A DNA stretch of 64,000 bases from Zobellia uliginosa (GTDB lineage: Bacteria > Bacteroidota > Bacteroidia > Flavobacteriales > Flavobacteriaceae): contig NZ_JAHKPY010000012.1 in NCBI RefSeq assembly GCF_018860745.1, positions 434,001-498,000 on the forward strand, written 5' to 3'. A program made the position numbers and the translations under genes. Below, piece after piece: positions 1-64,000 of the stretch. Positions within the stretch are counted from its first letter, which is position 1. Every line of letters begins with the position of its first letter. The notes under the pieces are model-generated. The model searched no databases. It saw only the letters and a list, made by a program, of their open reading frames with translations, and was not told the origin of the DNA.

Positions 1-200
1 TGGTTAATGCCGGTTTTGATTCTTACGCTAAATTAGCAGAAGGAAATCCAGATAAAATCAAGGAAATCCTTACTGAAGCTAGCTCTAGAATGGCACACCT
101 TGACCCAACTTCATGGCCAAAGCAATCCAAAATGGCTGCTGATGGCAAATGGGATGAGCTTAAAGAATGGCAGGACAGTGTTAAAGGAGGCGTAGAATAA
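1..200 (+). CDS. rpsB: 30S ribosomal protein S2, C-terminal extension (partial)
   Basis: Only the last 65 codons are in the window; the first two bases belong to a preceding codon. They encode an acidic helical tail ending in a segment with HLDPTSWPKQ and KWDELKEWQ. Similar tails with a helix-hairpin-helix core (IEGIGPKAAEAL-type, probably just upstream) are attached to ribosomal proteins S2 and L21 in Flavobacteriia. The position directly before tsf, the usual partner of rpsB, argues for S2. The ribosomal body of the protein is not visible, so the identity rests on context and recall of the family; an L21-type tail is the alternative. Confidence 0.7.
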   Translation, partial: VNAGFDSYAKLAEGNPDKIKEILTEASSRMAHLDPTSWPKQSKMAADGKWDELKEWQDSVKGGVE

Positions 201-250
201 GTTCTTCCACCTTACTTACAGTAAATAAAATAATAACATAACATTTGGTT

Positions 251-281
251 TAAGATAGCGCTAGAAATACGCGCTATCTTA
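251..281 (+). other. strong hairpin between rpsB and tsf
   Basis: An 11-bp perfect stem (TAAGATAGCGC at 251-261, its complement at 271-281) closes a 9-nt loop. No T-run follows, so it does not look like a normal intrinsic terminator. It lies in the rpsB-tsf intergenic space, 26 bases before the tsf start. An mRNA processing or stability element, or partial attenuation, is possible. Confidence 0.6.
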
Positions 282-307
282 GAGCAAATTGAAAAATAGA
301 ACAAAAA

Positions 308-1273
308 ATGGCAAAAATTACAGCCGCAGAAGTAAACAAACTAAGAAAAGCTACTGGCGCAGGAATGATGGACTGCAAAAATGCTTTGGTTGAAGCTGAG
401 GGAGATTTTGACAAAGCAATTGAAGTTCTTCGTAAGAAAGGACAGAAAGTAGCTGCTAAAAGAGCCGATAGAGATTCATCCGAGGGTGCTGCAATTTCTA
501 AATTGAACGCAGACCAAACAGCTGGTGTTGCAATTGTATTAGGTTGCGAAACTGATTTCGTTGGAAAAAACGAAAATTTCCTAGCTTTAGCTAATGAACT
601 TGCTGAAATAGCTTTAAACTATGACTCTAAAGAAGCATTTTTAGCTGCTGATTTTGGAGGAATGACAGTTGCTGACAAATTAGTTGAGCAAACAGGAGTT
701 ATTGGTGAGAAATTAGAAATCACTGCTTTCGAAAAATTAGAAGCTCCTTACGTTGGAACTTACGTTCATATTAACAAGATCGCTGCATTGGTTGGCTTAT
801 CGGCTAAAGTAGAAAATGCTGATGTTCTAGCAAAAGATGTTTCTATGCAAGTAGCTTCAATGGGAGCAACAACTTTGTCTTACAAAGATTTTGACCCTTC
901 ATTTGTTGCTGCAGAAACAGAAGCTAGAATTGCTGTTATCGAAAAAGATAACGAAGAACTAGGTCGTTTGGGAAAAACTCTTAAAAATGTTCCTCAGTAC
1001 ATTTCAATGTCTCAATTAACTGATGAAGTTATAGCTAAAGCCGAAGAAGATGCTAAAGCACAATTGAAAGCTGAAGGTAAACCAGAGCAAATTTGGGACA
1101 AAATTCTTCCAGGTAAAATGGAAAGATTTATTTCCGACAACACTACTTTGGACCAAGAGCAATGTTTATTGGACCAGAACTTCATTAAAGATGAAAAAAT
1201 CAATGTTGCAAAATATGTTGAGTCTTATGGAGATGTTTCTGTTACAGGCTTTAAGCGTGCTACGGTAGGATAA
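308..1273 (+). CDS. tsf: elongation factor Ts
   Basis: EF-Ts is the guanine nucleotide exchange factor that regenerates EF-Tu-GTP during translation. The N-terminal UBA-like domain (residues 1-40, KLRKATGAGMMDCKNAL) and the TDFV element at 82-85 that contacts EF-Tu are intact. The core is duplicated and the C-terminus is complete. At 321 aa it is longer than the roughly 280-aa enterobacterial protein, as is usual in this phylum. It sits behind rpsB, separated by a hairpin, and ends in a strong terminator. The ATG at 308 gives the canonical MAKITAAEV start. Confidence 0.98.
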   Translation: MAKITAAEVNKLRKATGAGMMDCKNALVEAEGDFDKAIEVLRKKGQKVAAKRADRDSSEGAAISKLNADQTAGVAIVLGCETDFVGKNENFLALANELAEIALNYDSKEAFLAADFGGMTVADKLVEQTGVIGEKLEITAFEKLEAPYVGTYVHINKIAALVGLSAKVENADVLAKDVSMQVASMGATTLSYKDFDPSFVAAETEARIAVIEKDNEELGRLGKTLKNVPQYISMSQLTDEVIAKAEEDAKAQLKAEGKPEQIWDKILPGKMERFISDNTTLDQEQCLLDQNFIKDEKINVAKYVESYGDVSVTGFKRATVG

Positions 1274-1292
1274 TCTAATATCAAAATAATCA

Positions 1293-1327
1293 AAAACCGC
1301 CCCAACATTTGTTAGGGCGGTTTTCTC
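1293..1327 (+). terminator. rho-independent terminator of tsf
   Basis: AAAACCGCCC (1293-1302) pairs with its exact complement at 1315-1324, followed by a T-rich run. It lies 20 bases after the tsf stop. Confidence 0.9.
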
Positions 1328-1361
1328 TTTTGATGATTCCGTACTTTATTGATTTTACATA

Positions 1362-1394
1362 AAAAGAGCGCTACTTCTAAAGTAACGCTCTTTT
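1362..1394. terminator. bidirectional terminator between tsf and the M61 peptidase
   Basis: The arms AAAAGAGCG and CGCTCTTTT, plus an inner TACTT/AAGTA stem, form a long hairpin with A-run and T-run on opposite sides. It can serve both convergent genes and is the nearer terminator for the minus-strand peptidase. Confidence 0.85.
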
Positions 1395-1417
1395 ATATAT
1401 GTATAAGCAGAAAATTA

Positions 1418-3289
1418 TTAATCGGCTTTGAGCCATGCTTCCCTTAACTTAATTGCACCCTCACTAGCATTTTTTAGAGTTGTAATGGTCTTAACATTCA
1501 CTGTTGGACTTCCAACTTTTCCCTCTAGATTAATCTCTTCATCTCCCCGTTTAACGGTCATCTTAATATCCGTATCGGGAGACCAGCCAAAACTTTTCCC
1601 AATAATAGGACGTATTGACTCTAAAGTAATTGGCTCTCCATTAATGCTTTTTATGACATCACCACCCTCTGCTCCCAACGTATTGAAGAAACTATTAAGC
1701 TCTATACCTTCTCTTATAAAAACAATACTCTCATTAGTTTGCTCAACATCTATAAACGGCTCTTCACCGTTTAAGAAATATCCTGTGCTCTGCTCAACCA
1801 TACCTGCTTTCAAGCCCACTTTTGCTAAGTACTCATTATAATCTATGGGTGTATTACCAACAACATAAGTATCAAAAAACTCGCGAATCTCAGGATAGGT
1901 CATAGCCACAATCTCATCTATAAGCTTATCATCTTCAAAAGGGATATTCTTCCCGTACTTTTTACTAAGTTCTTTCATCATCCATAGCACCCCTTTTTCG
2001 CCATTGCTAAGCTCCCGCAACTGAATATCCAACACCATATTAATCAAAGCTCCTTTCTCATAGACATTGGCATAGTTCTTTTTATACGGTTCTACTAATA
2101 TATTTTTACTCATTTCAGTAAATGACATGGTATCATCATATGCCTTGGCGTTATTAACCTTACCCATCATTCTTTCATAGAATTCAGTTTCATCAATAAG
2201 ACCCTGTTGAATTTGAAAAAGATTCGCGAAATATTCCGTTGTCCCTTCATACATCCATAAATGCTCAGACATTTTAGGGTCGTTAAAATCAAAATATTGA
2301 ACCTCTTTTGAATGGACACTCAATGGGGTTACGATATGAAAAAACTCATGAGAAACAACATCTACCATAGCTTGTTCCAGACGGTCTTTTGGCATAGCCT
2401 CTGGCAGAACGACCACCGTTGAAGTGTGATGTTCCAAAGCTCCAAAACCAGAAGCATCATCAGCCTCCATAGTTGATAGATACAATAGAATGTTATAAAC
2501 TTTAGTCCCATCTATATCACCTAAAAAGGTTTTTTCGGCTCCCATCATTTTTTCCATTCGCTCTTTAAGACTTAAGGCAGAATAAATTCCTGATGGCGAA
2601 TACACACTTAATGTAACCGTAATCCCATTAATTTCAAATGTCTCTGTATTAGGTTTTGCGTAAAGAATTGGATTATCGATTACATCAAAATATCTATTTG
2701 CCGTAAAAACATCAACATTTGCCACTGGTGTTTCCAATATTTTTGGCGATAAGGATGTGGACGCTTTTAAATCTTCCGGTCTCTTTACGGATAATTGATA
2801 TGCAACTTCTTTCAGCCCTCCAAAGTAACCCACAAAACCGTGAAGGTTAAGCATAAATGTTTTTCCCGCATTTATATTGGTTCCTGAAGGAGAAAAAACC
2901 TTATCCTTTACTTCACCTTCTGTATCATACGTGTCGTTCACCAAATAAGTAACCTTATCCAGATTTTTACCATTCGCAATCTTCCACGTATTATCATCCG
3001 GTTTCACAAAAGTCAACTCATTTCCATCATAATCCAAAGCCTTAAAACCTTCAATATATTGACCATAATTATCTGTACTATATGTTCCCGGAACCGTTTT
3101 AGGTATAAAAAAAGACACTTCATCCGTTGTAAAAACACCTGGATCTACTGTAACAGAGACTTTATCTTCAACTACATTTTGTAAATCCAAGGTAGTCAAG
3201 ACCGGAGTCTTGTCAGCGGTTAAAATAGTTTTTGTTGCCCCACAACTGGCTAATAACACCGTAAAGGCTAGTAAGCAAATTTTTCTCAT
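1418..3289 (-). CDS. M61 family metallopeptidase lipoprotein with PDZ domain
   Basis: A lipobox (VLLASC, Cys16) marks this 623-aa protein as an exported lipoprotein. An N-terminal beta-rich domain precedes the gluzincin catalytic site HEFFH at 314-318, with the third zinc ligand expected at Glu348 in WMYEGTTEY. A PDZ-like domain (about 520-590, TLGAEGGDVIKSINGEP) closes the protein. This order is that of peptidase family M61 (glycyl aminopeptidase-like). It probably trims peptides outside the inner membrane. It is monocistronic, between a bidirectional terminator and the divergent pyrH. Confidence 0.9.
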   Translation of the reverse strand: MRKICLLAFTVLLASCGATKTILTADKTPVLTTLDLQNVVEDKVSVTVDPGVFTTDEVSFFIPKTVPGTYSTDNYGQYIEGFKALDYDGNELTFVKPDDNTWKIANGKNLDKVTYLVNDTYDTEGEVKDKVFSPSGTNINAGKTFMLNLHGFVGYFGGLKEVAYQLSVKRPEDLKASTSLSPKILETPVANVDVFTANRYFDVIDNPILYAKPNTETFEINGITVTLSVYSPSGIYSALSLKERMEKMMGAEKTFLGDIDGTKVYNILLYLSTMEADDASGFGALEHHTSTVVVLPEAMPKDRLEQAMVDVVSHEFFHIVTPLSVHSKEVQYFDFNDPKMSEHLWMYEGTTEYFANLFQIQQGLIDETEFYERMMGKVNNAKAYDDTMSFTEMSKNILVEPYKKNYANVYEKGALINMVLDIQLRELSNGEKGVLWMMKELSKKYGKNIPFEDDKLIDEIVAMTYPEIREFFDTYVVGNTPIDYNEYLAKVGLKAGMVEQSTGYFLNGEEPFIDVEQTNESIVFIREGIELNSFFNTLGAEGGDVIKSINGEPITLESIRPIIGKSFGWSPDTDIKMTVKRGDEEINLEGKVGSPTVNVKTITTLKNASEGAIKLREAWLKAD

Positions 3290-3441
3290 TGTATATATTT
3301 TAATACTAAATTGTAAGTAATACCCGTAATTTTAAAGGGCTACAAGATTATAAAAATTAACAGAATACCGCATCATTATTAGGAAATAATTATGGTTAAC
3401 TTTATATAGGCCTTCAAAAAGGAACCCTAAGATTTTTTGAT

Positions 3442-3449
3442 TATTTTTG
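3442..3449 (+). promoter_or_regulatory. -7 promoter box of pyrH
   Basis: TATTTTTG matches the Bacteroidota -7 consensus TAnnTTTG and ends 19 bases before the pyrH ATG. No clear TTG -33 element is visible at the normal distance. Confidence 0.5.
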
Positions 3450-3468
3450 CCTCAACGAAATACTAGCC

Positions 3469-4176
3469 ATGCAATACAAAAGAATTCTCTTAAAACTTAG
3501 CGGTGAAGCCCTAATGGGCGAAAAGCAATACGGAATAGACTCTAAACGGTTATCCGAATATGCTGAAGAAATCAAAGAAGTAGCAGAAAAAGGTGTTGAA
3601 ATAGCCATTGTTATAGGTGGCGGAAACATATTTAGAGGCCTAACAGGTGCAGCTACAGGTATGGATCGCGTACAAGGTGACCATATGGGAATGCTTGCAA
3701 CCGTTATAAATGGACTTGCACTACAAAGTGCTTTAGAAATGCAAGGCGTACAAACACGTTTGCAATCTGCTATTCAGATAAATGAAGTAGCCGAGCCCTT
3801 TATTAGAAGACGTGCCATGCGTCATTTAGAAAAAGGAAGAGTGGTTATTTTTGGAGGTGGAACAGGAAATCCTTATTTCACAACAGATTCGGCAGCCGTT
3901 CTGCGCGCTATTGAAATTGAGGCAGATGTAATTCTTAAAGGTACACGTGTAGATGGTATTTATACTTCAGATCCTGAAAAAGACAAAAACGCAACTAAAT
4001 TCGATACTATTTCTTTTGCCGATGTGCTTTTAAAAGGCCTAAAAGTTATGGATACGACCGCATTTACTTTGAGCCAAGAGAACGAACTACCAATTGTGGT
4101 TTTTGATATGAACAAAAAAGGCAACCTTATTAAATTAGTAGAAGGCGAAAATATTGGTACAGTCGTAAATCTTTAG
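3469..4176 (+). CDS. pyrH: uridylate kinase (UMP kinase)
   Basis: It phosphorylates UMP to UDP in pyrimidine nucleotide synthesis. The amino-acid-kinase fold signatures are present: the N-terminal LKLSGEAL phosphate loop, GGGNIFRG at 50-57, and [13 protein letters not shown] at 131-143 for nucleotide binding. The length of 235 aa is normal for the hexameric bacterial enzyme. The frr gene follows after about 40 bases, the conserved pyrH-frr pairing. Confidence 0.98.
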
Positions 4177-4206
4177 CCTTAATTTAGTTTTATTTGCTCC
4201 TTATAT

Positions 4207-4214
4207 TATATTTG
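4207..4214 (+). promoter_or_regulatory. -7 promoter box immediately before frr
   Basis: TATATTTG is a perfect TAnnTTTG and ends 4 bases before the frr ATG. If used, the transcript would start almost on the start codon. The -33 region lacks a clear TTG. Confidence 0.45.
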
Positions 4215-4218
4215 AATT

Positions 4219-4776
4219 ATGAACGAAGACATACAGTTTATATTAGATTCCGCAAAGGAAAGTATGGATGCTGCCATGAGGCATTTAGAAAAAGAGTTTG
4301 TTAAAATACGTGCCGGCAAAGCAAATCCGGCCATGCTTTCTTCCGTAATGGTGGAATACTACGGTTCTCAGACACCTCTTACACAAGTAGCCAATATTAA
4401 CACGCCTGATGGACGTACCATTTCAGTACAGCCGTGGGAAAAGAATATGCTACAGGAAATTGAGAAGGCGATTATGAACTCCAACTTGGGCTTTAACCCA
4501 ATGAACAATGGTGATTTTGTTATCATTAATGTACCTCCTTTAACCGAAGAGCGTAGAATTCAATTGACAAAACAAGCTAAAGCCGAAGCCGAAGATGCCA
4601 AAGTTGGTATTCGTAGTGCACGCCAAGATGCTAATAAAGAAATTCGTGATTTAGAAGATGCTTCTGAAGATTTGCAAAAGAATGCAGAAGTTGATGTTCA
4701 GACCCTTACTGATAAATACATTAAAAAAGTAGATGCATTTTTAGTAGTTAAAGAAGCGGAAATCATGAAAGTTTAA
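4219..4776 (+). CDS. frr: ribosome recycling factor
   Basis: RRF splits post-termination ribosomes together with EF-G. The 185-aa length and the three-helix bundle plus beta domain are standard; recognisable stretches include FVKIRAGKANPAML near residues 27-40, the TISVQPWEK segment, and the NDGDFVIINVPPLTEERR-like region. It follows pyrH closely and may be read both from the pyrH promoter and from a box just before its own start. A strong terminator follows. Confidence 0.98.
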   Translation: MNEDIQFILDSAKESMDAAMRHLEKEFVKIRAGKANPAMLSSVMVEYYGSQTPLTQVANINTPDGRTISVQPWEKNMLQEIEKAIMNSNLGFNPMNNGDFVIINVPPLTEERRIQLTKQAKAEAEDAKVGIRSARQDANKEIRDLEDASEDLQKNAEVDVQTLTDKYIKKVDAFLVVKEAEIMKV

Positions 4777-4798
4777 TTTGAACTTCCCTCTAAAATTG

Positions 4799-4830
4799 AA
4801 AGCAGCCTATCCGGCTGCTTTTTTTATTTT
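4799..4830 (+). terminator. terminator of pyrH-frr
   Basis: AGCAGCC (4801-4807) and GGCTGCT (4813-4819), extended by AA/TT pairs, are followed by a run of T residues. Confidence 0.9.
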
Positions 4831-4883
4831 GTATCAATTCGTTAATTAAATATTACATTTTAGGAACACACCTAATCATTCTA

Positions 4884-4891
4884 TACCTTTG
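4884..4891 (+). promoter_or_regulatory. -7 promoter box of the RND exporter
   Basis: TACCTTTG fits TAnnTTTG and lies 19 bases before the ATG at 4911. No matching -33 TTG was seen. Confidence 0.5.
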
Positions 4892-4910
4892 CGCTCGGAA
4901 AAATCGAACG

Positions 4911-7307
4911 ATGGCAGCCAAACTTAAACAAGGTTTTTGGGAGAAAACAGCAAATATAATTCTCCGTAATCGCATATTGATACTCATTTTAATTGTTGCC
5001 TTCACGGTTTTCTTGGGCATGCAATGGAAAAACATGCGTTTCAGCAATACCCAGGCAAACCTATTGCCAGATGACCACCCTGTAAACCTAGAATATCGCG
5101 ATTTCCTGAAGCAGTTTGGCGAAGAAGGAAATGCTATTGTATTTGCCATTAATGATTCCGCTCTGTTTACTCCTTCCAATATTAATAGATGGAACAAATT
5201 CAGTAAGCAACTCACCGCTTTTCCCGAGGTAGATTTTGTTCTTTCCTTGGATAACCTTCAAGAGCTTAAAAAGGACAATGGAAACCAGAAGTTTATTCTT
5301 GAGCCACTCATAAGCTCAGAAATAAGAACCAAGAAACAAATAGATAGCATAAAAAACCATCTATTTAACGATTTGCCTTTTTACGATAATCTTCTTTTTA
5401 ATAAAGAAACCGGTACCATCAGGACCATAGCCAATATGGATGGTGACATTATAAATACCAGTGTTCGTAAGGATTTCATACTAGAAGACCTTAACCACCT
5501 TATTGACAATTTTGAGGCTGAAACCGGTCTGGATGTTCGCGTATCAGGAATGCCGTACATCAGAACAATGAACTCTCAAAACATTATTGACGAAATAGGA
5601 AAGTTTATTTTGGCTGCGCTTGGCGTCACCTCCTTAATTTTCTTTTTCTTCTTTAGAAGCTTCCGTGCCACCTTTATTTCTATGTGTGTAGTGATTATTG
5701 GAGTGATGTGGGCTTTTGGAATTTTAGGCCTACTACAATACGAAATAACGGTTCTTACCGCATTGATTCCACCGTTAATTATTGTTATTGGCATACCAAA
5801 CTGCATCTTCCTCATCAACAAATATCAGCAAGAGGTCAAAAAACATGGGAATCAAGCGCTTTCGTTGCAACGTGTAATATCTAAAATTGGTAATGCAACG
5901 CTTATGACCAACATGACTACAGCCTCAGGTTTTGCTACTTTCATCATTACAGATAGTAAGTTGCTTAAGGAATTTGGCATTGTAGCCTCTATAAACATCA
6001 TAGGCATTTTTGTGCTGTCCCTATTGATCATCCCTATCATATACAGCTTTTTATCCTTACCAAAAACAAGACACTTAAAACATCTTAACAAACGTTGGAT
6101 CGATGCTTTCGTCAATAAAATGGAACACATTGTTAGAGAACGTAGAATTGGAGTTTATATCGTTTCTTTAATTCTTCTTATCACCAGTATCATTGGTATT
6201 TATCAAATTGAAATATCGGGTAGTCCTATAGAAGACATGCCCAAGAACGCGCAGTTTTTTAAGGATATTCGTTTTTTTGAACAAGAGTTTGATGGGATTA
6301 TGCCGGTTGAAATTGTAGTAGACACCAAAAGACCTAAAGGCGTTCTAAAACCAGCAAACCTAAAACGAATAGACAAGCTAAGTGAAGTAATTACGGAAAT
6401 ACCGGAACTCTCTAAACCTATATCCGTAGTTAACTTAGTAAAATACTCCAAACAAGCCTTCTACAACGGTATTCCAAAATATTATCAACTCCCCACCTCA
6501 CAAGAAAACAACTTCATTATGAAGGTGGCACAAAATTCTGACGGAAACGGCAACCTACTCAAGAACTTTGTTGATAGCACGGGACAGACCGCCAGAATCA
6601 CCACATTTATGCAAGATGTGAAAACGGATCGCATGGAGCAAATTGAGGAAAGATTGAACGAAAATATCACTAAGATCTTTCCTCCAGATCGCTACAACGT
6701 TTACATGACAGGAAGTGCGCTACTCTTTTTAAAAGGCACAAAATATCTTGTAAAGAATCTAATTCTATCATTAGCTTTTGCCATTTTTCTGATTGCACTG
6801 TTCATGGCCTATCTTTTTAGGTCATTTAGAATGATCATAATTTCATTGATACCCAATTTACTCCCTCTAGTTGTTACGGCCGGTATTATGGGATTTGTAG
6901 GCGTTCCCATTAAACCTTCCACGATTTTGGTCTTTAGTATCGCTTTTGGAATTTCGGTAGATGACACTATTCATTTCTTGGCAAAATATCGCCAAGAGCT
7001 TATTGCCAACAAATGGCAGATAAAAAAATCCGTCTATGCGGCCCTCCGTGAAACTGGGGTGAGTATGTTCTATACTTCAATTGTTCTTTTCTTTGGATTT
7101 TCTGTATTCATCATTTCAAACTTTGGGGGAACCGTTGCTCTAGGGGCTTTGGTTTCTGCAACCCTAATGTTTGCTATGTTGGCCAATCTTATTCTTTTAC
7201 CTTCACTATTATTGTCTTTGGAAAGGAATATCGCAAGCAAAAAAATCCTGAAAAAACCGCAAATAGACATTCTTCCGCATGATGAAGACGAGGTTGGCAA
7301 AAAATGA
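4911..7307 (+). CDS. RND superfamily exporter (MMPL/SSD type)
   Basis: This is a 798-aa integral membrane protein with the duplicated layout of the RND/MMPL superfamily. In each half, one transmembrane helix is followed by a large periplasmic loop and a bundle of about five helices (roughly residues 225-375 and 620-770). The pore-type motif GISVDDTIHFLAKYRQ follows the second bundle. The family exports hydrophobic substrates using the proton gradient; several relatives move lipids or sterol-like molecules to the outer membrane. No periplasmic adaptor or outer-membrane channel gene is adjacent. The substrate is unknown. Confidence 0.88.
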   Translation: MAAKLKQGFWEKTANIILRNRILILILIVAFTVFLGMQWKNMRFSNTQANLLPDDHPVNLEYRDFLKQFGEEGNAIVFAINDSALFTPSNINRWNKFSKQLTAFPEVDFVLSLDNLQELKKDNGNQKFILEPLISSEIRTKKQIDSIKNHLFNDLPFYDNLLFNKETGTIRTIANMDGDIINTSVRKDFILEDLNHLIDNFEAETGLDVRVSGMPYIRTMNSQNIIDEIGKFILAALGVTSLIFFFFFRSFRATFISMCVVIIGVMWAFGILGLLQYEITVLTALIPPLIIVIGIPNCIFLINKYQQEVKKHGNQALSLQRVISKIGNATLMTNMTTASGFATFIITDSKLLKEFGIVASINIIGIFVLSLLIIPIIYSFLSLPKTRHLKHLNKRWIDAFVNKMEHIVRERRIGVYIVSLILLITSIIGIYQIEISGSPIEDMPKNAQFFKDIRFFEQEFDGIMPVEIVVDTKRPKGVLKPANLKRIDKLSEVITEIPELSKPISVVNLVKYSKQAFYNGIPKYYQLPTSQENNFIMKVAQNSDGNGNLLKNFVDSTGQTARITTFMQDVKTDRMEQIEERLNENITKIFPPDRYNVYMTGSALLFLKGTKYLVKNLILSLAFAIFLIALFMAYLFRSFRMIIISLIPNLLPLVVTAGIMGFVGVPIKPSTILVFSIAFGISVDDTIHFLAKYRQELIANKWQIKKSVYAALRETGVSMFYTSIVLFFGFSVFIISNFGGTVALGALVSATLMFAMLANLILLPSLLLSLERNIASKKILKKPQIDILPHDEDEVGKK

Positions 7308-7331
7308 GGTTGATTTAACGGATCATAAGCA

Positions 7332-7360
7332 TTGATTCTTTTTTCAAAAACTTATATTTG
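7332..7360 (+). promoter_or_regulatory. asnS promoter (-33 TTG, -7 TATATTTG)
   Basis: A TTG at 7332-7334 and TATATTTG at 7353-7360 are separated by 18 bases, a good Bacteroidota sigma-70 type promoter. Its position argues against any asnS start upstream of about 7365. Confidence 0.65.
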
Positions 7361-7384
7361 CGCTTCAATTTTCAAGTGACCAAA

Positions 7385-8818
7385 ATGAATTCTTACAGCG
7401 TAAAAGAACTACTTTCAGAAAACCTCCTATTGCAAGAGGTAACTATAAATGGATGGGTAAAAACATTCAGAAGCAATCGTTTTATAGCTCTGAACGATGG
7501 ATCGACTATTCATAACATTCAATGTGTTGTAGATTTTGAGTCATTTGATGAGGAACTGCTGAAACAAGTTAATACGGGTGCTGCTTTAAAAATAACCGGA
7601 ACGTTGGTAGAAAGCCAAGGTAAAGGTCAAAAAGTAGAAATTCAGGTAAGCGGGCTTACCGTACATGGTGAAGCTGATCCAGAAACCTATCCTATACAAC
7701 CTAAAAAACACTCCTTAGAGTTCTTAAGGGAAAAAGCACACTTGCGTATACGCACCAATACTTTCGCTGCAATAATGCGAGTAAGGTCTGCTTTATCTTT
7801 TGGTGTTCATCAATACTTTCAGCAGAACGGCTTCAACTATTTCCATGCACCAATTATTACCGGTTCGGATGCGGAGGGTGCAGGAGAGATGTTCAAAGTA
7901 AGTACGTTAGACAGTAAAAACCCTCCTGTAACAGAGGATGGAGAGGTTAATTTTAAGGAAGATTTCTTCGGAAAAGAGACCAACTTAACGGTTTCCGGTC
8001 AATTGGAAGCTGAGACCTACGCTATGGCATTGGGCAAGGTTTACACTTTTGGCCCTACATTCCGTGCAGAAAACAGTAATACGTCAAGACATTTAGCTGA
8101 GTTCTGGATGATAGAACCAGAAATGGCCTTTTTTGACCTTAATGACAATATGGATCTTGCCGAAGATTTCATAAAAAACGTTATTACGTACGTTTTGGAC
8201 AACTGCCAAGACGACCTTCAATTTTTAGAAAAACGCCTTTTAGACGAAGAAAAGACAAAACCACAAGCAGAGCGAAGCGAAATGCCGCTCATAGAAAAGC
8301 TAAAATTTGTTTCTGAGAATAGTTTTAAGCGAGTTACCTACACGGAAGCTATTGACATTTTAAGAAATAGCAAACCAAATAAAAAGAAAAAATTCAAATA
8401 TCCTATTAACGAATGGGGGGCTGATCTACAAAGTGAGCATGAGCGCTTTTTAGTTGAAAAACACTTTAAGTGTCCTGTAATTTTGTTCGATTACCCGGCT
8501 ACAATTAAAGCATTCTACATGCGTTTAAACGAAGACGGTAAGACCGTTCGCGCAATGGACATCCTTTTCCCTGGTATTGGCGAAATAGTTGGCGGCTCTC
8601 AACGTGAAGAACGTTTAGATGTACTAAAAGAGAAAATGAGTGCACTAGGAATTGACGAAGAAGAACTATGGTGGTACTTAGACCTAAGGAAGTTTGGTAG
8701 TGCCGTACATAGTGGTTTTGGACTTGGTTTTGAGCGTTTAGTACTTTTCGCAACCGGTATGGGCAACATTCGTGATGTGATTCCATTTCCACGTACACCT
8801 CAAAATGCAGAATTTTAG
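7385..8818 (+). CDS. asnS: asparaginyl-tRNA synthetase
   Basis: This class II aminoacyl-tRNA synthetase charges tRNA-Asn. An N-terminal OB-fold anticodon-binding domain (about 1-110) is followed by the catalytic core with [11 protein letters not shown], motif 2 ([21 protein letters not shown]) and motif 3 ([12 protein letters not shown]). The frame stays open to a TTG at 7358, but that codon lies inside the -7 promoter box, so the ATG at 7385 ([10 protein letters not shown]) is preferred, giving 477 aa. rpoN follows after 42 bases without a terminator. Confidence 0.97.
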
Positions 8819-8860
8819 CTAGAATTCGTTAACTTAGAAGTCAAGCTACACAAGACCTAA

Positions 8861-10321
8861 ATGCTAAAACAACACTTACAGTTTAAATTATCGCAAAAGC
8901 TATCTCCACAGCAGATACAGCTCATGAAGTTGATTCAACTGCCTACACAGGCTTTTGAGCAACGACTTAAGCAAGAACTGGAAGAGAACCCGGCATTAGA
9001 AGGTGGTAAGGAAGAGTCAGACACTATAGAGGATGACTTTGCCGATACCTATGAAAATGAGGATTCCGACAATGAAATCATTGCCGCCGAAGATATTAAT
9101 ATTGATGATTACCTAAGTGATGATGAGATTCCTGATTATCGCACAAAGGCAAATAACTACAGCGCGGATGATGAAGAAAAAAACGTTCCTTACGCTGCAG
9201 GAACTTCTTTCAATCAATATTTACTAAACCAACTTAACACGGTTTATTTAAATGATGAAGAATGGAGTATAGCCGAATTTTTGGTAGGAAGCGTTGATGA
9301 AAGCGGCTATATCAGAAGACCAATTTCCGACATTACGGATGATTTGGCTTTCACTCAAAACATATACACCGAAGAAAAAACCATTGAAAAGGTTTTAAAA
9401 ATAGTTCAAAAGCTAGACCCTCCCGGAGTTGCAGCCCGTTCACTAGAAGAGTGTCTTATTATTCAATTGAAACGAAAGGATGTAACTCCTAGTATTGAGC
9501 TGGCTATAACTATCCTTGAAAAATCTTTTGAACAGTTCACTAAGAAGCATTACAAAAAGCTTATTCAGAAATACAATATCACAGAAGAACAACTGAGAGA
9601 TGCTATTTCGGAAATAGAAAAGTTAAACCCAAAACCAGGTGGCTCTTATTCCGGCAACAACCGCATGGTAGAACATGTAGTTCCTGATTTTTCCATTCGT
9701 ATTGTAGACGGAGAGCTAGAGTTAACCTTAAACGGTAGGAACGCACCAGAATTACACGTATCAAGAGAGTATAACAACATGCTTAAAGGCTACAAGGATT
9801 CCAAGAAAAAATCCAAATCACAGAAAGACACTGTGCTTTTCATAAAACAAAAACTAGATGCCGCTAAGTGGTTTATTGATGCAATTAGACAGCGCCAACA
9901 AACCTTGTTCATTACAATGAACTCCATTATGCATTACCAATCAGAATATTTTTTAACTGGAGACGAACGTAATCTTCGCCCCATGATTTTAAAAGATATT
10001 GCAGATGAGATTCAAATGGATGTATCAACCGTATCCAGGGTGGCAAACAGTAAATATGTTGATACGCCTTACGGCACAAAATTAATAAAGGAATTCTTCT
10101 CTGAATCCATGAAAAACGACCAAGGAGAGGATGTTTCAACCAAAGAAATCAAGAAAATTCTTGAAACCGTTATTAGGGAGGAATCTAAGAAGAAACCTCT
10201 TACTGACGATAAACTAGCAGCTATACTAAAAGAAAAAGGATATCCCATAGCACGAAGGACCGTCGCAAAATACCGGGAACAATTGGACATTCCCGTAGCA
10301 AGATTGCGCAAACAGATTTAA
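8861..10321 (+). CDS. rpoN: RNA polymerase sigma-54 factor
   Basis: Sigma-54 directs polymerase to -24/-12 promoters and needs an enhancer-binding ATPase. The glutamine-rich region I (residues 1-50, LKQHLQFKLSQKLSPQQIQ), an acidic linker, the core-binding region, and the RpoN box ARRTVAKYR at 464-472 are all present in 486 aa. It is probably co-transcribed with asnS. Its stop overlaps the next start by one base (TAATG), so the downstream membrane gene is translationally coupled. No sigma-54 activator lies in the window. Confidence 0.97.
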   Translation: MLKQHLQFKLSQKLSPQQIQLMKLIQLPTQAFEQRLKQELEENPALEGGKEESDTIEDDFADTYENEDSDNEIIAAEDINIDDYLSDDEIPDYRTKANNYSADDEEKNVPYAAGTSFNQYLLNQLNTVYLNDEEWSIAEFLVGSVDESGYIRRPISDITDDLAFTQNIYTEEKTIEKVLKIVQKLDPPGVAARSLEECLIIQLKRKDVTPSIELAITILEKSFEQFTKKHYKKLIQKYNITEEQLRDAISEIEKLNPKPGGSYSGNNRMVEHVVPDFSIRIVDGELELTLNGRNAPELHVSREYNNMLKGYKDSKKKSKSQKDTVLFIKQKLDAAKWFIDAIRQRQQTLFITMNSIMHYQSEYFLTGDERNLRPMILKDIADEIQMDVSTVSRVANSKYVDTPYGTKLIKEFFSESMKNDQGEDVSTKEIKKILETVIREESKKKPLTDDKLAAILKEKGYPIARRTVAKYREQLDIPVARLRKQI

Positions 10322-10926
10322 TGAAGGTTTTTCTAAAGGCCATATCTTATATTTTTCATCCTTTATTCATCCCGATAGCAGGAACGTTAGCCTACTTCTT
10401 GATTACGCCTAAATACAGCCCTATTGCCATTCAGAGTGCCAATGTGTTGCCTATTTTTATCTTAACAGTTATCATACCCATAATTGTATACTTTATACTT
10501 AGGAATCTAGGTTTGGCTCAGAGCGTTTTTATGTATACTCTGAAAGAACGACGATATCCTTTATATGTTCATATAATCCTACTACTATTCGTAGTGTACA
10601 GAGTATTGCCCAACACCAATATTGCCGAATTACATTTCTACTTTGTTGGTTTAATTATCTCAGCCCTAACCACAGTCTTATTATTATTCCTAAGATTAAA
10701 AGTGAGTATGCACCTTATGGGCATGGGAAGCCTTGTAATGTTCCTTATAGCCCTAAGCATACACTTTGAGGTCAACATCACATTAGGCCTAAGTATATTC
10801 ACTCTATTGACGGGACTAGTAGCTACATCTAGACTTTATTTAAAGTCACACAGTGCGATAGAGGTTATATTAGGATTCTTTATTGGATTTCTTCCCCAAC
10901 TATTTACAATCCGTTTTTGGCTTTAA
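10321..10926 (+). CDS. PAP2-like integral membrane protein
   Basis: This 201-aa protein has about six hydrophobic segments. Remnants of the type 2 phosphatidic acid phosphatase signature are visible: KERRYP near residue 76 in place of the K..RP motif, SMHLMGMGS where PSGH is expected, and SRLYLKSHSAIEV near the end resembling SR..H..D. The Pro-Ser-Gly-His core is not kept, so activity is uncertain. It is coupled to rpoN by a one-base overlap. Lipid phosphatase or a non-catalytic relative are both possible. Confidence 0.65.
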   Translation: MKVFLKAISYIFHPLFIPIAGTLAYFLITPKYSPIAIQSANVLPIFILTVIIPIIVYFILRNLGLAQSVFMYTLKERRYPLYVHIILLLFVVYRVLPNTNIAELHFYFVGLIISALTTVLLLFLRLKVSMHLMGMGSLVMFLIALSIHFEVNITLGLSIFTLLTGLVATSRLYLKSHSAIEVILGFFIGFLPQLFTIRFWL

Positions 10927-10954
10927 ATTGCTGCCAGTTTCCTTCAGCAGAAAA

Positions 10955-11644
10955 TTACAAAATGTAGAAAATAAGTCCAACTCTTAACGGTTGGGTATTT
11001 AAACTTTCATTATCCAAAAATACATTGCCATTATACAGGTTACTAAGCGAGTAATAGGCATGGACATTGAATGTATTGTATCCAAAATTCAACGTTAAAC
11101 CATACTGAAAACTTCTTATATCATTATTATAAAAAGATATTTTACTTGCATCAGTTGGCACCAATTTGGATCTTCCAGCAAAAACGTATCCAAATTTCAT
11201 TCCGGCATATAATCTCCAAAACTTATATTCTGAAGGTGTAGAATTCCTCCATCTAATTTCAAAAGGGACTTCCAACACATGAGTTTCTATTTTATTCCTT
11301 TTGAAGTCACTATCATTTTCAAGTATACTATATAAAATACCATTGTTATTTTCCTCTGCTTTTAAATTTGAGTAATAAGAGTACACACCATAACCTACAC
11401 CCAGCCCTATTGCTGTTGTACGATTACTATTTAACGGCATATCCTTTATAAACCCGGCCTGTAGACCATAAGACAAATTACGCTGACTTACATCATCTGG
11501 TTGACCTAAAAGGAAATTATAGGTAACACCAATGTAAAACTGGTCTTCCAGATACCTAGTATCAATACTTGAGGAATCCGGACCGGTCTGAGCAACTAAG
11601 CCACTAAAGCACAGAAAAAGCAACCCAATTAAATAACGCATCAT
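10955..11644 (-). CDS. outer-membrane beta-barrel protein, PorT-like family
   Basis: A signal peptide (MRYLIGLLFLCFSGLVAQ) is followed by alternating amphipathic strands typical of the OMP_b-brl_2/PorT barrels of Bacteroidota, ending in the aromatic-rich LRVGLIFYIL. PorT proteins take part in type IX secretion, but this family has many paralogs and no other T9SS gene is nearby. The frame extends to a TTG at 11662, but that lies upstream of a TAATTTTG promoter box, so one of the tandem ATGs at 11644 or 11641 is the start. Confidence 0.75.
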   Translation of the reverse strand: MMRYLIGLLFLCFSGLVAQTGPDSSSIDTRYLEDQFYIGVTYNFLLGQPDDVSQRNLSYGLQAGFIKDMPLNSNRTTAIGLGVGYGVYSYYSNLKAEENNNGILYSILENDSDFKRNKIETHVLEVPFEIRWRNSTPSEYKFWRLYAGMKFGYVFAGRSKLVPTDASKISFYNNDIRSFQYGLTLNFGYNTFNVHAYYSLSNLYNGNVFLDNESLNTQPLRVGLIFYIL

Positions 11645-11649
11645 AAAAT

Positions 11650-11657
11650 CAAAATTA
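11650..11657 (-). promoter_or_regulatory. -7 box of the PorT-like gene
   Basis: On the minus strand this reads TAATTTTG, a perfect TAnnTTTG that ends only 5 bases before the ATG at 11644. It implies a nearly leaderless transcript and fixes the start. Confidence 0.5.
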
Positions 11658-11664
11658 AGCAAAT

Positions 11665-11695
11665 AAAAAACGCCCCGGAAAATATTCCGAGGCGT
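11665..11695 (-). terminator. terminator of the exbB-exbD cluster
   Basis: On the minus strand ACGCC-T-CGGAA pairs with TTCCG-G-GGCGT, followed by six T. It separates the cluster from the PorT-like gene. Confidence 0.85.
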
Positions 11696-11718
11696 CTGTA
11701 CTTATATGTTAAGAAATA

Positions 11719-12201
11719 CTATTGCAAATTGTTGAAGGCATCGCCATCATAAGTCGTGTAATTGACTTTCAATGCATTCACCTTTCTCAATTGAGCTTTA
11801 ATATCAGCAATCAATCCCATATTAGCATTTCTATCAACCTTCAAAGCTGTTGTCAATACATTCTGAATTTCTTGGGGCTTTTTAGCTCTCTCAGAAAGAA
11901 TGTAATCACCAACTTCATTAGGAGATGAAAATTTATCATTCAATTGAATTCTAGCCTCTTCGCCAAATTGAGCTTTATACTGTGAAGTTGGCTTCCCAAC
12001 ATAAATGTATATAACTCTATCCTTCTTTTCTAATTTCTTAGTTTCACTAGCGTTAGGCAGAGTATTCTCTACTTTCAAAGAACTATCTTTCATAACCGTT
12101 ACGGTCATAAAGAAGAATAAAAGCATAAATACAATATCAGGTAACGATGCAGTGTTCACAGCTGGTAAACCGGCATCCTTTTTCTTTGCAAACTTTGACA
12201 T
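11719..12201 (-). CDS. exbD: ExbD/TolR-type biopolymer transport protein (first paralog)
   Basis: A 160-aa protein with a short cytoplasmic N-terminus, one transmembrane helix (about 20-40, LPDIVFMLLFFFMTVTV) carrying the proton-carrying Asp (LPD), and a periplasmic domain. ExbD works with ExbB to transmit the proton motive force to TonB, which opens outer-membrane receptors. It is the last gene of the exbB - small membrane protein - exbD - exbD cluster and shares little sequence with its neighbour apart from the helix. Confidence 0.9.
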   Translation of the reverse strand: MSKFAKKKDAGLPAVNTASLPDIVFMLLFFFMTVTVMKDSSLKVENTLPNASETKKLEKKDRVIYIYVGKPTSQYKAQFGEEARIQLNDKFSSPNEVGDYILSERAKKPQEIQNVLTTALKVDRNANMGLIADIKAQLRKVNALKVNYTTYDGDAFNNLQ

Positions 12202-12224
12202 ATTATATTCTGTTTTAGCTCTTA

Positions 12225-12851
12225 TTAATTTGTACTACCCGTCTCTGCTTCCGATAACTTCTGAGGAAACAACTCTTGAATCCGCTTAACCTTTTCTTTG
12301 AGATCCTCTTTTCTACTAGCGTCGGTCTCAGGATTAAGATATTCTGCCTCCATATCAGTAAAGTCTCTTCTGTAAAGACGTTGTGCCTCACGATTCCTAA
12401 GTTCATTGTACGCACCTACCAGTTCATTTTGAACCGTGATGTAAGTACTATACTTTGTCTCACGATCGTTCTTCAAAGATATAATAGCTTTCGCTGGGTT
12501 ATCAGATGAATCGGACAGTCTTTTACCTTTACAGTAGCTACAATATTCTGGAGTACCTGAAGGTGCGCCACCATTATCTAAAAAAGCCATTGCTCTTTCT
12601 CGTAATTTCTTAATATCGATAAGCTCCTCTTCAACTAGCAACTGACCATTACGGTTAATATTTACCGTAAAGATATTCTTCTCTTTAATAACAGGCGGCT
12701 TCTCCGTAGGTGGCTCAATTGGTGGCAACATACGATCTAAACCTGCATCTGTCTCAATGGTTGTAGTAACCAAGAAAAATATAAGTAGCAAGAATGCTAT
12801 GTCTGCCATTGATCCGGCGTTTACCTCTGCTGGTCCTCCTCTTCTAGACAT
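12225..12851 (-). CDS. exbD: ExbD/TolR-type biopolymer transport protein (second paralog, with CxxC insert)
   Basis: The 208-aa protein starts MSRRGGPAEVNAGSMADIAF; the Asp of MADIAF in the single transmembrane helix is the expected proton-path residue. The periplasmic part is longer than in the sister gene: it contains a CSYC pair (Cys104, Cys107) after an ExbD-like domain and a charged, helical C-terminal region of about 80 residues. In Bacteroidota two ExbD paralogs beside one ExbB are common. The Cys pair could form a disulfide or bind metal; that is inference. Confidence 0.9.
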   Translation of the reverse strand: MSRRGGPAEVNAGSMADIAFLLLIFFLVTTTIETDAGLDRMLPPIEPPTEKPPVIKEKNIFTVNINRNGQLLVEEELIDIKKLRERAMAFLDNGGAPSGTPEYCSYCKGKRLSDSSDNPAKAIISLKNDRETKYSTYITVQNELVGAYNELRNREAQRLYRRDFTDMEAEYLNPETDASRKEDLKEKVKRIQELFPQKLSEAETGSTN

Positions 12852-12866
12852 AATTTAGTTCTTTAT

Positions 12867-13307
12867 TTATTTAATCATTTTTCTAACACCGCCCCATAGC
12901 ATAGATCCTACAGCTACAAGAGTCAATATGAAAAATACGTTTATACCAGCACCGATTTTCTTAATCTCAGACTCATCAGTTGATATACCTCTTTTTGCCA
13001 TTTCTTCGACACTAACATCAGTACCGCTAGACATTACAAAACCAATCCCAACTACTAATAGAAATCCAACCACTACAAAAAGAGTCTTCTTTAAATTAGC
13101 AGGGTTTGAAAATAAGTTTTTAAGAGCGAATACAAGACTAAATACCACAGCGATTCCTAACAGCAACCATGTAATGGCAAACATTGCATTTAAAGCTCCG
13201 TTGTTAGCAGCCTCATCGGCTGGCATTTCAGCCTCTGGAAGCATGAACCACAAGGCAGCGCCTATTAAGCCCACAACGACCAATATAATTTTTACAATTT
13301 TGTGCAT
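12867..13307 (-). CDS. small multi-pass membrane protein in the exb cluster
   Basis: A 146-aa protein with about four hydrophobic helices (residues 5-22, 38-60, 73-92, 120-140) and a short acidic loop rich in Glu and Lys between helices three and four. I do not recognise a named family. It lies between exbB and the exbD pair at 15-25 base spacings, so it is almost certainly co-transcribed. An accessory role in the proton-channel complex is inferred from position only. Confidence 0.75.
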   Translation of the reverse strand: MHKIVKIILVVVGLIGAALWFMLPEAEMPADEAANNGALNAMFAITWLLLGIAVVFSLVFALKNLFSNPANLKKTLFVVVGFLLVVGIGFVMSSGTDVSVEEMAKRGISTDESEIKKIGAGINVFFILTLVAVGSMLWGGVRKMIK

Positions 13308-13331
13308 AATTTAAGGTATTATGTGTGCGAC

Positions 13332-14078
13332 TTATTTTTTGTGATCCACCAACATATCTATCAAAACGATAGATGAATCTTCCATATCATTAACGATGCT
13401 ATCAATTTTAGCAATAATGTAGTTATAAAAGATTTGAAGGATAATAGCAGTAATAAGACCAAATACCGTTGTTAATAATGCCACCTGAATATCACCTGCA
13501 ATTAGAGATGCACTAAGGTTACCAACAGCACTAATTTTCTGGAAGGCCTGAATCATACCAATTACCGTACCCATGAAACCAAGCATTGGTGCAATAGCGA
13601 TAAATAAAGATAACCAGGAAACATTCTTTTCTAATTGTCCCATTTGAACACCACCATAAGCTACAACAGCTTTTTCAGCAGATTCAACACTTTCTCCTGC
13701 TCTATCCAAACCTTGATAGTATATAGAAGCAACAGGCCCTTTCGTATTTCTACAAACTTCTTTTGCAGCTTCAACACCACCAGATGCCAATGCATCTTCT
13801 ACTTGTTGTCTAAGCTTACCAGTATTAGTGGTTGCCATGTTCAAGTAAATAATTCTTTCAATTGCTACTGCCAAACCAAGAATCAAACACAAAAGAACAA
13901 TACCCATAAAACCGGCACCACCTTGTATAAACATTTCTTTCAACATCTGGGTAAAACCTACTTCAGCTTCAGCAGGTGCATCTTGCAGCATTACTGCTGT
14001 AGTAGCCATTGCGTTAACAGTATTTGTACTCATTACAAACAACCCGCCCACGGCTAGGATAGAGGATAATTTTTTCAT
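13332..14078 (-). CDS. exbB: ExbB/TolQ/MotA-type proton channel
   Basis: The 248-aa protein has a hydrophobic N-terminus resembling a signal peptide (MKKLSSILAVGGLFVMSTNTVNA), then the three transmembrane helices of the family (about 55-75, 150-175, 195-220). The cytoplasmic loop and the Gly- and Thr-rich helix GTVIGMIQAF typical of ExbB are present. It forms the pentameric channel around ExbD and is the first gene of the cluster. The extra N-terminal segment is often seen in Bacteroidota ExbB proteins. Confidence 0.92.
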   Translation of the reverse strand: MKKLSSILAVGGLFVMSTNTVNAMATTAVMLQDAPAEAEVGFTQMLKEMFIQGGAGFMGIVLLCLILGLAVAIERIIYLNMATTNTGKLRQQVEDALASGGVEAAKEVCRNTKGPVASIYYQGLDRAGESVESAEKAVVAYGGVQMGQLEKNVSWLSLFIAIAPMLGFMGTVIGMIQAFQKISAVGNLSASLIAGDIQVALLTTVFGLITAIILQIFYNYIIAKIDSIVNDMEDSSIVLIDMLVDHKK

Positions 14079-14322
14079 TTGTTCAAACTTAAATTAGTTA
14101 TTTAATAGGGTTAAAGATAAAAAAAAATCACAATAAAAAAAGTAAAACTTCGTTGCATCGGAGAAGTGGTGCCCAAATATTGGACATAGCATCGAAACGG
14201 GCAATTACGCCAGTGTCTCTGCCTGACATAATCAAGCATTGACTTCCATTTTGCATATAGAAACTAAACTTACAAATATTTCCAGTCTAAACTAATTTAA
14301 ACTGAAAAATCTTTTTGTTCTG
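14079..14322. other. intergenic region upstream of exbB
   Basis: About 245 bases between the exbB start and tRNA-Ser. It should contain the exbB promoter; TATCTTTA (minus strand, 14112-14119) matches the -7 consensus in all but one base. Nothing else was recognised. Confidence 0.4.
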
Positions 14323-14410
14323 CAGAGAGGAAGGGATTCGAACCCTCGATACCCTTTTGGGGTATACACACTTTCCAGGCGTGCGCCTTCGACCACTCGG
14401 CCACCTCTCT
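14323..14410 (-). tRNA. tRNA-Ser (GGA)
   Basis: The minus strand folds into an 88-nt class II tRNA. The acceptor AGAGAGG pairs with CCTCTCT, the T arm contains GGTTCGAAT, and the long variable arm is ATACCCC-aaa-GGGTAT-like. The anticodon loop CTGGAAA places GGA in the anticodon. The 3' CCA is not encoded, as usual in this phylum. Confidence 0.95.
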
Positions 14411-14519
14411 AAAATCATCTTATACGCCTCTTTTTTAATAAAAACAGACCAGACAAGATAACCCTTTTTAAGGGGTGCCCAAATAACAAAAAAAATATTA
14501 GTTGATGAAATTAAAACTG

Positions 14520-15554
14520 CTAATTTTCTTCTATCTCACCACGTAGTGAAGTTTCGAATATGCTTTTGAACAACTTGGGCGAAACATTATTACCCAAAAG
14601 GTACATCAATTTAGCAATGGCAGCTTCGGTTGTAATGTCTTTACCATTAATTACTTGCAATTCTTCTAACTGCTTACTTGTTTCATATCTACCCATGGAA
14701 ACACTACCGCCCGAGCATTGCGTAACATTAATAATATGTATATTATTTTCCTTCGCTTTTCTTAGAATATCTATTATCCAAGGCTCATTTGGAGCGTTTC
14801 CGGCTCCGTAAGTTTCCAAAATCAACCCTTTTAATCCAGGAATACTCACAACACTCTGCAATACCGTGGGACCAATTCCAGGAAACAATTTTAAAATGGC
14901 CACGTTCGTATCCATATTTTTATGGACCTTAAACTTCTTTCGTTTTACATACGACAATAAGTATTCCTTGCTCACCTTTAAGAACACACCGGACTCTATT
15001 AATTCGGGATAATTAAGAGAGGCAAACGCTTGAAAATGCTCCGCATTAATCTTCGTTGTCCGGTTGGCGCGATACAATTTGTACTCAAAATAAAGTCCCA
15101 CCTCTTGAACTACCGGTTTTTTATTTTGTTTTAAAGCCGCAATTTGAATGGAAGTAATCAAGTTTTCCTTTGCATCTGTGCGCAAATCCCCAATAGGCAG
15201 CTGAGAACCGGTAAAAATTACTGGTTTGCTTAAATTTTCTAGCATAAAACTAAGGGCAGAAGCCGTATAACTCATAGTATCACTACCGTGCAATACCACA
15301 AAGCCATCATGAGTATCATAATGCTCTTCTATTATAGTCGCAATTTGAGACCAATGTTCAGGATTCATATTAGATGAATCTATAGGAACATCAAAAGAAA
15401 CCGAATTAATCTCACAATCCAACTGCTTTAATTCTGGTATATTCTTCATTAACTTATCAAAATTGAAAGCCTTTAAAGCGCCAGAATCGTAATCCTTGAC
15501 CATACCTATGGTACCGCCAGTATATATAATGAGAATTTTACTTTTATCTATCAA
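14520..15554 (-). CDS. ansA: type I L-asparaginase
   Basis: It hydrolyses L-asparagine to aspartate and ammonia in the cytoplasm. Both active-site signatures are intact: YTGGTIGMV at residues 11-19 with the nucleophilic Thr, and HGSDTMSYTASAL near 94-106. The 344-aa length and the absence of a signal peptide fit the cytoplasmic type I enzyme rather than the periplasmic type II. It follows tatD after 10 bases on the same strand, so the two are co-transcribed. Confidence 0.95.
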   Translation of the reverse strand: MIDKSKILIIYTGGTIGMVKDYDSGALKAFNFDKLMKNIPELKQLDCEINSVSFDVPIDSSNMNPEHWSQIATIIEEHYDTHDGFVVLHGSDTMSYTASALSFMLENLSKPVIFTGSQLPIGDLRTDAKENLITSIQIAALKQNKKPVVQEVGLYFEYKLYRANRTTKINAEHFQAFASLNYPELIESGVFLKVSKEYLLSYVKRKKFKVHKNMDTNVAILKLFPGIGPTVLQSVVSIPGLKGLILETYGAGNAPNEPWIIDILRKAKENNIHIINVTQCSGGSVSMGRYETSKQLEELQVINGKDITTEAAIAKLMYLLGNNVSPKLFKSIFETSLRGEIEEN

Positions 15555-15564
15555 ACCAATATCA

Positions 15565-16332
15565 TTAAATTCCGAATATTTGTTTTGAGTTTTCCGTAGT
15601 CATATTTGCCACAACCTCGGCGGACTCTCCATAGACCTCTGCCAATTTCTCTAACACATTCATTAGATAAGCGCTTTCATTACGTTTTCCTCTGTAGGGA
15701 ACAGGAGCTAAATACGGTGAATCTGTCTCTAGAACAATATGTTTTAATGGAATTTCGGCTAAAAACTTATCTATTTTTCCATTTTTAAAAGTTACGACTC
15801 CACCTATTCCAAGCTTCATATTATATGATAAGGCCTTTTTGGCTTGTTCTAGCGTTCCGGTAAAACAATGAAAAATACCGTATAAATCGTCATCTTTTTC
15901 ACTCTCTAACACCTTAAAGACTTCATCAAAAGCATCTCTACAGTGAATGACGATTGGCAATTTATACTTTTTAGCCAAACGGATTTGTCTACGAAAAGCT
16001 TCTTGCTGTTCTTTTAAAAAGGTTTTATCCCAAAATAAATCGATTCCAATTTCCCCAACTGCATAGAATTTTCGCTGTTCTAACATTTCTTCTACGTGCT
16101 GCAGTTCTGCTTCATAATTTTCCTTAACATGAGTAGGATGCAAACCCATCATTAAAAAAATATTATTGGGAAAAGACTTTTCAAGATCACACATTGCTTC
16201 TGTGTATGTTGAATCTATTGCTGGGATAAAAAAGCGCTGAACACCAAGAGCCATAGCTCTTTCAATAGCCTCAGACCTATCCTCATCAAAGGCTTCGCTG
16301 TATAAATGGGTATGCGTATCTGTTAATATCAT
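15565..16332 (-). CDS. tatD: TatD family metal-dependent deoxyribonuclease
   Basis: The 255-aa TIM-barrel hydrolase shows all TatD metal sites: DTHTHLYS at residues 5-12, GEIGIDLFWD near 95, HCRDAF near 130, HCFTG near 154 and ETDSPYLAPVPYRG near 203. Members are 3'-5' DNases and D-aminoacyl-tRNA deacylase-like hydrolases. A perfect promoter box lies 4 bases before its ATG, and ansA is downstream in the same unit. Confidence 0.95.
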   Translation of the reverse strand: MILTDTHTHLYSEAFDEDRSEAIERAMALGVQRFFIPAIDSTYTEAMCDLEKSFPNNIFLMMGLHPTHVKENYEAELQHVEEMLEQRKFYAVGEIGIDLFWDKTFLKEQQEAFRRQIRLAKKYKLPIVIHCRDAFDEVFKVLESEKDDDLYGIFHCFTGTLEQAKKALSYNMKLGIGGVVTFKNGKIDKFLAEIPLKHIVLETDSPYLAPVPYRGKRNESAYLMNVLEKLAEVYGESAEVVANMTTENSKQIFGI

Positions 16333-16336
16333 GCTG

Positions 16337-16344
16337 CAAAAATA
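16337..16344 (-). promoter_or_regulatory. -7 box of tatD-ansA
   Basis: The minus strand reads TATTTTTG (TAnnTTTG), 4 bases upstream of the tatD ATG. It lies only 4 bases from the -7 box of the divergent gene. Confidence 0.5.
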
Positions 16345-16348
16345 GCCT

Positions 16349-16356
16349 TATCTTTG
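16349..16356 (+). promoter_or_regulatory. -7 box of the retropepsin-like gene
   Basis: TATCTTTG fits TAnnTTTG and ends 13 bases before the ATG at 16370. It is nearly back to back with the tatD box, so the two promoters must compete for space. Confidence 0.5.
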
Positions 16357-16369
16357 ATAAAAAGAATAC

Positions 16370-16810
16370 ATGTCCTCTCTGAAAAAATTTCTTCGGAAAA
16401 AAAATTACTCCCAAATACCCTTAAAGCTTACCCAAACCGATCACTTTGAAATATCAGCTAAAATAAACGGTGTTTCTGGAAGGTTTATCCTAGATACGGG
16501 TGCATCCAACACTTGCATTGGTATTGACAAAATCGATCAATTTGCACTAGCCTCGGAAGTTTCGGAAATAAAAGCAGCTGGAGCTGGAGCTACAGATATG
16601 GAGACCTTAATATCGACCAAAAACAAAATTGAAATAGGAAACTGGAAAAAGAAAAAGTTGAAAATCGTTCTTTTTGACCTAGTTCATGTAAACCAAGCCC
16701 TTACTGCCCACAATACTTTACCGGTAGATGGAATAATAGGTGCCGATGTTCTAAAAAAGGCAAAAGCAGTAATCGATTATAATAAGTATTGCGTTTACCT
16801 TAAAAAGTAA
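16370..16810 (+). CDS. retropepsin-like aspartic protease (clan AA)
   Basis: The 146-aa protein contains one copy of the aspartic protease active site, FILDTGASNTCIG, with Asp42 as the catalytic residue, followed by a second psi-loop-like stretch (GIIGADVLKKAKAVIDY) near residue 122. This is the single-domain layout that works as a homodimer. No signal peptide or membrane anchor is visible, so it should be cytoplasmic. Bacterial relatives are poorly characterised. It is monocistronic and divergent from tatD. Confidence 0.85.
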   Translation: MSSLKKFLRKKNYSQIPLKLTQTDHFEISAKINGVSGRFILDTGASNTCIGIDKIDQFALASEVSEIKAAGAGATDMETLISTKNKIEIGNWKKKKLKIVLFDLVHVNQALTAHNTLPVDGIIGADVLKKAKAVIDYNKYCVYLKK

Positions 16811-16836
16811 TCTAGATATTCACTCTACTATTACAC

Positions 16837-16872
16837 AAAAAAAAGCCCCAAAGATTAAAATCTTCAGGGCTA
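16837..16872 (-). terminator. terminator of sucA-sucB
   Basis: The minus strand forms AGCCC..AAGAT / ATCTT..GGGCT followed by a run of T. It sits 20 bases after the sucB stop. Confidence 0.85.
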
Positions 16873-16893
16873 TATATTAATTAGTGAGACAAA

Positions 16894-18117
16894 CTACATC
16901 TCCAAAGCTTTCTTGACATTACCATCCATCAATAGTTCTTCAGGATTTTCCAATGCTTCTTTTATAGCGACCAAGAACCCTACAGATTCCTTACCATCAA
17001 TAATACGGTGGTCATAAGATACCGCCACATACATTATAGGTGCAATAGCAATAGCTCCATCTCTAGCAATTGGTCTTTCCACTATGTTGTGCATTCCTAA
17101 AATTGCACTCTGTGGTGGGTTGATAATTGGTGTGGACAACATGGAGCCAAATACACCTCCATTAGTAATGGTGAAAGTACCGCCGGTCATTTCGTCTACG
17201 GTAATCTCTCCTTCACGGGCGCGTATTGCCAATCTTTTCACTTCTGCCTCAACACCTCTAAAGGTTAAATTTTCAGCATTTCTAATAACAGGCACCATTA
17301 ATCCTTTTGGCCCGGAAACCGCAATACTGATATCACAGAAATCGTAAGAAATCATCTCTTTACCGTCTATCATAGAATTTACGGCCGGATACATTTCCAA
17401 TGCTCGGACAACGGCCTTCGTAAAGAAGGACATAAAACCTAAACCAACCCCGTGTTTAGATTTAAAGTCGTCTTTATATTGTTTTCTAAGCTCAAAAATC
17501 GCAGACATATCAACTTCGTTAAAAGTTGTAAGCATAGCTGTTTCATTCTTGGCAGACACTAAACGTTCCGCAACTTTTCTACGCAACATAGAAAGTTTTG
17601 AACGTGTTTCTCCTCTGTTTCCTCCTGTAGGCGTTCCCATGGAAGGAACAGCATTTACAGCATCTTCTTTAGTGATACGACCATCTTTTCCACTTCCCTT
17701 AACCGAAGAGGCATCAATACCTTTTTCACTCAATATCTTTTTTGCCGCTGGTGATGCTACTCCAGAAGCATAAGTTTCTTTTGCCTGTGCAGGTTGTGGA
17801 GCTTTTGCCGCCTCTTTTTTAGGTTCGCTTTTCTTCTCCTCTGCCAATTCTTTCTCTGCAGAGTCACCAGTAGGTTTGGCAGCGTCCGTATCTATTAAAC
17901 AAACTACCGCTCCAACTGCAACAGCATCCCCTACTTCGGCTTTTAAGGTAATTATGCCACTTTTCTCAGCAGGAAGTTCTAATGTAGCCTTATCCGAATC
18001 TACCTCGGCAATGGCCTGGTCCTTTTCAACGTAATCGCCATCTTCTACCAACCATTCCGCTATTTCTACTTCGGTGATAGATTCGCCCGGAGATGGGACT
18101 TTCATTTCTAATATCAT
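16894..18117 (-). CDS. sucB: dihydrolipoyl succinyltransferase (E2 of 2-oxoglutarate dehydrogenase)
   Basis: The E2 core transfers succinyl groups to CoA in the TCA cycle. Domain order is clear: a single lipoyl domain with the lipoylated Lys43 in DSDKATLEL, a Lys/Ala/Pro-rich linker, an E1/E3-binding domain near 120-160 ([13 protein letters not shown]), and the acyltransferase domain ending in the catalytic SYDHRIIDG (His370). The 407-aa length is typical. It lies 48 bases downstream of sucA on the same strand; the E3 subunit gene is elsewhere. Confidence 0.97.
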
Positions 18118-18165
18118 GCTATACTTATTTGCTGTGTTATCTTAAACTATTTCATTAACCAATTC

Positions 18166-20979
18166 CTAATCCTCCGTAGGCTTGGGTATTGGTTTTGACA
18201 TATTATTCTTAGTCTTATCGAATACATAATCGATTACTTGCTGATGTCTCATTTTTGAACGAACTGCACTACCGGCTGCTGGAGAAGCATAGAATCTTCT
18301 TGAAGCGACCCTAAACTTGTTCGAATCACTAAAATGCATCATCATATGGCTCCATGCCCCCATGTTTCTTGGCTCTTCTTGCGCCCAGACCAAATCATCT
18401 GCCTTTTTGTACTTGGCAATAACAGCTTTTATCTTTTCTGATGGCACAGGAAACAATTGTTCTACACGAACCAAAGCAACATCTTCCCTATTCTGTTCTT
18501 CTTTGACCGCTAGTAAATCATAGTAGAATTTACCTGTACAAAACACGACCGATTTCACCTTACTTATCGTAACGGAAGCATCATCTATAACTTCTTGAAA
18601 ACTTCCTGATGCCAATTCATCTACCGTAGACACCGCTTTTGGATGTCTCAACAAACTTTTAGGCGTAAATACAATAAGAGGTTTTCTGAAATTTACTTTC
18701 ATCTGCCTTCTCAAGATATGGAACATCTGTGCTGGTGTAGAAACATCTGCAATATACATGTTGTCTCTTGCACACAGTTGCAAGTACCTTTCCATACGAG
18801 CTGAAGAATGTTCTGCTCCCTGACCTTCATACCCATGCGGAAGCAACATCACCAAACCGTTCTGCAATTTCCATTTATCCTCTGCTGCAGAAATATACTG
18901 GTCAATCATAATTTGGGCCCCATTACTGAAATCTCCAAATTGCGCTTCCCAGATGGTTAGTGAATTAGGACTGGCCATGGCATAACCGTAGTCAAAACCA
19001 ACCACACCATACTCTGATAATAATGAATTATAAATTTGAAATTTTGCTTGTTTCTCACTCAAATGATTAAGCAATATAACCTCCTCTTCACTTTCTTCCA
19101 CCTTCATTACGGCATGTCTGTGCGAAAACGTACCACGCTCCACATCTTGACCTGACATACGAACCGCATAACCTTCTTGCAATAATGTACCATAGGCCAA
19201 CAATTCTCCCATGGCCCAGTCCAACCTATCAGACTCGAAAAACATTTTCTTGCGATCCCTTATAAGTTTATCAACCTTACGTAGGAATTTTTTATCTTTT
19301 GGAAGCTCCGTAATAACCTTTGCTATTTTGGTAAGCTCTTTTTTATCGAAAGTAGTATCTACTTTCTCCATCATTTCCCACTCACGAACGTTAACAAAGC
19401 CTTTCCATTCATCGGCCATGAACGGGGTTATTTCCGTTTTGTCCTCTTTTCGGGAATCTACAAGTTCTTCCTCTAGAGAAGCCTTATATTCCTCTTCCAA
19501 CTTTTTAACAAAGTCTTCTTCTATTATACCTTCGGCCAATAACTTCTGCGCATAAATATCACGCGGATTTTGGTGCTTGGCTATGGCCTTATATAGTTTT
19601 GGCTGCGTAAAACGCGGCTCATCACCTTCGTTATGACCATATTTTCTATACCCTAACAAATCAATAAATACATCTCTATTAAAACGCATACGGTATTCCA
19701 ATGCAAAAAGCGATGCATGTACAACAGCTTCCACATCATCTGCATTTACATGTAAGACAGGACTTAAGGTTACCTTTCCAACATCCGTACAATAGGTAGA
19801 CGTACGAGCATCTAAATAGTTCGTTGTAAAGCCAATTTGGTTATTAACTACTATATGTATGGTACCATTGGTCTTATACCCGTCTAGATTGGCCATTTGC
19901 ACCAATTCATAAATAAGCCCTTGACCAGCAATTGCGGCATCTCCATGTACAACTATAGGAAGTACTTTTGAAAACTCATCTGGAAAATGGGCATCTTGCT
20001 TTGCACGTGCAATACCTTCTACCACTGCACCAACCGTCTCTAAGTGAGAAGGGTTAGGAGCAATGTTCATCTTTATTTTTTTGCCATTATCAGTTTTACG
20101 ATCAGAGGTCCAACCTAGGTGGTATTTTACATCGCCATCAAAAATCTCTTGCTCATAATCTTTACCATCAAATTCACTAAATATATCTTTTGCCGCCTTG
20201 CCAAAGATATTGGTAAGCACATTTAGTCTACCTCTATGTGCCATACCCATTACAAACTGTTCCACACCTAACTCAGCAGCACGCTCAACAACAGTATCAA
20301 GAGCAGGAATCAATGACTCACCGCCCTCTAAAGAAAATCGTTTTTGGCCAACATACTTGGTATGCAAAAACCCTTCAAAGGAAACCGCTTGATTTAGTTT
20401 TCTAAGAATTCGTCTTTTATGCTCCGCATCAAATTTTGGATGATTATCATTAACGTTCAACCACGTCTGTATCCACTCAATACGCTCTGGCTTACGAATA
20501 TACATATACTCTACACCAATAGCATCGCAGTATATACGACGTAGATGCCCTATGATTTCTTTTAAAGTATTGGCTCCTATACCAATAACATCACCGGCAC
20601 TGAAGACCGTATCCATATCACTTTGTGAAAGGCCAAAATTTTCGATATCAAGCGTTGGCTCATATTGCCTACGCTCTCTAACAGGGTTGGTTTCAGTAAA
20701 TAAATGTCCCCTACTTCGATAACCATCTATCAAACGAATGACCTGAAACTCCTTTTGAAGAGATTGTGGCATTGCCGCAACTCCATTTTGTTGTGTACCG
20801 TTTTCGGCTAATAAAGCATCAAGATCCAACCCATCTAGCGCCGACTCCGTTCCAAAATCAAAACCTTGGAAAAAAGCGCGCCAACTAGGCTCAACACTAT
20901 CGGGGTTAATAAGATATTTGTCGTATAATTCCGCAAAAAAAGAAGTATGAGCGGTATTTAGAAAGGAATATTTGTCCAT
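18166..20979 (-). CDS. sucA: 2-oxoglutarate dehydrogenase E1 component
   Basis: This thiamine diphosphate enzyme decarboxylates 2-oxoglutarate and passes the succinyl group to the E2 lipoyl arm. The N-terminal FLNTAHTSFFAELYDKYL segment, GMAHRGRLNVL, the ThDP-binding GDAAIAGQG region and the C-terminal transketolase-like half are present. The frame is open to an ATG at 21057, but a promoter box lies at 21012-21019, downstream of that codon. The ATG at 20979 (MDKYSFLNTAH) therefore fits best, giving 937 aa. It forms an operon with sucB. Confidence 0.97.
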   Translation of the reverse strand: MDKYSFLNTAHTSFFAELYDKYLINPDSVEPSWRAFFQGFDFGTESALDGLDLDALLAENGTQQNGVAAMPQSLQKEFQVIRLIDGYRSRGHLFTETNPVRERRQYEPTLDIENFGLSQSDMDTVFSAGDVIGIGANTLKEIIGHLRRIYCDAIGVEYMYIRKPERIEWIQTWLNVNDNHPKFDAEHKRRILRKLNQAVSFEGFLHTKYVGQKRFSLEGGESLIPALDTVVERAAELGVEQFVMGMAHRGRLNVLTNIFGKAAKDIFSEFDGKDYEQEIFDGDVKYHLGWTSDRKTDNGKKIKMNIAPNPSHLETVGAVVEGIARAKQDAHFPDEFSKVLPIVVHGDAAIAGQGLIYELVQMANLDGYKTNGTIHIVVNNQIGFTTNYLDARTSTYCTDVGKVTLSPVLHVNADDVEAVVHASLFALEYRMRFNRDVFIDLLGYRKYGHNEGDEPRFTQPKLYKAIAKHQNPRDIYAQKLLAEGIIEEDFVKKLEEEYKASLEEELVDSRKEDKTEITPFMADEWKGFVNVREWEMMEKVDTTFDKKELTKIAKVITELPKDKKFLRKVDKLIRDRKKMFFESDRLDWAMGELLAYGTLLQEGYAVRMSGQDVERGTFSHRHAVMKVEESEEEVILLNHLSEKQAKFQIYNSLLSEYGVVGFDYGYAMASPNSLTIWEAQFGDFSNGAQIMIDQYISAAEDKWKLQNGLVMLLPHGYEGQGAEHSSARMERYLQLCARDNMYIADVSTPAQMFHILRRQMKVNFRKPLIVFTPKSLLRHPKAVSTVDELASGSFQEVIDDASVTISKVKSVVFCTGKFYYDLLAVKEEQNREDVALVRVEQLFPVPSEKIKAVIAKYKKADDLVWAQEEPRNMGAWSHMMMHFSDSNKFRVASRRFYASPAAGSAVRSKMRHQQVIDYVFDKTKNNMSKPIPKPTED

Positions 20980-21011
20980 AGAAGATTCTCTGTCATGCAA
21001 ATAAATGGGTA

Positions 21012-21019
21012 CAAAAATA
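21012..21019 (-). promoter_or_regulatory. -7 box of sucA-sucB
   Basis: The minus strand reads TATTTTTG, matching TAnnTTTG. The inferred transcript start near 21006 leaves a leader of about 27 bases to the ATG at 20979. Confidence 0.5.
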
Positions 21020-21076
21020 CAATAATTCCCATTTCTGGGACGTATCTTAGTATGCAATATTGAAAAAATAAAGATA

Positions 21077-21613
21077 ATGATTAAAAAACTCTCTTTGATC
21101 TCTAAAAAAATATTTTTCGCGTTATTTCTTCTTCTTTTTGCGACAAGTTGTTACACACAAAACACTTCTCAACCTTCCGATTTCTGGGATAATGTTAGAC
21201 TAGGAGGCGGATTGGGCTTTGGCCTGAACAATGGAGGTTTCAACGCTACAGTTTCCCCTAGCGCTATATACCAGGTCAACGATAAATTTTCTAGCGGTGT
21301 AAGCCTTACTTTTAACTATGCAAAATACGATAATGATAAGCGGTATGCGTATGGTGGTAGTATTTTATCCCTTTACAATCCCCTGCCCTATATTCAGCTT
21401 TCCGCAGAATTGGAACAATTACGTATTAATAGATCTATTGCATTTAACGGTCTACCCACTATAGAAGACAATTATTGGTCGCCCGGACTATTCTTTGGCG
21501 CAGGTTACATAGATCGTAATTTCACTGTTGGTATTCGCTATAATGTACTTTATGATGATAGTGAAAGTATTTACCTGAATGCATGGATGCCTTTTGTACG
21601 TGTGTACTTTTAG
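21077..21613 (+). CDS. exported lipoprotein-like beta-barrel protein
   Basis: A hydrophobic signal with a lipobox-like LLLFATSC (Cys25) is followed by about 150 residues of alternating Gly and aromatic strands ending in WMPFVRVYF. This is the pattern of a small outer-membrane barrel. It starts close to, and divergent from, sucA. I do not recognise a specific function; any enzymatic label would be transferred from the neighbour and is not supported by the sequence. Its stop overlaps that of the convergent next gene by a few bases. Confidence 0.8.
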   Translation: MIKKLSLISKKIFFALFLLLFATSCYTQNTSQPSDFWDNVRLGGGLGFGLNNGGFNATVSPSAIYQVNDKFSSGVSLTFNYAKYDNDKRYAYGGSILSLYNPLPYIQLSAELEQLRINRSIAFNGLPTIEDNYWSPGLFFGAGYIDRNFTVGIRYNVLYDDSESIYLNAWMPFVRVYF

Positions 21614-21963
21614 GAGTATTTAGCTTTCAACCATACTTTTTGTAACTCTCGCTTTAATACGAGAAAGGTAACTTGATCGGCTACCTCAACAACATCTGTT
21701 ACCGTAATTTCCTTAAACGCTTTTTCAGGAACATCTATTATATATAGTAAATTCAGATATTCTGAAAAGCGCTCCATTATTAGACGATAGATTTTCTCCT
21801 TTAAAACAGCCTTAAGTTGATTCGGAAGAATATCCGGTGTAACATCTATATGAATATTGGCCAGCCCAAAATCTTTTATTACCTGGGCTACCAATTTATT
21901 GTAAAGCTCATTTTTCTCTGCATTGGCAAGCAAATCTGTACTATCGGAAAAATTCAAAACCAT
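21610..21963 (-). CDS. conserved hypothetical protein
   Basis: The 117-aa protein has no signal peptide or membrane segment. It appears mostly helical, with an N-terminal NELYNKLVAQVIKDF helix and a C-terminal TVTDVVEVADQVTFLVLKRELQKVW stretch. No family is recognised. It is convergent with, and overlaps by 4 bases, the preceding barrel gene: the two stop codons interlock at 21610-21613. The codon use looks like that of the neighbours, so it is probably real. Confidence 0.7.
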   Translation of the reverse strand: MVLNFSDSTDLLANAEKNELYNKLVAQVIKDFGLANIHIDVTPDILPNQLKAVLKEKIYRLIMERFSEYLNLLYIIDVPEKAFKEITVTDVVEVADQVTFLVLKRELQKVWLKAKYS

Positions 21964-22047
21964 GTATTATTTACGTTTTTGATTTGAGGTTGGTTTTGAT
22001 TCAGAAAAAAAAATCCAATTTACAGCCCTTTAGAAGTTCATTTCTAG

Positions 22048-23064
22048 TTATGCCCTGATTTTCTGTTCCCACTCCCATGCGGACTTCATTGCCTCATCTA
22101 AAGTATACTGTGATTTCCAACCTAAGACTTCGTTCGCTTTTCTAGTATCAGCGTACGCAGAAACAATATCACCAGCCCTTCTGTCTACAATTTTATAATT
22201 TAGTTTTTTACCCGACACTTTTTCAAAACTGTGAATTACCTCCAAAACTGAGCTTCCTTTTCCAGTACCTAAATTAAATACCTCGTAATTTTCTTGGTTC
22301 TTCCCTGCCAAAAGACGTTGCAATGCCTGAACATGGGCTTTGGCTAAATCTACCACATAGATATAATCGCGAACACAGGTACCATCTTCCGTAGGATAAT
22401 CATCACCAAAAACCGACAATTGCTCTCGTAAGCCAACACCGGTCTGTGTTATAAATGGAACCAAATTTTGCGGTACACCTATAGGCAATTCACCTATATT
22501 ACCACTAGGATGTGCACCCATTGGGTTGAAGTAACGCAAAGCGATGGCGTTCATATTCTCATTCACCAAACACGTATCACGAATAATCTCTTCGCCCATT
22601 TGTTTTGTGTTCCCATAAGGGGATTCCGCTGGTTTAACCGGAGCCATCTCACTAATAGGCATCTCGTCTGCTTGCCCATATACCGTACAAGAGGAGCTAA
22701 ATATAAAATTGGAATTGTCTTTCTTAGAAAGTTCTTTTAAAAGATAAACCAATGTACCAATGTTATTTTCATAATACAAAAGTGGTTTTTTAACACTTTC
22801 ACCTACCGCCTTTGAAGCAGCAAAATGAATTACCCCCTGAACATCCTGGTGCCTTTTAAAAAAATCTTCAACCTTGGATTTTTCTTTTAAATCAATTTTT
22901 TCAAAAAGTGGCACTTTACCGGTTATGGAAGAAATACCATCAAGTACCTTTTCGGATGAATTGGAACAATCATCTATGATTACCACCTCAAAACCTTCAT
23001 TTTGAAGTTCTACAACTGTATGTGATCCAATAAATCCAAGCCCACCGGTAACTAATATCTTCAT
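22048..23064 (-). CDS. galE: UDP-glucose 4-epimerase
   Basis: This short-chain dehydrogenase/reductase family enzyme interconverts UDP-glucose and UDP-galactose with bound NAD. The Rossmann motif TGGLGFIGSHT is at residues 6-16; the catalytic Ser/Thr (SSSCTVYG) and YGNTKQMGE Tyr-Lys pair follow near 122-128 and 150-160. The length of 338 aa is normal. It precedes a sugar aminotransferase and waaA, in line with surface polysaccharide or LPS sugar supply. Confidence 0.95.
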   Translation of the reverse strand: MKILVTGGLGFIGSHTVVELQNEGFEVVIIDDCSNSSEKVLDGISSITGKVPLFEKIDLKEKSKVEDFFKRHQDVQGVIHFAASKAVGESVKKPLLYYENNIGTLVYLLKELSKKDNSNFIFSSSCTVYGQADEMPISEMAPVKPAESPYGNTKQMGEEIIRDTCLVNENMNAIALRYFNPMGAHPSGNIGELPIGVPQNLVPFITQTGVGLREQLSVFGDDYPTEDGTCVRDYIYVVDLAKAHVQALQRLLAGKNQENYEVFNLGTGKGSSVLEVIHSFEKVSGKKLNYKIVDRRAGDIVSAYADTRKANEVLGWKSQYTLDEAMKSAWEWEQKIRA

Positions 23065-23166
23065 AATCTATTATTTTTCAAAACCCATGCTTTTTTATTG
23101 CAAATAGGCCACTTTCTTTTTTACTGCTTAGTTCGCTCATGTTTTTAAAGCAAGTTAGAATAAGCG

Positions 23167-24327
23167 CTAAGCATTTACCAACTCCAATACTGTTTTTGTA
23201 ATAAAATCTATTTGATCATTTTCTAATTCCGTGTGCATTGGTAATGAAATAACTTCTTTAACCAATTGGTTTGTTACAGGGAAATCAGCTTCATTATACC
23301 TATCATCTGCATATGCCTTTTGTTTATGTAAAGGAATAGGATAGTACACACCACATGGAATATCATTATCTGCCAAATGTTTTACCAAAGCATCTCTTTT
23401 GCCATTGGTAATTCTTAAGGTATATTGATGAAACACATGGCAACTGCACGTATCGCATATCCCTTCTCCACATCTCGTGGTTTTTGGCGTTATGATATGG
23501 GGCTGATTTTCAAAAGCCTTGTTGTAACTCCTTGCAGCCTGTCTTCTTCGGTCACAATACTCATCCAGATTGGGTAATTTAGCACGTAACACAGCTGCCT
23601 GAATAGAATCTAACCTAGAATTTACTCCTACCACATCATGATGGTATCTTTCATACATACCATGATTTACCACTCCTCTTAAAGTATGGGCCAACTTATC
23701 ATCATTAGTGAAAATTGCACCTCCGTCTCCGTAAGCTCCTAAATTTTTTGATGGGAAAAAAGAGGTAGCACCAACATGGCCTATAGTTCCAGCTTTCTGT
23801 TTTTTGCCATTATCAAAAATATAATCCGCACCAATTGCTTGGGCATTATCTTCTATTACAAATAAGTTATGTTGTTCCGCCAACTGCATAATGGCGTCCA
23901 TATTGGCACATTGGCCAAATAAATGAACAGGGACTATAGCTTTTGTTTTAGGTGTAATAGCCTTTTCGATAGCCGCAATATCTATATTAAAAGAATCTGG
24001 CTCTACATCTACAAGAACGGGAGTTAATTGTAATAGGGCTATTACCTCAACTGTAGCCGCGAACGTAAAATCTGCGGTGATTACCTCATCTCCTGGCTGG
24101 AGACCCAACCCCATCATTGCAATTTGCAATGCATCCGTACCATTGGCACAGGGTATAACGTGTTTTACATTTAAATATGCTTCTAATTCACTCTGGAATG
24201 ATTTTACTTCCGGTCCATTTATGAAAGCCGAAGTTTCCATTATAGTGGCTATTGCCGAATTGACTTGTTCTTTTATTCCTTCGTACTGGCCACCTAAGTC
24301 GACCATTTGAATTTTTTTCATCGTCAT
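23167..24327 (-). CDS. DegT/DnrJ/EryC1/StrS aminotransferase with Cys cluster
   Basis: This PLP-dependent sugar aminotransferase (386 aa) makes amino sugars on nucleotide carriers for surface glycans. The PLP lysine is Lys194 in SFFPSKNLGAYGDGGA, preceded by the VIEDNAQAIGA segment that holds the cofactor. A Cys-rich insert CGEGICDTCSC (Cys286, 291, 294, 296) lies just before HVFHQYTLR in the substrate-contacting C-terminal domain. ATG codons at 24327 and 24321 are both possible. It is upstream of galE on the same strand. Confidence 0.92.
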   Translation of the reverse strand: MTMKKIQMVDLGGQYEGIKEQVNSAIATIMETSAFINGPEVKSFQSELEAYLNVKHVIPCANGTDALQIAMMGLGLQPGDEVITADFTFAATVEVIALLQLTPVLVDVEPDSFNIDIAAIEKAITPKTKAIVPVHLFGQCANMDAIMQLAEQHNLFVIEDNAQAIGADYIFDNGKKQKAGTIGHVGATSFFPSKNLGAYGDGGAIFTNDDKLAHTLRGVVNHGMYERYHHDVVGVNSRLDSIQAAVLRAKLPNLDEYCDRRRQAARSYNKAFENQPHIITPKTTRCGEGICDTCSCHVFHQYTLRITNGKRDALVKHLADNDIPCGVYYPIPLHKQKAYADDRYNEADFPVTNQLVKEVISLPMHTELENDQIDFITKTVLELVNA

Positions 24328-24345
24328 GAATTATATAAATCGAAA

Positions 24346-24353
24346 CAAAAATA
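24346..24353 (-). promoter_or_regulatory. -7 box of the DegT aminotransferase
   Basis: The minus strand reads TATTTTTG (TAnnTTTG), 18 bases before the ATG at 24327. Confidence 0.45.
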
Positions 24354-24412
24354 CGAAACCATGCAGTACAATTTTATCTAAAGAAGTGTAATTTAGCGCA
24401 AAATATGAATCA

Positions 24413-25648
24413 GTGCATAGCATCTATAATGTGATTGTTCAGATTTCTTGGTTCTTCCTGAAGATTCTGGCTCTTTTCAATTCTAAATTAAAACTGTTCG
24501 TAAAAGGCCGCAAGCACTCCTTCTACTTACTTGATAACGCTATTTCCAAAGAAGACAGAACACTTTGGGTTCATGCAGCATCCTTAGGTGAATACGAACA
24601 AGGGCTTCCCATAATTGAGAAGCTTAAGAACGAATATCCTTTACATAAAATTGTGCTCACCTTCTTTTCCCCATCTGGATATGAAGTAAAAAAAAATACG
24701 ACCGTAGCGGATGTTGTGGCCTACCTGCCAATGGACACTAAAAAAAACGTGGCACATTTCTTAAAAACAGTACATCCTGATATTGCCATATTTGTAAAAT
24801 ATGAGATTTGGCCTAATTATATTAAAGCGTTAGAGAAGAACAAAATCCCCGCTATTTTAGTCTCGGCCTTATTCAAGAAAAATCAGGTTTATTTCAAAGC
24901 CTACGGCGGGTTTATGAGAAATACCCTTCGCAAATTCTCCAACTACTTCGTTCAGGATGCGAATTCAAAAGAATTATTGGAATCCATTGGAATAAAAGAT
25001 GCCATCATAAGCGGAGACACGCGTTTGGACCGTGTTTCTGAAATTCTAGACCGTGACAATACACTGGATTTTATGGAGGTTTTCAAAAATGATAAACTTT
25101 GTTTTGTAGCCGGAAGTACTTGGCCAGAAGATGAAGCCATATTAATAGACCATATCAACCACGCCCCAAAGAACCTAAAATACGTATTAGCCCCGCACAC
25201 TATCAAAAAAGATAAAATTTTAGGTCTTGCAGGAGCATTCACAAAAAAAACCACACTCTATTCAAAAATCTACAGTAATAATCTACGCGATTATGACGTA
25301 CTGATCATTGATAACATTGGGCTTTTGACCCGTATTTATAGCTATGCCGATATAGCTTATGTTGGCGGTGGTTTTTCAACAGGATTACACAATACTTTGG
25401 AACCTGCCGTTTTTGGTATTCCCGTAATCATTGGACCAAATTATGACGGTTTTATAGAAGCCGAGGATTTAGTAAAACAAAAAGGTATTTACCCTATAAA
25501 AGACCAATGGACGTTTGGAGAGCTTTTAAAGAAGTTTCTTGACAGTCCGGAATTTAGAAAAAAGACAGGAGAAATAAACGCCAATTACATTTCAAAGAAC
25601 AAAGGGGCGAGTATGGAAATCATGTCCCACATTAAAGCTTTTATCTAA
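24413..25648 (+). CDS. waaA: 3-deoxy-D-manno-octulosonic acid transferase
   Basis: WaaA adds Kdo to lipid A precursor at the inner face of the cytoplasmic membrane. The 411-aa protein has an N-terminal hydrophobic anchor (about 5-22), then the first GT-B lobe with WVHAASLGEYEQGLPII near 48-64 (catalytic Glu) and the second lobe with YVGGGFSTGLHNTLEPA near 320-336. An in-frame stop at 24389 excludes upstream starts, and GTG at 24413 gives the family-like N-terminus; a GTG at 24431 is possible. It is divergent from the aminotransferase. Confidence 0.95.
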   Translation: MHSIYNVIVQISWFFLKILALFNSKLKLFVKGRKHSFYLLDNAISKEDRTLWVHAASLGEYEQGLPIIEKLKNEYPLHKIVLTFFSPSGYEVKKNTTVADVVAYLPMDTKKNVAHFLKTVHPDIAIFVKYEIWPNYIKALEKNKIPAILVSALFKKNQVYFKAYGGFMRNTLRKFSNYFVQDANSKELLESIGIKDAIISGDTRLDRVSEILDRDNTLDFMEVFKNDKLCFVAGSTWPEDEAILIDHINHAPKNLKYVLAPHTIKKDKILGLAGAFTKKTTLYSKIYSNNLRDYDVLIIDNIGLLTRIYSYADIAYVGGGFSTGLHNTLEPAVFGIPVIIGPNYDGFIEAEDLVKQKGIYPIKDQWTFGELLKKFLDSPEFRKKTGEINANYISKNKGASMEIMSHIKAFI

Positions 25649-25868
25649 ATTTTTAAAATTATTCTACTTTATCTTCCCTAAGGAGGTCTTAAAATTTGAA
25701 CCTCCAGTGATTTTAACTCTTTTTACGGTTTGCAAAAAATGCAGTTTATCGTTTTTATGAACAGTTCAACTAATTAATATACTAACCATAAGGGGTTTAA
25801 GCCAAAAAATTCGCAATATTTGACCTTTGTATTTATTAATTTATTAAATTTAAGGAAATCTCACACTT

Positions 25869-25997
25869 ATGGAACAACAACTAAGCACCGGAGTTAAAAT
25901 GCTCAACGGATTTCTTCGAATCATGATCACTTGCCTGGTATGTATTCTACTATCAGTACTAGTAGCCCTCGTTCTAGATGTTACTGGAATTATGTAG
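25869..25997 (+). CDS. small single-pass membrane protein (42 aa)
   Basis: ATG at 25869 opens a 42-codon frame: a polar N-terminus (MEQQLSTGVKML), then one transmembrane helix of about 24 hydrophobic residues including two Cys (TCLVCILLSV), ending DVTGIM. A canonical terminator starts 30 bases after its stop, and it has about 220 bases of AT-rich leader. The compact gene-terminator arrangement argues that it is expressed. Function unknown. Confidence 0.6.
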   Translation: MEQQLSTGVKMLNGFLRIMITCLVCILLSVLVALVLDVTGIM

Positions 25998-26027
25998 TAA
26001 TCTAAAAAGATTTAATTGACCAAGCAT

Positions 26028-26060
26028 AAAAAAGGCCCTCGTAGAGGGCCTTTTACTTTT
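26028..26060 (+). terminator. terminator after the 42-aa gene
   Basis: AAAAGGCCCTC (26030-26040) pairs with GAGGGCCTTTT (26044-26054) around a 3-nt loop, followed by T-rich sequence. Confidence 0.9.
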
Positions 26061-26765
26061 AAACGGAACTTAAGCGTAGGCTCCCGGACTTCCTTGCATT
26101 CTCGTTTACACCAATCTTATATAACCTTTTCAATATTTAAAACCTTACCCGTAAGTGGGTGCAGTTTCAACATTTCACCGGTCTCTTACACCATGTTTCA
26201 TAAATGACACAACATGGTAGATATACTGGCATTATGTGTATTAGAAATCAAAGATTTGTCTTTTCTGATGGCTTCAAAGAAGTTATCTCTATGGTATCAA
26301 TCTAAATCTCCAGCTCCTAATGATGCAAACCTTAGGGATTATGCAAGACGTAGTGCTTTATTATTGGGCATAAAAGACCAGAACACTTCTTGCTCAGTAG
26401 ACCCTACGTTCGGTTCGTTTAACGACACCGTAACTTTAAGAAATATAACAAAATACGATATTCATTTCGCTATGACCGACAAAGACCATTTCACGACATA
26501 AGGAAGTAATAACATCTAAGGAAATTAGTTGCCCTCAAGAAGATTTGCTTGAACAAGTGATTAGAAAAAAATACTTGTGACCAAACACCAAAGCGGAGAT
26601 TTGGCATTGGCCCTTTCACAACTTATGTCCTAAAAAGAAATTAAAAAAAATAGGACCAAAAAATAGCGCAGCCGAGATAAGAAATCAAGGCCATTCAGAA
26701 CATTGTATTTCAGGTCTATCCAATCGAAAACAAACCTATCCAAAGTCACTTAATTATAACTAATG
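26061..26765. other. gene-poor, possibly decayed region
   Basis: Seven hundred bases hold no convincing full gene. They contain an inverted repeat CCATGTT/AACATGG (26191-26217), a 95-codon frame (26214-26501), a short open stretch in another frame (26476-26577, KEISCPQEDLLEQVIRKKYL), and a third (26577-26633, VTKHQSGDLALALSQLMS). The protein-like stretches in shifting frames suggest an old disrupted gene. Confidence 0.4.
26214..26501 (+). CDS. hypothetical protein (95 aa), possibly a relic
   Basis: The frame starts at an ATG inside the right arm of an inverted repeat (AACATGG). The product has no signal peptide, membrane segment or family I recognise; it contains a basic YARRSALLLG stretch and ends FAMTDKDHFTT. 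Reading continues in protein-like fashion in the +1 frame after its stop. It may be a genuine orphan or part of a broken gene. Confidence 0.3.
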   Translation: MVDILALCVLEIKDLSFLMASKKLSLWYQSKSPAPNDANLRDYARRSALLLGIKDQNTSCSVDPTFGSFNDTVTLRNITKYDIHFAMTDKDHFTT

Positions 26766-28436
26766 CTAACCAGCTACCTTTTCTTCTATCCTATTGAGTA
26801 GGTCTTCTGGGTTAAAAGGTTTGAAAATAAATCCGTCCATACCACTTTCAAACATCTTCTCTTTTACTTCTTGAAATACGGATGCCGATAAGGCTAATAT
26901 AGGGACCGTGGTATTGAACTTTCTGATTTCCATAGAAGCTTCATACCCATCCATTACGGGCATCTGGATGTCCATCAAAAGTACATCATAACCTTCTTCA
27001 CGTACTTTATTTACCGCAGCAAGTCCGTCATAAGCCACATCAACAACCAAGTTGGCCTTTTCTAATATTTGCTTTCCGACCATAACATTGATCTGATTGT
27101 CCTCTACCAATAAAACTTTTTTACCCTTTAGGTCAAATACCTTTCTTTGAGTAGTTTTCTCCAACTCTTGGCTAGAAGCCAACTTCAATTCTAAATTAAA
27201 ATAAAAGCGACTTCCTTTATCCATTTCACTTTCTACATATACTTCAGAACCCATAGCATTTACTATACTTTTAACAATGGGCAATCCTAAACCCGTACCA
27301 CCGTACAAACGGTTTGTACTACTGGATGCTTGAGAAAATGCCTGCCATATTTTTTCTTGCCCCTCTTTTGTAATTCCAATTCCGGTATCTATGATTTCTG
27401 TGCGAATAACAACAATGTCGTTTGTCTCGCTTTCCATTACGATTTTTAGCTTTACACTTCCCTTTTCCGTAAATTTAATGGCATTTGAAACCAAGTTATT
27501 GATTACCTGATTGAAGCGAACAATATCTAACCAAACAGTGGGAAGTTTGTCATCGATTTCCAATTCCAACACAATTCCTTTACGTAAACAGCTAGATTCA
27601 TGAATTTTCTTTATTTGCTTCACCGCTTTCATAATATTAGTAGGAATAGGGTCTAGTTCAATCTTTGTGGACTCCATTTTACTGAAATCCAAAACATTGT
27701 TCAGTAAGTTCAAGAGTATTTTACCGGAGTAGTTCAATGCTTCAATATTCTGCTTTTGATCTTCTCTAGGATTGGTGTCGCCTAAAATATGGGAAAGACC
27801 GGTAATTGCATTTAGAGGTGTTCTTATCTCATGGCTCATCATACTTAAAAACCTAGACTTTGCATTTGATGCCTCAATAGCTGATTCTCTCTGATTGTGT
27901 ATTTTAGAATAAAACCCTGCGTTTATAAAGGAGAAATAAGTTAATTGATATGTTACTAAAAGAATTGTAGTAATAATGGAAATAGGATAAATATACCTTC
28001 CTGCCAATTCAGGATCCATATGCGTGTCACTAAAAAGATTAAAATCCGTAAAATACAGAAGTGCCCAAAACACCATTGACAAACTAGAGAATAGCGGAAT
28101 ATAAAGTTTTTCTCTTATGAAAGAAAATAGTATAAAAGGCAAAGCCATGGCAAACATGAGTATAAATTCCACACTCCCGGCCTTTCCAATAAATGAGGCA
28201 GTCACCGTAACACTCAAATTAAAGGCAATCATATAAATAAAGCGGGCAAGGGTTAGGTTTCCTTTTTTGGAAATGATGGCAGAAAGGATAAAAAGAGGCG
28301 CCGTGGCTATGATGAAATTGCTAAGTTCTATCATATGCAATATCCTAGCTAGAATAAACCAAATTATTGTAATGACAGTCGTCAACAATGAAAGCATAAA
28401 AACAAGCTGCACCCTTCTGTTTGAAAATTCTGACAT
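26766..28436 (-). CDS. hybrid sensor histidine kinase with receiver domain
   Basis: The 556-aa protein has six or seven N-terminal transmembrane helices (residues 10-172), a HisKA domain with phospho-accepting His202 in MMSHEIRTPLN, a GHKL ATPase domain with the N box (NNLVSNAIKF) and G boxes (IDTGIGI, GGTGLGLPI), and a C-terminal receiver domain from about residue 440 with Asp489 in LLMDIQMPVMDG. It lacks an Hpt or output domain, so the phosphate must move to separate partners. An orphan Hpt gene occurs at 46133-46480. The input signal is unknown. Confidence 0.93.
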   Translation of the reverse strand: MSEFSNRRVQLVFMLSLLTTVITIIWFILARILHMIELSNFIIATAPLFILSAIISKKGNLTLARFIYMIAFNLSVTVTASFIGKAGSVEFILMFAMALPFILFSFIREKLYIPLFSSLSMVFWALLYFTDFNLFSDTHMDPELAGRYIYPISIITTILLVTYQLTYFSFINAGFYSKIHNQRESAIEASNAKSRFLSMMSHEIRTPLNAITGLSHILGDTNPREDQKQNIEALNYSGKILLNLLNNVLDFSKMESTKIELDPIPTNIMKAVKQIKKIHESSCLRKGIVLELEIDDKLPTVWLDIVRFNQVINNLVSNAIKFTEKGSVKLKIVMESETNDIVVIRTEIIDTGIGITKEGQEKIWQAFSQASSSTNRLYGGTGLGLPIVKSIVNAMGSEVYVESEMDKGSRFYFNLELKLASSQELEKTTQRKVFDLKGKKVLLVEDNQINVMVGKQILEKANLVVDVAYDGLAAVNKVREEGYDVLLMDIQMPVMDGYEASMEIRKFNTTVPILALSASVFQEVKEKMFESGMDGFIFKPFNPEDLLNRIEEKVAG

Positions 28437-28645
28437 GTATAAGATGTATTAATGTGAGGTAAATATAAGATAACCGTTCCTGAACACATAATGAACTATT
28501 TTTAAATACCGATTTCCAGAACCTGTACCACCGTATTTATAAAGAAATATGACAAGTTCCCGTGACCAACACTCTAAATAGCAAATAGCCCACTGCAAAT
28601 TAAATAATGTAATTCTTATCTATAGAAAAGGTAAACAGCGGCGCA

Positions 28646-30283
28646 CTACTTCATCAAATTAATCTCTGCAATGCTCTTAATTCTATTTCGCTCTAAGAAG
28701 GCGTCAATGGTTTCAAAATGTTCAATTACTCTTTGGTTCTTGAACTCAAATACTTTTTGAGATAATCCTTGTAGAAAATCACGATCGTGAGATACCAGAA
28801 TTAAAGTCCCATCATAGGTTGATAAGGCTTCCTTCAAAACATCTTTTGATTTTAAATCCAAATGATTCGTAGGCTCATCCAATATTAAAAGATTTACAGG
28901 TTCTAACAACAATTTCACCATTGCCAATCTAGTCTTCTCACCACCAGAAAGCATACTTACTTTTTTATCTATATCGTCTCCGCTGAACATAAACTTGCCT
29001 AAAATGTTCTTTATCTGGTTACGGATATCACCAAAAGCAACCTCATCTACCGTTTGAAAAATAGTCAGTTCTGGGTCTAATAACGATGCTTGGTTTTGCG
29101 CAAAATATCCTACCTTAACATTATGCCCTAATTGACAGTTTCCTTCTACATCTATTTCACCCAGAATAGCCTTGATCATGGTTGACTTACCTTCACCATT
29201 ACGACCCACAAAAGAAACTTTCTCTCCTCTGGCAATTGACATATTTGCATCTTTGAAAACAATATGCTCATCATAAGATTTAGAAACTCCCTCAACCGTA
29301 ACCGGATAATCTCCCGAACGTGGAGATGGTGGAAAGCTCAATTTTAAAGAAGAGGTGTCTACCTCATCAATTTCAATAATTTTCAATTTTTCAAGCATTC
29401 GTTCACGCGACGTAACTTGGTTCGTTTTTGAATAGGTTCCTTTAAATCGTTCAATAAAGGCCCTATTATCCGCTATAAATTTTTGTTGCTCCTGATACGC
29501 TTTTATCTGGTGGGACCTACGGTCTTCACGCAATTGCAAGTAGTGGGTATAATTGGCTTTGTAATCGTAAATACGCCCCATAGTAACTTCTATGGTACGG
29601 TTGGTAATATTGTCAATAAATGCTCTATCGTGAGATATTACCATTACGGCATTGGCTTTGTTCAACAAGAAATCTTCCAGCCAAATAACTGATTCAATAT
29701 CAATATGGTTCGTAGGCTCATCCAACAAGATAAGATCTGGTTTTTGCAATAGAATTTTAGCCAATTCTATACGCATACGCCAACCTCCGCTAAACTCATT
29801 GGTTTGCCTTACGAAATCCTCTTGTTTAAAACCCAACCCCTTCAAAGCTTTTTCTACCTCAGAATCATAATTAATATCTTCTAAGGCATAGTATTTCTCA
29901 CCTAAATCAGAAACTTTTTCTATGATGGACATGTAGGCATCGCTCTCATAATCCGTTCTAGTCTCTAATTCTTTGTTAAGTCGCTCCATTTCATCGCGCA
30001 TGGTAAAAACATGCTTAAAAGCTTTGGCAGCTTCTTCAAAAACGGTACAATCATCTTCAGTCAATAAATGTTGTGGTAAATAAGCTATAATAGCATCTTT
30101 TGGTACACGAACATTACCGCGTGTACCACTTTGCTCGCCAGCAATAATTTTCATCATCGTAGATTTTCCCGCTCCGTTCTTACCCATTAGGGCAATTTTA
30201 TCGGTAGGATTAATCAAAAAAGAAACATCACTGAATAAGGTAGTACCACTAAATTCTACCGCCAAATTATCAACTGAAATCAT
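28646..30283 (-). CDS. ABC-F family ATPase
   Basis: Two ABC cassettes in one 545-aa chain without membrane segments place it in the ABC-F family, whose members act on ribosomes. Walker A motifs are GKNGAGKST (residues 34-42) and GRNGEGKST (near 360), signatures FSGGWRMRIELAK and LSGGEKTRLAM, with Walker B LILLDEPTNHID and LLILDEPTNHLD. The linker between them (about 240-300) is the P-site interaction region. It resembles the housekeeping YheS/Uup types more than known resistance types, though sequence alone cannot exclude antibiotic protection. Confidence 0.95.
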   Translation of the reverse strand: MISVDNLAVEFSGTTLFSDVSFLINPTDKIALMGKNGAGKSTMMKIIAGEQSGTRGNVRVPKDAIIAYLPQHLLTEDDCTVFEEAAKAFKHVFTMRDEMERLNKELETRTDYESDAYMSIIEKVSDLGEKYYALEDINYDSEVEKALKGLGFKQEDFVRQTNEFSGGWRMRIELAKILLQKPDLILLDEPTNHIDIESVIWLEDFLLNKANAVMVISHDRAFIDNITNRTIEVTMGRIYDYKANYTHYLQLREDRRSHQIKAYQEQQKFIADNRAFIERFKGTYSKTNQVTSRERMLEKLKIIEIDEVDTSSLKLSFPPSPRSGDYPVTVEGVSKSYDEHIVFKDANMSIARGEKVSFVGRNGEGKSTMIKAILGEIDVEGNCQLGHNVKVGYFAQNQASLLDPELTIFQTVDEVAFGDIRNQIKNILGKFMFSGDDIDKKVSMLSGGEKTRLAMVKLLLEPVNLLILDEPTNHLDLKSKDVLKEALSTYDGTLILVSHDRDFLQGLSQKVFEFKNQRVIEHFETIDAFLERNRIKSIAEINLMK

Positions 30284-30302
30284 GCTTTGAAATTTAAAAG
30301 TG

Positions 30303-30310
30303 CAAAACTA
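30303..30310 (-). promoter_or_regulatory. -7 box of the ABC-F gene
   Basis: The minus strand reads TAGTTTTG, a perfect TAnnTTTG, 19 bases before the ATG. Confidence 0.45.
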
Positions 30311-30328
30311 ACAATAAGATGTGGTTAG

Positions 30329-31945
30329 TTACTCTTTTACGAGTTCAAAAAGTTCTTTGTCTAGCTGTGGCTTTACCATGCTTGTAGTATTAAAATGCAT
30401 TGTTGTTGTATTAGTGCTATTGTATGCGGGCCATTCCGGTAATCCGGTATGGTTTGGGTTTCCGGTCTTGGCAAAATTAATCCATGCTTGGCTCATTTTA
30501 TCCGCCAAAGCGTGTGCATCTTTCCCTCCTCCTGTCATATGATTTGCTAAAGTAATATTATCGAAAACAAATGGTAGCTCCATACAATGCAATGCTTTAT
30601 ATTTTCCATCAAAAACGGGAGATTGCCATGTAAAAAGGTACATAAATACTGGTGCCCCGTCTTTGATGCTAGATTTTAAATTCGCTTCGGCCACTGCTCC
30701 TGGTCTAAACATGGTGTCAACATCCAACAAATCTTTTGCCGCAGTATCTTCTGGATATGCTTTTTTAACCGCTTTGATATATGCATCTGCTTTTTCTTTA
30801 TAGGTCTCTTTAATATGATTCATGATGGTTTCATCGGAAGCACCAACAAAACGCATATTGGCAAAAGGAGCAAATTCATTTTTAGCAGTTCCGATTAATA
30901 GGGGAACGTCTTTTGAAAGTGCTAGCGCTTCTGAAGAATTGATTTGAAAAGGTAAATCAACACCATCTTTACTAGGCCCCCAATTCAATCCAAAACCGAC
31001 AATGGTCTTCCCTTCCGCTTTCATTTTCTTCTCTACTATTTTTAGCGCCTTACCACTGGCATCTGCCAAAGTCTGAAAAGGTATATTTTGAATACTATCT
31101 ATGGTTGTAGCATTCAATCCTAGAATAGAAATAGTTTCCTTGGCTACTTTTTGGGTAACCTCTTTCTCTAATATCGCTTTCCGGTAAGAACCACTTTGGT
31201 TTATGGCCTTATGGAACAAATCTTTTGCTTTGGGCATGGCCATAAGGGTAGTGACTTTAGCTCCACCTCCTGATTGCCCAAAAATGGTTACGTTATTTGG
31301 GTCTCCTCCAAAGTTTGAAATATTATCCCGAACCCACTTCAGTGCCATGACCATATCCAAAATACTGTTGTTAGGAGAGTGCTGGTACTTTTTGCCATAG
31401 GCGGATAGATCCAAAAAGCCCAAAACATTCAACCGGTGATTTATAGACACTACAACTACATCTCCTTTTTTACTCAAGTTCGCCCCGTCATACGATGGTA
31501 ACTCATGACTAGATCCTGTGGTAAAACCACCCCCATGAATCCAGAACATTACCGGTCTCTTTTCACTTTCATCAATACTAGGTGTCCAAACATTTAAATT
31601 GAGACAATCTTCATTGGTATAACCCCAATCATGATCAAAAACAAATTCAGCTTCATCCTGCACCGAAGTAGTGGATATTAAAAGTGGAGCTACGGGACCG
31701 TACATAGTTGAACTTCGAACGCCCTCCCAAGATTCAGGTTCTTTTGCCACTTCAAATCGTTTAGCTTGGGCATAGGGAATTCCTTTGTACGTATAAATGC
31801 CTTTTTCAATATAGCCACGCACCTTTCCGGAATTGGTCTTCGTTACAGCAATATTTTCTCCTGTCCGTATTTCTGACTGAGCATCCAGAAAATTTGTGAA
31901 AAGTATAATGCCAAGGACTACCAAAGTGGTGCTAATTTTTTTCAT
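30329..31945 (-). CDS. type B carboxylesterase
   Basis: A signal peptide (MKKISTTLVVLGIILFTNFLDAQ) precedes an alpha/beta hydrolase of 538 aa. The carboxylesterase type B signature is present: the oxyanion loop IHGGGFTTGS, EDCLNLNVWTP, and nucleophile elbow FGQSGGGAK, with Gln in place of the usual Glu. The acidic residue probably lies in AKNEFAPF and the catalytic His in ALHCMELPFVF. It is exported and likely hydrolyses ester substrates in the periplasm or outside; the natural substrate is unknown. Confidence 0.92.
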   Translation of the reverse strand: MKKISTTLVVLGIILFTNFLDAQSEIRTGENIAVTKTNSGKVRGYIEKGIYTYKGIPYAQAKRFEVAKEPESWEGVRSSTMYGPVAPLLISTTSVQDEAEFVFDHDWGYTNEDCLNLNVWTPSIDESEKRPVMFWIHGGGFTTGSSHELPSYDGANLSKKGDVVVVSINHRLNVLGFLDLSAYGKKYQHSPNNSILDMVMALKWVRDNISNFGGDPNNVTIFGQSGGGAKVTTLMAMPKAKDLFHKAINQSGSYRKAILEKEVTQKVAKETISILGLNATTIDSIQNIPFQTLADASGKALKIVEKKMKAEGKTIVGFGLNWGPSKDGVDLPFQINSSEALALSKDVPLLIGTAKNEFAPFANMRFVGASDETIMNHIKETYKEKADAYIKAVKKAYPEDTAAKDLLDVDTMFRPGAVAEANLKSSIKDGAPVFMYLFTWQSPVFDGKYKALHCMELPFVFDNITLANHMTGGGKDAHALADKMSQAWINFAKTGNPNHTGLPEWPAYNSTNTTTMHFNTTSMVKPQLDKELFELVKE

Positions 31946-32334
31946 TTTATTGAGTGTATGTTGAGTTGTTCATTTGCTTTATCTAACTGCAATTTCTAAC
32001 TATCTCTAATGTAAGGAAAAAGAAGAATTTTTCACTTAATAGGTCACATCATTTTATGTTAACCCAATTTATCTCTATTAAAATCTCATTATTTTCAGAT
32101 ACAACATGATAAATAACATCAAAGAAATTTTTAGTTGTCTTATTTAATTCAAAACCTATGTTCTAACAACTCAAAAGGGGGCGAAATCTTTATCGATTTT
32201 TAACAAAAAATAATGTTAAATAATTAAAAAGGGTTAACTTGTAACCCTTGACAAATAATACGGAAACACCCATAAAATAAGCACTTTGGGATATAATAAA
32301 TGATAAAAATCATATAATAGCAAATAATAAAATT
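31946..32334. other. long intergenic region upstream of pta
   Basis: About 390 AT-rich bases lie between two divergent genes, with no open frame of note. Apart from the inverted repeat at 32229-32249 nothing distinctive was seen. The length suggests regulated expression of the acetate genes. Confidence 0.4.
32229..32249. promoter_or_regulatory. inverted repeat upstream of pta, operator candidate
   Basis: AAGGGTTA and TAACCCTT flank 5 bases, a perfect 8-bp inverted repeat 86 bases before the pta start. It is followed by TTGACA. There is no T-run, so a regulator site is likelier than a terminator. Confidence 0.4.
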
Positions 32335-34422
32335 ATGACAAAAGCACTTTATGTTGCTGCTTTGGAATCTCACAGTGGCAAGTCATTAGTTGTACTCGGT
32401 TTGATGCAACTTTTACTTGGGAAAATGGCAAAAGTCGGATATTTCAGACCTGTAATAAATGATGTTCCTAAAGGCGAAATAGACAATCATATTAACACGG
32501 TGCTAACTCATTTCAATTTGGATATTCCTGTTGAAGATGCATATGCCCTTACCCAAAGTCAAATGGTTGAAATGTTCAATGATGGACGAACAGGAGACAT
32601 TCTTGACTCCATTATATCCAAATATAAAGAACTTGAGCAACGGTTTGATTTTATACTTGTAGAAGGAAGTGATTTCTCTAGTGACGGAAGTGTAATTGAA
32701 TTTGATTTGAACATAGATATTGCCAAGAACCTTGGGATACCCGTTATTCTAATAGATAATGCGAAAGGTAACAGTTTAGAGGAATTTTGCGGTAACCTTG
32801 GTTCTGCGGTCAATACCTATATCAAAAAGGATATTGAACTTATTGGTGTGGTAGCAAATAAGTTAAGACCAGAGAATATTGATATTGTTAACAAGAGGTT
32901 GAATCTTGAACTTAAGGATAAAACCGTTGTATTTGGGGTTCCTAGAGCTTCAAACTTATCTCACCCAACTATTCACGAAATTCTTAAAGCCCTTAATGGG
33001 AAGGTTCTTTTTGGGGCGGAAAGTTTAAATAACCAAACCGGAAGTTTTGGCGTGGGCGCCATGCAATTACACAATTACCTAAACCACTTGCATGAGAATA
33101 GCTTGGTTATTACCCCTGGAGACCGCTCAGACATTATATTAGGTGCGTTGCATGCCAACCTTTCTGACAACTATCCTACCATTTCAGGAATTATATTGAC
33201 CGGGGGAATTATTCCAGAACCCTCTATCTTAAAACTATTGGAAGGTTTTGAAACCCACGTGCCCATAATTTCTGTACAGCAAGGCACATTTGATACCACC
33301 AACGCCGTAGGAAACATCAAATCAAGAATATACGCCGAAAGCAAACAGAAAATCGCAACATCGATCTCATTGTTCAATTCCTATGTTGATGGTGAATTAT
33401 TATTGGAACGTTTAAAAACTTACGAAGCCAAAGGCACTACCCCAAGAATGTTTCAGTACAATCTCGTTCAGCGTGCCAAAACTTCTAAAAAGCATATTGT
33501 TCTTCCAGAAGGTGAAGATGATAGAATTATTGAAGCTGCTAGCGAGTTGAGTGCTTTGGGTATTGTTAAAATAACTCTTTTAGGGAATAAAGAAAAGATT
33601 GAAAAGAAGGCTATGCAGTTAGGCTTTGACCTTTCCCATTTGTCTATCCTTGACCCCGGAAGCGCACCTAATTTTGAAAGTTATGCCAACACCTTCTATG
33701 AATTAAGAAAGCATAAAGGTGTAAATATGGATATTGCAAGGGATTCTATGTTGGATGTTTCTTACTTTGGTACTATGATGGTGTACCAAGGAGATGCAGA
33801 CGGTATGGTTTCAGGAGCTGTGCATACCACGCAACATACTATTCGCCCAGCATTACAGTTTGTTAAAACCAAGCCTGGCATAAAAGTAGTATCCTCTGTA
33901 TTTTTTATGTGCCTGGAAAATAGAGTTTCCGTCTTTGGTGATTGTGCCATTAACCCTAATCCAACGGCAGAACAGTTGGCAGAGATTGCAATTTCGTCCG
34001 CAGCTTCTGCAGAGGCTTTTGGAATTAAAGCTAAAATTGCCATGTTATCTTATTCTTCCGGTAGTTCAGGAAAAGGAGATGATGTAGACAAGGTGAGATT
34101 GGCGACTGAAATCGTAAAAAAATCAAATCCTGAATTACAGATTGAAGGCCCCATACAATATGATGCGGCTGTAGACCCATTAATCGGTAAAAGTAAACTC
34201 CCTAATTCCGAGGTTGCAGGACAAGCGTCGGTTTTAATATTTCCAGATTTAAACACAGGAAACAACACCTATAAAGCAGTACAAAGAGAAACCGGAGCCG
34301 TGGCCATTGGCCCAATGTTACAGGGACTTAATAAACCCGTAAACGATTTAAGTAGAGGTTGTACGGTAGAAGATGTTTTTAATACAGTAATCGTAACTGC
34401 TATCCAAGCACAAGAAAAATAA
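32335..34422 (+). CDS. pta: phosphate acetyltransferase
   Basis: Pta interconverts acetyl-CoA and acetyl phosphate. The 695-aa protein is the long form: an N-terminal P-loop NTPase-like domain related to dethiobiotin synthetase (about 1-200, LESHSGKSLVVLGL), a DRTGG domain (about 215-330), and the C-terminal catalytic PTA domain (about 370-690, with VSGAVHTTQHTIRPALQ and SYSSGSSGKGDDVDKVR). ackA follows after 6 bases, so the pair is one operon of acetate metabolism. Confidence 0.98.
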   Translation: MTKALYVAALESHSGKSLVVLGLMQLLLGKMAKVGYFRPVINDVPKGEIDNHINTVLTHFNLDIPVEDAYALTQSQMVEMFNDGRTGDILDSIISKYKELEQRFDFILVEGSDFSSDGSVIEFDLNIDIAKNLGIPVILIDNAKGNSLEEFCGNLGSAVNTYIKKDIELIGVVANKLRPENIDIVNKRLNLELKDKTVVFGVPRASNLSHPTIHEILKALNGKVLFGAESLNNQTGSFGVGAMQLHNYLNHLHENSLVITPGDRSDIILGALHANLSDNYPTISGIILTGGIIPEPSILKLLEGFETHVPIISVQQGTFDTTNAVGNIKSRIYAESKQKIATSISLFNSYVDGELLLERLKTYEAKGTTPRMFQYNLVQRAKTSKKHIVLPEGEDDRIIEAASELSALGIVKITLLGNKEKIEKKAMQLGFDLSHLSILDPGSAPNFESYANTFYELRKHKGVNMDIARDSMLDVSYFGTMMVYQGDADGMVSGAVHTTQHTIRPALQFVKTKPGIKVVSSVFFMCLENRVSVFGDCAINPNPTAEQLAEIAISSAASAEAFGIKAKIAMLSYSSGSSGKGDDVDKVRLATEIVKKSNPELQIEGPIQYDAAVDPLIGKSKLPNSEVAGQASVLIFPDLNTGNNTYKAVQRETGAVAIGPMLQGLNKPVNDLSRGCTVEDVFNTVIVTAIQAQEK

Positions 34423-34428
34423 ACAACT

Positions 34429-35613
34429 ATGCAGATTTTGATTGTCAATTCAGGGAGTTCCTCAATAAAATTTCAAGTGATTGAAATGCCTTCCGAAGAA
34501 ATTATTTGTAAAGGTTTGGTGGAGCGTATCGGACTTGATAACGGTAAAGTACATTATACTGCCAAAGAAAAATCTCATGTAGAGTCATTGACCCTTGCAG
34601 ACCACAAAGAAGGTTTACGAGCAATTACTAATTTATTGATGCATGACATCCATGGTATTCTAAAACACCCAGATGAAATTGATGTTGTTGCACATCGTGT
34701 AGTGCATGGTGGGAGTAAGTTTGATCAACCCACCAAAATTGATGAAAGCGTAGTAGCAGAGATAGAACGACTTAGTTCTATAGCTCCGCTCCATAATCCT
34801 GCCAACGCAACAGGTATCAGAGTAGCCATAGATATGTTTAAAAATGCAGGACAGGTTGCTATTTTTGATACGGCCTATCATCAAACCATGCCTGAAAAAG
34901 CATACCGCTATGCAATTCCTAAAGAGCTTGCAGACAAAAACCGTATTCGTGTATATGGTTTTCATGGTACTAGTCACAAATATGTTTCGGAACAGGCTAT
35001 TGCCTATTTAGAAAAACCAGCGAACAAAATCATAAGTATTCACCTAGGTAATGGTTGTAGTGCTACTGCTATAAAAGATGGCAAGAGTATAGACCATTCT
35101 CTTGGTTTTAGCCCTACCAACGGGCTCATAATGGGTACACGTAGTGGAGATATTGATCATTCCGTGATTTTCCATCTTATGAATAGTTTAAAAATGACTT
35201 CTGAAGAAGTCAACTATTTATTACAAAAACAAAGCGGACTTTTGGGCCTAACCGGATATTCGGATTTGCGAGAAATCCAAAATGGCGCAGAAGAAGGAAA
35301 CAAAGATTGCCAATTAGCTTTGGCTATGACCGCCTATCGCATTAAAAAATTCATTGGCACTTATATTGCCGTGCTTAACGGCGTAGATGCCATACTCTTT
35401 ACTGGAGGTATAGGTGAAAACTCAAATGTACTTAGAGAAATGGCCTGTAAAGACATGGAAGCTTTAGGCCTTCACATTGATGATAAAAAAAACAACCAAA
35501 GAAGCGCCTCTATTTTTGAGATTCAGAAAGATGAATCACAAGTTAAAATTCTTGTTGTCCCCACTAATGAGGAATTAGAAATAGCTAGACAAACTTATGC
35601 GTTGGAGGTGTAG
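34429..35613 (+). CDS. ackA: acetate kinase
   Basis: AckA makes ATP and acetate from acetyl phosphate, the partner step to Pta. The N-terminal NSGSSSIKFQV, RVVHGG, GFHGTSHKYV, and LGNGCSATAI motifs of the ASKHA kinase fold, and FTGGIGENS near residue 325, are intact. The length of 394 aa is standard. It shares the pta transcript and ends before a perfect 18-bp terminator stem. Confidence 0.98.
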   Translation: MQILIVNSGSSSIKFQVIEMPSEEIICKGLVERIGLDNGKVHYTAKEKSHVESLTLADHKEGLRAITNLLMHDIHGILKHPDEIDVVAHRVVHGGSKFDQPTKIDESVVAEIERLSSIAPLHNPANATGIRVAIDMFKNAGQVAIFDTAYHQTMPEKAYRYAIPKELADKNRIRVYGFHGTSHKYVSEQAIAYLEKPANKIISIHLGNGCSATAIKDGKSIDHSLGFSPTNGLIMGTRSGDIDHSVIFHLMNSLKMTSEEVNYLLQKQSGLLGLTGYSDLREIQNGAEEGNKDCQLALAMTAYRIKKFIGTYIAVLNGVDAILFTGGIGENSNVLREMACKDMEALGLHIDDKKNNQRSASIFEIQKDESQVKILVVPTNEELEIARQTYALEV

Positions 35614-35682
35614 GTCATTGGTTCTGTAAGAAATGAGATTTTTGCCTGGATATTATAGACAAAGCTAAATAACATTTCATCC

Positions 35683-35724
35683 AAATAAAGAAGCCTTTCA
35701 GTAAATTGAAAGGCTTCTTTATTT
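35683..35724. terminator. bidirectional terminator between ackA and the tRNA-Leu copy
   Basis: A perfect 18-bp stem (35683-35700 with 35707-35724) encloses a 6-nt loop. A-run and T-run ends serve both strands. Similar GAAGCC-type hairpins follow the other tRNA-Leu remnants. Confidence 0.92.
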
Positions 35725-35806
35725 TGTAGGCGCAGAGACTCGAACTCTCACACCTTGCGCAACTAAATCCTAAGTCTAGCGTATCTACCAATTCCACCAC
35801 GCCTGC
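35725..35806 (-). pseudogene. degenerate tRNA-Leu (UAG) copy
   Basis: The minus strand gives an 82-nt tRNA-Leu-like sequence with loop CTTAGGA (anticodon UAG) and an intact T loop. Compared with the copy at 40300-40381 it has a C2-A71 mismatch in the acceptor, a G49-G65 mismatch in the T stem and a broken variable-arm stem. Its upstream -7 box has been replaced (AAAAATTG instead of TATATTTG). It may still be charged at low level, but it looks like a decaying copy. Confidence 0.65.
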
Positions 35807-35830
35807 ATCTCCAAATTAAATTGGGAGGCA

Positions 35831-36208
35831 ATTTTTGTCGTTTCTCTGTTTCCTATTTTTGGTATTTCAACAATAGTTCTTACTGCACTTGCTGTCAGGT
35901 ACAAATTAAATCTACCCATAATGATTGCATTGAGCTATGTTGTGGAGCCTATTAAGGCACTTCTTTTTATTCCTTTTATCAATATCGGCGAAACACTTTT
36001 TGGAACGGCACATACCCTATTAACTTTTGAGGCTATAAAAGCAAGTTATGACCTTAGTTTTTGGAATACGCTAAGTTCTCTTTCATATGAACTGCTCTGT
36101 GGTTTTGTAGGTTGGGGCTTAACTATTTTACCCGCTTCAATATTTTTTTACTTTTTATTGAAAGAAATGTTAAAATTTTTCGTCAAAGATTCTAAATCAA
36201 CCAAATGA
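35831..36208 (+). pseudogene. DUF2062 family membrane protein, 5' end missing
   Basis: The frame is open upstream of the first ATG (35921) and reads FVVSLFPIFGISTIV, then LALAVRYKLN-like sequence, which matches the conserved core of DUF2062 proteins. The conserved N-terminal part is missing because the sequence upstream of about 35831 is the promoter region of the tRNA-Leu copy. A 95-aa product could start at 35921, with two or three membrane helices. Its stop overlaps the next start (ATGA). This records a DNA junction exactly at the tRNA. Confidence 0.65.
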
Positions 36209-36879
36209 GTACAAACAAAACCATTCAATTTCTAGGATATCTAGGATTAATAGGATCAATTCTAGTAGGTATGGGAGAATATTTACTTCACTACTCTACT
36301 AATATTTTAGGTCATTCAGAGAATTATGAATTCTTTGCCTTTGTAGACCTAGAGCATATGACTTTGGGTCACTTTTTAGCGGTCATTGGTCTACCTTTTT
36401 ATTTTGCTGGGTACATTCATATATATCTAATGTTAAGATCAGGTAATGAAATATTAGCCAGATTGGTACTCGCCATTGGCTTTATTGCCTTTGCCGTTGG
36501 AGGCATATGGATTGGATCTCGCTCTTCTATAGGTAACATTGTACATCTTAAAGATTCCATGAACCCAGAAGTTTATAAAGATCTGCTAGCGCATTATACA
36601 AATCATATGGAAGTATTAGTGCAAGCACTTAGGGTTATAGTTGCATTGCTATCTATTGTTTTCATTGTTGCAATACTTAAAGGCGGTACGTACTATAAAA
36701 AATGGATGGCAATTTTCAGTCCAATTGTTATCTTAATTGCTGTGGCACTTGTTGGTTTAGCAATCCCGTCTATTGGTCAACATACCTTACCAATTCTTAT
36801 GAACATTACTCATTTTATACTTTTTAGCTTATCGCTATACCAACTACATATTCTTATAAAACCTTTACATAATGATTAA
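36205..36879 (+). CDS. seven-helix membrane protein (DUF6796-like)
   Basis: This is a 224-aa integral membrane protein with about six or seven helices (starting 8-26, 52-74, 84-106, and 134-end). Conserved-looking loop residues include GHSENYEFFAFVDLEHMTLGH and IGSRSSIGNIVH. It resembles a poorly characterised family that I recall as DUF6796, with moderate certainty. The start overlaps the preceding stop by 4 bases and its end overlaps the next gene by 8 bases, so it is translationally coupled on both sides. Confidence 0.75.
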   Translation: MSTNKTIQFLGYLGLIGSILVGMGEYLLHYSTNILGHSENYEFFAFVDLEHMTLGHFLAVIGLPFYFAGYIHIYLMLRSGNEILARLVLAIGFIAFAVGGIWIGSRSSIGNIVHLKDSMNPEVYKDLLAHYTNHMEVLVQALRVIVALLSIVFIVAILKGGTYYKKWMAIFSPIVILIAVALVGLAIPSIGQHTLPILMNITHFILFSLSLYQLHILIKPLHND

Positions 36880-38533
36880 AAAGCTACTTAAAATAATAGG
36901 TACACTCCTATTGATGATGATGATCTTAGTCTTTTTCAGATTCTGGAGAGATTCTGTTTCTGATAAATACGATGTTAGTATTGAATCAGATAAAATACCT
37001 GAATTTTCAAATGTACCCCTAGACTTTGTTCATAAATACACTGGTGAAAAATCACTTCCATTAGCACCTTCAGCACTTATTGATATTGATAATGACAACA
37101 TCGATGAAGTATTTTTTGGTGGAGGAATGAGCCAAGAAGATGCCATTTACGCATATCGAAATAATGAATTCGTACTAGTTTCAGAAGAAGTTGGTTTACC
37201 AAAAAAAGGCAACACCACAACTTCATTAGGAGTTGTTTCTGGAGATATGGACAATAATGGCTTTACTGACCTTATTATTGCTCGCGAAGATGGTCTTCAT
37301 ATTTACTATAATGATGGTAAAACGTTTACAGAAACAATCATTAATACACCTGTAAATAAAAAATCATCTCCTGCAGGAATTACTCTTGGTGATATTGATA
37401 AGGACGGAGATTTAGATATTTTCTTAGCTACCTACCTGCACAAAGAACTGATGGAGGGGCAAAACATTTTTGAACGCTATGATTATGGCTCTACAAGTGA
37501 GTTATTATTAAACAACGGTGATAATACTTTTAAGAGTATTACGAAAGCTGCTGGCTTAGACTACATACATAACACCTTTCAAGGGGTTTTAGTAGATATT
37601 GACAATGACTCTTGGTTAGATCTTGTTGTAGTTCATGATACTGGCGAAGCTAGAACATATAAAAATAACGGTGATTTGACTTTTACTATGAAATCGAATC
37701 CGTTAACTGGTAAATTCGCTTACCCAATGGGACTTGCAGTTGGTGATTATAATAATGACGGCTTGGTAGATTTTATGTTCTCTAATGTTGGTACGACTGC
37801 CCCAAATTTTATGGCAAGCGGTGACATTAAGGATAAATCCCTTTTTAATGATAAATGGATTCTGTTTAAGAATGAGGGCAATTTTAAATTTACCGATGCC
37901 GCAGAAGAGGCTAAAATTGCTGATTATGAGTTTTCATGGGGATGCACTTTTGCCGACATGAATAATGACGGGCTACAAGATTTGATAGTTGCAGAAAATT
38001 ATGTCGATTTTCCTTTCAGTAAAATATTTAAACTACCTGGGCGATTATTGATTCAAAAAGAAGACCACACTTTTGTACCAACAGAAACAGAAAGTGGTGT
38101 TGAAAATCCTTTGTATGGTATAACCGCACTTGTAAGTGATTTTAATGCTGATGGACATTTAGACCTTATTTGGACCAATATAGACGGCCCTTCAAATGCT
38201 TTTATCAATAAAGGAAATGCTAACAATTTTGTACAATTAGATTTAGCAGATGCTGCAGAAGCTATGGGAGCTAAAGTTACCGTTGTTACACCAGATGAAA
38301 CTTATACAGATTGGCTGGTAACCGGTGAAGGATTAGCGAGTGATCAAACTGCATTACTTCACTTTGGATTAGGCAAAACTCAGCATATCCATAAAATAAC
38401 GGTAGCCTATTCAAATGGTAATAAAGACGAGATTATTTCGCCTAAAATTAATTCGGTTGTAGATGTTATCAAAGAACGTAATCTACAAATGGCAAATGAT
38501 ACTGTAGTAACAACCTTGAAAACAAAAAAATGA
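36872..38533 (+). CDS. FG-GAP/VCBS repeat protein with ASPIC/UnbV-like C-terminus
   Basis: An N-terminal membrane anchor (residues 5-25) holds a 553-aa extracytoplasmic protein. At least six calcium-binding-type repeats of FG-GAP form are visible, with cores such as DIDNDNIDEVFF, DMDNNGFTDLII, DIDKDGDLDIFL, DIDNDSWLDLVV and DYNNDGLVDFMF, predicting a beta-propeller. The C-terminal 90 residues (FVQLDLADAAEAMGAKV to FGLGKTQHIHKITV) resemble the ASPIC/UnbV domain of CRTAC1-like proteins. Binding to a ligand or partner protein at the cell surface is likely. It is coupled to its neighbours by overlaps. Confidence 0.88.
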   Translation: MIKKLLKIIGTLLLMMMILVFFRFWRDSVSDKYDVSIESDKIPEFSNVPLDFVHKYTGEKSLPLAPSALIDIDNDNIDEVFFGGGMSQEDAIYAYRNNEFVLVSEEVGLPKKGNTTTSLGVVSGDMDNNGFTDLIIAREDGLHIYYNDGKTFTETIINTPVNKKSSPAGITLGDIDKDGDLDIFLATYLHKELMEGQNIFERYDYGSTSELLLNNGDNTFKSITKAAGLDYIHNTFQGVLVDIDNDSWLDLVVVHDTGEARTYKNNGDLTFTMKSNPLTGKFAYPMGLAVGDYNNDGLVDFMFSNVGTTAPNFMASGDIKDKSLFNDKWILFKNEGNFKFTDAAEEAKIADYEFSWGCTFADMNNDGLQDLIVAENYVDFPFSKIFKLPGRLLIQKEDHTFVPTETESGVENPLYGITALVSDFNADGHLDLIWTNIDGPSNAFINKGNANNFVQLDLADAAEAMGAKVTVVTPDETYTDWLVTGEGLASDQTALLHFGLGKTQHIHKITVAYSNGNKDEIISPKINSVVDVIKERNLQMANDTVVTTLKTKK

Positions 38534-38805
38534 TAGAATCTCTAAAAAGAATGTTCAATAAAAGACCAGACGAGTTCGATAAAGTTCCTGAAGGTGTTTG
38601 TCCTAATTGTTGGGGTGACCAAGAATATGGAAACGTAGTTCGTAAAAAATATAAGGATTTACAGATTGAAGTTAATAATCACAGTAGTAAACATGCCTTT
38701 ATTCAAAATTTTGTGGTTACCCATTTAACAGGTATACAGCTAAAAAGTAAGGTTAGCGGTCTAGAGTGCCCCACTTGTCATATAACCCCTAAAAATGAAA
38801 GCTAG
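38530..38805 (+). CDS. small zinc-ribbon-like protein
   Basis: The 91-aa protein has two Cys pairs, CPNC (24, 27) and CPTC (80, 83), separated by a basic helical stretch; four Cys in CxxC pairs are the usual ligands of a zinc ribbon. No membrane segment is predicted, so it should be cytoplasmic. It overlaps the FG-GAP gene by 4 bases and the next gene by 11, showing tight coupling. The family is not recognised. Confidence 0.7.
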   Translation: MIESLKRMFNKRPDEFDKVPEGVCPNCWGDQEYGNVVRKKYKDLQIEVNNHSSKHAFIQNFVVTHLTGIQLKSKVSGLECPTCHITPKNES

Positions 38806-39154
38806 TACTACTTTATTCTGGGTTATAAATATACTATTCCTCATCGGTCTTTTTGGTGCGGGTAGTCTAGTTATTACAGAATTTATAACAGGTGATGGCT
38901 GCCCCAAATTTGGGGCTGTACCCGCTTGTTTAATCATCTTAATATGTTTTATACTTCCCTTTATTTCGCATTTGCTTAAAAAATGGAATCTCATTTATTT
39001 CTTATTTACCGGTATTGCAGCACTAATTGCTTTAGTGGCATCGGTAATGCAATTTATAGGTAATGCAGAATGCCCTAAAACTGATTCAGGAATACCTATG
39101 TGTTATATATCGTTACTGATTTTCACATCACTTATCATCCTTAAAAAAATATAA
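38795..39154 (+). CDS. four-helix membrane protein with duplicated Cys motif
   Basis: The 119-aa protein is a tandem repeat of two helix pairs. Each pair carries a CPK-x-PxC motif in its non-cytoplasmic loop: Cys36/Cys45 (GDGCPKFGAVPAC) and Cys93/Cys103 (AECPKTDSGIPMC). Four conserved-looking Cys facing the periplasm suggest disulfides or metal/redox chemistry, somewhat like VKOR/DsbB-type proteins, but there is no true homology visible. Last gene of the coupled set. Confidence 0.7.
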   Translation: MKASTTLFWVINILFLIGLFGAGSLVITEFITGDGCPKFGAVPACLIILICFILPFISHLLKKWNLIYFLFTGIAALIALVASVMQFIGNAECPKTDSGIPMCYISLLIFTSLIILKKI

Positions 39155-39194
39155 CTTAATTCTTTAAACAAAAAATAATCTCACAAAGAGAACC

Positions 39195-39322
39195 AAAGTC
39201 CTTGAGGTGCTTGGGAAATGCTATTGAAACTTTGAAGTGATTTGCATGTTGAAACGAAAGAATTATTTAAACAAAGTGACCCTACTATTTTAGAAATAAT
39301 TACGGATACAAGCCTAATCTAA
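39195..39322 (+). pseudogene. fragment of a lost gene upstream of the K+ channel
   Basis: Protein-like sequence occurs in two frames joined by a one-base shift near 39235: LRCLGNAIETLK, then SDLHVETKELFKQSDPTI. The second part runs to a stop that overlaps the channel ATG (TAATG). This is the usual picture of a formerly coupled upstream gene that has been truncated and frameshifted. The family is unknown. Confidence 0.35.
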
Positions 39323-39975
39323 TGAGAGGAAGAATTATAGCGACTTTGACAGATTACAAATATGTAATTGCGCTGGTTAGCGTGTTCAATTTTTTATTAA
39401 CACCTATTCACATTGCAGTAAGCGGATTTAATCCAGGTTACGTAATCGTAACAAATTTTACTTTGGTGATTTTAGGGAGTTCACTTATTGCTTCAACAAA
39501 ATTGACAAAGGCATTTACCTATGTTCTGGGCTTGCTTACATTAACCGCAATTTGGATGGAGTTTGCCCATGAAGGGTCCAAACCTCTCACAATTTTTAGA
39601 CTGGTCATTTCGTTTGCACTTTTTACCAACTTATGCATCTTATTACTTGGCCAACTTCGGAAAATTAAACAGGTTAACCTTCAATTTATTCTGATGCCCA
39701 TTTTAGGGTTTCTTTTTTTAGGGCTTATTGGAGGAATTCTTTTTGAAGCAATTGATATTGCCGACCCAAATTCATTCAGACGCGTAGCTCACTTTTATAG
39801 CTATAGTTTTTACTATTTCAGCTTTATCAGCATTACCACAGTAGGTTATGGAGATATTACTCCGTTAACCGCTCCAGCTCAATCTCTTACTCTTGTTCTA
39901 AATATTATTGGTCAGTTTTATTTGGCCATAGTGATTGCTGTTTTTGTCGGAAAATATATTAATGTGAAATCGTAA
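39322..39975 (+). CDS. potassium channel, two-helix pore type
   Basis: The 217-aa membrane protein ends in a canonical K+ channel pore: a helix, the selectivity filter TVGYGD at 173-178 in SITTVGYGDITP, then an inner helix ending FVGKYI. Four further helices precede it (about 15-35, 40-60, 65-80, 90-110), so the layout is six helices, but no charged voltage-sensor arginine ladder is visible. It probably forms a tetrameric K+ channel in the cytoplasmic membrane. There is no attached RCK domain. Confidence 0.92.
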   Translation: MRGRIIATLTDYKYVIALVSVFNFLLTPIHIAVSGFNPGYVIVTNFTLVILGSSLIASTKLTKAFTYVLGLLTLTAIWMEFAHEGSKPLTIFRLVISFALFTNLCILLLGQLRKIKQVNLQFILMPILGFLFLGLIGGILFEAIDIADPNSFRRVAHFYSYSFYYFSFISITTVGYGDITPLTAPAQSLTLVLNIIGQFYLAIVIAVFVGKYINVKS

Positions 39976-40138
39976 ATCCTATAACACCCCTTTTGTATAG
40001 TCTTTTCTATTGCGGCGTCTTTCAGCTTTATAAATTTTGAGTGGGTAACTTTCTGTGACTATTGAATTGATGGCTATAGGTTTAACCACCGTGGTAGTAC
40101 TAAGGGTAAACCGAATTAAGCGGGAAAATTACACCCAT
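39976..40138. other. intergenic region with nested inverted repeat
   Basis: At 40079-40112, GGTTTA and TAAACC flank an inner palindrome ACCAC-c-GTGGT (40085-40095). The rest has no recognised feature. Confidence 0.4.
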
Positions 40139-40170
40139 AAAAAAAGCCTCTCAGTTTCCTGAAAGGCTTC
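40139..40170 (-). terminator. terminator of a lost tRNA-Leu copy
   Basis: The minus strand forms a stem of about 11 bp with one mismatch (AAGCC core) followed by a long T-run. It resembles the terminator beside the other tRNA-Leu copy. Confidence 0.75.
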
Positions 40171-40180
40171 TCGTTTTACA

Positions 40181-40230
40181 TGCGGAGAGACTCCCCGAGG
40201 CTGCGCTCGGGACAGGCTTCTCACCTCTCC
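40181..40230 (-). pseudogene. tRNA-Leu 3' fragment interrupted by a REP-like hairpin
   Basis: The plus-strand text GCGGAGAGACTC at 40182-40193 equals the acceptor/T-arm end of the intact tRNA-Leu, and TTCTCACCTCTCC at 40218-40230 resembles the other side of the T arm. Between them lies a 24-base hairpin. The 5' two thirds of the tRNA are absent. Confidence 0.55.
40193..40217. repeat. REP-like palindromic repeat
   Basis: CCCGAG (40194-40199) and CTCGGG (40206-40211) enclose GCTGCG and are followed by ACAGGC. The CTGTCCCGAGC-type sequence is typical of short palindromic intergenic repeats scattered in flavobacterial genomes. Here it sits in the T-loop position of a tRNA fragment. Confidence 0.6.
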
Positions 40231-40264
40231 TTATTTCATATTTTATTCAAAACTTCATAAAACT

Positions 40265-40295
40265 AAAAAAGCTTCTCGATTAAGAGAAGCTTTTG
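40265..40295 (-). terminator. terminator of tRNA-Leu
   Basis: AAAAGCTTCTC (40267-40277) pairs with GAGAAGCTTTT (40284-40294); the minus strand ends in a T-run. Confidence 0.88.
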
Positions 40296-40299
40296 ATTG

Positions 40300-40381
40300 T
40301 ACAGGCGGAGAGACTCGAACTCTCACACCTTGCGGCACTAGATCCTAAGTCTAGCGTGTCTACCAATTCCACCACGCCTGC
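40300..40381 (-). tRNA. tRNA-Leu (UAG)
   Basis: The minus strand folds into an 82-nt class II tRNA: acceptor GCAGGCG with CGCCTGT (one G-U pair), perfect anticodon stem CTAGA/TCTAG around CTTAGGA (anticodon UAG), variable arm with a GCC/GGT stem, and perfect T stem GAGAG/CTCTC. It has its own promoter box and terminator, and is the functional copy. Confidence 0.94.
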
Positions 40382-40404
40382 ATTTCCAATTCTAAATTGG
40401 GATG

Positions 40405-40412
40405 CAAATATA
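40405..40412 (-). promoter_or_regulatory. -7 box of tRNA-Leu
   Basis: The minus strand reads TATATTTG, 24 bases upstream of the tRNA 5' end. The same position beside the degenerate copy has lost this box. Confidence 0.5.
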
Positions 40413-40462
40413 ATGCAAATTTTCAATTCTCTAAATTTTCTATCATTTAAAAACGTTCTTTT

Positions 40463-40491
40463 TTGTATTTTTAAAATACACCCTAAATTTG
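40463..40491 (+). promoter_or_regulatory. promoter of the M20 dipeptidase
   Basis: TTG at 40463-40465 and TAAATTTG at 40484-40491 are separated by 18 bases, exactly as for asnS. The ATG begins 4 bases after the box, so the message is likely leaderless. Confidence 0.6.
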
Positions 40492-40495
40492 CTAC

Positions 40496-41884
40496 ATGCA
40501 AAACGTACAAGATTACATTTCAAAAAACAAAGAAAGGTTCTTAGATGAACTCATACAATTATTGCGTATTCCTTCTGTAAGTGCTGATTCTGCCTTCTCT
40601 CAAGACGTAATCGATACCTCAGAAGCAGTAAGGACTGCGCTAGAAAATGCAGGTTGTGACACGGTCGAAATTTGTGAGACCGATGGCTACCCAATTGTCT
40701 ACGGCGAAAAAATTATTGACCCTGCCCTACCCACGGTTCTGGTATATGGTCATTATGACGTTCAACCGGCAGATCCAATCAATCTTTGGAACTCGCCTCC
40801 GTTCGAGCCTGTTATCAAAAAAACCGATACACATCCTGAAGGTGCCATTTTTGCCCGTGGTGCTTGTGACGATAAAGGTCAGATGTATATGCACGTAAAA
40901 GCGTTGGAATTTATGGTGAAAACCAATCAATTGCCCTGCAACGTAAAATTCATGATTGAAGGCGAAGAAGAAGTTGGTAGTAACAACCTAGCCGTTTTCG
41001 TGGCCAATAACCACAAAAAACTAGCTAATGATATCATCTTAATTTCCGATACTGGTATGATTGCGAACGATGTTCCATCAATAACTACCGGTTTAAGAGG
41101 CCTTAGCTATGTAGAGGTAGAGGTTACTGGCCCAAATAGGGATTTACACTCTGGACTTTATGGTGGTGCCGTAGCGAACCCTATAAACGCTTTAACCAAA
41201 ATGATCGCTTCGCTTCATGATGAAAACAATCATATTACCATTCCTGGGTTTTATGACAAAGTAGAAGACCTCTCCCAAGAAGAACGGGCAGAGATGGCAA
41301 AGGCGCCCTTTAGTCTAGATGCATATCAAAAAGCGCTTAACATTACATCGGTAGACGGTGAAAAAGGTTATAGTACAAATGAACGTAACAGCATACGTCC
41401 TACCCTAGATGTAAACGGAATTTGGGGCGGATACACAGGAGAAGGCGCAAAAACGGTAATAGCCAGCAAAGCCTATGCAAAAATATCTATGCGTTTGGTT
41501 CCTAACCAAGATTGGCAAGATATCACACAGTTATTCAAAACTCATTTTGAAAGCATAGCGCCTAAAGGGGTTACCGTAAAAGTGACGCCCCATCATGGTG
41601 GACAAGGGTATGTTACACCTATTGACACCATTGGTTACAAAGCAGCGTCTAAAGCATACGAAATTACATTTGGTAAAAAACCCATTCCACAACGTAGTGG
41701 TGGCAGTATTCCTATTGTAGCGTTATTCGAAAAAGAATTGAATAGTAAAACTATTCTAATGGGCTTTGGCTTAGATAGCGATGCTATTCACTCACCAAAT
41801 GAACATTTTGGAGTTTGGAACTACTTAAAAGGTATTGAGACCATACCTTATTTCTATCATCACTTTACAGAAATGAGCAAGTAA
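40496..41884 (+). CDS. M20 family dipeptidase
   Basis: The 462-aa cytoplasmic zinc peptidase carries the ligands of family M20: HYDVQP near residue 86, the bridging Asp in GACDDKGQ near 125, the catalytic/ligand pair in EGEEEVGS near 155, DTG near 185, and the distal His (DAIHSPNEHFGVW) near 435. An internal dimerisation domain with HSGLYGG follows. It resembles carnosinase-like dipeptidases (PepV/CNDP2 type). It is monocistronic. Confidence 0.95.
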   Translation: MQNVQDYISKNKERFLDELIQLLRIPSVSADSAFSQDVIDTSEAVRTALENAGCDTVEICETDGYPIVYGEKIIDPALPTVLVYGHYDVQPADPINLWNSPPFEPVIKKTDTHPEGAIFARGACDDKGQMYMHVKALEFMVKTNQLPCNVKFMIEGEEEVGSNNLAVFVANNHKKLANDIILISDTGMIANDVPSITTGLRGLSYVEVEVTGPNRDLHSGLYGGAVANPINALTKMIASLHDENNHITIPGFYDKVEDLSQEERAEMAKAPFSLDAYQKALNITSVDGEKGYSTNERNSIRPTLDVNGIWGGYTGEGAKTVIASKAYAKISMRLVPNQDWQDITQLFKTHFESIAPKGVTVKVTPHHGGQGYVTPIDTIGYKAASKAYEITFGKKPIPQRSGGSIPIVALFEKELNSKTILMGFGLDSDAIHSPNEHFGVWNYLKGIETIPYFYHHFTEMSK

Positions 41885-41887
41885 AAT

Positions 41888-41923
41888 AAAAAGGGGAATC
41901 AACTAAAACTGATTCCCCTTTTT
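41888..41923. terminator. bidirectional terminator between the dipeptidase and the PhnA-domain gene
   Basis: AAAAAGGGGAATCA (41888-41901) pairs perfectly with 41910-41923, with A/T runs on both sides. Confidence 0.92.
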
Positions 41924-41925
41924 AT

Positions 41926-42504
41926 TTATATTTTTTTAACGTACTTGGTAATTATAACCGTCATAGTTGGTCCTACTTTACCTTCTATATATTCTGCATT
42001 CTCGCGGTCTAAAGAAATTCTTCGTACAGCCGTACCTTGCTTGGCAACTTGACTAGAACCTTTAATTTTCAGGTCTTTTACTAAAACAACACTATCTCCA
42101 TTTTCTAGAATTACGCCGTTTACATCTCTGTGAATAATTTTATCAGCCTCTGCTAAACCTTCTCCTGTTGCTTTTGCCCAGTCCAAAACTTCTGGCTCTA
42201 AATACATCATTTCTAAAAGATCCTTAGGCCAACCTTCAGACTTTAATCTAGATAACATTCTCCAAGCTACAACTTTCACAGAGTCATACTCGCTCCACAT
42301 GCTATCATTAAGACATCGCCAATGATTGGCATCCATTTGTTCTGAATCCTCAATTTGAGTACGACAAGTTTCACATGCTAAAATACTTGAATCTACTCCA
42401 CTTATAGATACCGGCTCTACTTCAAAAACTTCTAAATTATTCGTTCCCGTACATAATTCGCAAGTGGAGCCACTACGTGCTTCCAAATCAGCTAATACAC
42501 TCAT
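41926..42504 (-). CDS. PhnA/YjdM-domain protein
   Basis: The N-terminal part (residues 1-60) holds a zinc-ribbon-like pair of CxxC motifs (CELC, CETC). The C-terminal 75 residues (RDVNGVILENGDSVVLVKDL to VGPTMTVIITKYVKK) are the PhnA/YjdM domain. Despite the phn name, these proteins are not shown to break phosphonates and their role is unclear. At 192 aa it is longer than E. coli YjdM because of the middle helical part (WRCLNDSMWSEYDSVKVVAWRML). It is monocistronic. Confidence 0.9.
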   Translation of the reverse strand: MSVLADLEARSGSTCELCTGTNNLEVFEVEPVSISGVDSSILACETCRTQIEDSEQMDANHWRCLNDSMWSEYDSVKVVAWRMLSRLKSEGWPKDLLEMMYLEPEVLDWAKATGEGLAEADKIIHRDVNGVILENGDSVVLVKDLKIKGSSQVAKQGTAVRRISLDRENAEYIEGKVGPTMTVIITKYVKKI

Positions 42505-42555
42505 TATTCATTATTTTTATAATACAAATTTACATCTTTTAAGTGGGTCAATTGG

Positions 42556-42646
42556 ACCTTTCCCCAAAGAATTGGGGGCGGGCTATACATTACAAGTACG
42601 CTTTGCTAAAAAGCAAATGCGGGCTTTTCATTACTATCCCTAAGGC
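42556..42646. repeat. structured intergenic repeat of flavobacterial type
   Basis: The stretch contains CCCCAA/TTGGGG with a 4-base loop, then GGGCGGGCTATAC, then a second hairpin (TTGCT/AGCAA, extended by CGC/GCG), and ends GGGCTTTTCATTACTATCCC TAAGGC. Elements with this GGGCGGGCTAT...TATCCCTAA layout recur in Flavobacteriia intergenic DNA. Only one copy is in this window, so the repeat status is from memory of the family. Confidence 0.5.
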
Positions 42647-42663
42647 AAAAAAACAAAAATTAC

Positions 42664-42725
42664 TCTACATTTGTAGAATCAAAATATATATTCTATGTTT
42701 GTAGAACATACTCTAAACTTGTAGA
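42664..42725. promoter_or_regulatory. three BlaI-type operators and promoter of the first BlaI/M56 locus
   Basis: Three related palindromes end in TTGTAGA: TCTACATTTGTAGA (42664-42677), TTCTATGTTTGTAGAA (42691-42706) and TCTAAACTTGTAGA (42712-42725). Centres are 28 and 20 bases apart. The second contains a perfect -7 box TATGTTTG at 42694-42701, with the TTTG of the first 20 bases upstream as a possible -33 element. Repressor binding would block the promoter, giving autoregulation. Confidence 0.8.
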
Positions 42726-42727
42726 AA

Positions 42728-43093
42728 ATGCAGTTATCCAAATCGGAAGAAGAATTAATGAATATTCTATGGAAGCAAAAAAAGGCGTTCATGAAAGATT
42801 TACTCGATGCTTACCCAGAGCCAAAACCCGCTACGACCACTGTTGCCACATTATTAAAAAGAATGGCCGACAAGAAGTTTATTGACTATAAAAGCTTTGG
42901 TAGAAGTAGAGAATACTATCCGCTGGTAAAAAAGAAAGATTACTTCTCTAAACACGTTAACGGACTCATTAAAAACTTTTTCAATGATAGTGCCAGTCAG
43001 TTCGCATCATTTTTCACTCAAGAAACCAATTTAAGTAAAGCTGAATTGGAAGATTTAAAAAAATTAATAGATAGTGAAATCTTAAAGAAATAG
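42728..43093 (+). CDS. BlaI/MecI/CopY family repressor (locus 1)
   Basis: The 121-aa winged-helix repressor shows the family pattern: an N-terminal SEEELMNILW helix, recognition helix TTTVATLLKRMADK near residues 36-50, wing YKSFGRSREYYPLV, and a dimerising C-terminal helix. Such proteins hold the locus off until an M56 metalloprotease partner receives a signal and inactivates them. Three palindromes precede the start, and the M56 gene follows after 2 bases. Confidence 0.93.
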   Translation: MQLSKSEEELMNILWKQKKAFMKDLLDAYPEPKPATTTVATLLKRMADKKFIDYKSFGRSREYYPLVKKKDYFSKHVNGLIKNFFNDSASQFASFFTQETNLSKAELEDLKKLIDSEILKK

Positions 43094-43095
43094 TC

Positions 43096-44889
43096 ATGAT
43101 CTTATTCCTTATAAAATCTGCTGCCTGTATGGCCATATTTCTAACCTTCTACAAATTATTGTTAGAAAAGGAAAGTATGCACACTTTCAAAAGGTTTTAT
43201 CTTTTAGGTGCATTGTTCATTTCTTTCATAATACCGAGTATTGTTTTTACCGAAGTTGTTGCCGCAACACCCATAAATGTATCTATAGAAACACAAAATA
43301 TAGAATTCATAGAGGATGCTCAGATTACACAACCCATTGCAACCGATTCAAAATTCAATTGGGAATTAGCATTATGGTCAGTTTATGGTATAGGAGTCCT
43401 AGGTTTCGGATTTCGATTTTTTCGTCACCTCTTTCAAATTGGATTACGAATTCGTAAAAACCCAAAACTAAAAACAAATTTCAGTGTAAAAGTACTTCTA
43501 AAAGAGCAGTTACCTCCACACACTTTTTTCAGTTATATATTCTTGAACAGGCAAAAGTATGAGGCTAAAATAATTCCTAATGAGGTACTACTTCATGAGG
43601 AAACCCATGCGAAACAAAAACACAGTATAGATGTGTTATTAATCGAATTTCTACAGGTTATATTCTGGTTCAACCCCCTTACCTATCTCTTCAAAAAGTC
43701 AATTAAACTTAATCATGAATTTCTGGCAGATAGTGCTGTAATTATAAATAGTAAAGACCCTATTCAATATCAAAACACGTTATTATCGTACTTATCAAAC
43801 GATAGTTTTAATCATTATCAGTCGGCTGGCATTGCGAATGCCATTAATTATTCATCAATCAAAAAACGTTTTAAAATCATGAAAAAACAAACATCAAAAA
43901 AAGGGATTGTATTAAGATGTACATTACTTCTACCCTTACTCGCAATTTTACTGTTTGGTTTTAGCGAAACCAAAACTATCATCCAAAATGAAAATGCTGC
44001 AAGTAAAATAATTATGACGGATTCGGAGAAAAATCCAGAAATTGAAAAATATAATGCCCTTGCCAAAAAATACAATGCGATACCTATTGAAAAAAGGGTC
44101 ATCCCATTAAAGGATTTGTACATATTGGAAACTATCTACCGTAATATGAGCAAAGCTCAAAAAGAAGAGGCTCATCCTTTTCCTGAATGCTTGCCAAAGA
44201 AGAACCAAGATGGCGCAACGAAAAAGCAAATTACATCTTATAATTATTTGGCGAAAAAATATAATACCATGATGGACAATGGCGCAAACGTTCACATCGT
44301 AAAATCTGATGTAGACCAGTTAAATCGTATCTACGGATTAATGTCTGCTAAACAAAAAGAGAATGGAGAGCCGTTCCCAGATTTTCCAGAGCCACCAGCA
44401 ATACCCGAAGCTCCTAACGTATCAAAAGATGAAAAAAGCAATATTCCTCATCCACAAACACCAAATACGAAAATAGAATCATCATTAAATTTTCCTGCAC
44501 CTCCTCGCTCACCCCATGCGCCAAAAACACTAAACACAACTAATTATGCCAATAAACAATTAAAAGAAATCATTGAAAATCAAGACCCATATGATCATTT
44601 AAACCTCGATGCAAAGGCTATAAACGGAATTCCTTCAAACACCCACACCTTTTATTCTAAACCTAGCAGTCCGGTCGCACCACCATCACCTCCTACTCCG
44701 GCATCCCCATTAGATTATGCCATTGATATGGCAAAAAAAGGAGCAACATTCTTCTATGAAGGCAAAAAGGTTTCGTCTAATAAAGCCATTGACCTACTAA
44801 AGAAAAACAAAGAGTTAAATATAGAATCTAGAGAGAAAAATGGCAAAGCAGAAGTACGAATTACCAAAGAACCTGTAACAATAAGATAA
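43096..44889 (+). CDS. M56 (BlaR1-like) membrane metallopeptidase with repeat-bearing C-terminus (locus 1)
   Basis: Four transmembrane helices surround a cytoplasmic zinc protease domain with HEETH at 167-171. After the last helix (about 275-295) the 300-residue periplasmic part has two copies of a YN-LAKKYN module (near 313 and 378), a Pro/Ala-rich linker, and a C-terminal YEGKKVSSNKAIDLLKKNKEL domain. This replaces the penicillin-binding domain of BlaR1, so the signal is not a beta-lactam of the classical type. It is the likely antirepressor for the BlaI-type gene 2 bases upstream. Confidence 0.9.
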   Translation: MILFLIKSAACMAIFLTFYKLLLEKESMHTFKRFYLLGALFISFIIPSIVFTEVVAATPINVSIETQNIEFIEDAQITQPIATDSKFNWELALWSVYGIGVLGFGFRFFRHLFQIGLRIRKNPKLKTNFSVKVLLKEQLPPHTFFSYIFLNRQKYEAKIIPNEVLLHEETHAKQKHSIDVLLIEFLQVIFWFNPLTYLFKKSIKLNHEFLADSAVIINSKDPIQYQNTLLSYLSNDSFNHYQSAGIANAINYSSIKKRFKIMKKQTSKKGIVLRCTLLLPLLAILLFGFSETKTIIQNENAASKIIMTDSEKNPEIEKYNALAKKYNAIPIEKRVIPLKDLYILETIYRNMSKAQKEEAHPFPECLPKKNQDGATKKQITSYNYLAKKYNTMMDNGANVHIVKSDVDQLNRIYGLMSAKQKENGEPFPDFPEPPAIPEAPNVSKDEKSNIPHPQTPNTKIESSLNFPAPPRSPHAPKTLNTTNYANKQLKEIIENQDPYDHLNLDAKAINGIPSNTHTFYSKPSSPVAPPSPPTPASPLDYAIDMAKKGATFFYEGKKVSSNKAIDLLKKNKELNIESREKNGKAEVRITKEPVTIR

Positions 44890-44910
44890 CCACAACGTCA
44901 AACATATGTT

Positions 44911-44935
44911 AAAGCCCTCTTTTCGAGGGCTTTTT
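44911..44935 (+). terminator. terminator of BlaI/M56 locus 1
   Basis: AAAGCCCTC (44911-44919) pairs with GAGGGCTTT (44925-44933), followed by T residues. Confidence 0.92.
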
Positions 44936-45026
44936 CATTACCAAAAGTGAAATAGTTACGTTCACCCAGTATACATCATCATCAACATGCCAGCCGTATG
45001 GATGGTCAAAAAACAAATCATTAATC

Positions 45027-46127
45027 ATGATACAAAACTTCTTTATTCTCTGCTCGGGGGCGGACAGCTCCATTTTAAAAACCTGTTCACAAGGGGAACA
45101 GAACAAATACGCCGGTATTGGCGCAACCGTATTCTTTACGGCTCTCATGGCATTTATTGCCAGTAGCTACGCCCTTTATACTGTTTTTGACAATATATAC
45201 ACGGCTACTTTCTTTGGTTTCATTTGGGGGCTTTTGATTTTTAACCTAGACCGTTTTATTGTCTCCACCATTAAAAAGAGAAACAATTTTGGTCAAGAAT
45301 TTTTACAAGCTACTCCACGTATCATTCTCGCAGTCATAATAGCCGTGGTTATTTCCAAACCCTTGGAAATGAAAATTTTTGAAAAGGAAATTAACCAAGT
45401 ACTGTTAGAACAAAAAAACGAAATGACCTTGGCCAATAAAGAACAGCTGGCCTTACAGTACACGCCTAAAATTAAAAATCTCAATGCGGATATTACCTCC
45501 TTAAAAAGTGAAATCACTACTAAAGAAATGGAGACAAATGCACTCTACAGCACCTATATTACCGAAGCCGAAGGCACTTCTGGCACCTTTAAATTAGGTA
45601 AAGGCCCAGTTTATGAAGAGAAACGACAAAAACATGATGCCGCCCTTGCCGAACTCAATACGCTAAAAGAAACCAATGCCCAGAAAATCTCTGGAATCGA
45701 AAGTCAGATTACGGCTTTGAATACGGAATATGCGGATGTGGTTAAAAACTCTCAACCTGTAATAGATGGTTTTGATGGACTCATGGCGCGCATAAACGCA
45801 CTTAACGAACTGCCTTGGTGGCCATCATTTTTTATTTTTCTATTGTTCTTGGCTATAGAAACCACACCCATTATTGCAAAACTTTTATCCCCAAAAGGAA
45901 CGTATGACTTTAAATTAGAGGAAGAAGAAAGTATGATCCATACTTGGGTACGGCAAAAAATACAGCAACGCGAACAAATTCTATTAGCAGATACGGCTTT
46001 GAATGAAAAGATATATAATGAAATAAGGAGAGAAGAAGAGGTTTACGCTTATAAAAAGAAAAAAGCAGAGGAACTTTTAAAAATACAGGCAGATGCTTTT
46101 GGGGATTTACAGATGAAGCAATTATAA
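45027..46127 (+). CDS. DUF4407 membrane protein
   Basis: Four transmembrane helices (about 35-55, 62-80, 97-115 and 270-290) flank a long coiled-coil segment (about 120-265) rich in Lys, Glu and Ala, with a further charged helix at the C-terminus. The LDRFIVSTIKK segment after helix two is a hallmark of DUF4407. The role is unknown; a membrane-anchored coiled coil suggests a scaffold. It converges on the Hpt gene with only 5 bases between stops. Confidence 0.9.
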   Translation: MIQNFFILCSGADSSILKTCSQGEQNKYAGIGATVFFTALMAFIASSYALYTVFDNIYTATFFGFIWGLLIFNLDRFIVSTIKKRNNFGQEFLQATPRIILAVIIAVVISKPLEMKIFEKEINQVLLEQKNEMTLANKEQLALQYTPKIKNLNADITSLKSEITTKEMETNALYSTYITEAEGTSGTFKLGKGPVYEEKRQKHDAALAELNTLKETNAQKISGIESQITALNTEYADVVKNSQPVIDGFDGLMARINALNELPWWPSFFIFLLFLAIETTPIIAKLLSPKGTYDFKLEEEESMIHTWVRQKIQQREQILLADTALNEKIYNEIRREEEVYAYKKKKAEELLKIQADAFGDLQMKQL

Positions 46128-46132
46128 TTTAC

Positions 46133-46480
46133 CTAATCAATTAAATCCAAAAAGACATTTATTTTTTTTAAGACCTTTTTGAAATCCTCATCAAAAGCTG
46201 CGTCTCCTGCGTGCAACCTTTCTTTATGTTCTTCCGCAAAAGCAAAGGTTTTTTCCATTCCTAAAATACTTATTTTGTATTTTAGTTTGTGGACTATCTC
46301 TGCAGCTGCCCTTGGCTCATTCAGCTTAATATGATACAGATATTTTCCTAAATCCCAAGCAAATTCAGATTTCAAAAGTATTACAAACTTTTGTTCAAAT
46401 TCAGAATCGCGAGCACCTACTAGGTTTTCCACGTAGTTTAAACTCGGTCTTTCAGCTTTATAACCCTCAAAATCATTCAT
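46133..46480 (-). CDS. orphan histidine phosphotransfer (Hpt) protein
   Basis: The 115-aa helical protein carries AAEIVHKLKYKISILGM with the phosphorylatable His64 and the following Lys and Gly of the Hpt motif. It has no kinase or receiver. Hpt proteins relay phosphate between hybrid-kinase receivers and response regulators. The hybrid kinase at 26766-28436 lacks such a domain, so it is a candidate partner, though they are 18 kb apart. Confidence 0.88.
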   Translation of the reverse strand: MNDFEGYKAERPSLNYVENLVGARDSEFEQKFVILLKSEFAWDLGKYLYHIKLNEPRAAAEIVHKLKYKISILGMEKTFAFAEEHKERLHAGDAAFDEDFKKVLKKINVFLDLID

Positions 46481-46651
46481 AGAAATTCCACCTCAATTAA
46501 AGCGCTCTAACTTGTATTTATAACAAGATATATTAAAGGTAAGAATTCTACTACTGAGATTTTTTTCTTTGTTGTGAAACGTCCAAAAAAAAATGTCATC
46601 ACCTCAAAAAAAGATGTTTGCTTCCGAGCATCAATTCAAACACTCATATTT

Positions 46652-48475
46652 CTATCGTTTTAACAGTATAACCCAATCTTGCTTTTTAAGCTCTGGAGGA
46701 GCACCTAAATCTACCTTGCCTCCACCTTGTAATTTAACTACGGAACCTTTTTGCAGGCTACCCCCGGCCAGTGGGTCATACCAACTTACGAAAAAGTCGC
46801 CCTCAGCTTCACTTAGATCAATTGTATACATACCTTCTTTTGGTACGTAGATAGCATAGACTTCACCCTTTTTCCGGTAACAGTATGCTTCATTAGAACT
46901 TACTAAATCATGTTGAGCTTGCATATCCCAATACGGTAAATTTTCCTGAAAAAAATCTAAGGCGTGTTCGGTAATTTCCCATAAGCGATCTCTACTTCGC
47001 CAGTCTTCCGCATTAAGATCATGATAGGTGTTATTAGCACCAAAATACCATTCAACGCCGGCAGCACCGGAGAGCAACGTTCCCCAAAGTACGTATTGCC
47101 TTAAGCTATCATGGTTGCCATCTAAAGAATCTGATCGTGCCCCGGTGTGCCACATGCCAATCTCATCCATAGTAATCATCCATTCATGTCCGGTATCCCG
47201 ACTTTTCGTTTTCCAAGTTTTCACCACTCCCGCTGCTCCTTCTCTTTTATCTACTTGAAGAGAAATTCCATCCAAATCTTTGTAACCAACTATGGAGTCT
47301 AAAATATTAGCTCGTGCCGGTTCATGACTATGTGTATGCAAGAGCACAGGGTGGTTATAAGGGTCTATATTATTCAGAAAAGTGATCATAGCTCTACGCT
47401 GCTCATCATTCTGGGAAACAGGTGTGAATTCTGCATAACCATTCTCTTCTCCTAAATTAAAATTCATGGCCAAATGATGTCCAAAACGTGCCATAAGCTC
47501 ACGGAGATATAATTGACGCATAGGACCTGTATCACCCTTATCCAACATAGTTTCGTTCTCCGTTTCCTGCAATACCATATGCATCAATATGCCTTTTGCC
47601 TGCATATGATCAAACACAATTTCCCATTGCTCTAATTTGCTTACATCAAAACGGGTAAAATCACCCGGTGCGGTATAGGGCCAAACATCCTTTCCATCTC
47701 CAAGGATATTCAAGGTTAGAAAATAGACCACATTCATACCCTTTGAGGCCAAATAATTTAATGCTCCGATTAGAGCTTTTCCCTTATCGTCTTTCCATGC
47801 TGGGTCTCCTTCTTGCCAATCCTTTAAATGCGGTGCATAGCTATGCAACTTTTCATTGGTCTTTGCCTCACCTTCGCTTTCTGAACTTTGCATGCGATAA
47901 GTGCCGTCAAAATCTTCATAGCCCAAAAGATTTTCAGGACTATCGGCACCACCTTTTATCCAATACTCACCAGAATCTTTAAATTGGAAATATCCTTTAT
48001 TATTCACCAAACGCCCTTTGGCCCTGAAATCAGGACTTTTCTTATCTGATGCCACTACATTAAACTTGCCCAAAGCATTGGTCAAACTTATCTCTTTACC
48101 CTGTGACTTATCGTTAGAAAGTGCGATGGAATCTCCATGCTGCAAAATGGCAGAATAGCTCCACTCCCCCATTTCACTTGGAGAAAAGCGTACTTGCCAA
48201 ATCTTACCTTCATCAGCACTACTTTCTGCAGCGTTGCCGTCTGCGGCATAAAAACCACGAACTTCATACGTTTTATCCCCATTAGTAAACTCAACATTTA
48301 AACGATAATTCAAAAACGGATTATCTTCTGCCTTTTCCGAAGTTTCAGGACCTTCAAAGGATAAAGTGATGGTATGCCATCTTTGGTATTCGGCCAACTT
48401 CGCCTCATTCTTTTGTTCCGTACATGAAAGAAAGAAAAAAACGAATGAAATAAGGAATAACGGGTGGTTTTTCAA
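46652..48475 (-). CDS. DUF5060 glycoside-hydrolase-like lipoprotein
   Basis: A lipobox (FFLSC, Cys18) anchors this 607-aa protein. Residues 30-140 form a DUF5060-type beta-sandwich. A TIM-barrel glycosidase domain follows (about 160-520), with the probable acid/base Glu343 or 344 in NLGEENGY and nucleophile Glu438 in MDEIG. A C-terminal collagen-binding-like beta domain (about 520-607) ends the chain. Such proteins process polysaccharides outside the cell; no SusC/SusD pair is nearby, so the substrate is unknown. It is monocistronic. Confidence 0.88.
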   Translation of the reverse strand: MKNHPLFLISFVFFFLSCTEQKNEAKLAEYQRWHTITLSFEGPETSEKAEDNPFLNYRLNVEFTNGDKTYEVRGFYAADGNAAESSADEGKIWQVRFSPSEMGEWSYSAILQHGDSIALSNDKSQGKEISLTNALGKFNVVASDKKSPDFRAKGRLVNNKGYFQFKDSGEYWIKGGADSPENLLGYEDFDGTYRMQSSESEGEAKTNEKLHSYAPHLKDWQEGDPAWKDDKGKALIGALNYLASKGMNVVYFLTLNILGDGKDVWPYTAPGDFTRFDVSKLEQWEIVFDHMQAKGILMHMVLQETENETMLDKGDTGPMRQLYLRELMARFGHHLAMNFNLGEENGYAEFTPVSQNDEQRRAMITFLNNIDPYNHPVLLHTHSHEPARANILDSIVGYKDLDGISLQVDKREGAAGVVKTWKTKSRDTGHEWMITMDEIGMWHTGARSDSLDGNHDSLRQYVLWGTLLSGAAGVEWYFGANNTYHDLNAEDWRSRDRLWEITEHALDFFQENLPYWDMQAQHDLVSSNEAYCYRKKGEVYAIYVPKEGMYTIDLSEAEGDFFVSWYDPLAGGSLQKGSVVKLQGGGKVDLGAPPELKKQDWVILLKR

Positions 48476-48551
48476 GTTGTGCTGGTTTTATAGATTAAAA
48501 ACTAAAAATAGACAAATTGAAAATAGTTCCGTGCCCTAAATCACACTTTAA

Positions 48552-49553
48552 CTAATTGCCCCATATCCTGAGCCATAATGCATTTAGCAGACGCTTGGCA
48601 TCAGCTCTATATTTTGGCATTTCTTGAACTACAAGTCCATTTTCCGTAGGTATAAGTTCATAACTAAAAGCAAATTGAGTTTCTTTTGGGTCCATACTTA
48701 TCAGTCCAAACCTAAGGTCATTAAAATATAATTTGCCTTTTGTTTGAGTTATGGTATACCAACCTTCTGTTATAGCTATAAGCCGTTGCACTTTATCCTC
48801 TTTTTTTAAATTTCCTAAAAGGTCGTGATTCTTCGGGTAGGATATAAACTCAATTTCTTTGGTATCGTAAAAAGAATAATTCCCTATTAAATAGGCATTT
48901 TCAGTATCTACATTTGCCGTCCATAAGACAGAATTGAAAGGAGTAGGCCTAGTGTCTATATTTTCATAAGATATTCCATGTTTTTCAATACTAGCCGTAA
49001 ATTCTTGAAAAGAGAACCATTTTAAAATCAGGGTGCTTACCAAGTATGCAGTACTTACAGTAAGACCTAATCTGTTGTATCTTTTTCGTTTTGGCGATGT
49101 TTTTTTCTGGCGCATGGCCATTATAAGGAATATCAGGAAAGGAACCGTGTAGAGCGGGTCTATGACAAAAATATTCTGTAACGCCAATCGGGTTTTTAGA
49201 GGCCAAAATAATTGGGTTCCCCAGGTAGTGAAGGAATCAAGGACCGGATGGGTAAAAAGGCCCCAGAACATTAACCAAGACCAATCTTTAAAGGTTGCCT
49301 CGCTCTTTGTTTCAATTTTTGAAATTATCCAGCCAAATATGGGAGCAAAAAGTATGGAAAAGAAAATAGAGTGACTAAACCCACGGTGCATTTCTGTGGC
49401 AGTAACGGTATCAAAAAGGAAACGCGAGATAACGTCCAAATCAGGAATAGTACCGGCTATGGCGCCATAAAGCATAGCTTTATTACCTACTTTCTTTCCT
49501 AAGACGGCTTCGCCTACTGCGGCACCTAGCACGATTTGGGTTAAAGAATCCAT
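48552..49553 (-). CDS. YdjM/DUF457-type membrane metal-dependent hydrolase
   Basis: The 333-aa protein begins MDSLTQIVLGAAVGEAVLG, the usual start of this family, and has the conserved IPDLDV and HRGFSHSIFF motifs near residues 37 and 56, with LFTHPVLDSFTTWG near 115. Four N-terminal membrane helices are followed by a 130-residue soluble domain. The role is poorly defined. The stop of the MutS-like gene upstream is 26 bases away, so the two are probably co-transcribed. Confidence 0.9.
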   Translation of the reverse strand: MDSLTQIVLGAAVGEAVLGKKVGNKAMLYGAIAGTIPDLDVISRFLFDTVTATEMHRGFSHSIFFSILFAPIFGWIISKIETKSEATFKDWSWLMFWGLFTHPVLDSFTTWGTQLFWPLKTRLALQNIFVIDPLYTVPFLIFLIMAMRQKKTSPKRKRYNRLGLTVSTAYLVSTLILKWFSFQEFTASIEKHGISYENIDTRPTPFNSVLWTANVDTENAYLIGNYSFYDTKEIEFISYPKNHDLLGNLKKEDKVQRLIAITEGWYTITQTKGKLYFNDLRFGLISMDPKETQFAFSYELIPTENGLVVQEMPKYRADAKRLLNALWLRIWGN

Positions 49554-49579
49554 TGTTGGTTACTGGTTAAGAAAAAAAA

Positions 49580-51352
49580 TTATTCTACAATCTCCATTTT
49601 CTTTAGTAGAAAAGAAGCATTCATGTTTTGGCAAATTCCGTCTTTGAACTTGTAATCAAAATGAAGTTCGTTATCTATGATTTCCGCATCAAAATAATGG
49701 TTTTTTACTTGTGGCAATGTATCAGCAACTTCACAAAGACTTAAATCGTGTGTAGCGATAATTCCGGTGGATTTAGAAGCTACCAAACGTTCTACGAACT
49801 TACGGCTGCCTTCTGCCTTATCCGTGCTATTGGTTCCTTTTAGAATTTCATCCAAAACAATAAAATAGCGATCCTCGTGAATTTCATCAACAATGAATTT
49901 TAATCGCTTTAATTCCGAAAAGAAGTATGATTCATCATCAGTTAACGAATCTGTTGTTCTCATACTTGTTATTAACTTAATAGGGGAATATTCCACCTTC
50001 TTCGCACAAAGTGGCAGCCCCATGTTGGCCATTACGATTTGTAATGAAACGGTTCTTAGGAATGTACTCTTACCCGCCATATTTGCGCCCGTTACAATAA
50101 AGAACTGTTCGCGGTCTATTTCAAAATCATTTAGAACGCTCTTCTCTGGGTTTAACAATGGGTGCCCTGCTCCTATAGATTTAAGAACCACGGCATTTTC
50201 ATTGATATTGGGAAAAGTATAATTAGGGTGATTAAATGCAAAATTGCCTAGGCTATTGTACGCATCAAAATATGCGATGGCGTCAAACCATTTTTCTACA
50301 AAAGCGCCATGCTTTGCAATCCATTTTTCAATCTCATAGCAATGCGTTAAGGTACGCAGAAGAAAGCCGTTCCCCAGAAAGAGGTAGATAATATTGTTGT
50401 TCTTATCTAGGCTGTTCAACTGTTTTGAAAACCGTGCAATGATCAATGATGTTTTTTCTTGATCACGCAGTACGTTCCCGCGGAGTTCCTTTAAGTAGCC
50501 TGATTTAAATTCGGTATCCTCAATCAATGTAAGTAGCTTGTTGTACTGCTGAAAGGTACTCTGCACTTTTGAAGCGTCACCACCAAGTTTGGCAATCTTT
50601 TTTGTGTAAACTCCTGTAATACCCATACCTACTACCAACCAAAGAATCAAAACGGATTCAGGAACAAAATCAGTAAAATATAAAGCAAATAACAACACCG
50701 AGATTCCTGAAAAAATATACGGTAAATAGCGCATTATCTTTGGTATGAACGGCACGTATTTATCTAACCAATTTACAATAGCATCGGTCTTACCTTCTGC
50801 TTGGGTCAATGAAGCTATTGCAGAGAAATTCTGCCGCCATTCGGGCATTTTCGCCAATTCTTGTATGGCTTCTTGTTTCTCTTTGATACCATCTATAGTA
50901 TTCGCCTTGAACAAACCTGCAAAAGTCTCCGCACCTTGTTTTAATGCAGTACGATTGGCATACTGAAAAAAGGAGCCCCTACCAAAAAGGTCTATATCTT
51001 GACTAAAATAGTGCAAGGGGTCCTTAAACTCGTTTCCTTCTGGTAAATCATGAAAGTCACGATCTAACACTTTTAATTCCGTCTTGTTGATATCCAATAA
51101 AGCCAGTAACCTATCTCTTTTGTACTGTAACCCTGAGTGACGCGTAACTAAAAACAAAAAAAGAACAATAGTTACCAATACCACCCCTAAAACCAACTTG
51201 GTATTACCAAAAGTTAGATAAATAGCAAAGCCGGCTACTATGAATATGGCTAAGCGCAACATGCTTGAAGCAAATAGAAGCTTCTTTATTTGTGAAAGCT
51301 CTTTGGTGTATTTTTCAATTTCACCGTTGTAAAAAGATTGTAATTCCTGCAT
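49580..51352 (-). CDS. membrane-anchored MutS-like ATPase
   Basis: Four transmembrane helices in two pairs (about 28-65 and 205-250) precede a MutS clamp-like region and a MutS family V ATPase: Walker A GANMAGKSTFLRT, DDESYFFSELKRL, Walker B FIVLDEILKGTNS and the ATHDLSLCEVADTL motif. There is no mismatch-recognition domain. The role is unknown; classical repair at the membrane is unlikely. The frame also has a TTG at 51364; the ATG at 51352 is preferred, giving 590 aa. Confidence 0.9.
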   Translation of the reverse strand: MQELQSFYNGEIEKYTKELSQIKKLLFASSMLRLAIFIVAGFAIYLTFGNTKLVLGVVLVTIVLFLFLVTRHSGLQYKRDRLLALLDINKTELKVLDRDFHDLPEGNEFKDPLHYFSQDIDLFGRGSFFQYANRTALKQGAETFAGLFKANTIDGIKEKQEAIQELAKMPEWRQNFSAIASLTQAEGKTDAIVNWLDKYVPFIPKIMRYLPYIFSGISVLLFALYFTDFVPESVLILWLVVGMGITGVYTKKIAKLGGDASKVQSTFQQYNKLLTLIEDTEFKSGYLKELRGNVLRDQEKTSLIIARFSKQLNSLDKNNNIIYLFLGNGFLLRTLTHCYEIEKWIAKHGAFVEKWFDAIAYFDAYNSLGNFAFNHPNYTFPNINENAVVLKSIGAGHPLLNPEKSVLNDFEIDREQFFIVTGANMAGKSTFLRTVSLQIVMANMGLPLCAKKVEYSPIKLITSMRTTDSLTDDESYFFSELKRLKFIVDEIHEDRYFIVLDEILKGTNSTDKAEGSRKFVERLVASKSTGIIATHDLSLCEVADTLPQVKNHYFDAEIIDNELHFDYKFKDGICQNMNASFLLKKMEIVE

Positions 51353-51393
51353 AGTATCCAACAAGGATTTTAGATAAATATCACCAAAAAAAC

Positions 51394-51756
51394 TTACGAA
51401 AGTGCATTGTACTTCGCTTTTAATTTTTTGGTAAATTTAGAAATGACCAGATTGTACGAATGGTCTATAAGCTCAATTATTAGTTTGGGAGGAATATTTT
51501 CTATTAGGAGGGTGTTCCAATGCACCTTGCTCATATGATAGCCTGGTATAATTAAACCGTCGTATTCATCCCGAAGCAAAATTGCCCTATCAGGATCACA
51601 CTTAAGGTTTACTTGAGATGGAAGACGTTCCAACGCGCAAAGTGCGAACATTTTACCCATGACTTTAAACACTAAAGTTTTCTCATCAAAAGGAAATTCT
51701 TCGGTCACGCCTTTTTTAGCTGTGCAATACTCACGAAACAGTTCAACGTTCATCAT
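51394..51756 (-). CDS. MmcQ/YjbR family protein
   Basis: This is a small DNA-binding-like protein of the YjbR fold, with typical stretches EEFPFDEKTLVFKVMGKMFAL and VHWNTLLIENIPPKLI near the middle and end, and a C-terminal LIDHSYNLVISKFTKKL. The frame is open to a TTG at 51762, but tandem ATGs at 51756 and 51753 give a normal start and about 120 aa. The true function of the family is unsettled. Confidence 0.9.
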   Translation of the reverse strand: MMNVELFREYCTAKKGVTEEFPFDEKTLVFKVMGKMFALCALERLPSQVNLKCDPDRAILLRDEYDGLIIPGYHMSKVHWNTLLIENIPPKLIIELIDHSYNLVISKFTKKLKAKYNALS

Positions 51757-51850
51757 ATACAATCCTAGATTTGCTCGGTGCTATTAGATATCAAAACCCT
51801 CAAATGGTTACACTTTGTACCTAACATATTCAGAAAACCCAATTATGAAC

Positions 51851-52249
51851 CTACTGTATACCCTTTGAATCATAAACGATTACTTTCTCCCACAAAGCAC
51901 TGGATTCTTCAATAAACACTTTGTGCGGAGCTTCGTCTTGGTAGTTTTTTTGTGCCTCGGCAGATTCAAAAGTTACAATCAATGAATAGGTAAAAGAACC
52001 ATCTACAACATCACGACTAGCTTTTGGGGGCGCTCCTATAAAACTTGTTTTAGCATATTTAGAGTTATCCAAAAATTTCTGTAAAGACTTCTCAAACGTA
52101 GCTCTTGCTTCTTTGCTTTCCGGGTCTTTAAACCAGAAATATACGGTATGGGCAAAATTGGGATCAAATTCTCTCATGTCATTCTTTGTTTGGCCATTAG
52201 CGGTAACGGCAAGGGTTAAAAATAATATTGAAATAGTAAGTGTTCTCAT
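51851..52249 (-). CDS. exported Dabb (stress-responsive A/B barrel) protein
   Basis: A signal peptide (MRTLTISILFLTLAVTANGQ) precedes a Dabb domain of about 105 residues with HTVYFWFKDPESKEA at the start and SLIVTFESAEAQKNYQ in the middle. Dabb domains form small dimeric alpha/beta barrels, sometimes enzymatic. The export signal is unusual for the basic family but frequent in Bacteroidota. It lies 28 bases downstream of the DUF4230 gene, on the same strand. Confidence 0.87.
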   Translation of the reverse strand: MRTLTISILFLTLAVTANGQTKNDMREFDPNFAHTVYFWFKDPESKEARATFEKSLQKFLDNSKYAKTSFIGAPPKASRDVVDGSFTYSLIVTFESAEAQKNYQDEAPHKVFIEESSALWEKVIVYDSKGIQ

Positions 52250-52277
52250 AAATATGGTATTTAAAACGTTATTTAAA

Positions 52278-52901
52278 TTAATCTTCGAGCATTTCTTTCT
52301 GCTTTTGGGTAATTTCCAAAGCGGTATAGTCTAATTTCCATCCAATGGTCTCTACTATTTTTTCAATTAGAAGAACAGCTTGTATGGCTTCTTTTTTAGC
52401 TGTTTCCATCAATCCACTTTGTGGGATTTTTTCACGAATATGTTGTTTGGCCTCTTTATTCAATAAGGTTAAGTCTTCCGAAGAAAAGAAGTTAAACATA
52501 CCACTCTGAATATCATAAAACTGAATATCAGGCTCAATGGAAAGAATTTCAGGTTCTGGGAAGTGGGTCAGAATGATTCGTTTATTAGCATCATCGGCCT
52601 TAATTTTTATCTTTTTAAGATCGTAGCCAATATGAGCCTTGGCATTTATGACCAGTAACGCCTTTTTCTTACTGCTCACCAAACTCATGAACCGTTCTTT
52701 TATATTCTCATAACGGTAAATTTCTGCAAAATCACCCTCAACAGAAACCAATTTACAAACACTCTGTATTTTATCTACAAGAACGGTAGATTGATGCTTT
52801 GTTACCTCTTTACTTTTCTTCTGCCTTATAAAAGAGTACACCCAATACATGAGAATAGCCCCCAGTACCAGACCTAAAAAAGTATCGAAAATATTATCCA
52901 T
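52278..52901 (-). CDS. DUF4230 protein with membrane anchor
   Basis: One N-terminal helix (residues 5-25) anchors a 180-residue DUF4230 domain: VDKIQSVCKLVSVEGDFAEIYRY at the start, KKALLVINAKAHIGYDLKKI in the centre, and the amphipathic helix AKKEAIQAVLLIEKIVETIGW near the end. The family is widespread but uncharacterised. It is 2 bases from the upstream DUF4260 gene, so they share a transcript. Confidence 0.9.
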   Translation of the reverse strand: MDNIFDTFLGLVLGAILMYWVYSFIRQKKSKEVTKHQSTVLVDKIQSVCKLVSVEGDFAEIYRYENIKERFMSLVSSKKKALLVINAKAHIGYDLKKIKIKADDANKRIILTHFPEPEILSIEPDIQFYDIQSGMFNFFSSEDLTLLNKEAKQHIREKIPQSGLMETAKKEAIQAVLLIEKIVETIGWKLDYTALEITQKQKEMLED

Positions 52902-52903
52902 TG

Positions 52904-53254
52904 TTATTTTCCTATTTCCCCCAAATGGGTAAATTTAAATCCTTTATCGTACTTGAGGCCATAACCGAAAATACGGTCCATTGCAGCATGCGAAAATAAC
53001 ATAATCCCTGCTAACTGCAATATTGGTTCCGAAAGATACACCCCAATTATATAGATGGCAAGAGCAATGCCCTTATGATGAAAAATATTATAGCATAAAG
53101 CACCCGCTTTGTTTCCCAGAAGATACCCTACCATGCCTATATCCGGAGTTAACAATAACACCAAAAACCACCACCAGGCAAAAGGCAAAAGACTGTAAAG
53201 ATATATTCCCAAGAGAAACATAGCCAATTCTTCAACCTTTAATAAGCTGCTCAT
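52904..53254 (-). CDS. DUF4260 membrane protein
   Basis: The 116-aa protein has four hydrophobic segments and the family residues TPDIGMVGYLLGNKAGALCYNIFHHK and FSHAAMDRIFGYGLKY, matching DUF4260. The His and Asp residues facing the membrane ends could bind metal. Its start overlaps the stop of the cyclase gene by 4 bases, so translation is coupled. Confidence 0.9.
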   Translation of the reverse strand: MSSLLKVEELAMFLLGIYLYSLLPFAWWWFLVLLLTPDIGMVGYLLGNKAGALCYNIFHHKGIALAIYIIGVYLSEPILQLAGIMLFSHAAMDRIFGYGLKYDKGFKFTHLGEIGK

Positions 53255-54018
53255 TTCCGAACGGGTTTATTCTGAATGACTCTGTAAAGTACAGGTCTAC
53301 TAGGGCTAGCGTCATTATCAAAAGGCGCCACTTGCAGATTTAATATATAGGTACCATCTTCAATCGTATTGGCCACGTAGATAAATTCCGTAATTGTAGC
53401 TTGTTTTCTAATTTTACCTCCAAAATTCCAAAATACCTTGTGTGATACTAAGGCACCATTGTCTTTTTCCTTATCTATGGAAGGAAGATCTACCAACAAA
53501 TGCTCTACTCCTTTCTCCACTAAAAACTCCGTAGCCTCTTGCGTTAGATATGGAGGATTGGTATGTGCATACTGGCGTGATTTTTTCTGCCTCATATTGG
53601 GAAGGGTTCGTATGACCACGGCCTCCCTTTTTTTATTACCCAAAGCGTACTTTAGCTGCTTTTTTGAAACAACTAAATCATTATCAAACATTTCCGGGGC
53701 TACGGTAATTACTTCCGCGAGAAAGAAATACTGCTTTAGATTTTTATTGATGGAGTGAAATTCTTCGCTTATATGGCCCACACATTCGGTATGCGTTCCG
53801 TGCGCATGTGGGTTAAAAGAAATATCATTGAAATTAATGGAAGCCCCTTCGGACACCTTACCCACAAAACCTTTTTCCTCGTGAGGTTGAATTGTTGGTG
53901 GATCTACATACCATGCGTTTACATTATCCACACCATTTTTTATAACGATGGATATATCCAAAGGCTTTGTAAGGTCTATAGGGTAATTTTTTGTTCTATG
54001 TTTAATAGTGGCAATCAT
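53251..54018 (-). CDS. cyclase family protein (kynurenine formamidase-like)
   Basis: The 255-aa protein contains the conserved metal-binding motif HAHGTHTECVGH near residues 72-83 (HxGTHxDxxxH with Glu in place of Asp), the hallmark of the cyclase/kynurenine formamidase family, and a C-terminal conserved block. Members hydrolyse cyclic or formylated amides. No tryptophan catabolism gene is nearby, so the substrate is unclear. It is the first gene of a four-gene run (cyclase, DUF4260, DUF4230, Dabb). Confidence 0.87.
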   Translation of the reverse strand: MIATIKHRTKNYPIDLTKPLDISIVIKNGVDNVNAWYVDPPTIQPHEEKGFVGKVSEGASINFNDISFNPHAHGTHTECVGHISEEFHSINKNLKQYFFLAEVITVAPEMFDNDLVVSKKQLKYALGNKKREAVVIRTLPNMRQKKSRQYAHTNPPYLTQEATEFLVEKGVEHLLVDLPSIDKEKDNGALVSHKVFWNFGGKIRKQATITEFIYVANTIEDGTYILNLQVAPFDNDASPSRPVLYRVIQNKPVRK

Positions 54019-54108
54019 AAATTTATTCTGTTTTAGACCTTTTGTTGGGGATTTAAACTACAATGGTCTTTTCTGGCGTGAAATTACTACACACGTTCAT
54101 TTCTGAAT

Positions 54109-55242
54109 CTACTCCAAATTTACCATAAAAAGGTCGGATGCGAGTCCGTCAGCTAAAAAACGACCTTTTTGAGTCGTTAACAAGGTATCACCATCAATAT
54201 AGAGAAAATGATCCTGAAGGTGTTTTTCGGCCTGCATTAAGGCATAATCATAAAAAAAATTACCAAAATCAGATTTAATTTTCGAAAGCGACACGCCCCA
54301 AATGGTACGCAGCCCCGTCATGACATATTCGTTGTAGGTATCCGTAACGGATAAGACTTCCGTTTCCATGGGAAGTTCCCCTTGTTCTATCGCTTTCAAA
54401 TATTTGGGATTGTTATTAATATTCCAACCGCGGCGAACACCATCATAGGAATGTGCAGACGGACCAATACCTATATATTTTTTCTGTTGCCAGTAGGCGG
54501 TATTGTTTCGTGAGAAATAACCAGGTTTCCCAAAATTAGATATCTCATAACTTTCAAAACCAGCGGCTTCCAAGGTTTCTGATAAAATATGGAAATGCGC
54601 CTGAGCTACCTCATCATCAACATTTTTTATCAATCCTTTTTTTATGAAACTGGCAAGTGCCGTTTGCGGCTCTACGGTAAGAGCGTAACTAGAAATATGA
54701 GGAATACCAAAAGAAAGGGCTTTCTGGATGTTTTCACTCCACCGTTCACTGGTCATATCTGGTACACCGTAAATCAAATCGATAGAAATATTATCGAAAT
54801 AAGTGGTGGCTTCTCGAATACAATTTTCTGCTTCAAACGCATTATGTGCCCGGTTCATCAACTTTAAATCTGATTCAAAAAAAGATTGAATACCAATGCT
54901 CAACCGATTGATTGGACTCTCAGAAAGTGCTCTTATTTTTTCCGTGGATAAATCATCCGGATTGGCTTCCAAGGTAATTTCAGGATTATCAGTAACCTTA
55001 TAATTCTTATAAACCTCATCAATAATCGACTGAATTTCTATGGTTTCCAGTACACTAGGCGTTCCACCGCCGAAGTAAATGGTCTCTACCATTTCTTCCT
55101 TAAACTCATCTTTTCGCATCACTAATTCTTTCCGCAAAGCTGCAACCATCGCTTCTTTCTTTCCCATAGATGTCGAAAAATGAAAGTCGCAATAATGACA
55201 AGCTTGCTTGCAAAAAGGAATGTGGATGTAGATGCCGCTCAT
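54109..55242 (-). CDS. hemW: HemW-type radical SAM protein
   Basis: The radical SAM motif CKQACHYCDF (Cys11, 15, 18) sits at the N-terminus, with the YCDFHF variant typical of HemW; the extra residues of true coproporphyrinogen oxidase HemN are absent. The GGGTPSVL motif and a C-terminal HemN-like domain follow in 377 aa. HemW carries heme and inserts it into respiratory enzymes. Its start codon is only 5 bases from the left end of the S23 cassette. Confidence 0.95.
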   Translation of the reverse strand: MSGIYIHIPFCKQACHYCDFHFSTSMGKKEAMVAALRKELVMRKDEFKEEMVETIYFGGGTPSVLETIEIQSIIDEVYKNYKVTDNPEITLEANPDDLSTEKIRALSESPINRLSIGIQSFFESDLKLMNRAHNAFEAENCIREATTYFDNISIDLIYGVPDMTSERWSENIQKALSFGIPHISSYALTVEPQTALASFIKKGLIKNVDDEVAQAHFHILSETLEAAGFESYEISNFGKPGYFSRNNTAYWQQKKYIGIGPSAHSYDGVRRGWNINNNPKYLKAIEQGELPMETEVLSVTDTYNEYVMTGLRTIWGVSLSKIKSDFGNFFYDYALMQAEKHLQDHFLYIDGDTLLTTQKGRFLADGLASDLFMVNLE

Positions 55243-55246
55243 TTTT

Positions 55247-55275
55247 TAGTGTTCAGTGTTCAGTGTTCTATTTTG
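55247..55275. repeat. left terminal inverted repeat with GTGTTCA tandem
   Basis: A 29-base repeat starting TAGTGTTCAGT, in which GTGTTCA occurs almost three times at 55249-55268. The S23 stop codon (55268-55270) lies inside it. Confidence 0.7.
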
Positions 55276-55633
55276 CTCCAAATTTGGCCGGTTTTCGCAT
55301 CATGTATTGAATTAGTTTTCCGACCTCATCGCTTTGTGCTGCGCACTCACTAAAAGTTTTCTCATCAATATATTTACAAGCCAGATCAAATTCTAACCAC
55401 GTTTGTGTTTCTGAATTTTCTGCATCACTATCTGTCAACTTACTAATAAAATGTCTGGGATATAGTCGCTTACGATATGCTTCTGCTACATTAGCACTTA
55501 CACTCCGTGAAGATCTTCTAATTTGATCAGTTAGAGCATAAGTTTCAGTTTTAGGAAATGCTTTCGATATCTCAAAAATTCGCATTGCTAAAGCAAACGA
55601 CTTTTTATAAGCCAATAAATCTTGAAATCTCAT
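55268..55633 (-). CDS. S23 four-helix-bundle protein (23S rRNA IVP type)
   Basis: The 121-aa all-helical protein matches the S23/TIGR02436 family: LLAYKKSFALAMRIFEISKAFP, then ALTDQIRRSSRSVSANVAEAYRK, and a helical C-terminus. Such genes were first found as intervening sequences in 23S rRNA genes; here it is free-standing. The related Avd protein assists diversity-generating retroelements, but no reverse transcriptase is present. Both ends of the gene are within an inverted-repeat-bounded unit. Confidence 0.9.
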   Translation of the reverse strand: MRFQDLLAYKKSFALAMRIFEISKAFPKTETYALTDQIRRSSRSVSANVAEAYRKRLYPRHFISKLTDSDAENSETQTWLEFDLACKYIDEKTFSECAAQSDEVGKLIQYMMRKPAKFGAK

Positions 55634-55664
55634 ATTAATCTATTCTACAAATAATTTCAATTAC

Positions 55665-55693
55665 CAAAACTGAATACTGCCAACTGAACACTA
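55665..55693. repeat. right terminal inverted repeat
   Basis: Its complement starts TAGTGTTCAGT like the left end and agrees with it at 23 of 29 positions. It is 17 bases from the ruvC stop. Confidence 0.65.
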
Positions 55694-55710
55694 ATTACAT
55701 AACCAACAGC

Positions 55711-56265
55711 CTACTTCTTCACCCTTTTCGCATTCTGTTTTACAAAAGCGTCCCAACCTGAGTAGCTTTTACCTACCTCTACTCTGCCTTCGTTATAAAA
55801 ATGACACACTGCAGCAGCAAGACCATCTGTACTATCTAGGTTTTTAGGTAAGGTTTTTAGTCCCAATACACTTTGTAGCATCTTCGCCACTTGTTCTTTA
55901 CTGGCATTACCGTTACCGGTTATGGCCATTTTTATTTTTTTGGGTAAGTATTCCGTAATGGGAATTTCTCGTGAGAGTCCGGCCGCCATGGCTACCCCTT
56001 GTGCACGACCCAGTTTTAGCATAGACTGTACGTTCTTCCCAAAAAACGGTGCTTCTATGGCAATTTCATCTGGGTTGTACGTGTCAATAAGTTCTATGGT
56101 ACGTTCAAAAATGAGTTTTAACTTTACGTAGTGGTCATTATATTTTTTGAGCATCAATTCATTCATCTGAATGAACTCCATTTTCTTGCCTACCACTTTT
56201 ATTAGACCGAAGCCCATTATGGTAGTTCCGGGGTCAATACCGAGTATGATTTTTTCTGTAGCCAA
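55711..56265 (-). CDS. ruvC: Holliday junction endonuclease RuvC
   Basis: RuvC cuts Holliday junctions with RuvAB. The RNase H-like fold residues are visible: GIDPGTTIMGFG with catalytic Asp11, EIAIEAPFFGKN near 67, and the C-terminal DSTDGLAAAVCHFY with the last acidic pair. The length of 184 aa is normal. It follows the lipoprotein gene by 10 bases. The S23 cassette lies directly downstream. Confidence 0.96.
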   Translation of the reverse strand: MATEKIILGIDPGTTIMGFGLIKVVGKKMEFIQMNELMLKKYNDHYVKLKLIFERTIELIDTYNPDEIAIEAPFFGKNVQSMLKLGRAQGVAMAAGLSREIPITEYLPKKIKMAITGNGNASKEQVAKMLQSVLGLKTLPKNLDSTDGLAAAVCHFYNEGRVEVGKSYSGWDAFVKQNAKRVKK

Positions 56266-56275
56266 ATGTTGTATT

Positions 56276-56746
56276 TTATTGGAGTACTATGGGAATTCTA
56301 AATTTTGCCCTTACCGGAATACCTCGTTTTAAAGCAGGTTCAATCTTAGGCAAACCGTTTAGGCTATTTTTAATGTGCTTGTCAAAATTGGGAAGCTGGG
56401 TTTCCGTTACACTTCCCTTATCGATATTTAAAAGAGAAATAGCTCCTGAAGCCTCCATTAAAAAGTCGACAAAAATAGTATCCTTTATTGCTCCCTGAAC
56501 CACAAAATCCGATTCTTCCAATGTTTTTGAAAAGTGCTTCATAAGGGAAGTCATAAAGCATTGTTTTTGCTCCTGTTTGGAAGCTGTTTCGTCACAATCG
56601 GTAAAAAGTGGATATTGGTCCACATCTTCCCAATCGATACTCAATATCTCTTTATTGACCAATTCTTGAGTTTTCTTTTCCCTTGAAGCCGACGTATTAC
56701 ATGCGGTCAGCAAGAACAGAAAACATAAGATTGTGAGGTTTCGCAT
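56276..56746 (-). CDS. lipoprotein with TonB-C-like domain
   Basis: A lipobox (LLTAC, Cys16) and 156 aa. The YPLFTDCDETASKQEQKQCFM segment resembles the FPGCENATDQRACFQKSM segment of the M56 protein at 58018-59430, followed in both by a domain ending in PVRAKFRIPIVL or PFSIPITFKL. This is the TonB C-terminal-like fold common in Bacteroidota envelope proteins. There is no transmembrane helix or TonB box, so it cannot act as a normal TonB. Role unknown. Confidence 0.75.
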   Translation of the reverse strand: MRNLTILCFLFLLTACNTSASREKKTQELVNKEILSIDWEDVDQYPLFTDCDETASKQEQKQCFMTSLMKHFSKTLEESDFVVQGAIKDTIFVDFLMEASGAISLLNIDKGSVTETQLPNFDKHIKNSLNGLPKIEPALKRGIPVRAKFRIPIVLQ

Positions 56747-56874
56747 TGCCCTAAATTCTAGGCGGAAATTACGATTTTTTGTGGAGGTTTGTGCTATGAA
56801 TCACTATTCACGAAAGGAAAATACCCCAAAAAAGCAGTTTTCAATAAGAAAATGTAATTTAAAAACGGGAGTGG

Positions 56875-58014
56875 TTATTTTACATCATAATGGATTTCCT
56901 CTTTTAATTCAGAAATACGCTTTTTTACCATTTTGGACATATAGTCATTTTTATCACCAAAGCTCTCGTCAAATTTTTCATAATACGTTAATTTAATTTT
57001 GGGGTCTTTGTAATACTGATCAGCTACTGTACACACATTATGATAGACCAGAGCGTCATTCGGATCTTCTTGATGTGCCAATTTGTAGTATTTCAAAGCC
57101 TTTTTCATATCTCCTTTGTTTCTTGCGATTCCCGCCAAGGATATATACTCATGCAGCAAAAATGGTTTTTGTACTGCAATAGACTCTTGAATATAGTATT
57201 GCGCACTATCTATCTGTTTATCTTTCCAAAATACATGCCCTAAATTAAAATAAGCCTCCGAATTTTCATCATTTAATTCCAAAACCTTTTTATAGTTGAT
57301 TTTTGCCTTTTCAAACTCCCAATCCTTGAAATAGCAATAAGCCAGTTTCTCATAGATATACTCTTTGTGTTCGCCCAGTTCAATTAACTTCTCAAAGTAG
57401 AAAATAGCTTTAACATACTCATCATTATTATAATAGGTCAGCGCCTTTAAATTTATTAGTGCCACATCATTTTCATAAAATCGGAGCCCACGGTCAATGA
57501 ACGTTAAAGCAGAATCTTTCTCTCGTTGCCCTACATAATACTTACTCAATTGAAACAAACTTCTTAAATGGGTACTATCTGTTGCTGTGGCATTTTTATA
57601 AGAGACTATACTTTTCTCAACATTCTTTTGTTCACGAAAGGTCTCTCCTAAATAATAATGATACTCTGGGTTGTCATTTGCAACTTTGGTCAACTCTAAA
57701 AAAAGACTTTTTGCATTTTTAAAATCCTTGGTCTTCAGAAAGAGTTTCCCCAATTCAAATTTTGCTATTTGTAACGTCGTTTCTTTAGAAAGCACATTTT
57801 GGTATTGCGCTATGGCTTTTTCATAATTGCCAATAGCGTTATAGGCCCTTGCAATCTGTAAAGTAGAAGTAATGGAACCATCTTCCGCATAATGGTTAAT
57901 AGCCTTAATGTAGTTACCTGTAGCGTAGAGACTATCCGCCACTTTGGAATTTGCTATTTGACCATCCGCCTTAGTATAGCATACAAATAAAAAAATAAAC
58001 AATAGGGCTCTCAA
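56875..58014 (-). CDS. exported TPR protein
   Basis: A signal peptide (MRALLFIFLFVCYTKADGQ) is followed by about ten tetratricopeptide repeats of 34 residues over residues 25-370, with typical YN-IGNYEKAIAQYQ and YFNLGHVFWKDKQIDSA cores. TPR arrays bind partner proteins, and the product acts in the periplasm or at the envelope. It lies 3 bases downstream of the M56 gene of BlaI/M56 locus 2, so the three genes form one operon. Confidence 0.9.
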   Translation of the reverse strand: MRALLFIFLFVCYTKADGQIANSKVADSLYATGNYIKAINHYAEDGSITSTLQIARAYNAIGNYEKAIAQYQNVLSKETTLQIAKFELGKLFLKTKDFKNAKSLFLELTKVANDNPEYHYYLGETFREQKNVEKSIVSYKNATATDSTHLRSLFQLSKYYVGQREKDSALTFIDRGLRFYENDVALINLKALTYYNNDEYVKAIFYFEKLIELGEHKEYIYEKLAYCYFKDWEFEKAKINYKKVLELNDENSEAYFNLGHVFWKDKQIDSAQYYIQESIAVQKPFLLHEYISLAGIARNKGDMKKALKYYKLAHQEDPNDALVYHNVCTVADQYYKDPKIKLTYYEKFDESFGDKNDYMSKMVKKRISELKEEIHYDVK

Positions 58015-58017
58015 AAT

Positions 58018-59430
58018 TTATCTAAGTTTGAAAGTAATAGGTATTGAAAATGGAACACTTACGACTTTACCTTTTTGTGTCCCAGGTTTCATTTGGGGTA
58101 GTCGGGCAATAATATTAACAACCTCATTTTCCAGCAACTTATGTGGGCCTCGTGTTCGAACATTAGCAATATTACCAGTACTATCAATTGTAAAAAGTAC
58201 ATTAACTCGGCCTTGTATTCCTTGTTCTTGTGCTTCTTCTGGGTATTTAAAGTATTCACCAATATGCTTTTGCATACTTTTCTGAAAACAAGCCCTCTGA
58301 TCCGTTGCATTTTCACAACCGGGAAAAACAGGAACTTGTTCTACGACTGCAAAAGGCACGGCCACACCTTCATAATCAGCATTCACTCCTGTGGTAACCG
58401 TCCAACCGTTTACAGTTTTCGCATTTTTATTGGCTTGTGAAGCCACTACATTTGTCATTTTTAATATTTCTTGTAGCTCGTTTTCTGTTAAACTATCCTT
58501 TGACATAAGCTCTTGATTCAAGTTTATTAATCTTTCCTCAAGCGAATTACTATTTTCAGAAGATTCTCCTGAATTAACATTTTGCTCACACGAAGTATAA
58601 AACAACATGCCCAAAACCAAGGGCACCAATGCCAAATATTTTAATTTGAAAACCGATTTTGATTGTGATTTTTGTAACATGACGATTCGTTTTTTGATTA
58701 ATGATGATTTAAAAAAGTGATTGATGAACGATATATTTTGTGTTTGGAAAACTTGTGACAACAACAATTGATATTGTTCGTTTTTATTGCTCTTTGCCAC
58801 TTTTGCATCGGCGATGAACTCGTGCAATTCTGAAATTCTATTTTGATACACATAGACCAGCGGATTAAACCAACCTATAATACGCATCAACTCAAAAAAG
58901 AGGAGGTCCCAAGAATGACCTTGTTTAATATGAACCAACTCATGCGCTATGATACTTTTATAATCGCTTTTCGGAACTTTATCCCCTATAAAAACAGACT
59001 TGAAAAAGGAGAAGGCAATAGTACTATCTGAAACCATAATACGGGTAAACTCCTTGAAATTTAACTTTTCACCCTTAGATTTTAGAAGATTTAGTTGACG
59101 TAGTTTAAGGGCAAACAATATAAGTGCAACACCCACACCAACTGCAAATACCAGTATCTGCCATGATACATCAAACCCTGAATCTTCTTGAGAACTTACA
59201 ACAACAGCATTGTTTAACTCCCATAAATATTCTTGGTATTCAATATAAGACTGATCAACTTTGGTCTTAAAAGCTTCAATTTTTATCAAAGGCAAAACGA
59301 GTGATAACAGAAACGTGCTCAAAAGATAAAAGCGGTTCCATTGAAAGAAGGTTTCTCGTTTTAAGAAAAAATCATAGATAACAAGAAAAACCAGTTGAAA
59401 AGCGATGCATTCTAAAACGTATTGTACCAT
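58018..59430 (-). CDS. M56 (BlaR1-like) metallopeptidase with TonB-like C-terminus (locus 2)
   Basis: The 470-aa protein has two N-terminal helices, then a further helix, a zinc protease motif HELVH at 163-167, and a last helix (about 270-290, LALVPLVLGMLFYTSC). The periplasmic part contains a TonB-C-like domain with FPGCENATDQRACF and INV-type strands ending PFSIPITFKLR. It is expected to sense an envelope signal and cleave or release the BlaI-type repressor whose stop codon overlaps its start by one base. Confidence 0.9.
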   Translation of the reverse strand: MVQYVLECIAFQLVFLVIYDFFLKRETFFQWNRFYLLSTFLLSLVLPLIKIEAFKTKVDQSYIEYQEYLWELNNAVVVSSQEDSGFDVSWQILVFAVGVGVALILFALKLRQLNLLKSKGEKLNFKEFTRIMVSDSTIAFSFFKSVFIGDKVPKSDYKSIIAHELVHIKQGHSWDLLFFELMRIIGWFNPLVYVYQNRISELHEFIADAKVAKSNKNEQYQLLLSQVFQTQNISFINHFFKSSLIKKRIVMLQKSQSKSVFKLKYLALVPLVLGMLFYTSCEQNVNSGESSENSNSLEERLINLNQELMSKDSLTENELQEILKMTNVVASQANKNAKTVNGWTVTTGVNADYEGVAVPFAVVEQVPVFPGCENATDQRACFQKSMQKHIGEYFKYPEEAQEQGIQGRVNVLFTIDSTGNIANVRTRGPHKLLENEVVNIIARLPQMKPGTQKGKVVSVPFSIPITFKLR

Positions 59431-59789
59431 TATTCATCCTTTTTAATATCCTTTAAAATAGACTCCAATTCCGTTAGGCTCATATCGTTCTTTTTCATAA
59501 AGAAGGAAACCATACTTTTAAATGAACCTTGAAAATAGCCATCCACTAGTTTATTGATACTCTGATTGCTATAATCGGATTTCTTTACAATAGGAAAATA
59601 GAGATACCCCTTACCCTCTTTCTCATGATCAACAAAACCTTTACTTTCTAAAATTCTAACAATAGTAGACACGGTATTATATGCCGGTTTTGGTTCTGGT
59701 AACTGCTCTATAATAGTGGCAACATTGCATTTTTCCAATTGCCATAATTGCTGCATTACCTCTTCTTCCGCTTTCGTCAACTGCTTCAT
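59430..59789 (-). CDS. BlaI/MecI/CopY family repressor (locus 2)
   Basis: The 119-aa winged-helix protein has the family N-terminus LTKAEEEVMQQLWQL, recognition helix YNTVSTIVRILESKG near 36-50 and a HEKEGKGYLYFP wing. The recognition helix differs from that of the locus 1 repressor, and the upstream palindromes differ too. It starts an operon with the M56 and TPR genes. Confidence 0.93.
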   Translation of the reverse strand: MKQLTKAEEEVMQQLWQLEKCNVATIIEQLPEPKPAYNTVSTIVRILESKGFVDHEKEGKGYLYFPIVKKSDYSNQSINKLVDGYFQGSFKSMVSFFMKKNDMSLTELESILKDIKKDE

Positions 59790-59791
59790 TC

Positions 59792-59841
59792 AACTAATTA
59801 TTTAGTTTGTTCTTTAAGCAAATATAACTAAAATTTTAGTT
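59792..59841 (-). promoter_or_regulatory. two BlaI-type operators and promoter of locus 2
   Basis: AACTAATTATTTAGTT (59792-59807) and AACTAAAATTTTAGTT (59826-59841), the latter a perfect 16-bp palindrome, share AACTAA-N4-TTAGTT. Centres are 34 bases apart. A perfect -7 box TATATTTG (minus strand, 59819-59826) lies between them, so occupation would repress. The half-site differs from TCTA-type sites of locus 1. Confidence 0.78.
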
Positions 59842-59948
59842 TAAAAATTGATCAACTGATAGTCAGTATAGATTAAAACGCAATTTCATTTCTAGAGAAG
59901 AACCTGTAACAAAATGTAATTATCTTCGTCCCATAGAAAATTGATAGA

Positions 59949-60464
59949 ATGGATATTGTTTTGCTCGTTTTGGGTTTTGTTTTTATGCTCGTTGGTATTT
60001 TTGGCAGCTTCTTACCCATACTCCCTGGCCCACCAATTAGCTGGGTAGGACTATTATTACTACATCTTACGAAAGCAATACCGCAAGATTGGGTATTCTT
60101 AGGGATAACTGCAGCGCTAGCGCTTCTTGTTTTTGGATTGGATTATGTGATACCTGCTATAGGAACCAAAAAATTTGGGGGTACAAAATATGGGGTTATT
60201 GGCACCACATTAGGACTTTTAGTGGCACTATTCTTTCCTGTTTTAGGCCCTTTTGGCATCATAATTTGGCCTTTTGTAGGGGCGTTAGTGGGTGAACTAT
60301 TGAATAAAGCAGATGGGAAAACCGCTACGAAAGCAGCATTTGGGAGCTTTTTAGGCTTTCTTACCGGCACGTTTATGAAGTTTTTGATTGCAGTAATCTT
60401 TCTTGGCCTGTTCATTTCCAAGGCCTGGAATTACAAAGCTGAATTATTTCCTTTTCTAAATTAA
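59949..60464 (+). CDS. DUF456 membrane protein
   Basis: This 171-aa protein consists almost entirely of membrane helices with Gly-zipper-like runs (GTTLGLLVALFFPVLGPFG, GALVGELL, GSFLGFLTGTFMKF). The start VLGFVFMLVGIFGSFLPILPGPP is the DUF456 hallmark. The function of the family is unknown. It is divergent from BlaI/M56 locus 2 and monocistronic. Confidence 0.93.
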   Translation: MDIVLLVLGFVFMLVGIFGSFLPILPGPPISWVGLLLLHLTKAIPQDWVFLGITAALALLVFGLDYVIPAIGTKKFGGTKYGVIGTTLGLLVALFFPVLGPFGIIIWPFVGALVGELLNKADGKTATKAAFGSFLGFLTGTFMKFLIAVIFLGLFISKAWNYKAELFPFLN

Positions 60465-60481
60465 TTCAGTCAGTATTAATA

Positions 60482-60509
60482 CAAAAAAACCTTGCTCAAA
60501 GAGCAAGGT
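60482..60509 (-). terminator. terminator of the nitroreductase gene
   Basis: ACCTTGCTC (60489-60497) pairs with GAGCAAGGT (60501-60509) around 3 bases; the minus strand runs into seven T residues. Confidence 0.9.
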
Positions 60510-60545
60510 CGTGTATTGAGTATGCACAAAATTTTAATCCAAATA

Positions 60546-61100
60546 CTAATCCATCCAAACTACTTTATCCGCAGTAGGAGTCCGCTCCCCTTCAGGAATA
60601 GGTTCATCTGTATAGCCCATGTAAAAAAAGCCTAAACAGGCTTCGCCGTTATTCATCTCAAAGAAATCGTGCATGTGCTTTACAAGTCCGGGAGAGCTCC
60701 AATAAGAACCTATGCCCATTTCCGTACAACACAACCACATGTTCTGAACGGCCATTGCCGTAGCAGCTACTTCTTCCCATTCAGGAACGCTTTGTGATGG
60801 GTCTCTTTGCATACAAATAGCAATAACTGCCCCTGCACGTTTAGGGTTTTCAATCAGTTTTTTAGCTTTGAATTCTTTTGGATTAGGGTCATTTTCCAAA
60901 TATTTTAACGAAAGGAAAAGTCCTAATTTCTCTTGAGATTCGCCCTGTAGTACACGAAATCGCCAAGGTTCCGTTTTCTTATGTGTAGGCGCCCAATTGG
61001 CAGCTTCCAATATTTTTTCTATATCCGCTTTTGCAATGGGTTTATTATTATACTGTGCTGGAAAAACCGAACGTCTATTTTTTATTAAATCAAAAATCAT
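60546..61100 (-). CDS. nitroreductase family protein
   Basis: The 184-aa FMN-binding protein begins with LIKNRRSVFPAQY, the FMN-phosphate contact (RRS), has WAPTHKKTEPWRFRVL near 36-51, the conserved MGIGSYWSSP segment near 127-136 and GFFYMGYTDE near 157-166. It probably reduces nitro or quinone compounds with NAD(P)H as a dimer. It is short, like YdjA-type enzymes. The natural substrate is not evident. Confidence 0.94.
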   Translation of the reverse strand: MIFDLIKNRRSVFPAQYNNKPIAKADIEKILEAANWAPTHKKTEPWRFRVLQGESQEKLGLFLSLKYLENDPNPKEFKAKKLIENPKRAGAVIAICMQRDPSQSVPEWEEVAATAMAVQNMWLCCTEMGIGSYWSSPGLVKHMHDFFEMNNGEACLGFFYMGYTDEPIPEGERTPTADKVVWMD

Positions 61101-61119
61101 TTGTTTCTTTTTCTTTTCC

Positions 61120-61127
61120 CAAAAGTA
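61120..61127 (-). promoter_or_regulatory. -7 box of the nitroreductase
   Basis: The minus strand reads TACTTTTG, a perfect TAnnTTTG, 19 bases before the ATG. Confidence 0.45.
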
Positions 61128-61183
61128 CCTATAAACCCTTAGGGAAGCATGGGCTTTAGCAAAAAGATAACAGCTATAAGATA

Positions 61184-62341
61184 TTACTCAAACCAACTTT
61201 TGTAATACTTGCCATCATCAATATCCATGGCTTGTTGTGTTAACTTTAATGGCTTAAACGTATCAATCATAACTGCAAGTTCTTCGGTCTTACTTTTACC
61301 AATGCTCGCTTCGTATGTACCAGGATGTGGACCATGGGGAATACCTGCCGGATGTAAGGAAATATAACCTTCATCTATACCTTTTCGGCTCATAAAATCG
61401 CCATCTACATAATACAACACCTCATCAGAATCTATATTGGAATGATTGTAAGGCGCCGGAATAGATTGCGGATGATAATCATACAACCTAGGACAAAACG
61501 AACACACTACGAAAGCACTGGTCTCAAAAGTTTGATGTACTGGTGGCGGTTGGTGCACACGCCCTGTAATAGGTTCAAAATTGTGAATTGAAAAACCATA
61601 GGGAAAATTGTAACCGTCCCAACCCACCACATCAAAAGGATGCGTAGCATAGACCAAGTGATGCAGCTGTCCTTGCTTCTTCACCTTCATTAAAAACTCT
61701 CCCTTTTCATCATACGTTTGGAGATTTTGTGGCAATTTAAAATCACGCTCGCAGAAAGGAGAATGTTCTAAGTGTTGCCCAAACCAGTTGCGATAGCGCT
61801 TTGGTGTATATATTGGATGGTAGCTTTCGGTAATTAATAATCGGTTGTCTTCAGTATCAAATTCTATTTGATAAATCATTCCTCTGGGAATCACCAGATA
61901 ATCACCATATTCAAAAGGAATTTCCCCTAAAAAAGTCTTTAAAGTACCAGAACCTCTATGAATGAACAGAAGCTCATCTGCATCTGTATTCTTGTAAAAA
62001 TAATCGGTTAGGGACTTTCTTGGGGCTGCAAGCCCTACATGTACATCACTATTAAAAAGTACGGTTTTTCTACTTTCTAGATAATCGTCTTCCGCCTTTA
62101 TCTTAAAACCTTTTAGCAACCTAGACTTAATGTTGTATTCTACCGCAGCCCTAGGTGCTATGTCTAAAGTTTTACCTACTTCTTTTATTTGTGTAGGTCT
62201 GTGTAAATGATACAAAAGGGAAGACATACCATCAAAACCAATTGTTCCAAACAATTGTTCGTAATGCAAGGTTCCATCTTCTTTATTGAATATGGTGTGT
62301 CGCTTTTGCGGAAACTTTCCCAGCTTATGATATAAAGGCAT
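61184..62341 (-). CDS. hmgA: homogentisate 1,2-dioxygenase
   Basis: HmgA opens the ring of homogentisate in tyrosine and phenylalanine breakdown. The 385-aa cupin-type enzyme has the C-terminal iron site: NHSNIDSDEVLYYVDGDF near 298-315 (His and Glu) and HPAGIPHGPHPGTYE near 331-345 (His). It is the shorter form used by Bacteroidota. The rest of the pathway (hppD, fahA, maiA) is not in the window. It is monocistronic. Confidence 0.95.
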   Translation of the reverse strand: MPLYHKLGKFPQKRHTIFNKEDGTLHYEQLFGTIGFDGMSSLLYHLHRPTQIKEVGKTLDIAPRAAVEYNIKSRLLKGFKIKAEDDYLESRKTVLFNSDVHVGLAAPRKSLTDYFYKNTDADELLFIHRGSGTLKTFLGEIPFEYGDYLVIPRGMIYQIEFDTEDNRLLITESYHPIYTPKRYRNWFGQHLEHSPFCERDFKLPQNLQTYDEKGEFLMKVKKQGQLHHLVYATHPFDVVGWDGYNFPYGFSIHNFEPITGRVHQPPPVHQTFETSAFVVCSFCPRLYDYHPQSIPAPYNHSNIDSDEVLYYVDGDFMSRKGIDEGYISLHPAGIPHGPHPGTYEASIGKSKTEELAVMIDTFKPLKLTQQAMDIDDGKYYKSWFE

Positions 62342-62626
62342 GTATTTTTCTTTAAAAATCTAGCTTAAAATTACGTCTTTTTTGTCGATTTCGCATATTT
62401 GAGCCTTTTTATGAACGTATGAAATAACCACATTATCACAAATTTCTTAAAATGAAAAAAACGTTATACTAACGCATTTGATCGATGAAAAGAAATCTAT
62501 TTGATGTAAGTTTGTACCGTTGTTAAGATTATGAAGATGAGCGACATAAAACTGGACATTTATAAAATCCTTGTCTAGCTTTATTTAGTATTTCTATTGA
62601 AAATGTAAACCTTAATACCTTGTATC
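62342..62626. other. intergenic region upstream of the 41-aa gene
   Basis: About 285 AT-rich bases between hmgA and a tiny gene. They contain a perfect -7 box (62507-62514) and a 15-codon frame at 62531-62578 (MKMSDIKLDIYKILV), which may be a leader peptide or nothing. Confidence 0.35.
62507..62514 (+). promoter_or_regulatory. -7 box ahead of small open frames
   Basis: TAAGTTTG fits TAnnTTTG. A transcript from about 62520 would carry the 15-codon and 41-codon frames. Confidence 0.4.
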
Positions 62627-62752
62627 ATGAACAGAACACATTATCAGGTAAAAGCGGAAAGAGCAAAAAAAGCATGGATATCCATCCAAAATCAAATTAC
62701 TTCCAAGGAAAACAAAGAGAATGTTTTAGAACGCCAGTTGCGTAAAGTATAA
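62627..62752 (+). CDS. small basic protein (41 aa), hypothetical
   Basis: ATG at 62627 starts a 41-codon frame: MNRTHYQVKAERAKKAWISI, then a Lys/Glu-rich helix ending LRKV. It is strongly charged, with no membrane segment. A promoter box lies 113 bases upstream. The size is small, so it could be spurious, but the composition is protein-like. Confidence 0.4.
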   Translation: MNRTHYQVKAERAKKAWISIQNQITSKENKENVLERQLRKV

Positions 62753-62862
62753 TTCTCAATACAAAGCAGTGCACGCATAAAATGCATGTAACTTCTGCAA
62801 ACTCTTCTTTGATTATTAGTGTGTAAGGCTATTTTTTATAGGCTATACTACACCAAAATCCA

Positions 62863-62895
62863 TAAAAAAAAGCCTTCCAACATTGGAAAGCCTTT
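62863..62895 (-). terminator. terminator of the NDH-2 gene
   Basis: On the minus strand a stem with TTCCAA/TTGGAA at its core and outer AAAG pairs (one bulge, one mismatch) runs into eight T residues. Confidence 0.7.
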
Positions 62896-62987
62896 CATTG
62901 GACCAAACCTATTTAGGTTTTGGGTCACAACACAACAGGGCAAAGATACTAAAGCTTTTGACATAATTACTATGTCTTAAGACTAAA
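62896..62987. other. palindrome-rich trailer after NDH-2
   Basis: Hairpins here include AAACCT/AGGTTT (about 62905-62920) and GACATA/TATGTC (62960-62976), plus the palindrome GTCTTAAGAC (62974-62983). They lie between the stop of NDH-2 and its terminator. No gene was seen. Confidence 0.4.
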
Positions 62988-64000
62988 CTATGCCCTAGGG
63001 TCAAACCTTCTTAAAATAAGGCGCGCAGCCTTATCATAATTAATATAATTGTATGCCCAGTTAAAAAACACAATGACCTTATTCCTAAAACCTACCAAGG
63101 CCATGAGGTGAACAAACATCCATATGAACCAAGCAAAAAAGCCTCCGAACTTAAGTTTTTTAATATCTGCAACTGCCTTATTTCTACCTATGGTAGCCAT
63201 AGTTCCTTTATCTAGATAGGTAAAAGGTTTCATGTCTTTTCCCTCTAACATCCTTTCTAAATTATTAGCTAGCAGTTCCCCTTGTTGAATTGCCGGTTGC
63301 GCTACCTGCGGATGTCCTTTTGGAAAATCTTCGGTTTCCATATAAGCGATGTCTCCAATGGCAAAAATACTTTTATAACCTTCTACTTGATTAAAGCGGT
63401 TTACCTTGTAGCGGTTTATGCGCTCAACCAAAATATGCGGTGCAAACCCTTCTATGGCTGCACCCGTCACCCCTGCTGTCCAAATGAAATTTTTGGTCCG
63501 CATACTTGTTCCATCTTTAAGGGTTACCTGTTCTCCATCATAATTGCTAGCAATAGAATTCAAATGGATACGAACACCCAATTCCGCTAAAAATTCCATA
63601 GCTTTTTTTGAAGCATGTTCACTCATTGGAGGCAATACTCTAGGGCCGCCTTCAAACAAGTTAATCTCCATTTCATCTATATTTAGATGTTTATAATCCT
63701 CAGGAAATACATTATTCTTCAATTCTGCAAAAGCTCCCGCAAGCTCAACACCTGTTGGCCCGGCACCTATAATACAAAAATTCAGTAGTGCCTTGCGCTC
63801 AATAGGGTCTTGACAATCATCTGCCTTTTCAAAATTTTGCAACATGAGACTTCTAATATCCAATGCTTGTGGCACGCTCTTCATGGGCATAGCATACTTT
63901 GCAATTTCTTGATTACCGAAAAAATTAGTTTTTGTACCAGTGGCTAAAACCAGATAATCATACTGCAAATTGCCCGTATCCGTCGCAATTAACTGTTGTT
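62988..64000 (-). CDS. type II NADH dehydrogenase (NDH-2), N-terminus beyond window
   Basis: The flavoprotein moves electrons from NADH to quinone without pumping protons. The window holds the later part: QYDYLVLATGTKTN, the second Rossmann motif CIIGAGPTGVELAGA, FIWTAGVTG, the FAD motif SIFAIGDIAYM and a hydrophobic C-terminal stretch that may bind membrane. The frame is open through the end of the window (upstream residues read IATDTGNL); an internal TTG at 63968 is not the real start. Confidence 0.93.
   Translation of the reverse strand, partial: QQLIATDTGNLQYDYLVLATGTKTNFFGNQEIAKYAMPMKSVPQALDIRSLMLQNFEKADDCQDPIERKALLNFCIIGAGPTGVELAGAFAELKNNVFPEDYKHLNIDEMEINLFEGGPRVLPPMSEHASKKAMEFLAELGVRIHLNSIASNYDGEQVTLKDGTSMRTKNFIWTAGVTGAAIEGFAPHILVERINRYKVNRFNQVEGYKSIFAIGDIAYMETEDFPKGHPQVAQPAIQQGELLANNLERMLEGKDMKPFTYLDKGTMATIGRNKAVADIKKLKFGGFFAWFIWMFVHLMALVGFRNKVIVFFNWAYNYINYDKAARLILRRFDPRA

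Follow-up and report, generated by a model that had tools for sequence, protein, structure and literature searches.

An S23 gene framed by inverted arms of 7-base units in the ruvC-hemW spacer of Zobellia uliginosa: a probable free-standing IVS-like element

What kind of unit is an S23 gene that lies alone between two inverted repeats in the spacer of two protein genes, and does it move? The question is raised by a 447-nt cassette in a 64-kb stretch of the genome of Zobellia uliginosa, referred to here as the window. On the minus strand, the gene order is ruvC, S23 cassette, hemW. The upstream host gene of this operon-like spacer is ruvC (55711..56265; PF02075, E 8.7e-41), and the downstream host gene codes for a radical SAM protein (54109..55242; PF04055 and PF06969), which we take to be HemW. 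The gene for the S23 (23S rRNA-intervening-sequence) protein (55268..55633, minus strand) encodes 121 amino acids and matches PF05635 with an E-value of 1.9e-29; 2rld and 2gsc are its PDB relatives by profile. A preliminary description, made from the sequence alone, had named S23 as the only gene inside the cassette, with its stop codon within the left repeat, and this was confirmed; neither a recombinase nor a transposase was found inside the cassette by ORFs or Pfam profiles.

The two arms of the cassette (55247..55275 and 55665..55693, both read on the minus strand) are inverted copies of each other with 23 of 29 identical positions, and a repeat search extends the pair to 30 nt with 80% identity. 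Their outer 11 bases (TAGTGTTCAGT) and the inner TTTTG do not differ between the arms, exactly as described before. The arm score was not reached by any of 100 shuffles, and the cassette's own pairing was the top one among 101 downstream flanks. In sense direction, the upstream arm (55665..55693) consists of four 7-base units beginning with AGT (AGTGTTC, AGTTGGC, AGTATTC and AGTTTTG), and the downstream arm (55247..55275), which overlaps the stop codon of S23, carries three GAACACT units, as seen in the repeat and period-7 tests. The GTGTTCA tandem noted earlier at the left end is real, but it is rather part of a 7-base array present on both sides. Likewise, hemW adjoins the cassette as claimed, but with a gap of 4 bases between its start (55242) and the downstream arm instead of 5. 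Apart from the S23 cassette, an AT-rich stretch at 19017 is the sole place in the whole window that passes the period-7 test. In the MFE fold of the cassette the two arms are predicted to pair. The cassette is present in one copy in the genome, and its end motif occurs once genome-wide with two mismatches allowed. No Rfam match was obtained in the region 54000-57000, and the cassette lies between ruvC and hemW, not in an rRNA gene.

The cassette is probably a free-standing IVS-like element, in which an imperfect inverted repeat with tandem 7-base arms carries S23 in its loop and S23 is placed in sense in the ruvC-hemW spacer. It is called IVS-like because the same arm and heptamer anatomy is present in the intervening sequences of Azospirillum and Coxiella, the former computed here and the latter published. 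In Azospirillum lipoferum, the S23 match is located within the 23S rRNA gene on the rRNA strand, in a hairpin of the rRNA opened after model position 1218, and the S23-coding sequence is flanked by 36-nt arms of 7-base units, which are 86% complementary. For the Coxiella IVS, which has a size of 428-444 nt, a stem of 28 bp, three heptamers in tandem ahead of S23, and cleavage by RNase III in vitro have been reported (Warrier et al., PMC4990558). Leptospira is also named there among the hosts of S23-bearing 23S rRNA IVSs (PMC4990558), and the IVP domain has been reported from rRNA insertions of CPR bacteria (PMC11270868). The cassette of the window is thus similar in size (447 nt), encodes PF05635, and has S23 in the loop of terminal inverted repeats made of 7-base units, which are able to close a predicted stem around the ORF. 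Unlike an rRNA IVS, it is found between protein genes and not in an rRNA helix, and the arm sequence of the free-standing class varies from locus to locus, with replacement and exchange at operon spacers. Most likely, the cassette is an IVS-like element residing in an mRNA operon; it has the anatomy of an rRNA IVS but is not to be filed as one, as it lies outside rRNA. The class as a whole combines this anatomy, shared with the 23S rRNA IVS, with sense placement, locus-specific matching arms, presence and absence at a site, and narrow exchange tracts.

The class was defined in 60 genomes of the same order, Flavobacteriales, including the genome of the window, which contain 184 PF05635 matches in total. 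A first set consists of 101 S23 loci with their surroundings from 36 genomes, with the window among them. A second set comprises the best 80 of at least 526 confirmed named loci, ranked by closeness to the S23 of the window, three of which also belong to the first set. Based on gene calling by a simple longest-ORF method, both neighbours are co-directional with S23 in 99 of the 101 loci, compared to 969 of 1296 control gene pairs (75%) on one strand; in the best 80 of at least 526, 77 S23 genes lie in sense between co-directional neighbours.

Period-7 windows, for which a self-similarity of 15 of 21 was required in the first set, make up 7.4% of windows upstream and 11.5% downstream within 50 bp of S23, and 0.04-0.23% at more than 500 bp distance. 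Within 150 bp, such arrays are present upstream of S23 in 37 and downstream in 46 of the 101 loci. The control lags 4, 5, 6, 9, 10, and 11 gave 0-4 loci, lag 8 gave 14 and 11, and lag 14, being twice seven, gave 33 and 37. For the best 80 of at least 526 the corresponding numbers are 26 and 38, with 8 and 6 for lag 6 and 12 and 0 for lag 9. Of the 101 S23 genes, 56 have a 7-base array on one or both sides at a distance of up to 100 bp, compared to 39 of 352 co-directional spacers without S23, while 45 have none at the threshold used.

Furthermore, the arms match each other within their own locus. The mean score of the upstream flank against the reverse-complemented downstream flank of the same locus was 18.7, compared to 10.5 with other loci and 12.7 in direct orientation (n = 101). 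In 80 of the 101 loci at most 5 of 100 shuffles scored as high, and the own pairing was the top of 101 in 38 loci. In the second set (best 80 of at least 526), where many loci occupy common sites, the own score was 20.2 against 16.2 for other loci, with the own pairing on top in 2 of 80. When arms were swapped between same-site pairs, the own arms were better in 74, worse in 38, and tied in 7 of 119 comparisons; in the second set (best 80 of at least 526) these numbers were 558, 251, and 23 of 832. The preference for own arms among same-site pairs is therefore only moderate. By predicted folding energy, own arms are favoured over swapped arms, with means of -35.9 and -23.9.

The 101 loci are distributed over 59 distinct sites, and S23 copies at different sites share at most 78.5% protein identity. 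A tree of 86 S23 sequences (the second set, i.e., the best 80 of at least 526, plus six loci of the first set), which has few columns and many weak forks, covers 12 sites and requires 14 site changes, where 11 is the least possible and 44.2 the shuffled mean. This points to a strongly site-faithful position within the S23 clade, with jumps being rare. Degenerate copies with stops in the matched frame were observed in 13 of the 101 loci. The genome of the window itself harbors a decayed third S23 (C8:500053-500334; L004, L036), which has three stops and well-matched inverted arms (score 26.5; 0 of 100 shuffles as high).

The same anatomy was found outside the Flavobacteriales. Among 30 plasmid records with an S23 match, 21 cyanobacterial ones as well as Azospirillum and Gemmatirosa were examined, leaving three cyanobacterial and four Riemerella records. 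Heptamer arrays are located upstream of S23 in 16 and downstream in 13 of the 21 cyanobacterial loci, some of which occupy a common site (e.g., L245 and L298), so that not all are independent. Their own arms scored 18.8 against 11.2 for the arms of others, the own pairing being on top in 11 of 21. Sense placement between co-directional genes was seen in 9 of 11 loci by ORFs and in 7 of 10 of the remainder by annotation tables. In the Gemmatirosa locus (L297), a search for clear arms found none. In three of the cyanobacterial plasmids (L248, L249, L253), S23 and adjoining 7-base arrays are located co-directionally within CRISPR-cas operons of type III-B and type I-D, with the gene orders cas10-S23-cmr3 and cas6-S23-cas4. 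A search for S23 in phages with one query protein gave no match.

The ruvC-hemW site, with ruvC being located in 59 of the 60 genomes, shows several states. Within the genus Zobellia, two of nine genomes, which are not sisters, carry S23 at this site. In the remaining seven, the spacer has a length of 139-293 nt and contains heptamer arrays, which by eye are inverted at its two ends. In 21 further genomes, which were read by eye and in four of which the hemW pattern had no match, S23 is present in three, namely in G025 with the same lineage and in G018 and G035 with another S23 type (G035 by eye). Two of these 21 have heptamer arrays without S23 (G026, G020), one has an inverted repeat with units of approximately 8 bases (G014), six have bare junctions of 7-24 nt, and five have spacers of 44-88 nt without clear arrays. 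In one of them (G020, L148), a long CGTTATT array without S23 is seen, i.e., a runaway heptamer expansion. Remnants of S23 in the S23-less spacers were also considered; apart from two short exact matches, 13 of 14 tests did not exceed shuffles, the exception being G001 against L050 with 5 of 200 shuffles as high, and this candidate was rejected. The preliminary description had named a pattern that would speak against mobility, with all relatives carrying the same unit at ruvC-hemW and the repeats occurring nowhere else; measured against this pattern, mobility is not refuted.

Compared to its orthologue in the second Zobellia genome (G004), the S23 of the window shows an omega of 0.041, and dS between the two genomes is 0.78 for S23, 1.13 for ruvC, and 1.74 for hemW. 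S23 at ruvC-hemW is thus an old and conserved gene, with either several losses or a long-ago sharing behind its present distribution.

Homing elements, i.e., intron-borne or free-standing homing endonuclease genes, exist in occupied, empty, and degenerate states and carry short co-transferred flanks. The S23 class likewise shows occupied, empty, and degenerate states, and occupied and empty alleles occur in close relatives at ruvC-hemW, as is typical for a homing element. Flanks could be aligned for 87 same-site pairs, S23 itself for 67 of them. In 7 of these 67 pairs the identity of S23 exceeds that of its flanks by 10 points or more, compared to 50 of 3629 control windows, and within none of the seven pairs does a control window match the excess. 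The seven pairs are not independent; by our count they represent 4-5 events at 3 sites, and ruvC-hemW is not among these. The strongest pair is one between genera (L056 in G006 and L082 in G018), with 98.0% identity in S23 and 78.6% in the flanks. The tracts of these seven pairs reach 29-209 nt into the upstream and 13-139 nt into the downstream gene, with edges that are rough by about 20 nt, whereas in an eighth pair, L043-L046 (excess 0.073), the tract broke off within S23 by the same rule. These near-identical cassettes at three other sites, shared between species and once between genera, indicate homing-like exchange and not transposition. Short co-transferred flanks were seen for sister cassettes at those three sites, but not for the window copy, whose pair has an excess of 0.062, equalled by 5 of 68 control windows, and shows no clear transfer tract. 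Unlike homing elements, the cassette encodes no endonuclease, S23 being its only protein.

In 20 of the 87 pairs, the flanks are alignable but S23 is not. Among them are, at one site within the genus, three of four pairs between G001/G003 and G002/G005 (52-58% codon-level identity), which suggests either swaps or strong divergence. Between L039 and L047, a second, longer block of approximately 3.5 kb with 94-98% identity was observed upstream of the S23 site, which would be explained by a further recent exchange involving G001 and G003.

If the cassette is a free-standing IVS-like element, its sense position would lead to transcription together with ruvC and hemW. The arms may then close a stem in the polycistronic RNA, and an RNase III-like cut of the kind published for rRNA IVSs would leave the neighbours unharmed. 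The arms might turn over by 7-base slippage and be kept matched by copying within the hairpin, and S23 could be the nucleic-acid-binding partner of the arms. The unit would reach the same spacer elsewhere, in further genomes, through recombination within the ends of the genes on either side. The arm energies do not distinguish the strands, as the sense stem is the stronger one in 47 and the antisense stem in 53 of the 101 loci. An excess of G-U-compatible mismatches, which is expected if a sense RNA stem is selected, was absent in 75 loci (107 against 177 for the mirror type, a comparison confounded by A-rich flanks). Since the sequence shows no preference for the sense RNA strand, processing and excision of the RNA are inferred, and so is any part that S23 may play in movement.

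The preliminary description had concluded from the terminal repeats that the unit moves or is copied. This holds insofar as the ruvC-hemW site is polymorphic in the genus and sister cassettes elsewhere show S23-centred transfer tracts, but a transposon-like unit whose ends are common to its copies is not supported. A DNA transposon or MITE, with terminal inverted repeats at the ends of a unit that is moved by S23 or by an enzyme acting in trans, agrees with the bounded unit, its presence and absence at ruvC-hemW, and the 59 distinct sites, but we regard it as very unlikely. Several copies with common terminal repeats are lacking, as the end motif is unique in the genome and the arms are specific to each locus. 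Near-identical copies at different sites are absent among the 101 loci, which argues against recent jumps, the copies are old, and their orientation is almost solely sense. No recombinase gene is present inside. Empty sites exist as had been proposed, yet no target duplication was found at the cassette edges: the outer 20 nt of both sides have no word of 4 or more bases in common, and direct repeats of at least 12 bases are absent between the outer flanks, where an old duplication might have decayed. A common source transposase or recombinase had also been proposed; the search in trans, which covered reverse transcriptase, gave no support for it. The least credible, in our opinion, is that the cassette is what remains of a diversity-generating retroelement (DGR) or a group II intron, or a satellite of one, and depends on a reverse transcriptase in trans for its movement, although S23 resembles Avd: it has a weak profile match to bAvd (PF22296, E 4.9e-9, below its cut-off). 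Homology between PF05635 and Avd structures has been stated, and the Avd-like PF05635 is the most frequent Pfam family across the pooled data of a survey of DGRs (PMC10053308). In addition, the sense placement would be compatible with an RNA intermediate. Unlike Avd in diversity-generating retroelements, however, the cassette has no reverse transcriptase nearby, the sole RVT_1 match of the genome being located at C1:86409, far outside the window. A match to RVT_1 (PF00078) is present in just 17 of the 60 genomes and missing in the three with the highest numbers of S23 matches (16, 11, and 10). On this distribution of RVT_1 matches, a reverse transcriptase in trans was rejected.

An ordinary selected accessory gene spread by natural homologous recombination would make S23 inert in its own movement, the heptamers slippage noise, and the narrow tracts the result of short recombination tracts and selection. 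The purifying selection on S23 (omega 0.041), the frequent recombination within the genus seen as mosaic identity, and the location of the measured tracts at orthologous sites, in a test confined to same-site pairs, are in line with it. It does not account for the sense placement, nor for 7-base arms that are inverted and matched within their locus both in two phyla and in an rRNA IVS, and peaks of exchange occur more often at S23 than in control windows, though the pairs are non-independent; we consider it unlikely, but worth keeping in mind. A regulatory or processing hairpin of the operon, in which the heptamer hairpins are functional and S23 is a passenger settled in their loops, is less plausible still. 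Arrays are kept without S23 at ruvC-hemW in 7 of 9 genus genomes, and in spacers without S23, which are considered a fairer control than coding DNA, arrays occur in 39 of 352 where the neighbours are co-directional, in 5 of 116 where they diverge, and in 5 of 78 where they converge. Against this, the only clear array of the window is the one at S23, and six relatives have bare junctions of 7-24 nt. Moreover, sampled stretches (28-base window, at least 20 matches) contain 14 period-7 arrays in 400 kb of S23-positive genomes and 2 in 389 kb of S23-zero genomes. A looser count gave 25 and 8, with 13 of the 25 from one genome (G030), and in the S23-positive set lag 9 reached 6.75 and lag 7 6.25 per 100 kb. 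With G030 dominating and lag 9 on a par with lag 7, this enrichment is weak. In G030 (L291, L292), which has three S23 matches, the 13 arrays are densely packed within 40 kb.

Heptanucleotide repeats as such have been described before, for instance as cyanobacterial STRRs and TAACTGA repeats (PMC4679880) and as GGGAATC and GGGGA(C/T)T repeats (PMC4692102), where two xanthomonads have 70 and 75 inverted pairs. Like these, the arrays described here are intergenic and often located between aligned genes; unlike them, they frame S23. Word searches of the available text of PMC4679880 ('S23', 'four helix') and PMC4692102 ('23S', 'helix bundle') gave no hit, and no link of heptamer arms to free-standing operon S23 genes was found among the listed titles and abstract starts of open-licence papers. 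Starting from the free-standing IVS-like element, a wider reading is possible, though rather doubtful: S23 cassettes may be one trans-phylum class of selfish, homing-like, RNA-tolerated elements, of which the rRNA IVSs would be those that landed in rRNA. In this case exchange and the copying of arms would be driven by S23 acting on heptamer hairpins, and the scattered heptanucleotide repeats of cyanobacterial and flavobacterial genomes would be arms of such cassettes or derivatives without the ORF. Three open questions have so far stood apart, namely where rRNA IVSs come from and what they do, what function S23 has, and what gave rise to the heptanucleotide repeats in cyanobacteria and Bacteroidetes; one anatomy ties them together. 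Dozens of operon sites are available in marine bacteria that can be cultured, so that cutting, pairing of the arms, and transfer are directly testable.

Finally, two tRNA-Leu genes with the same anticodon (tag) are located in the window at 35724-35807 and 40299-40381, approximately 4.5 kb apart.
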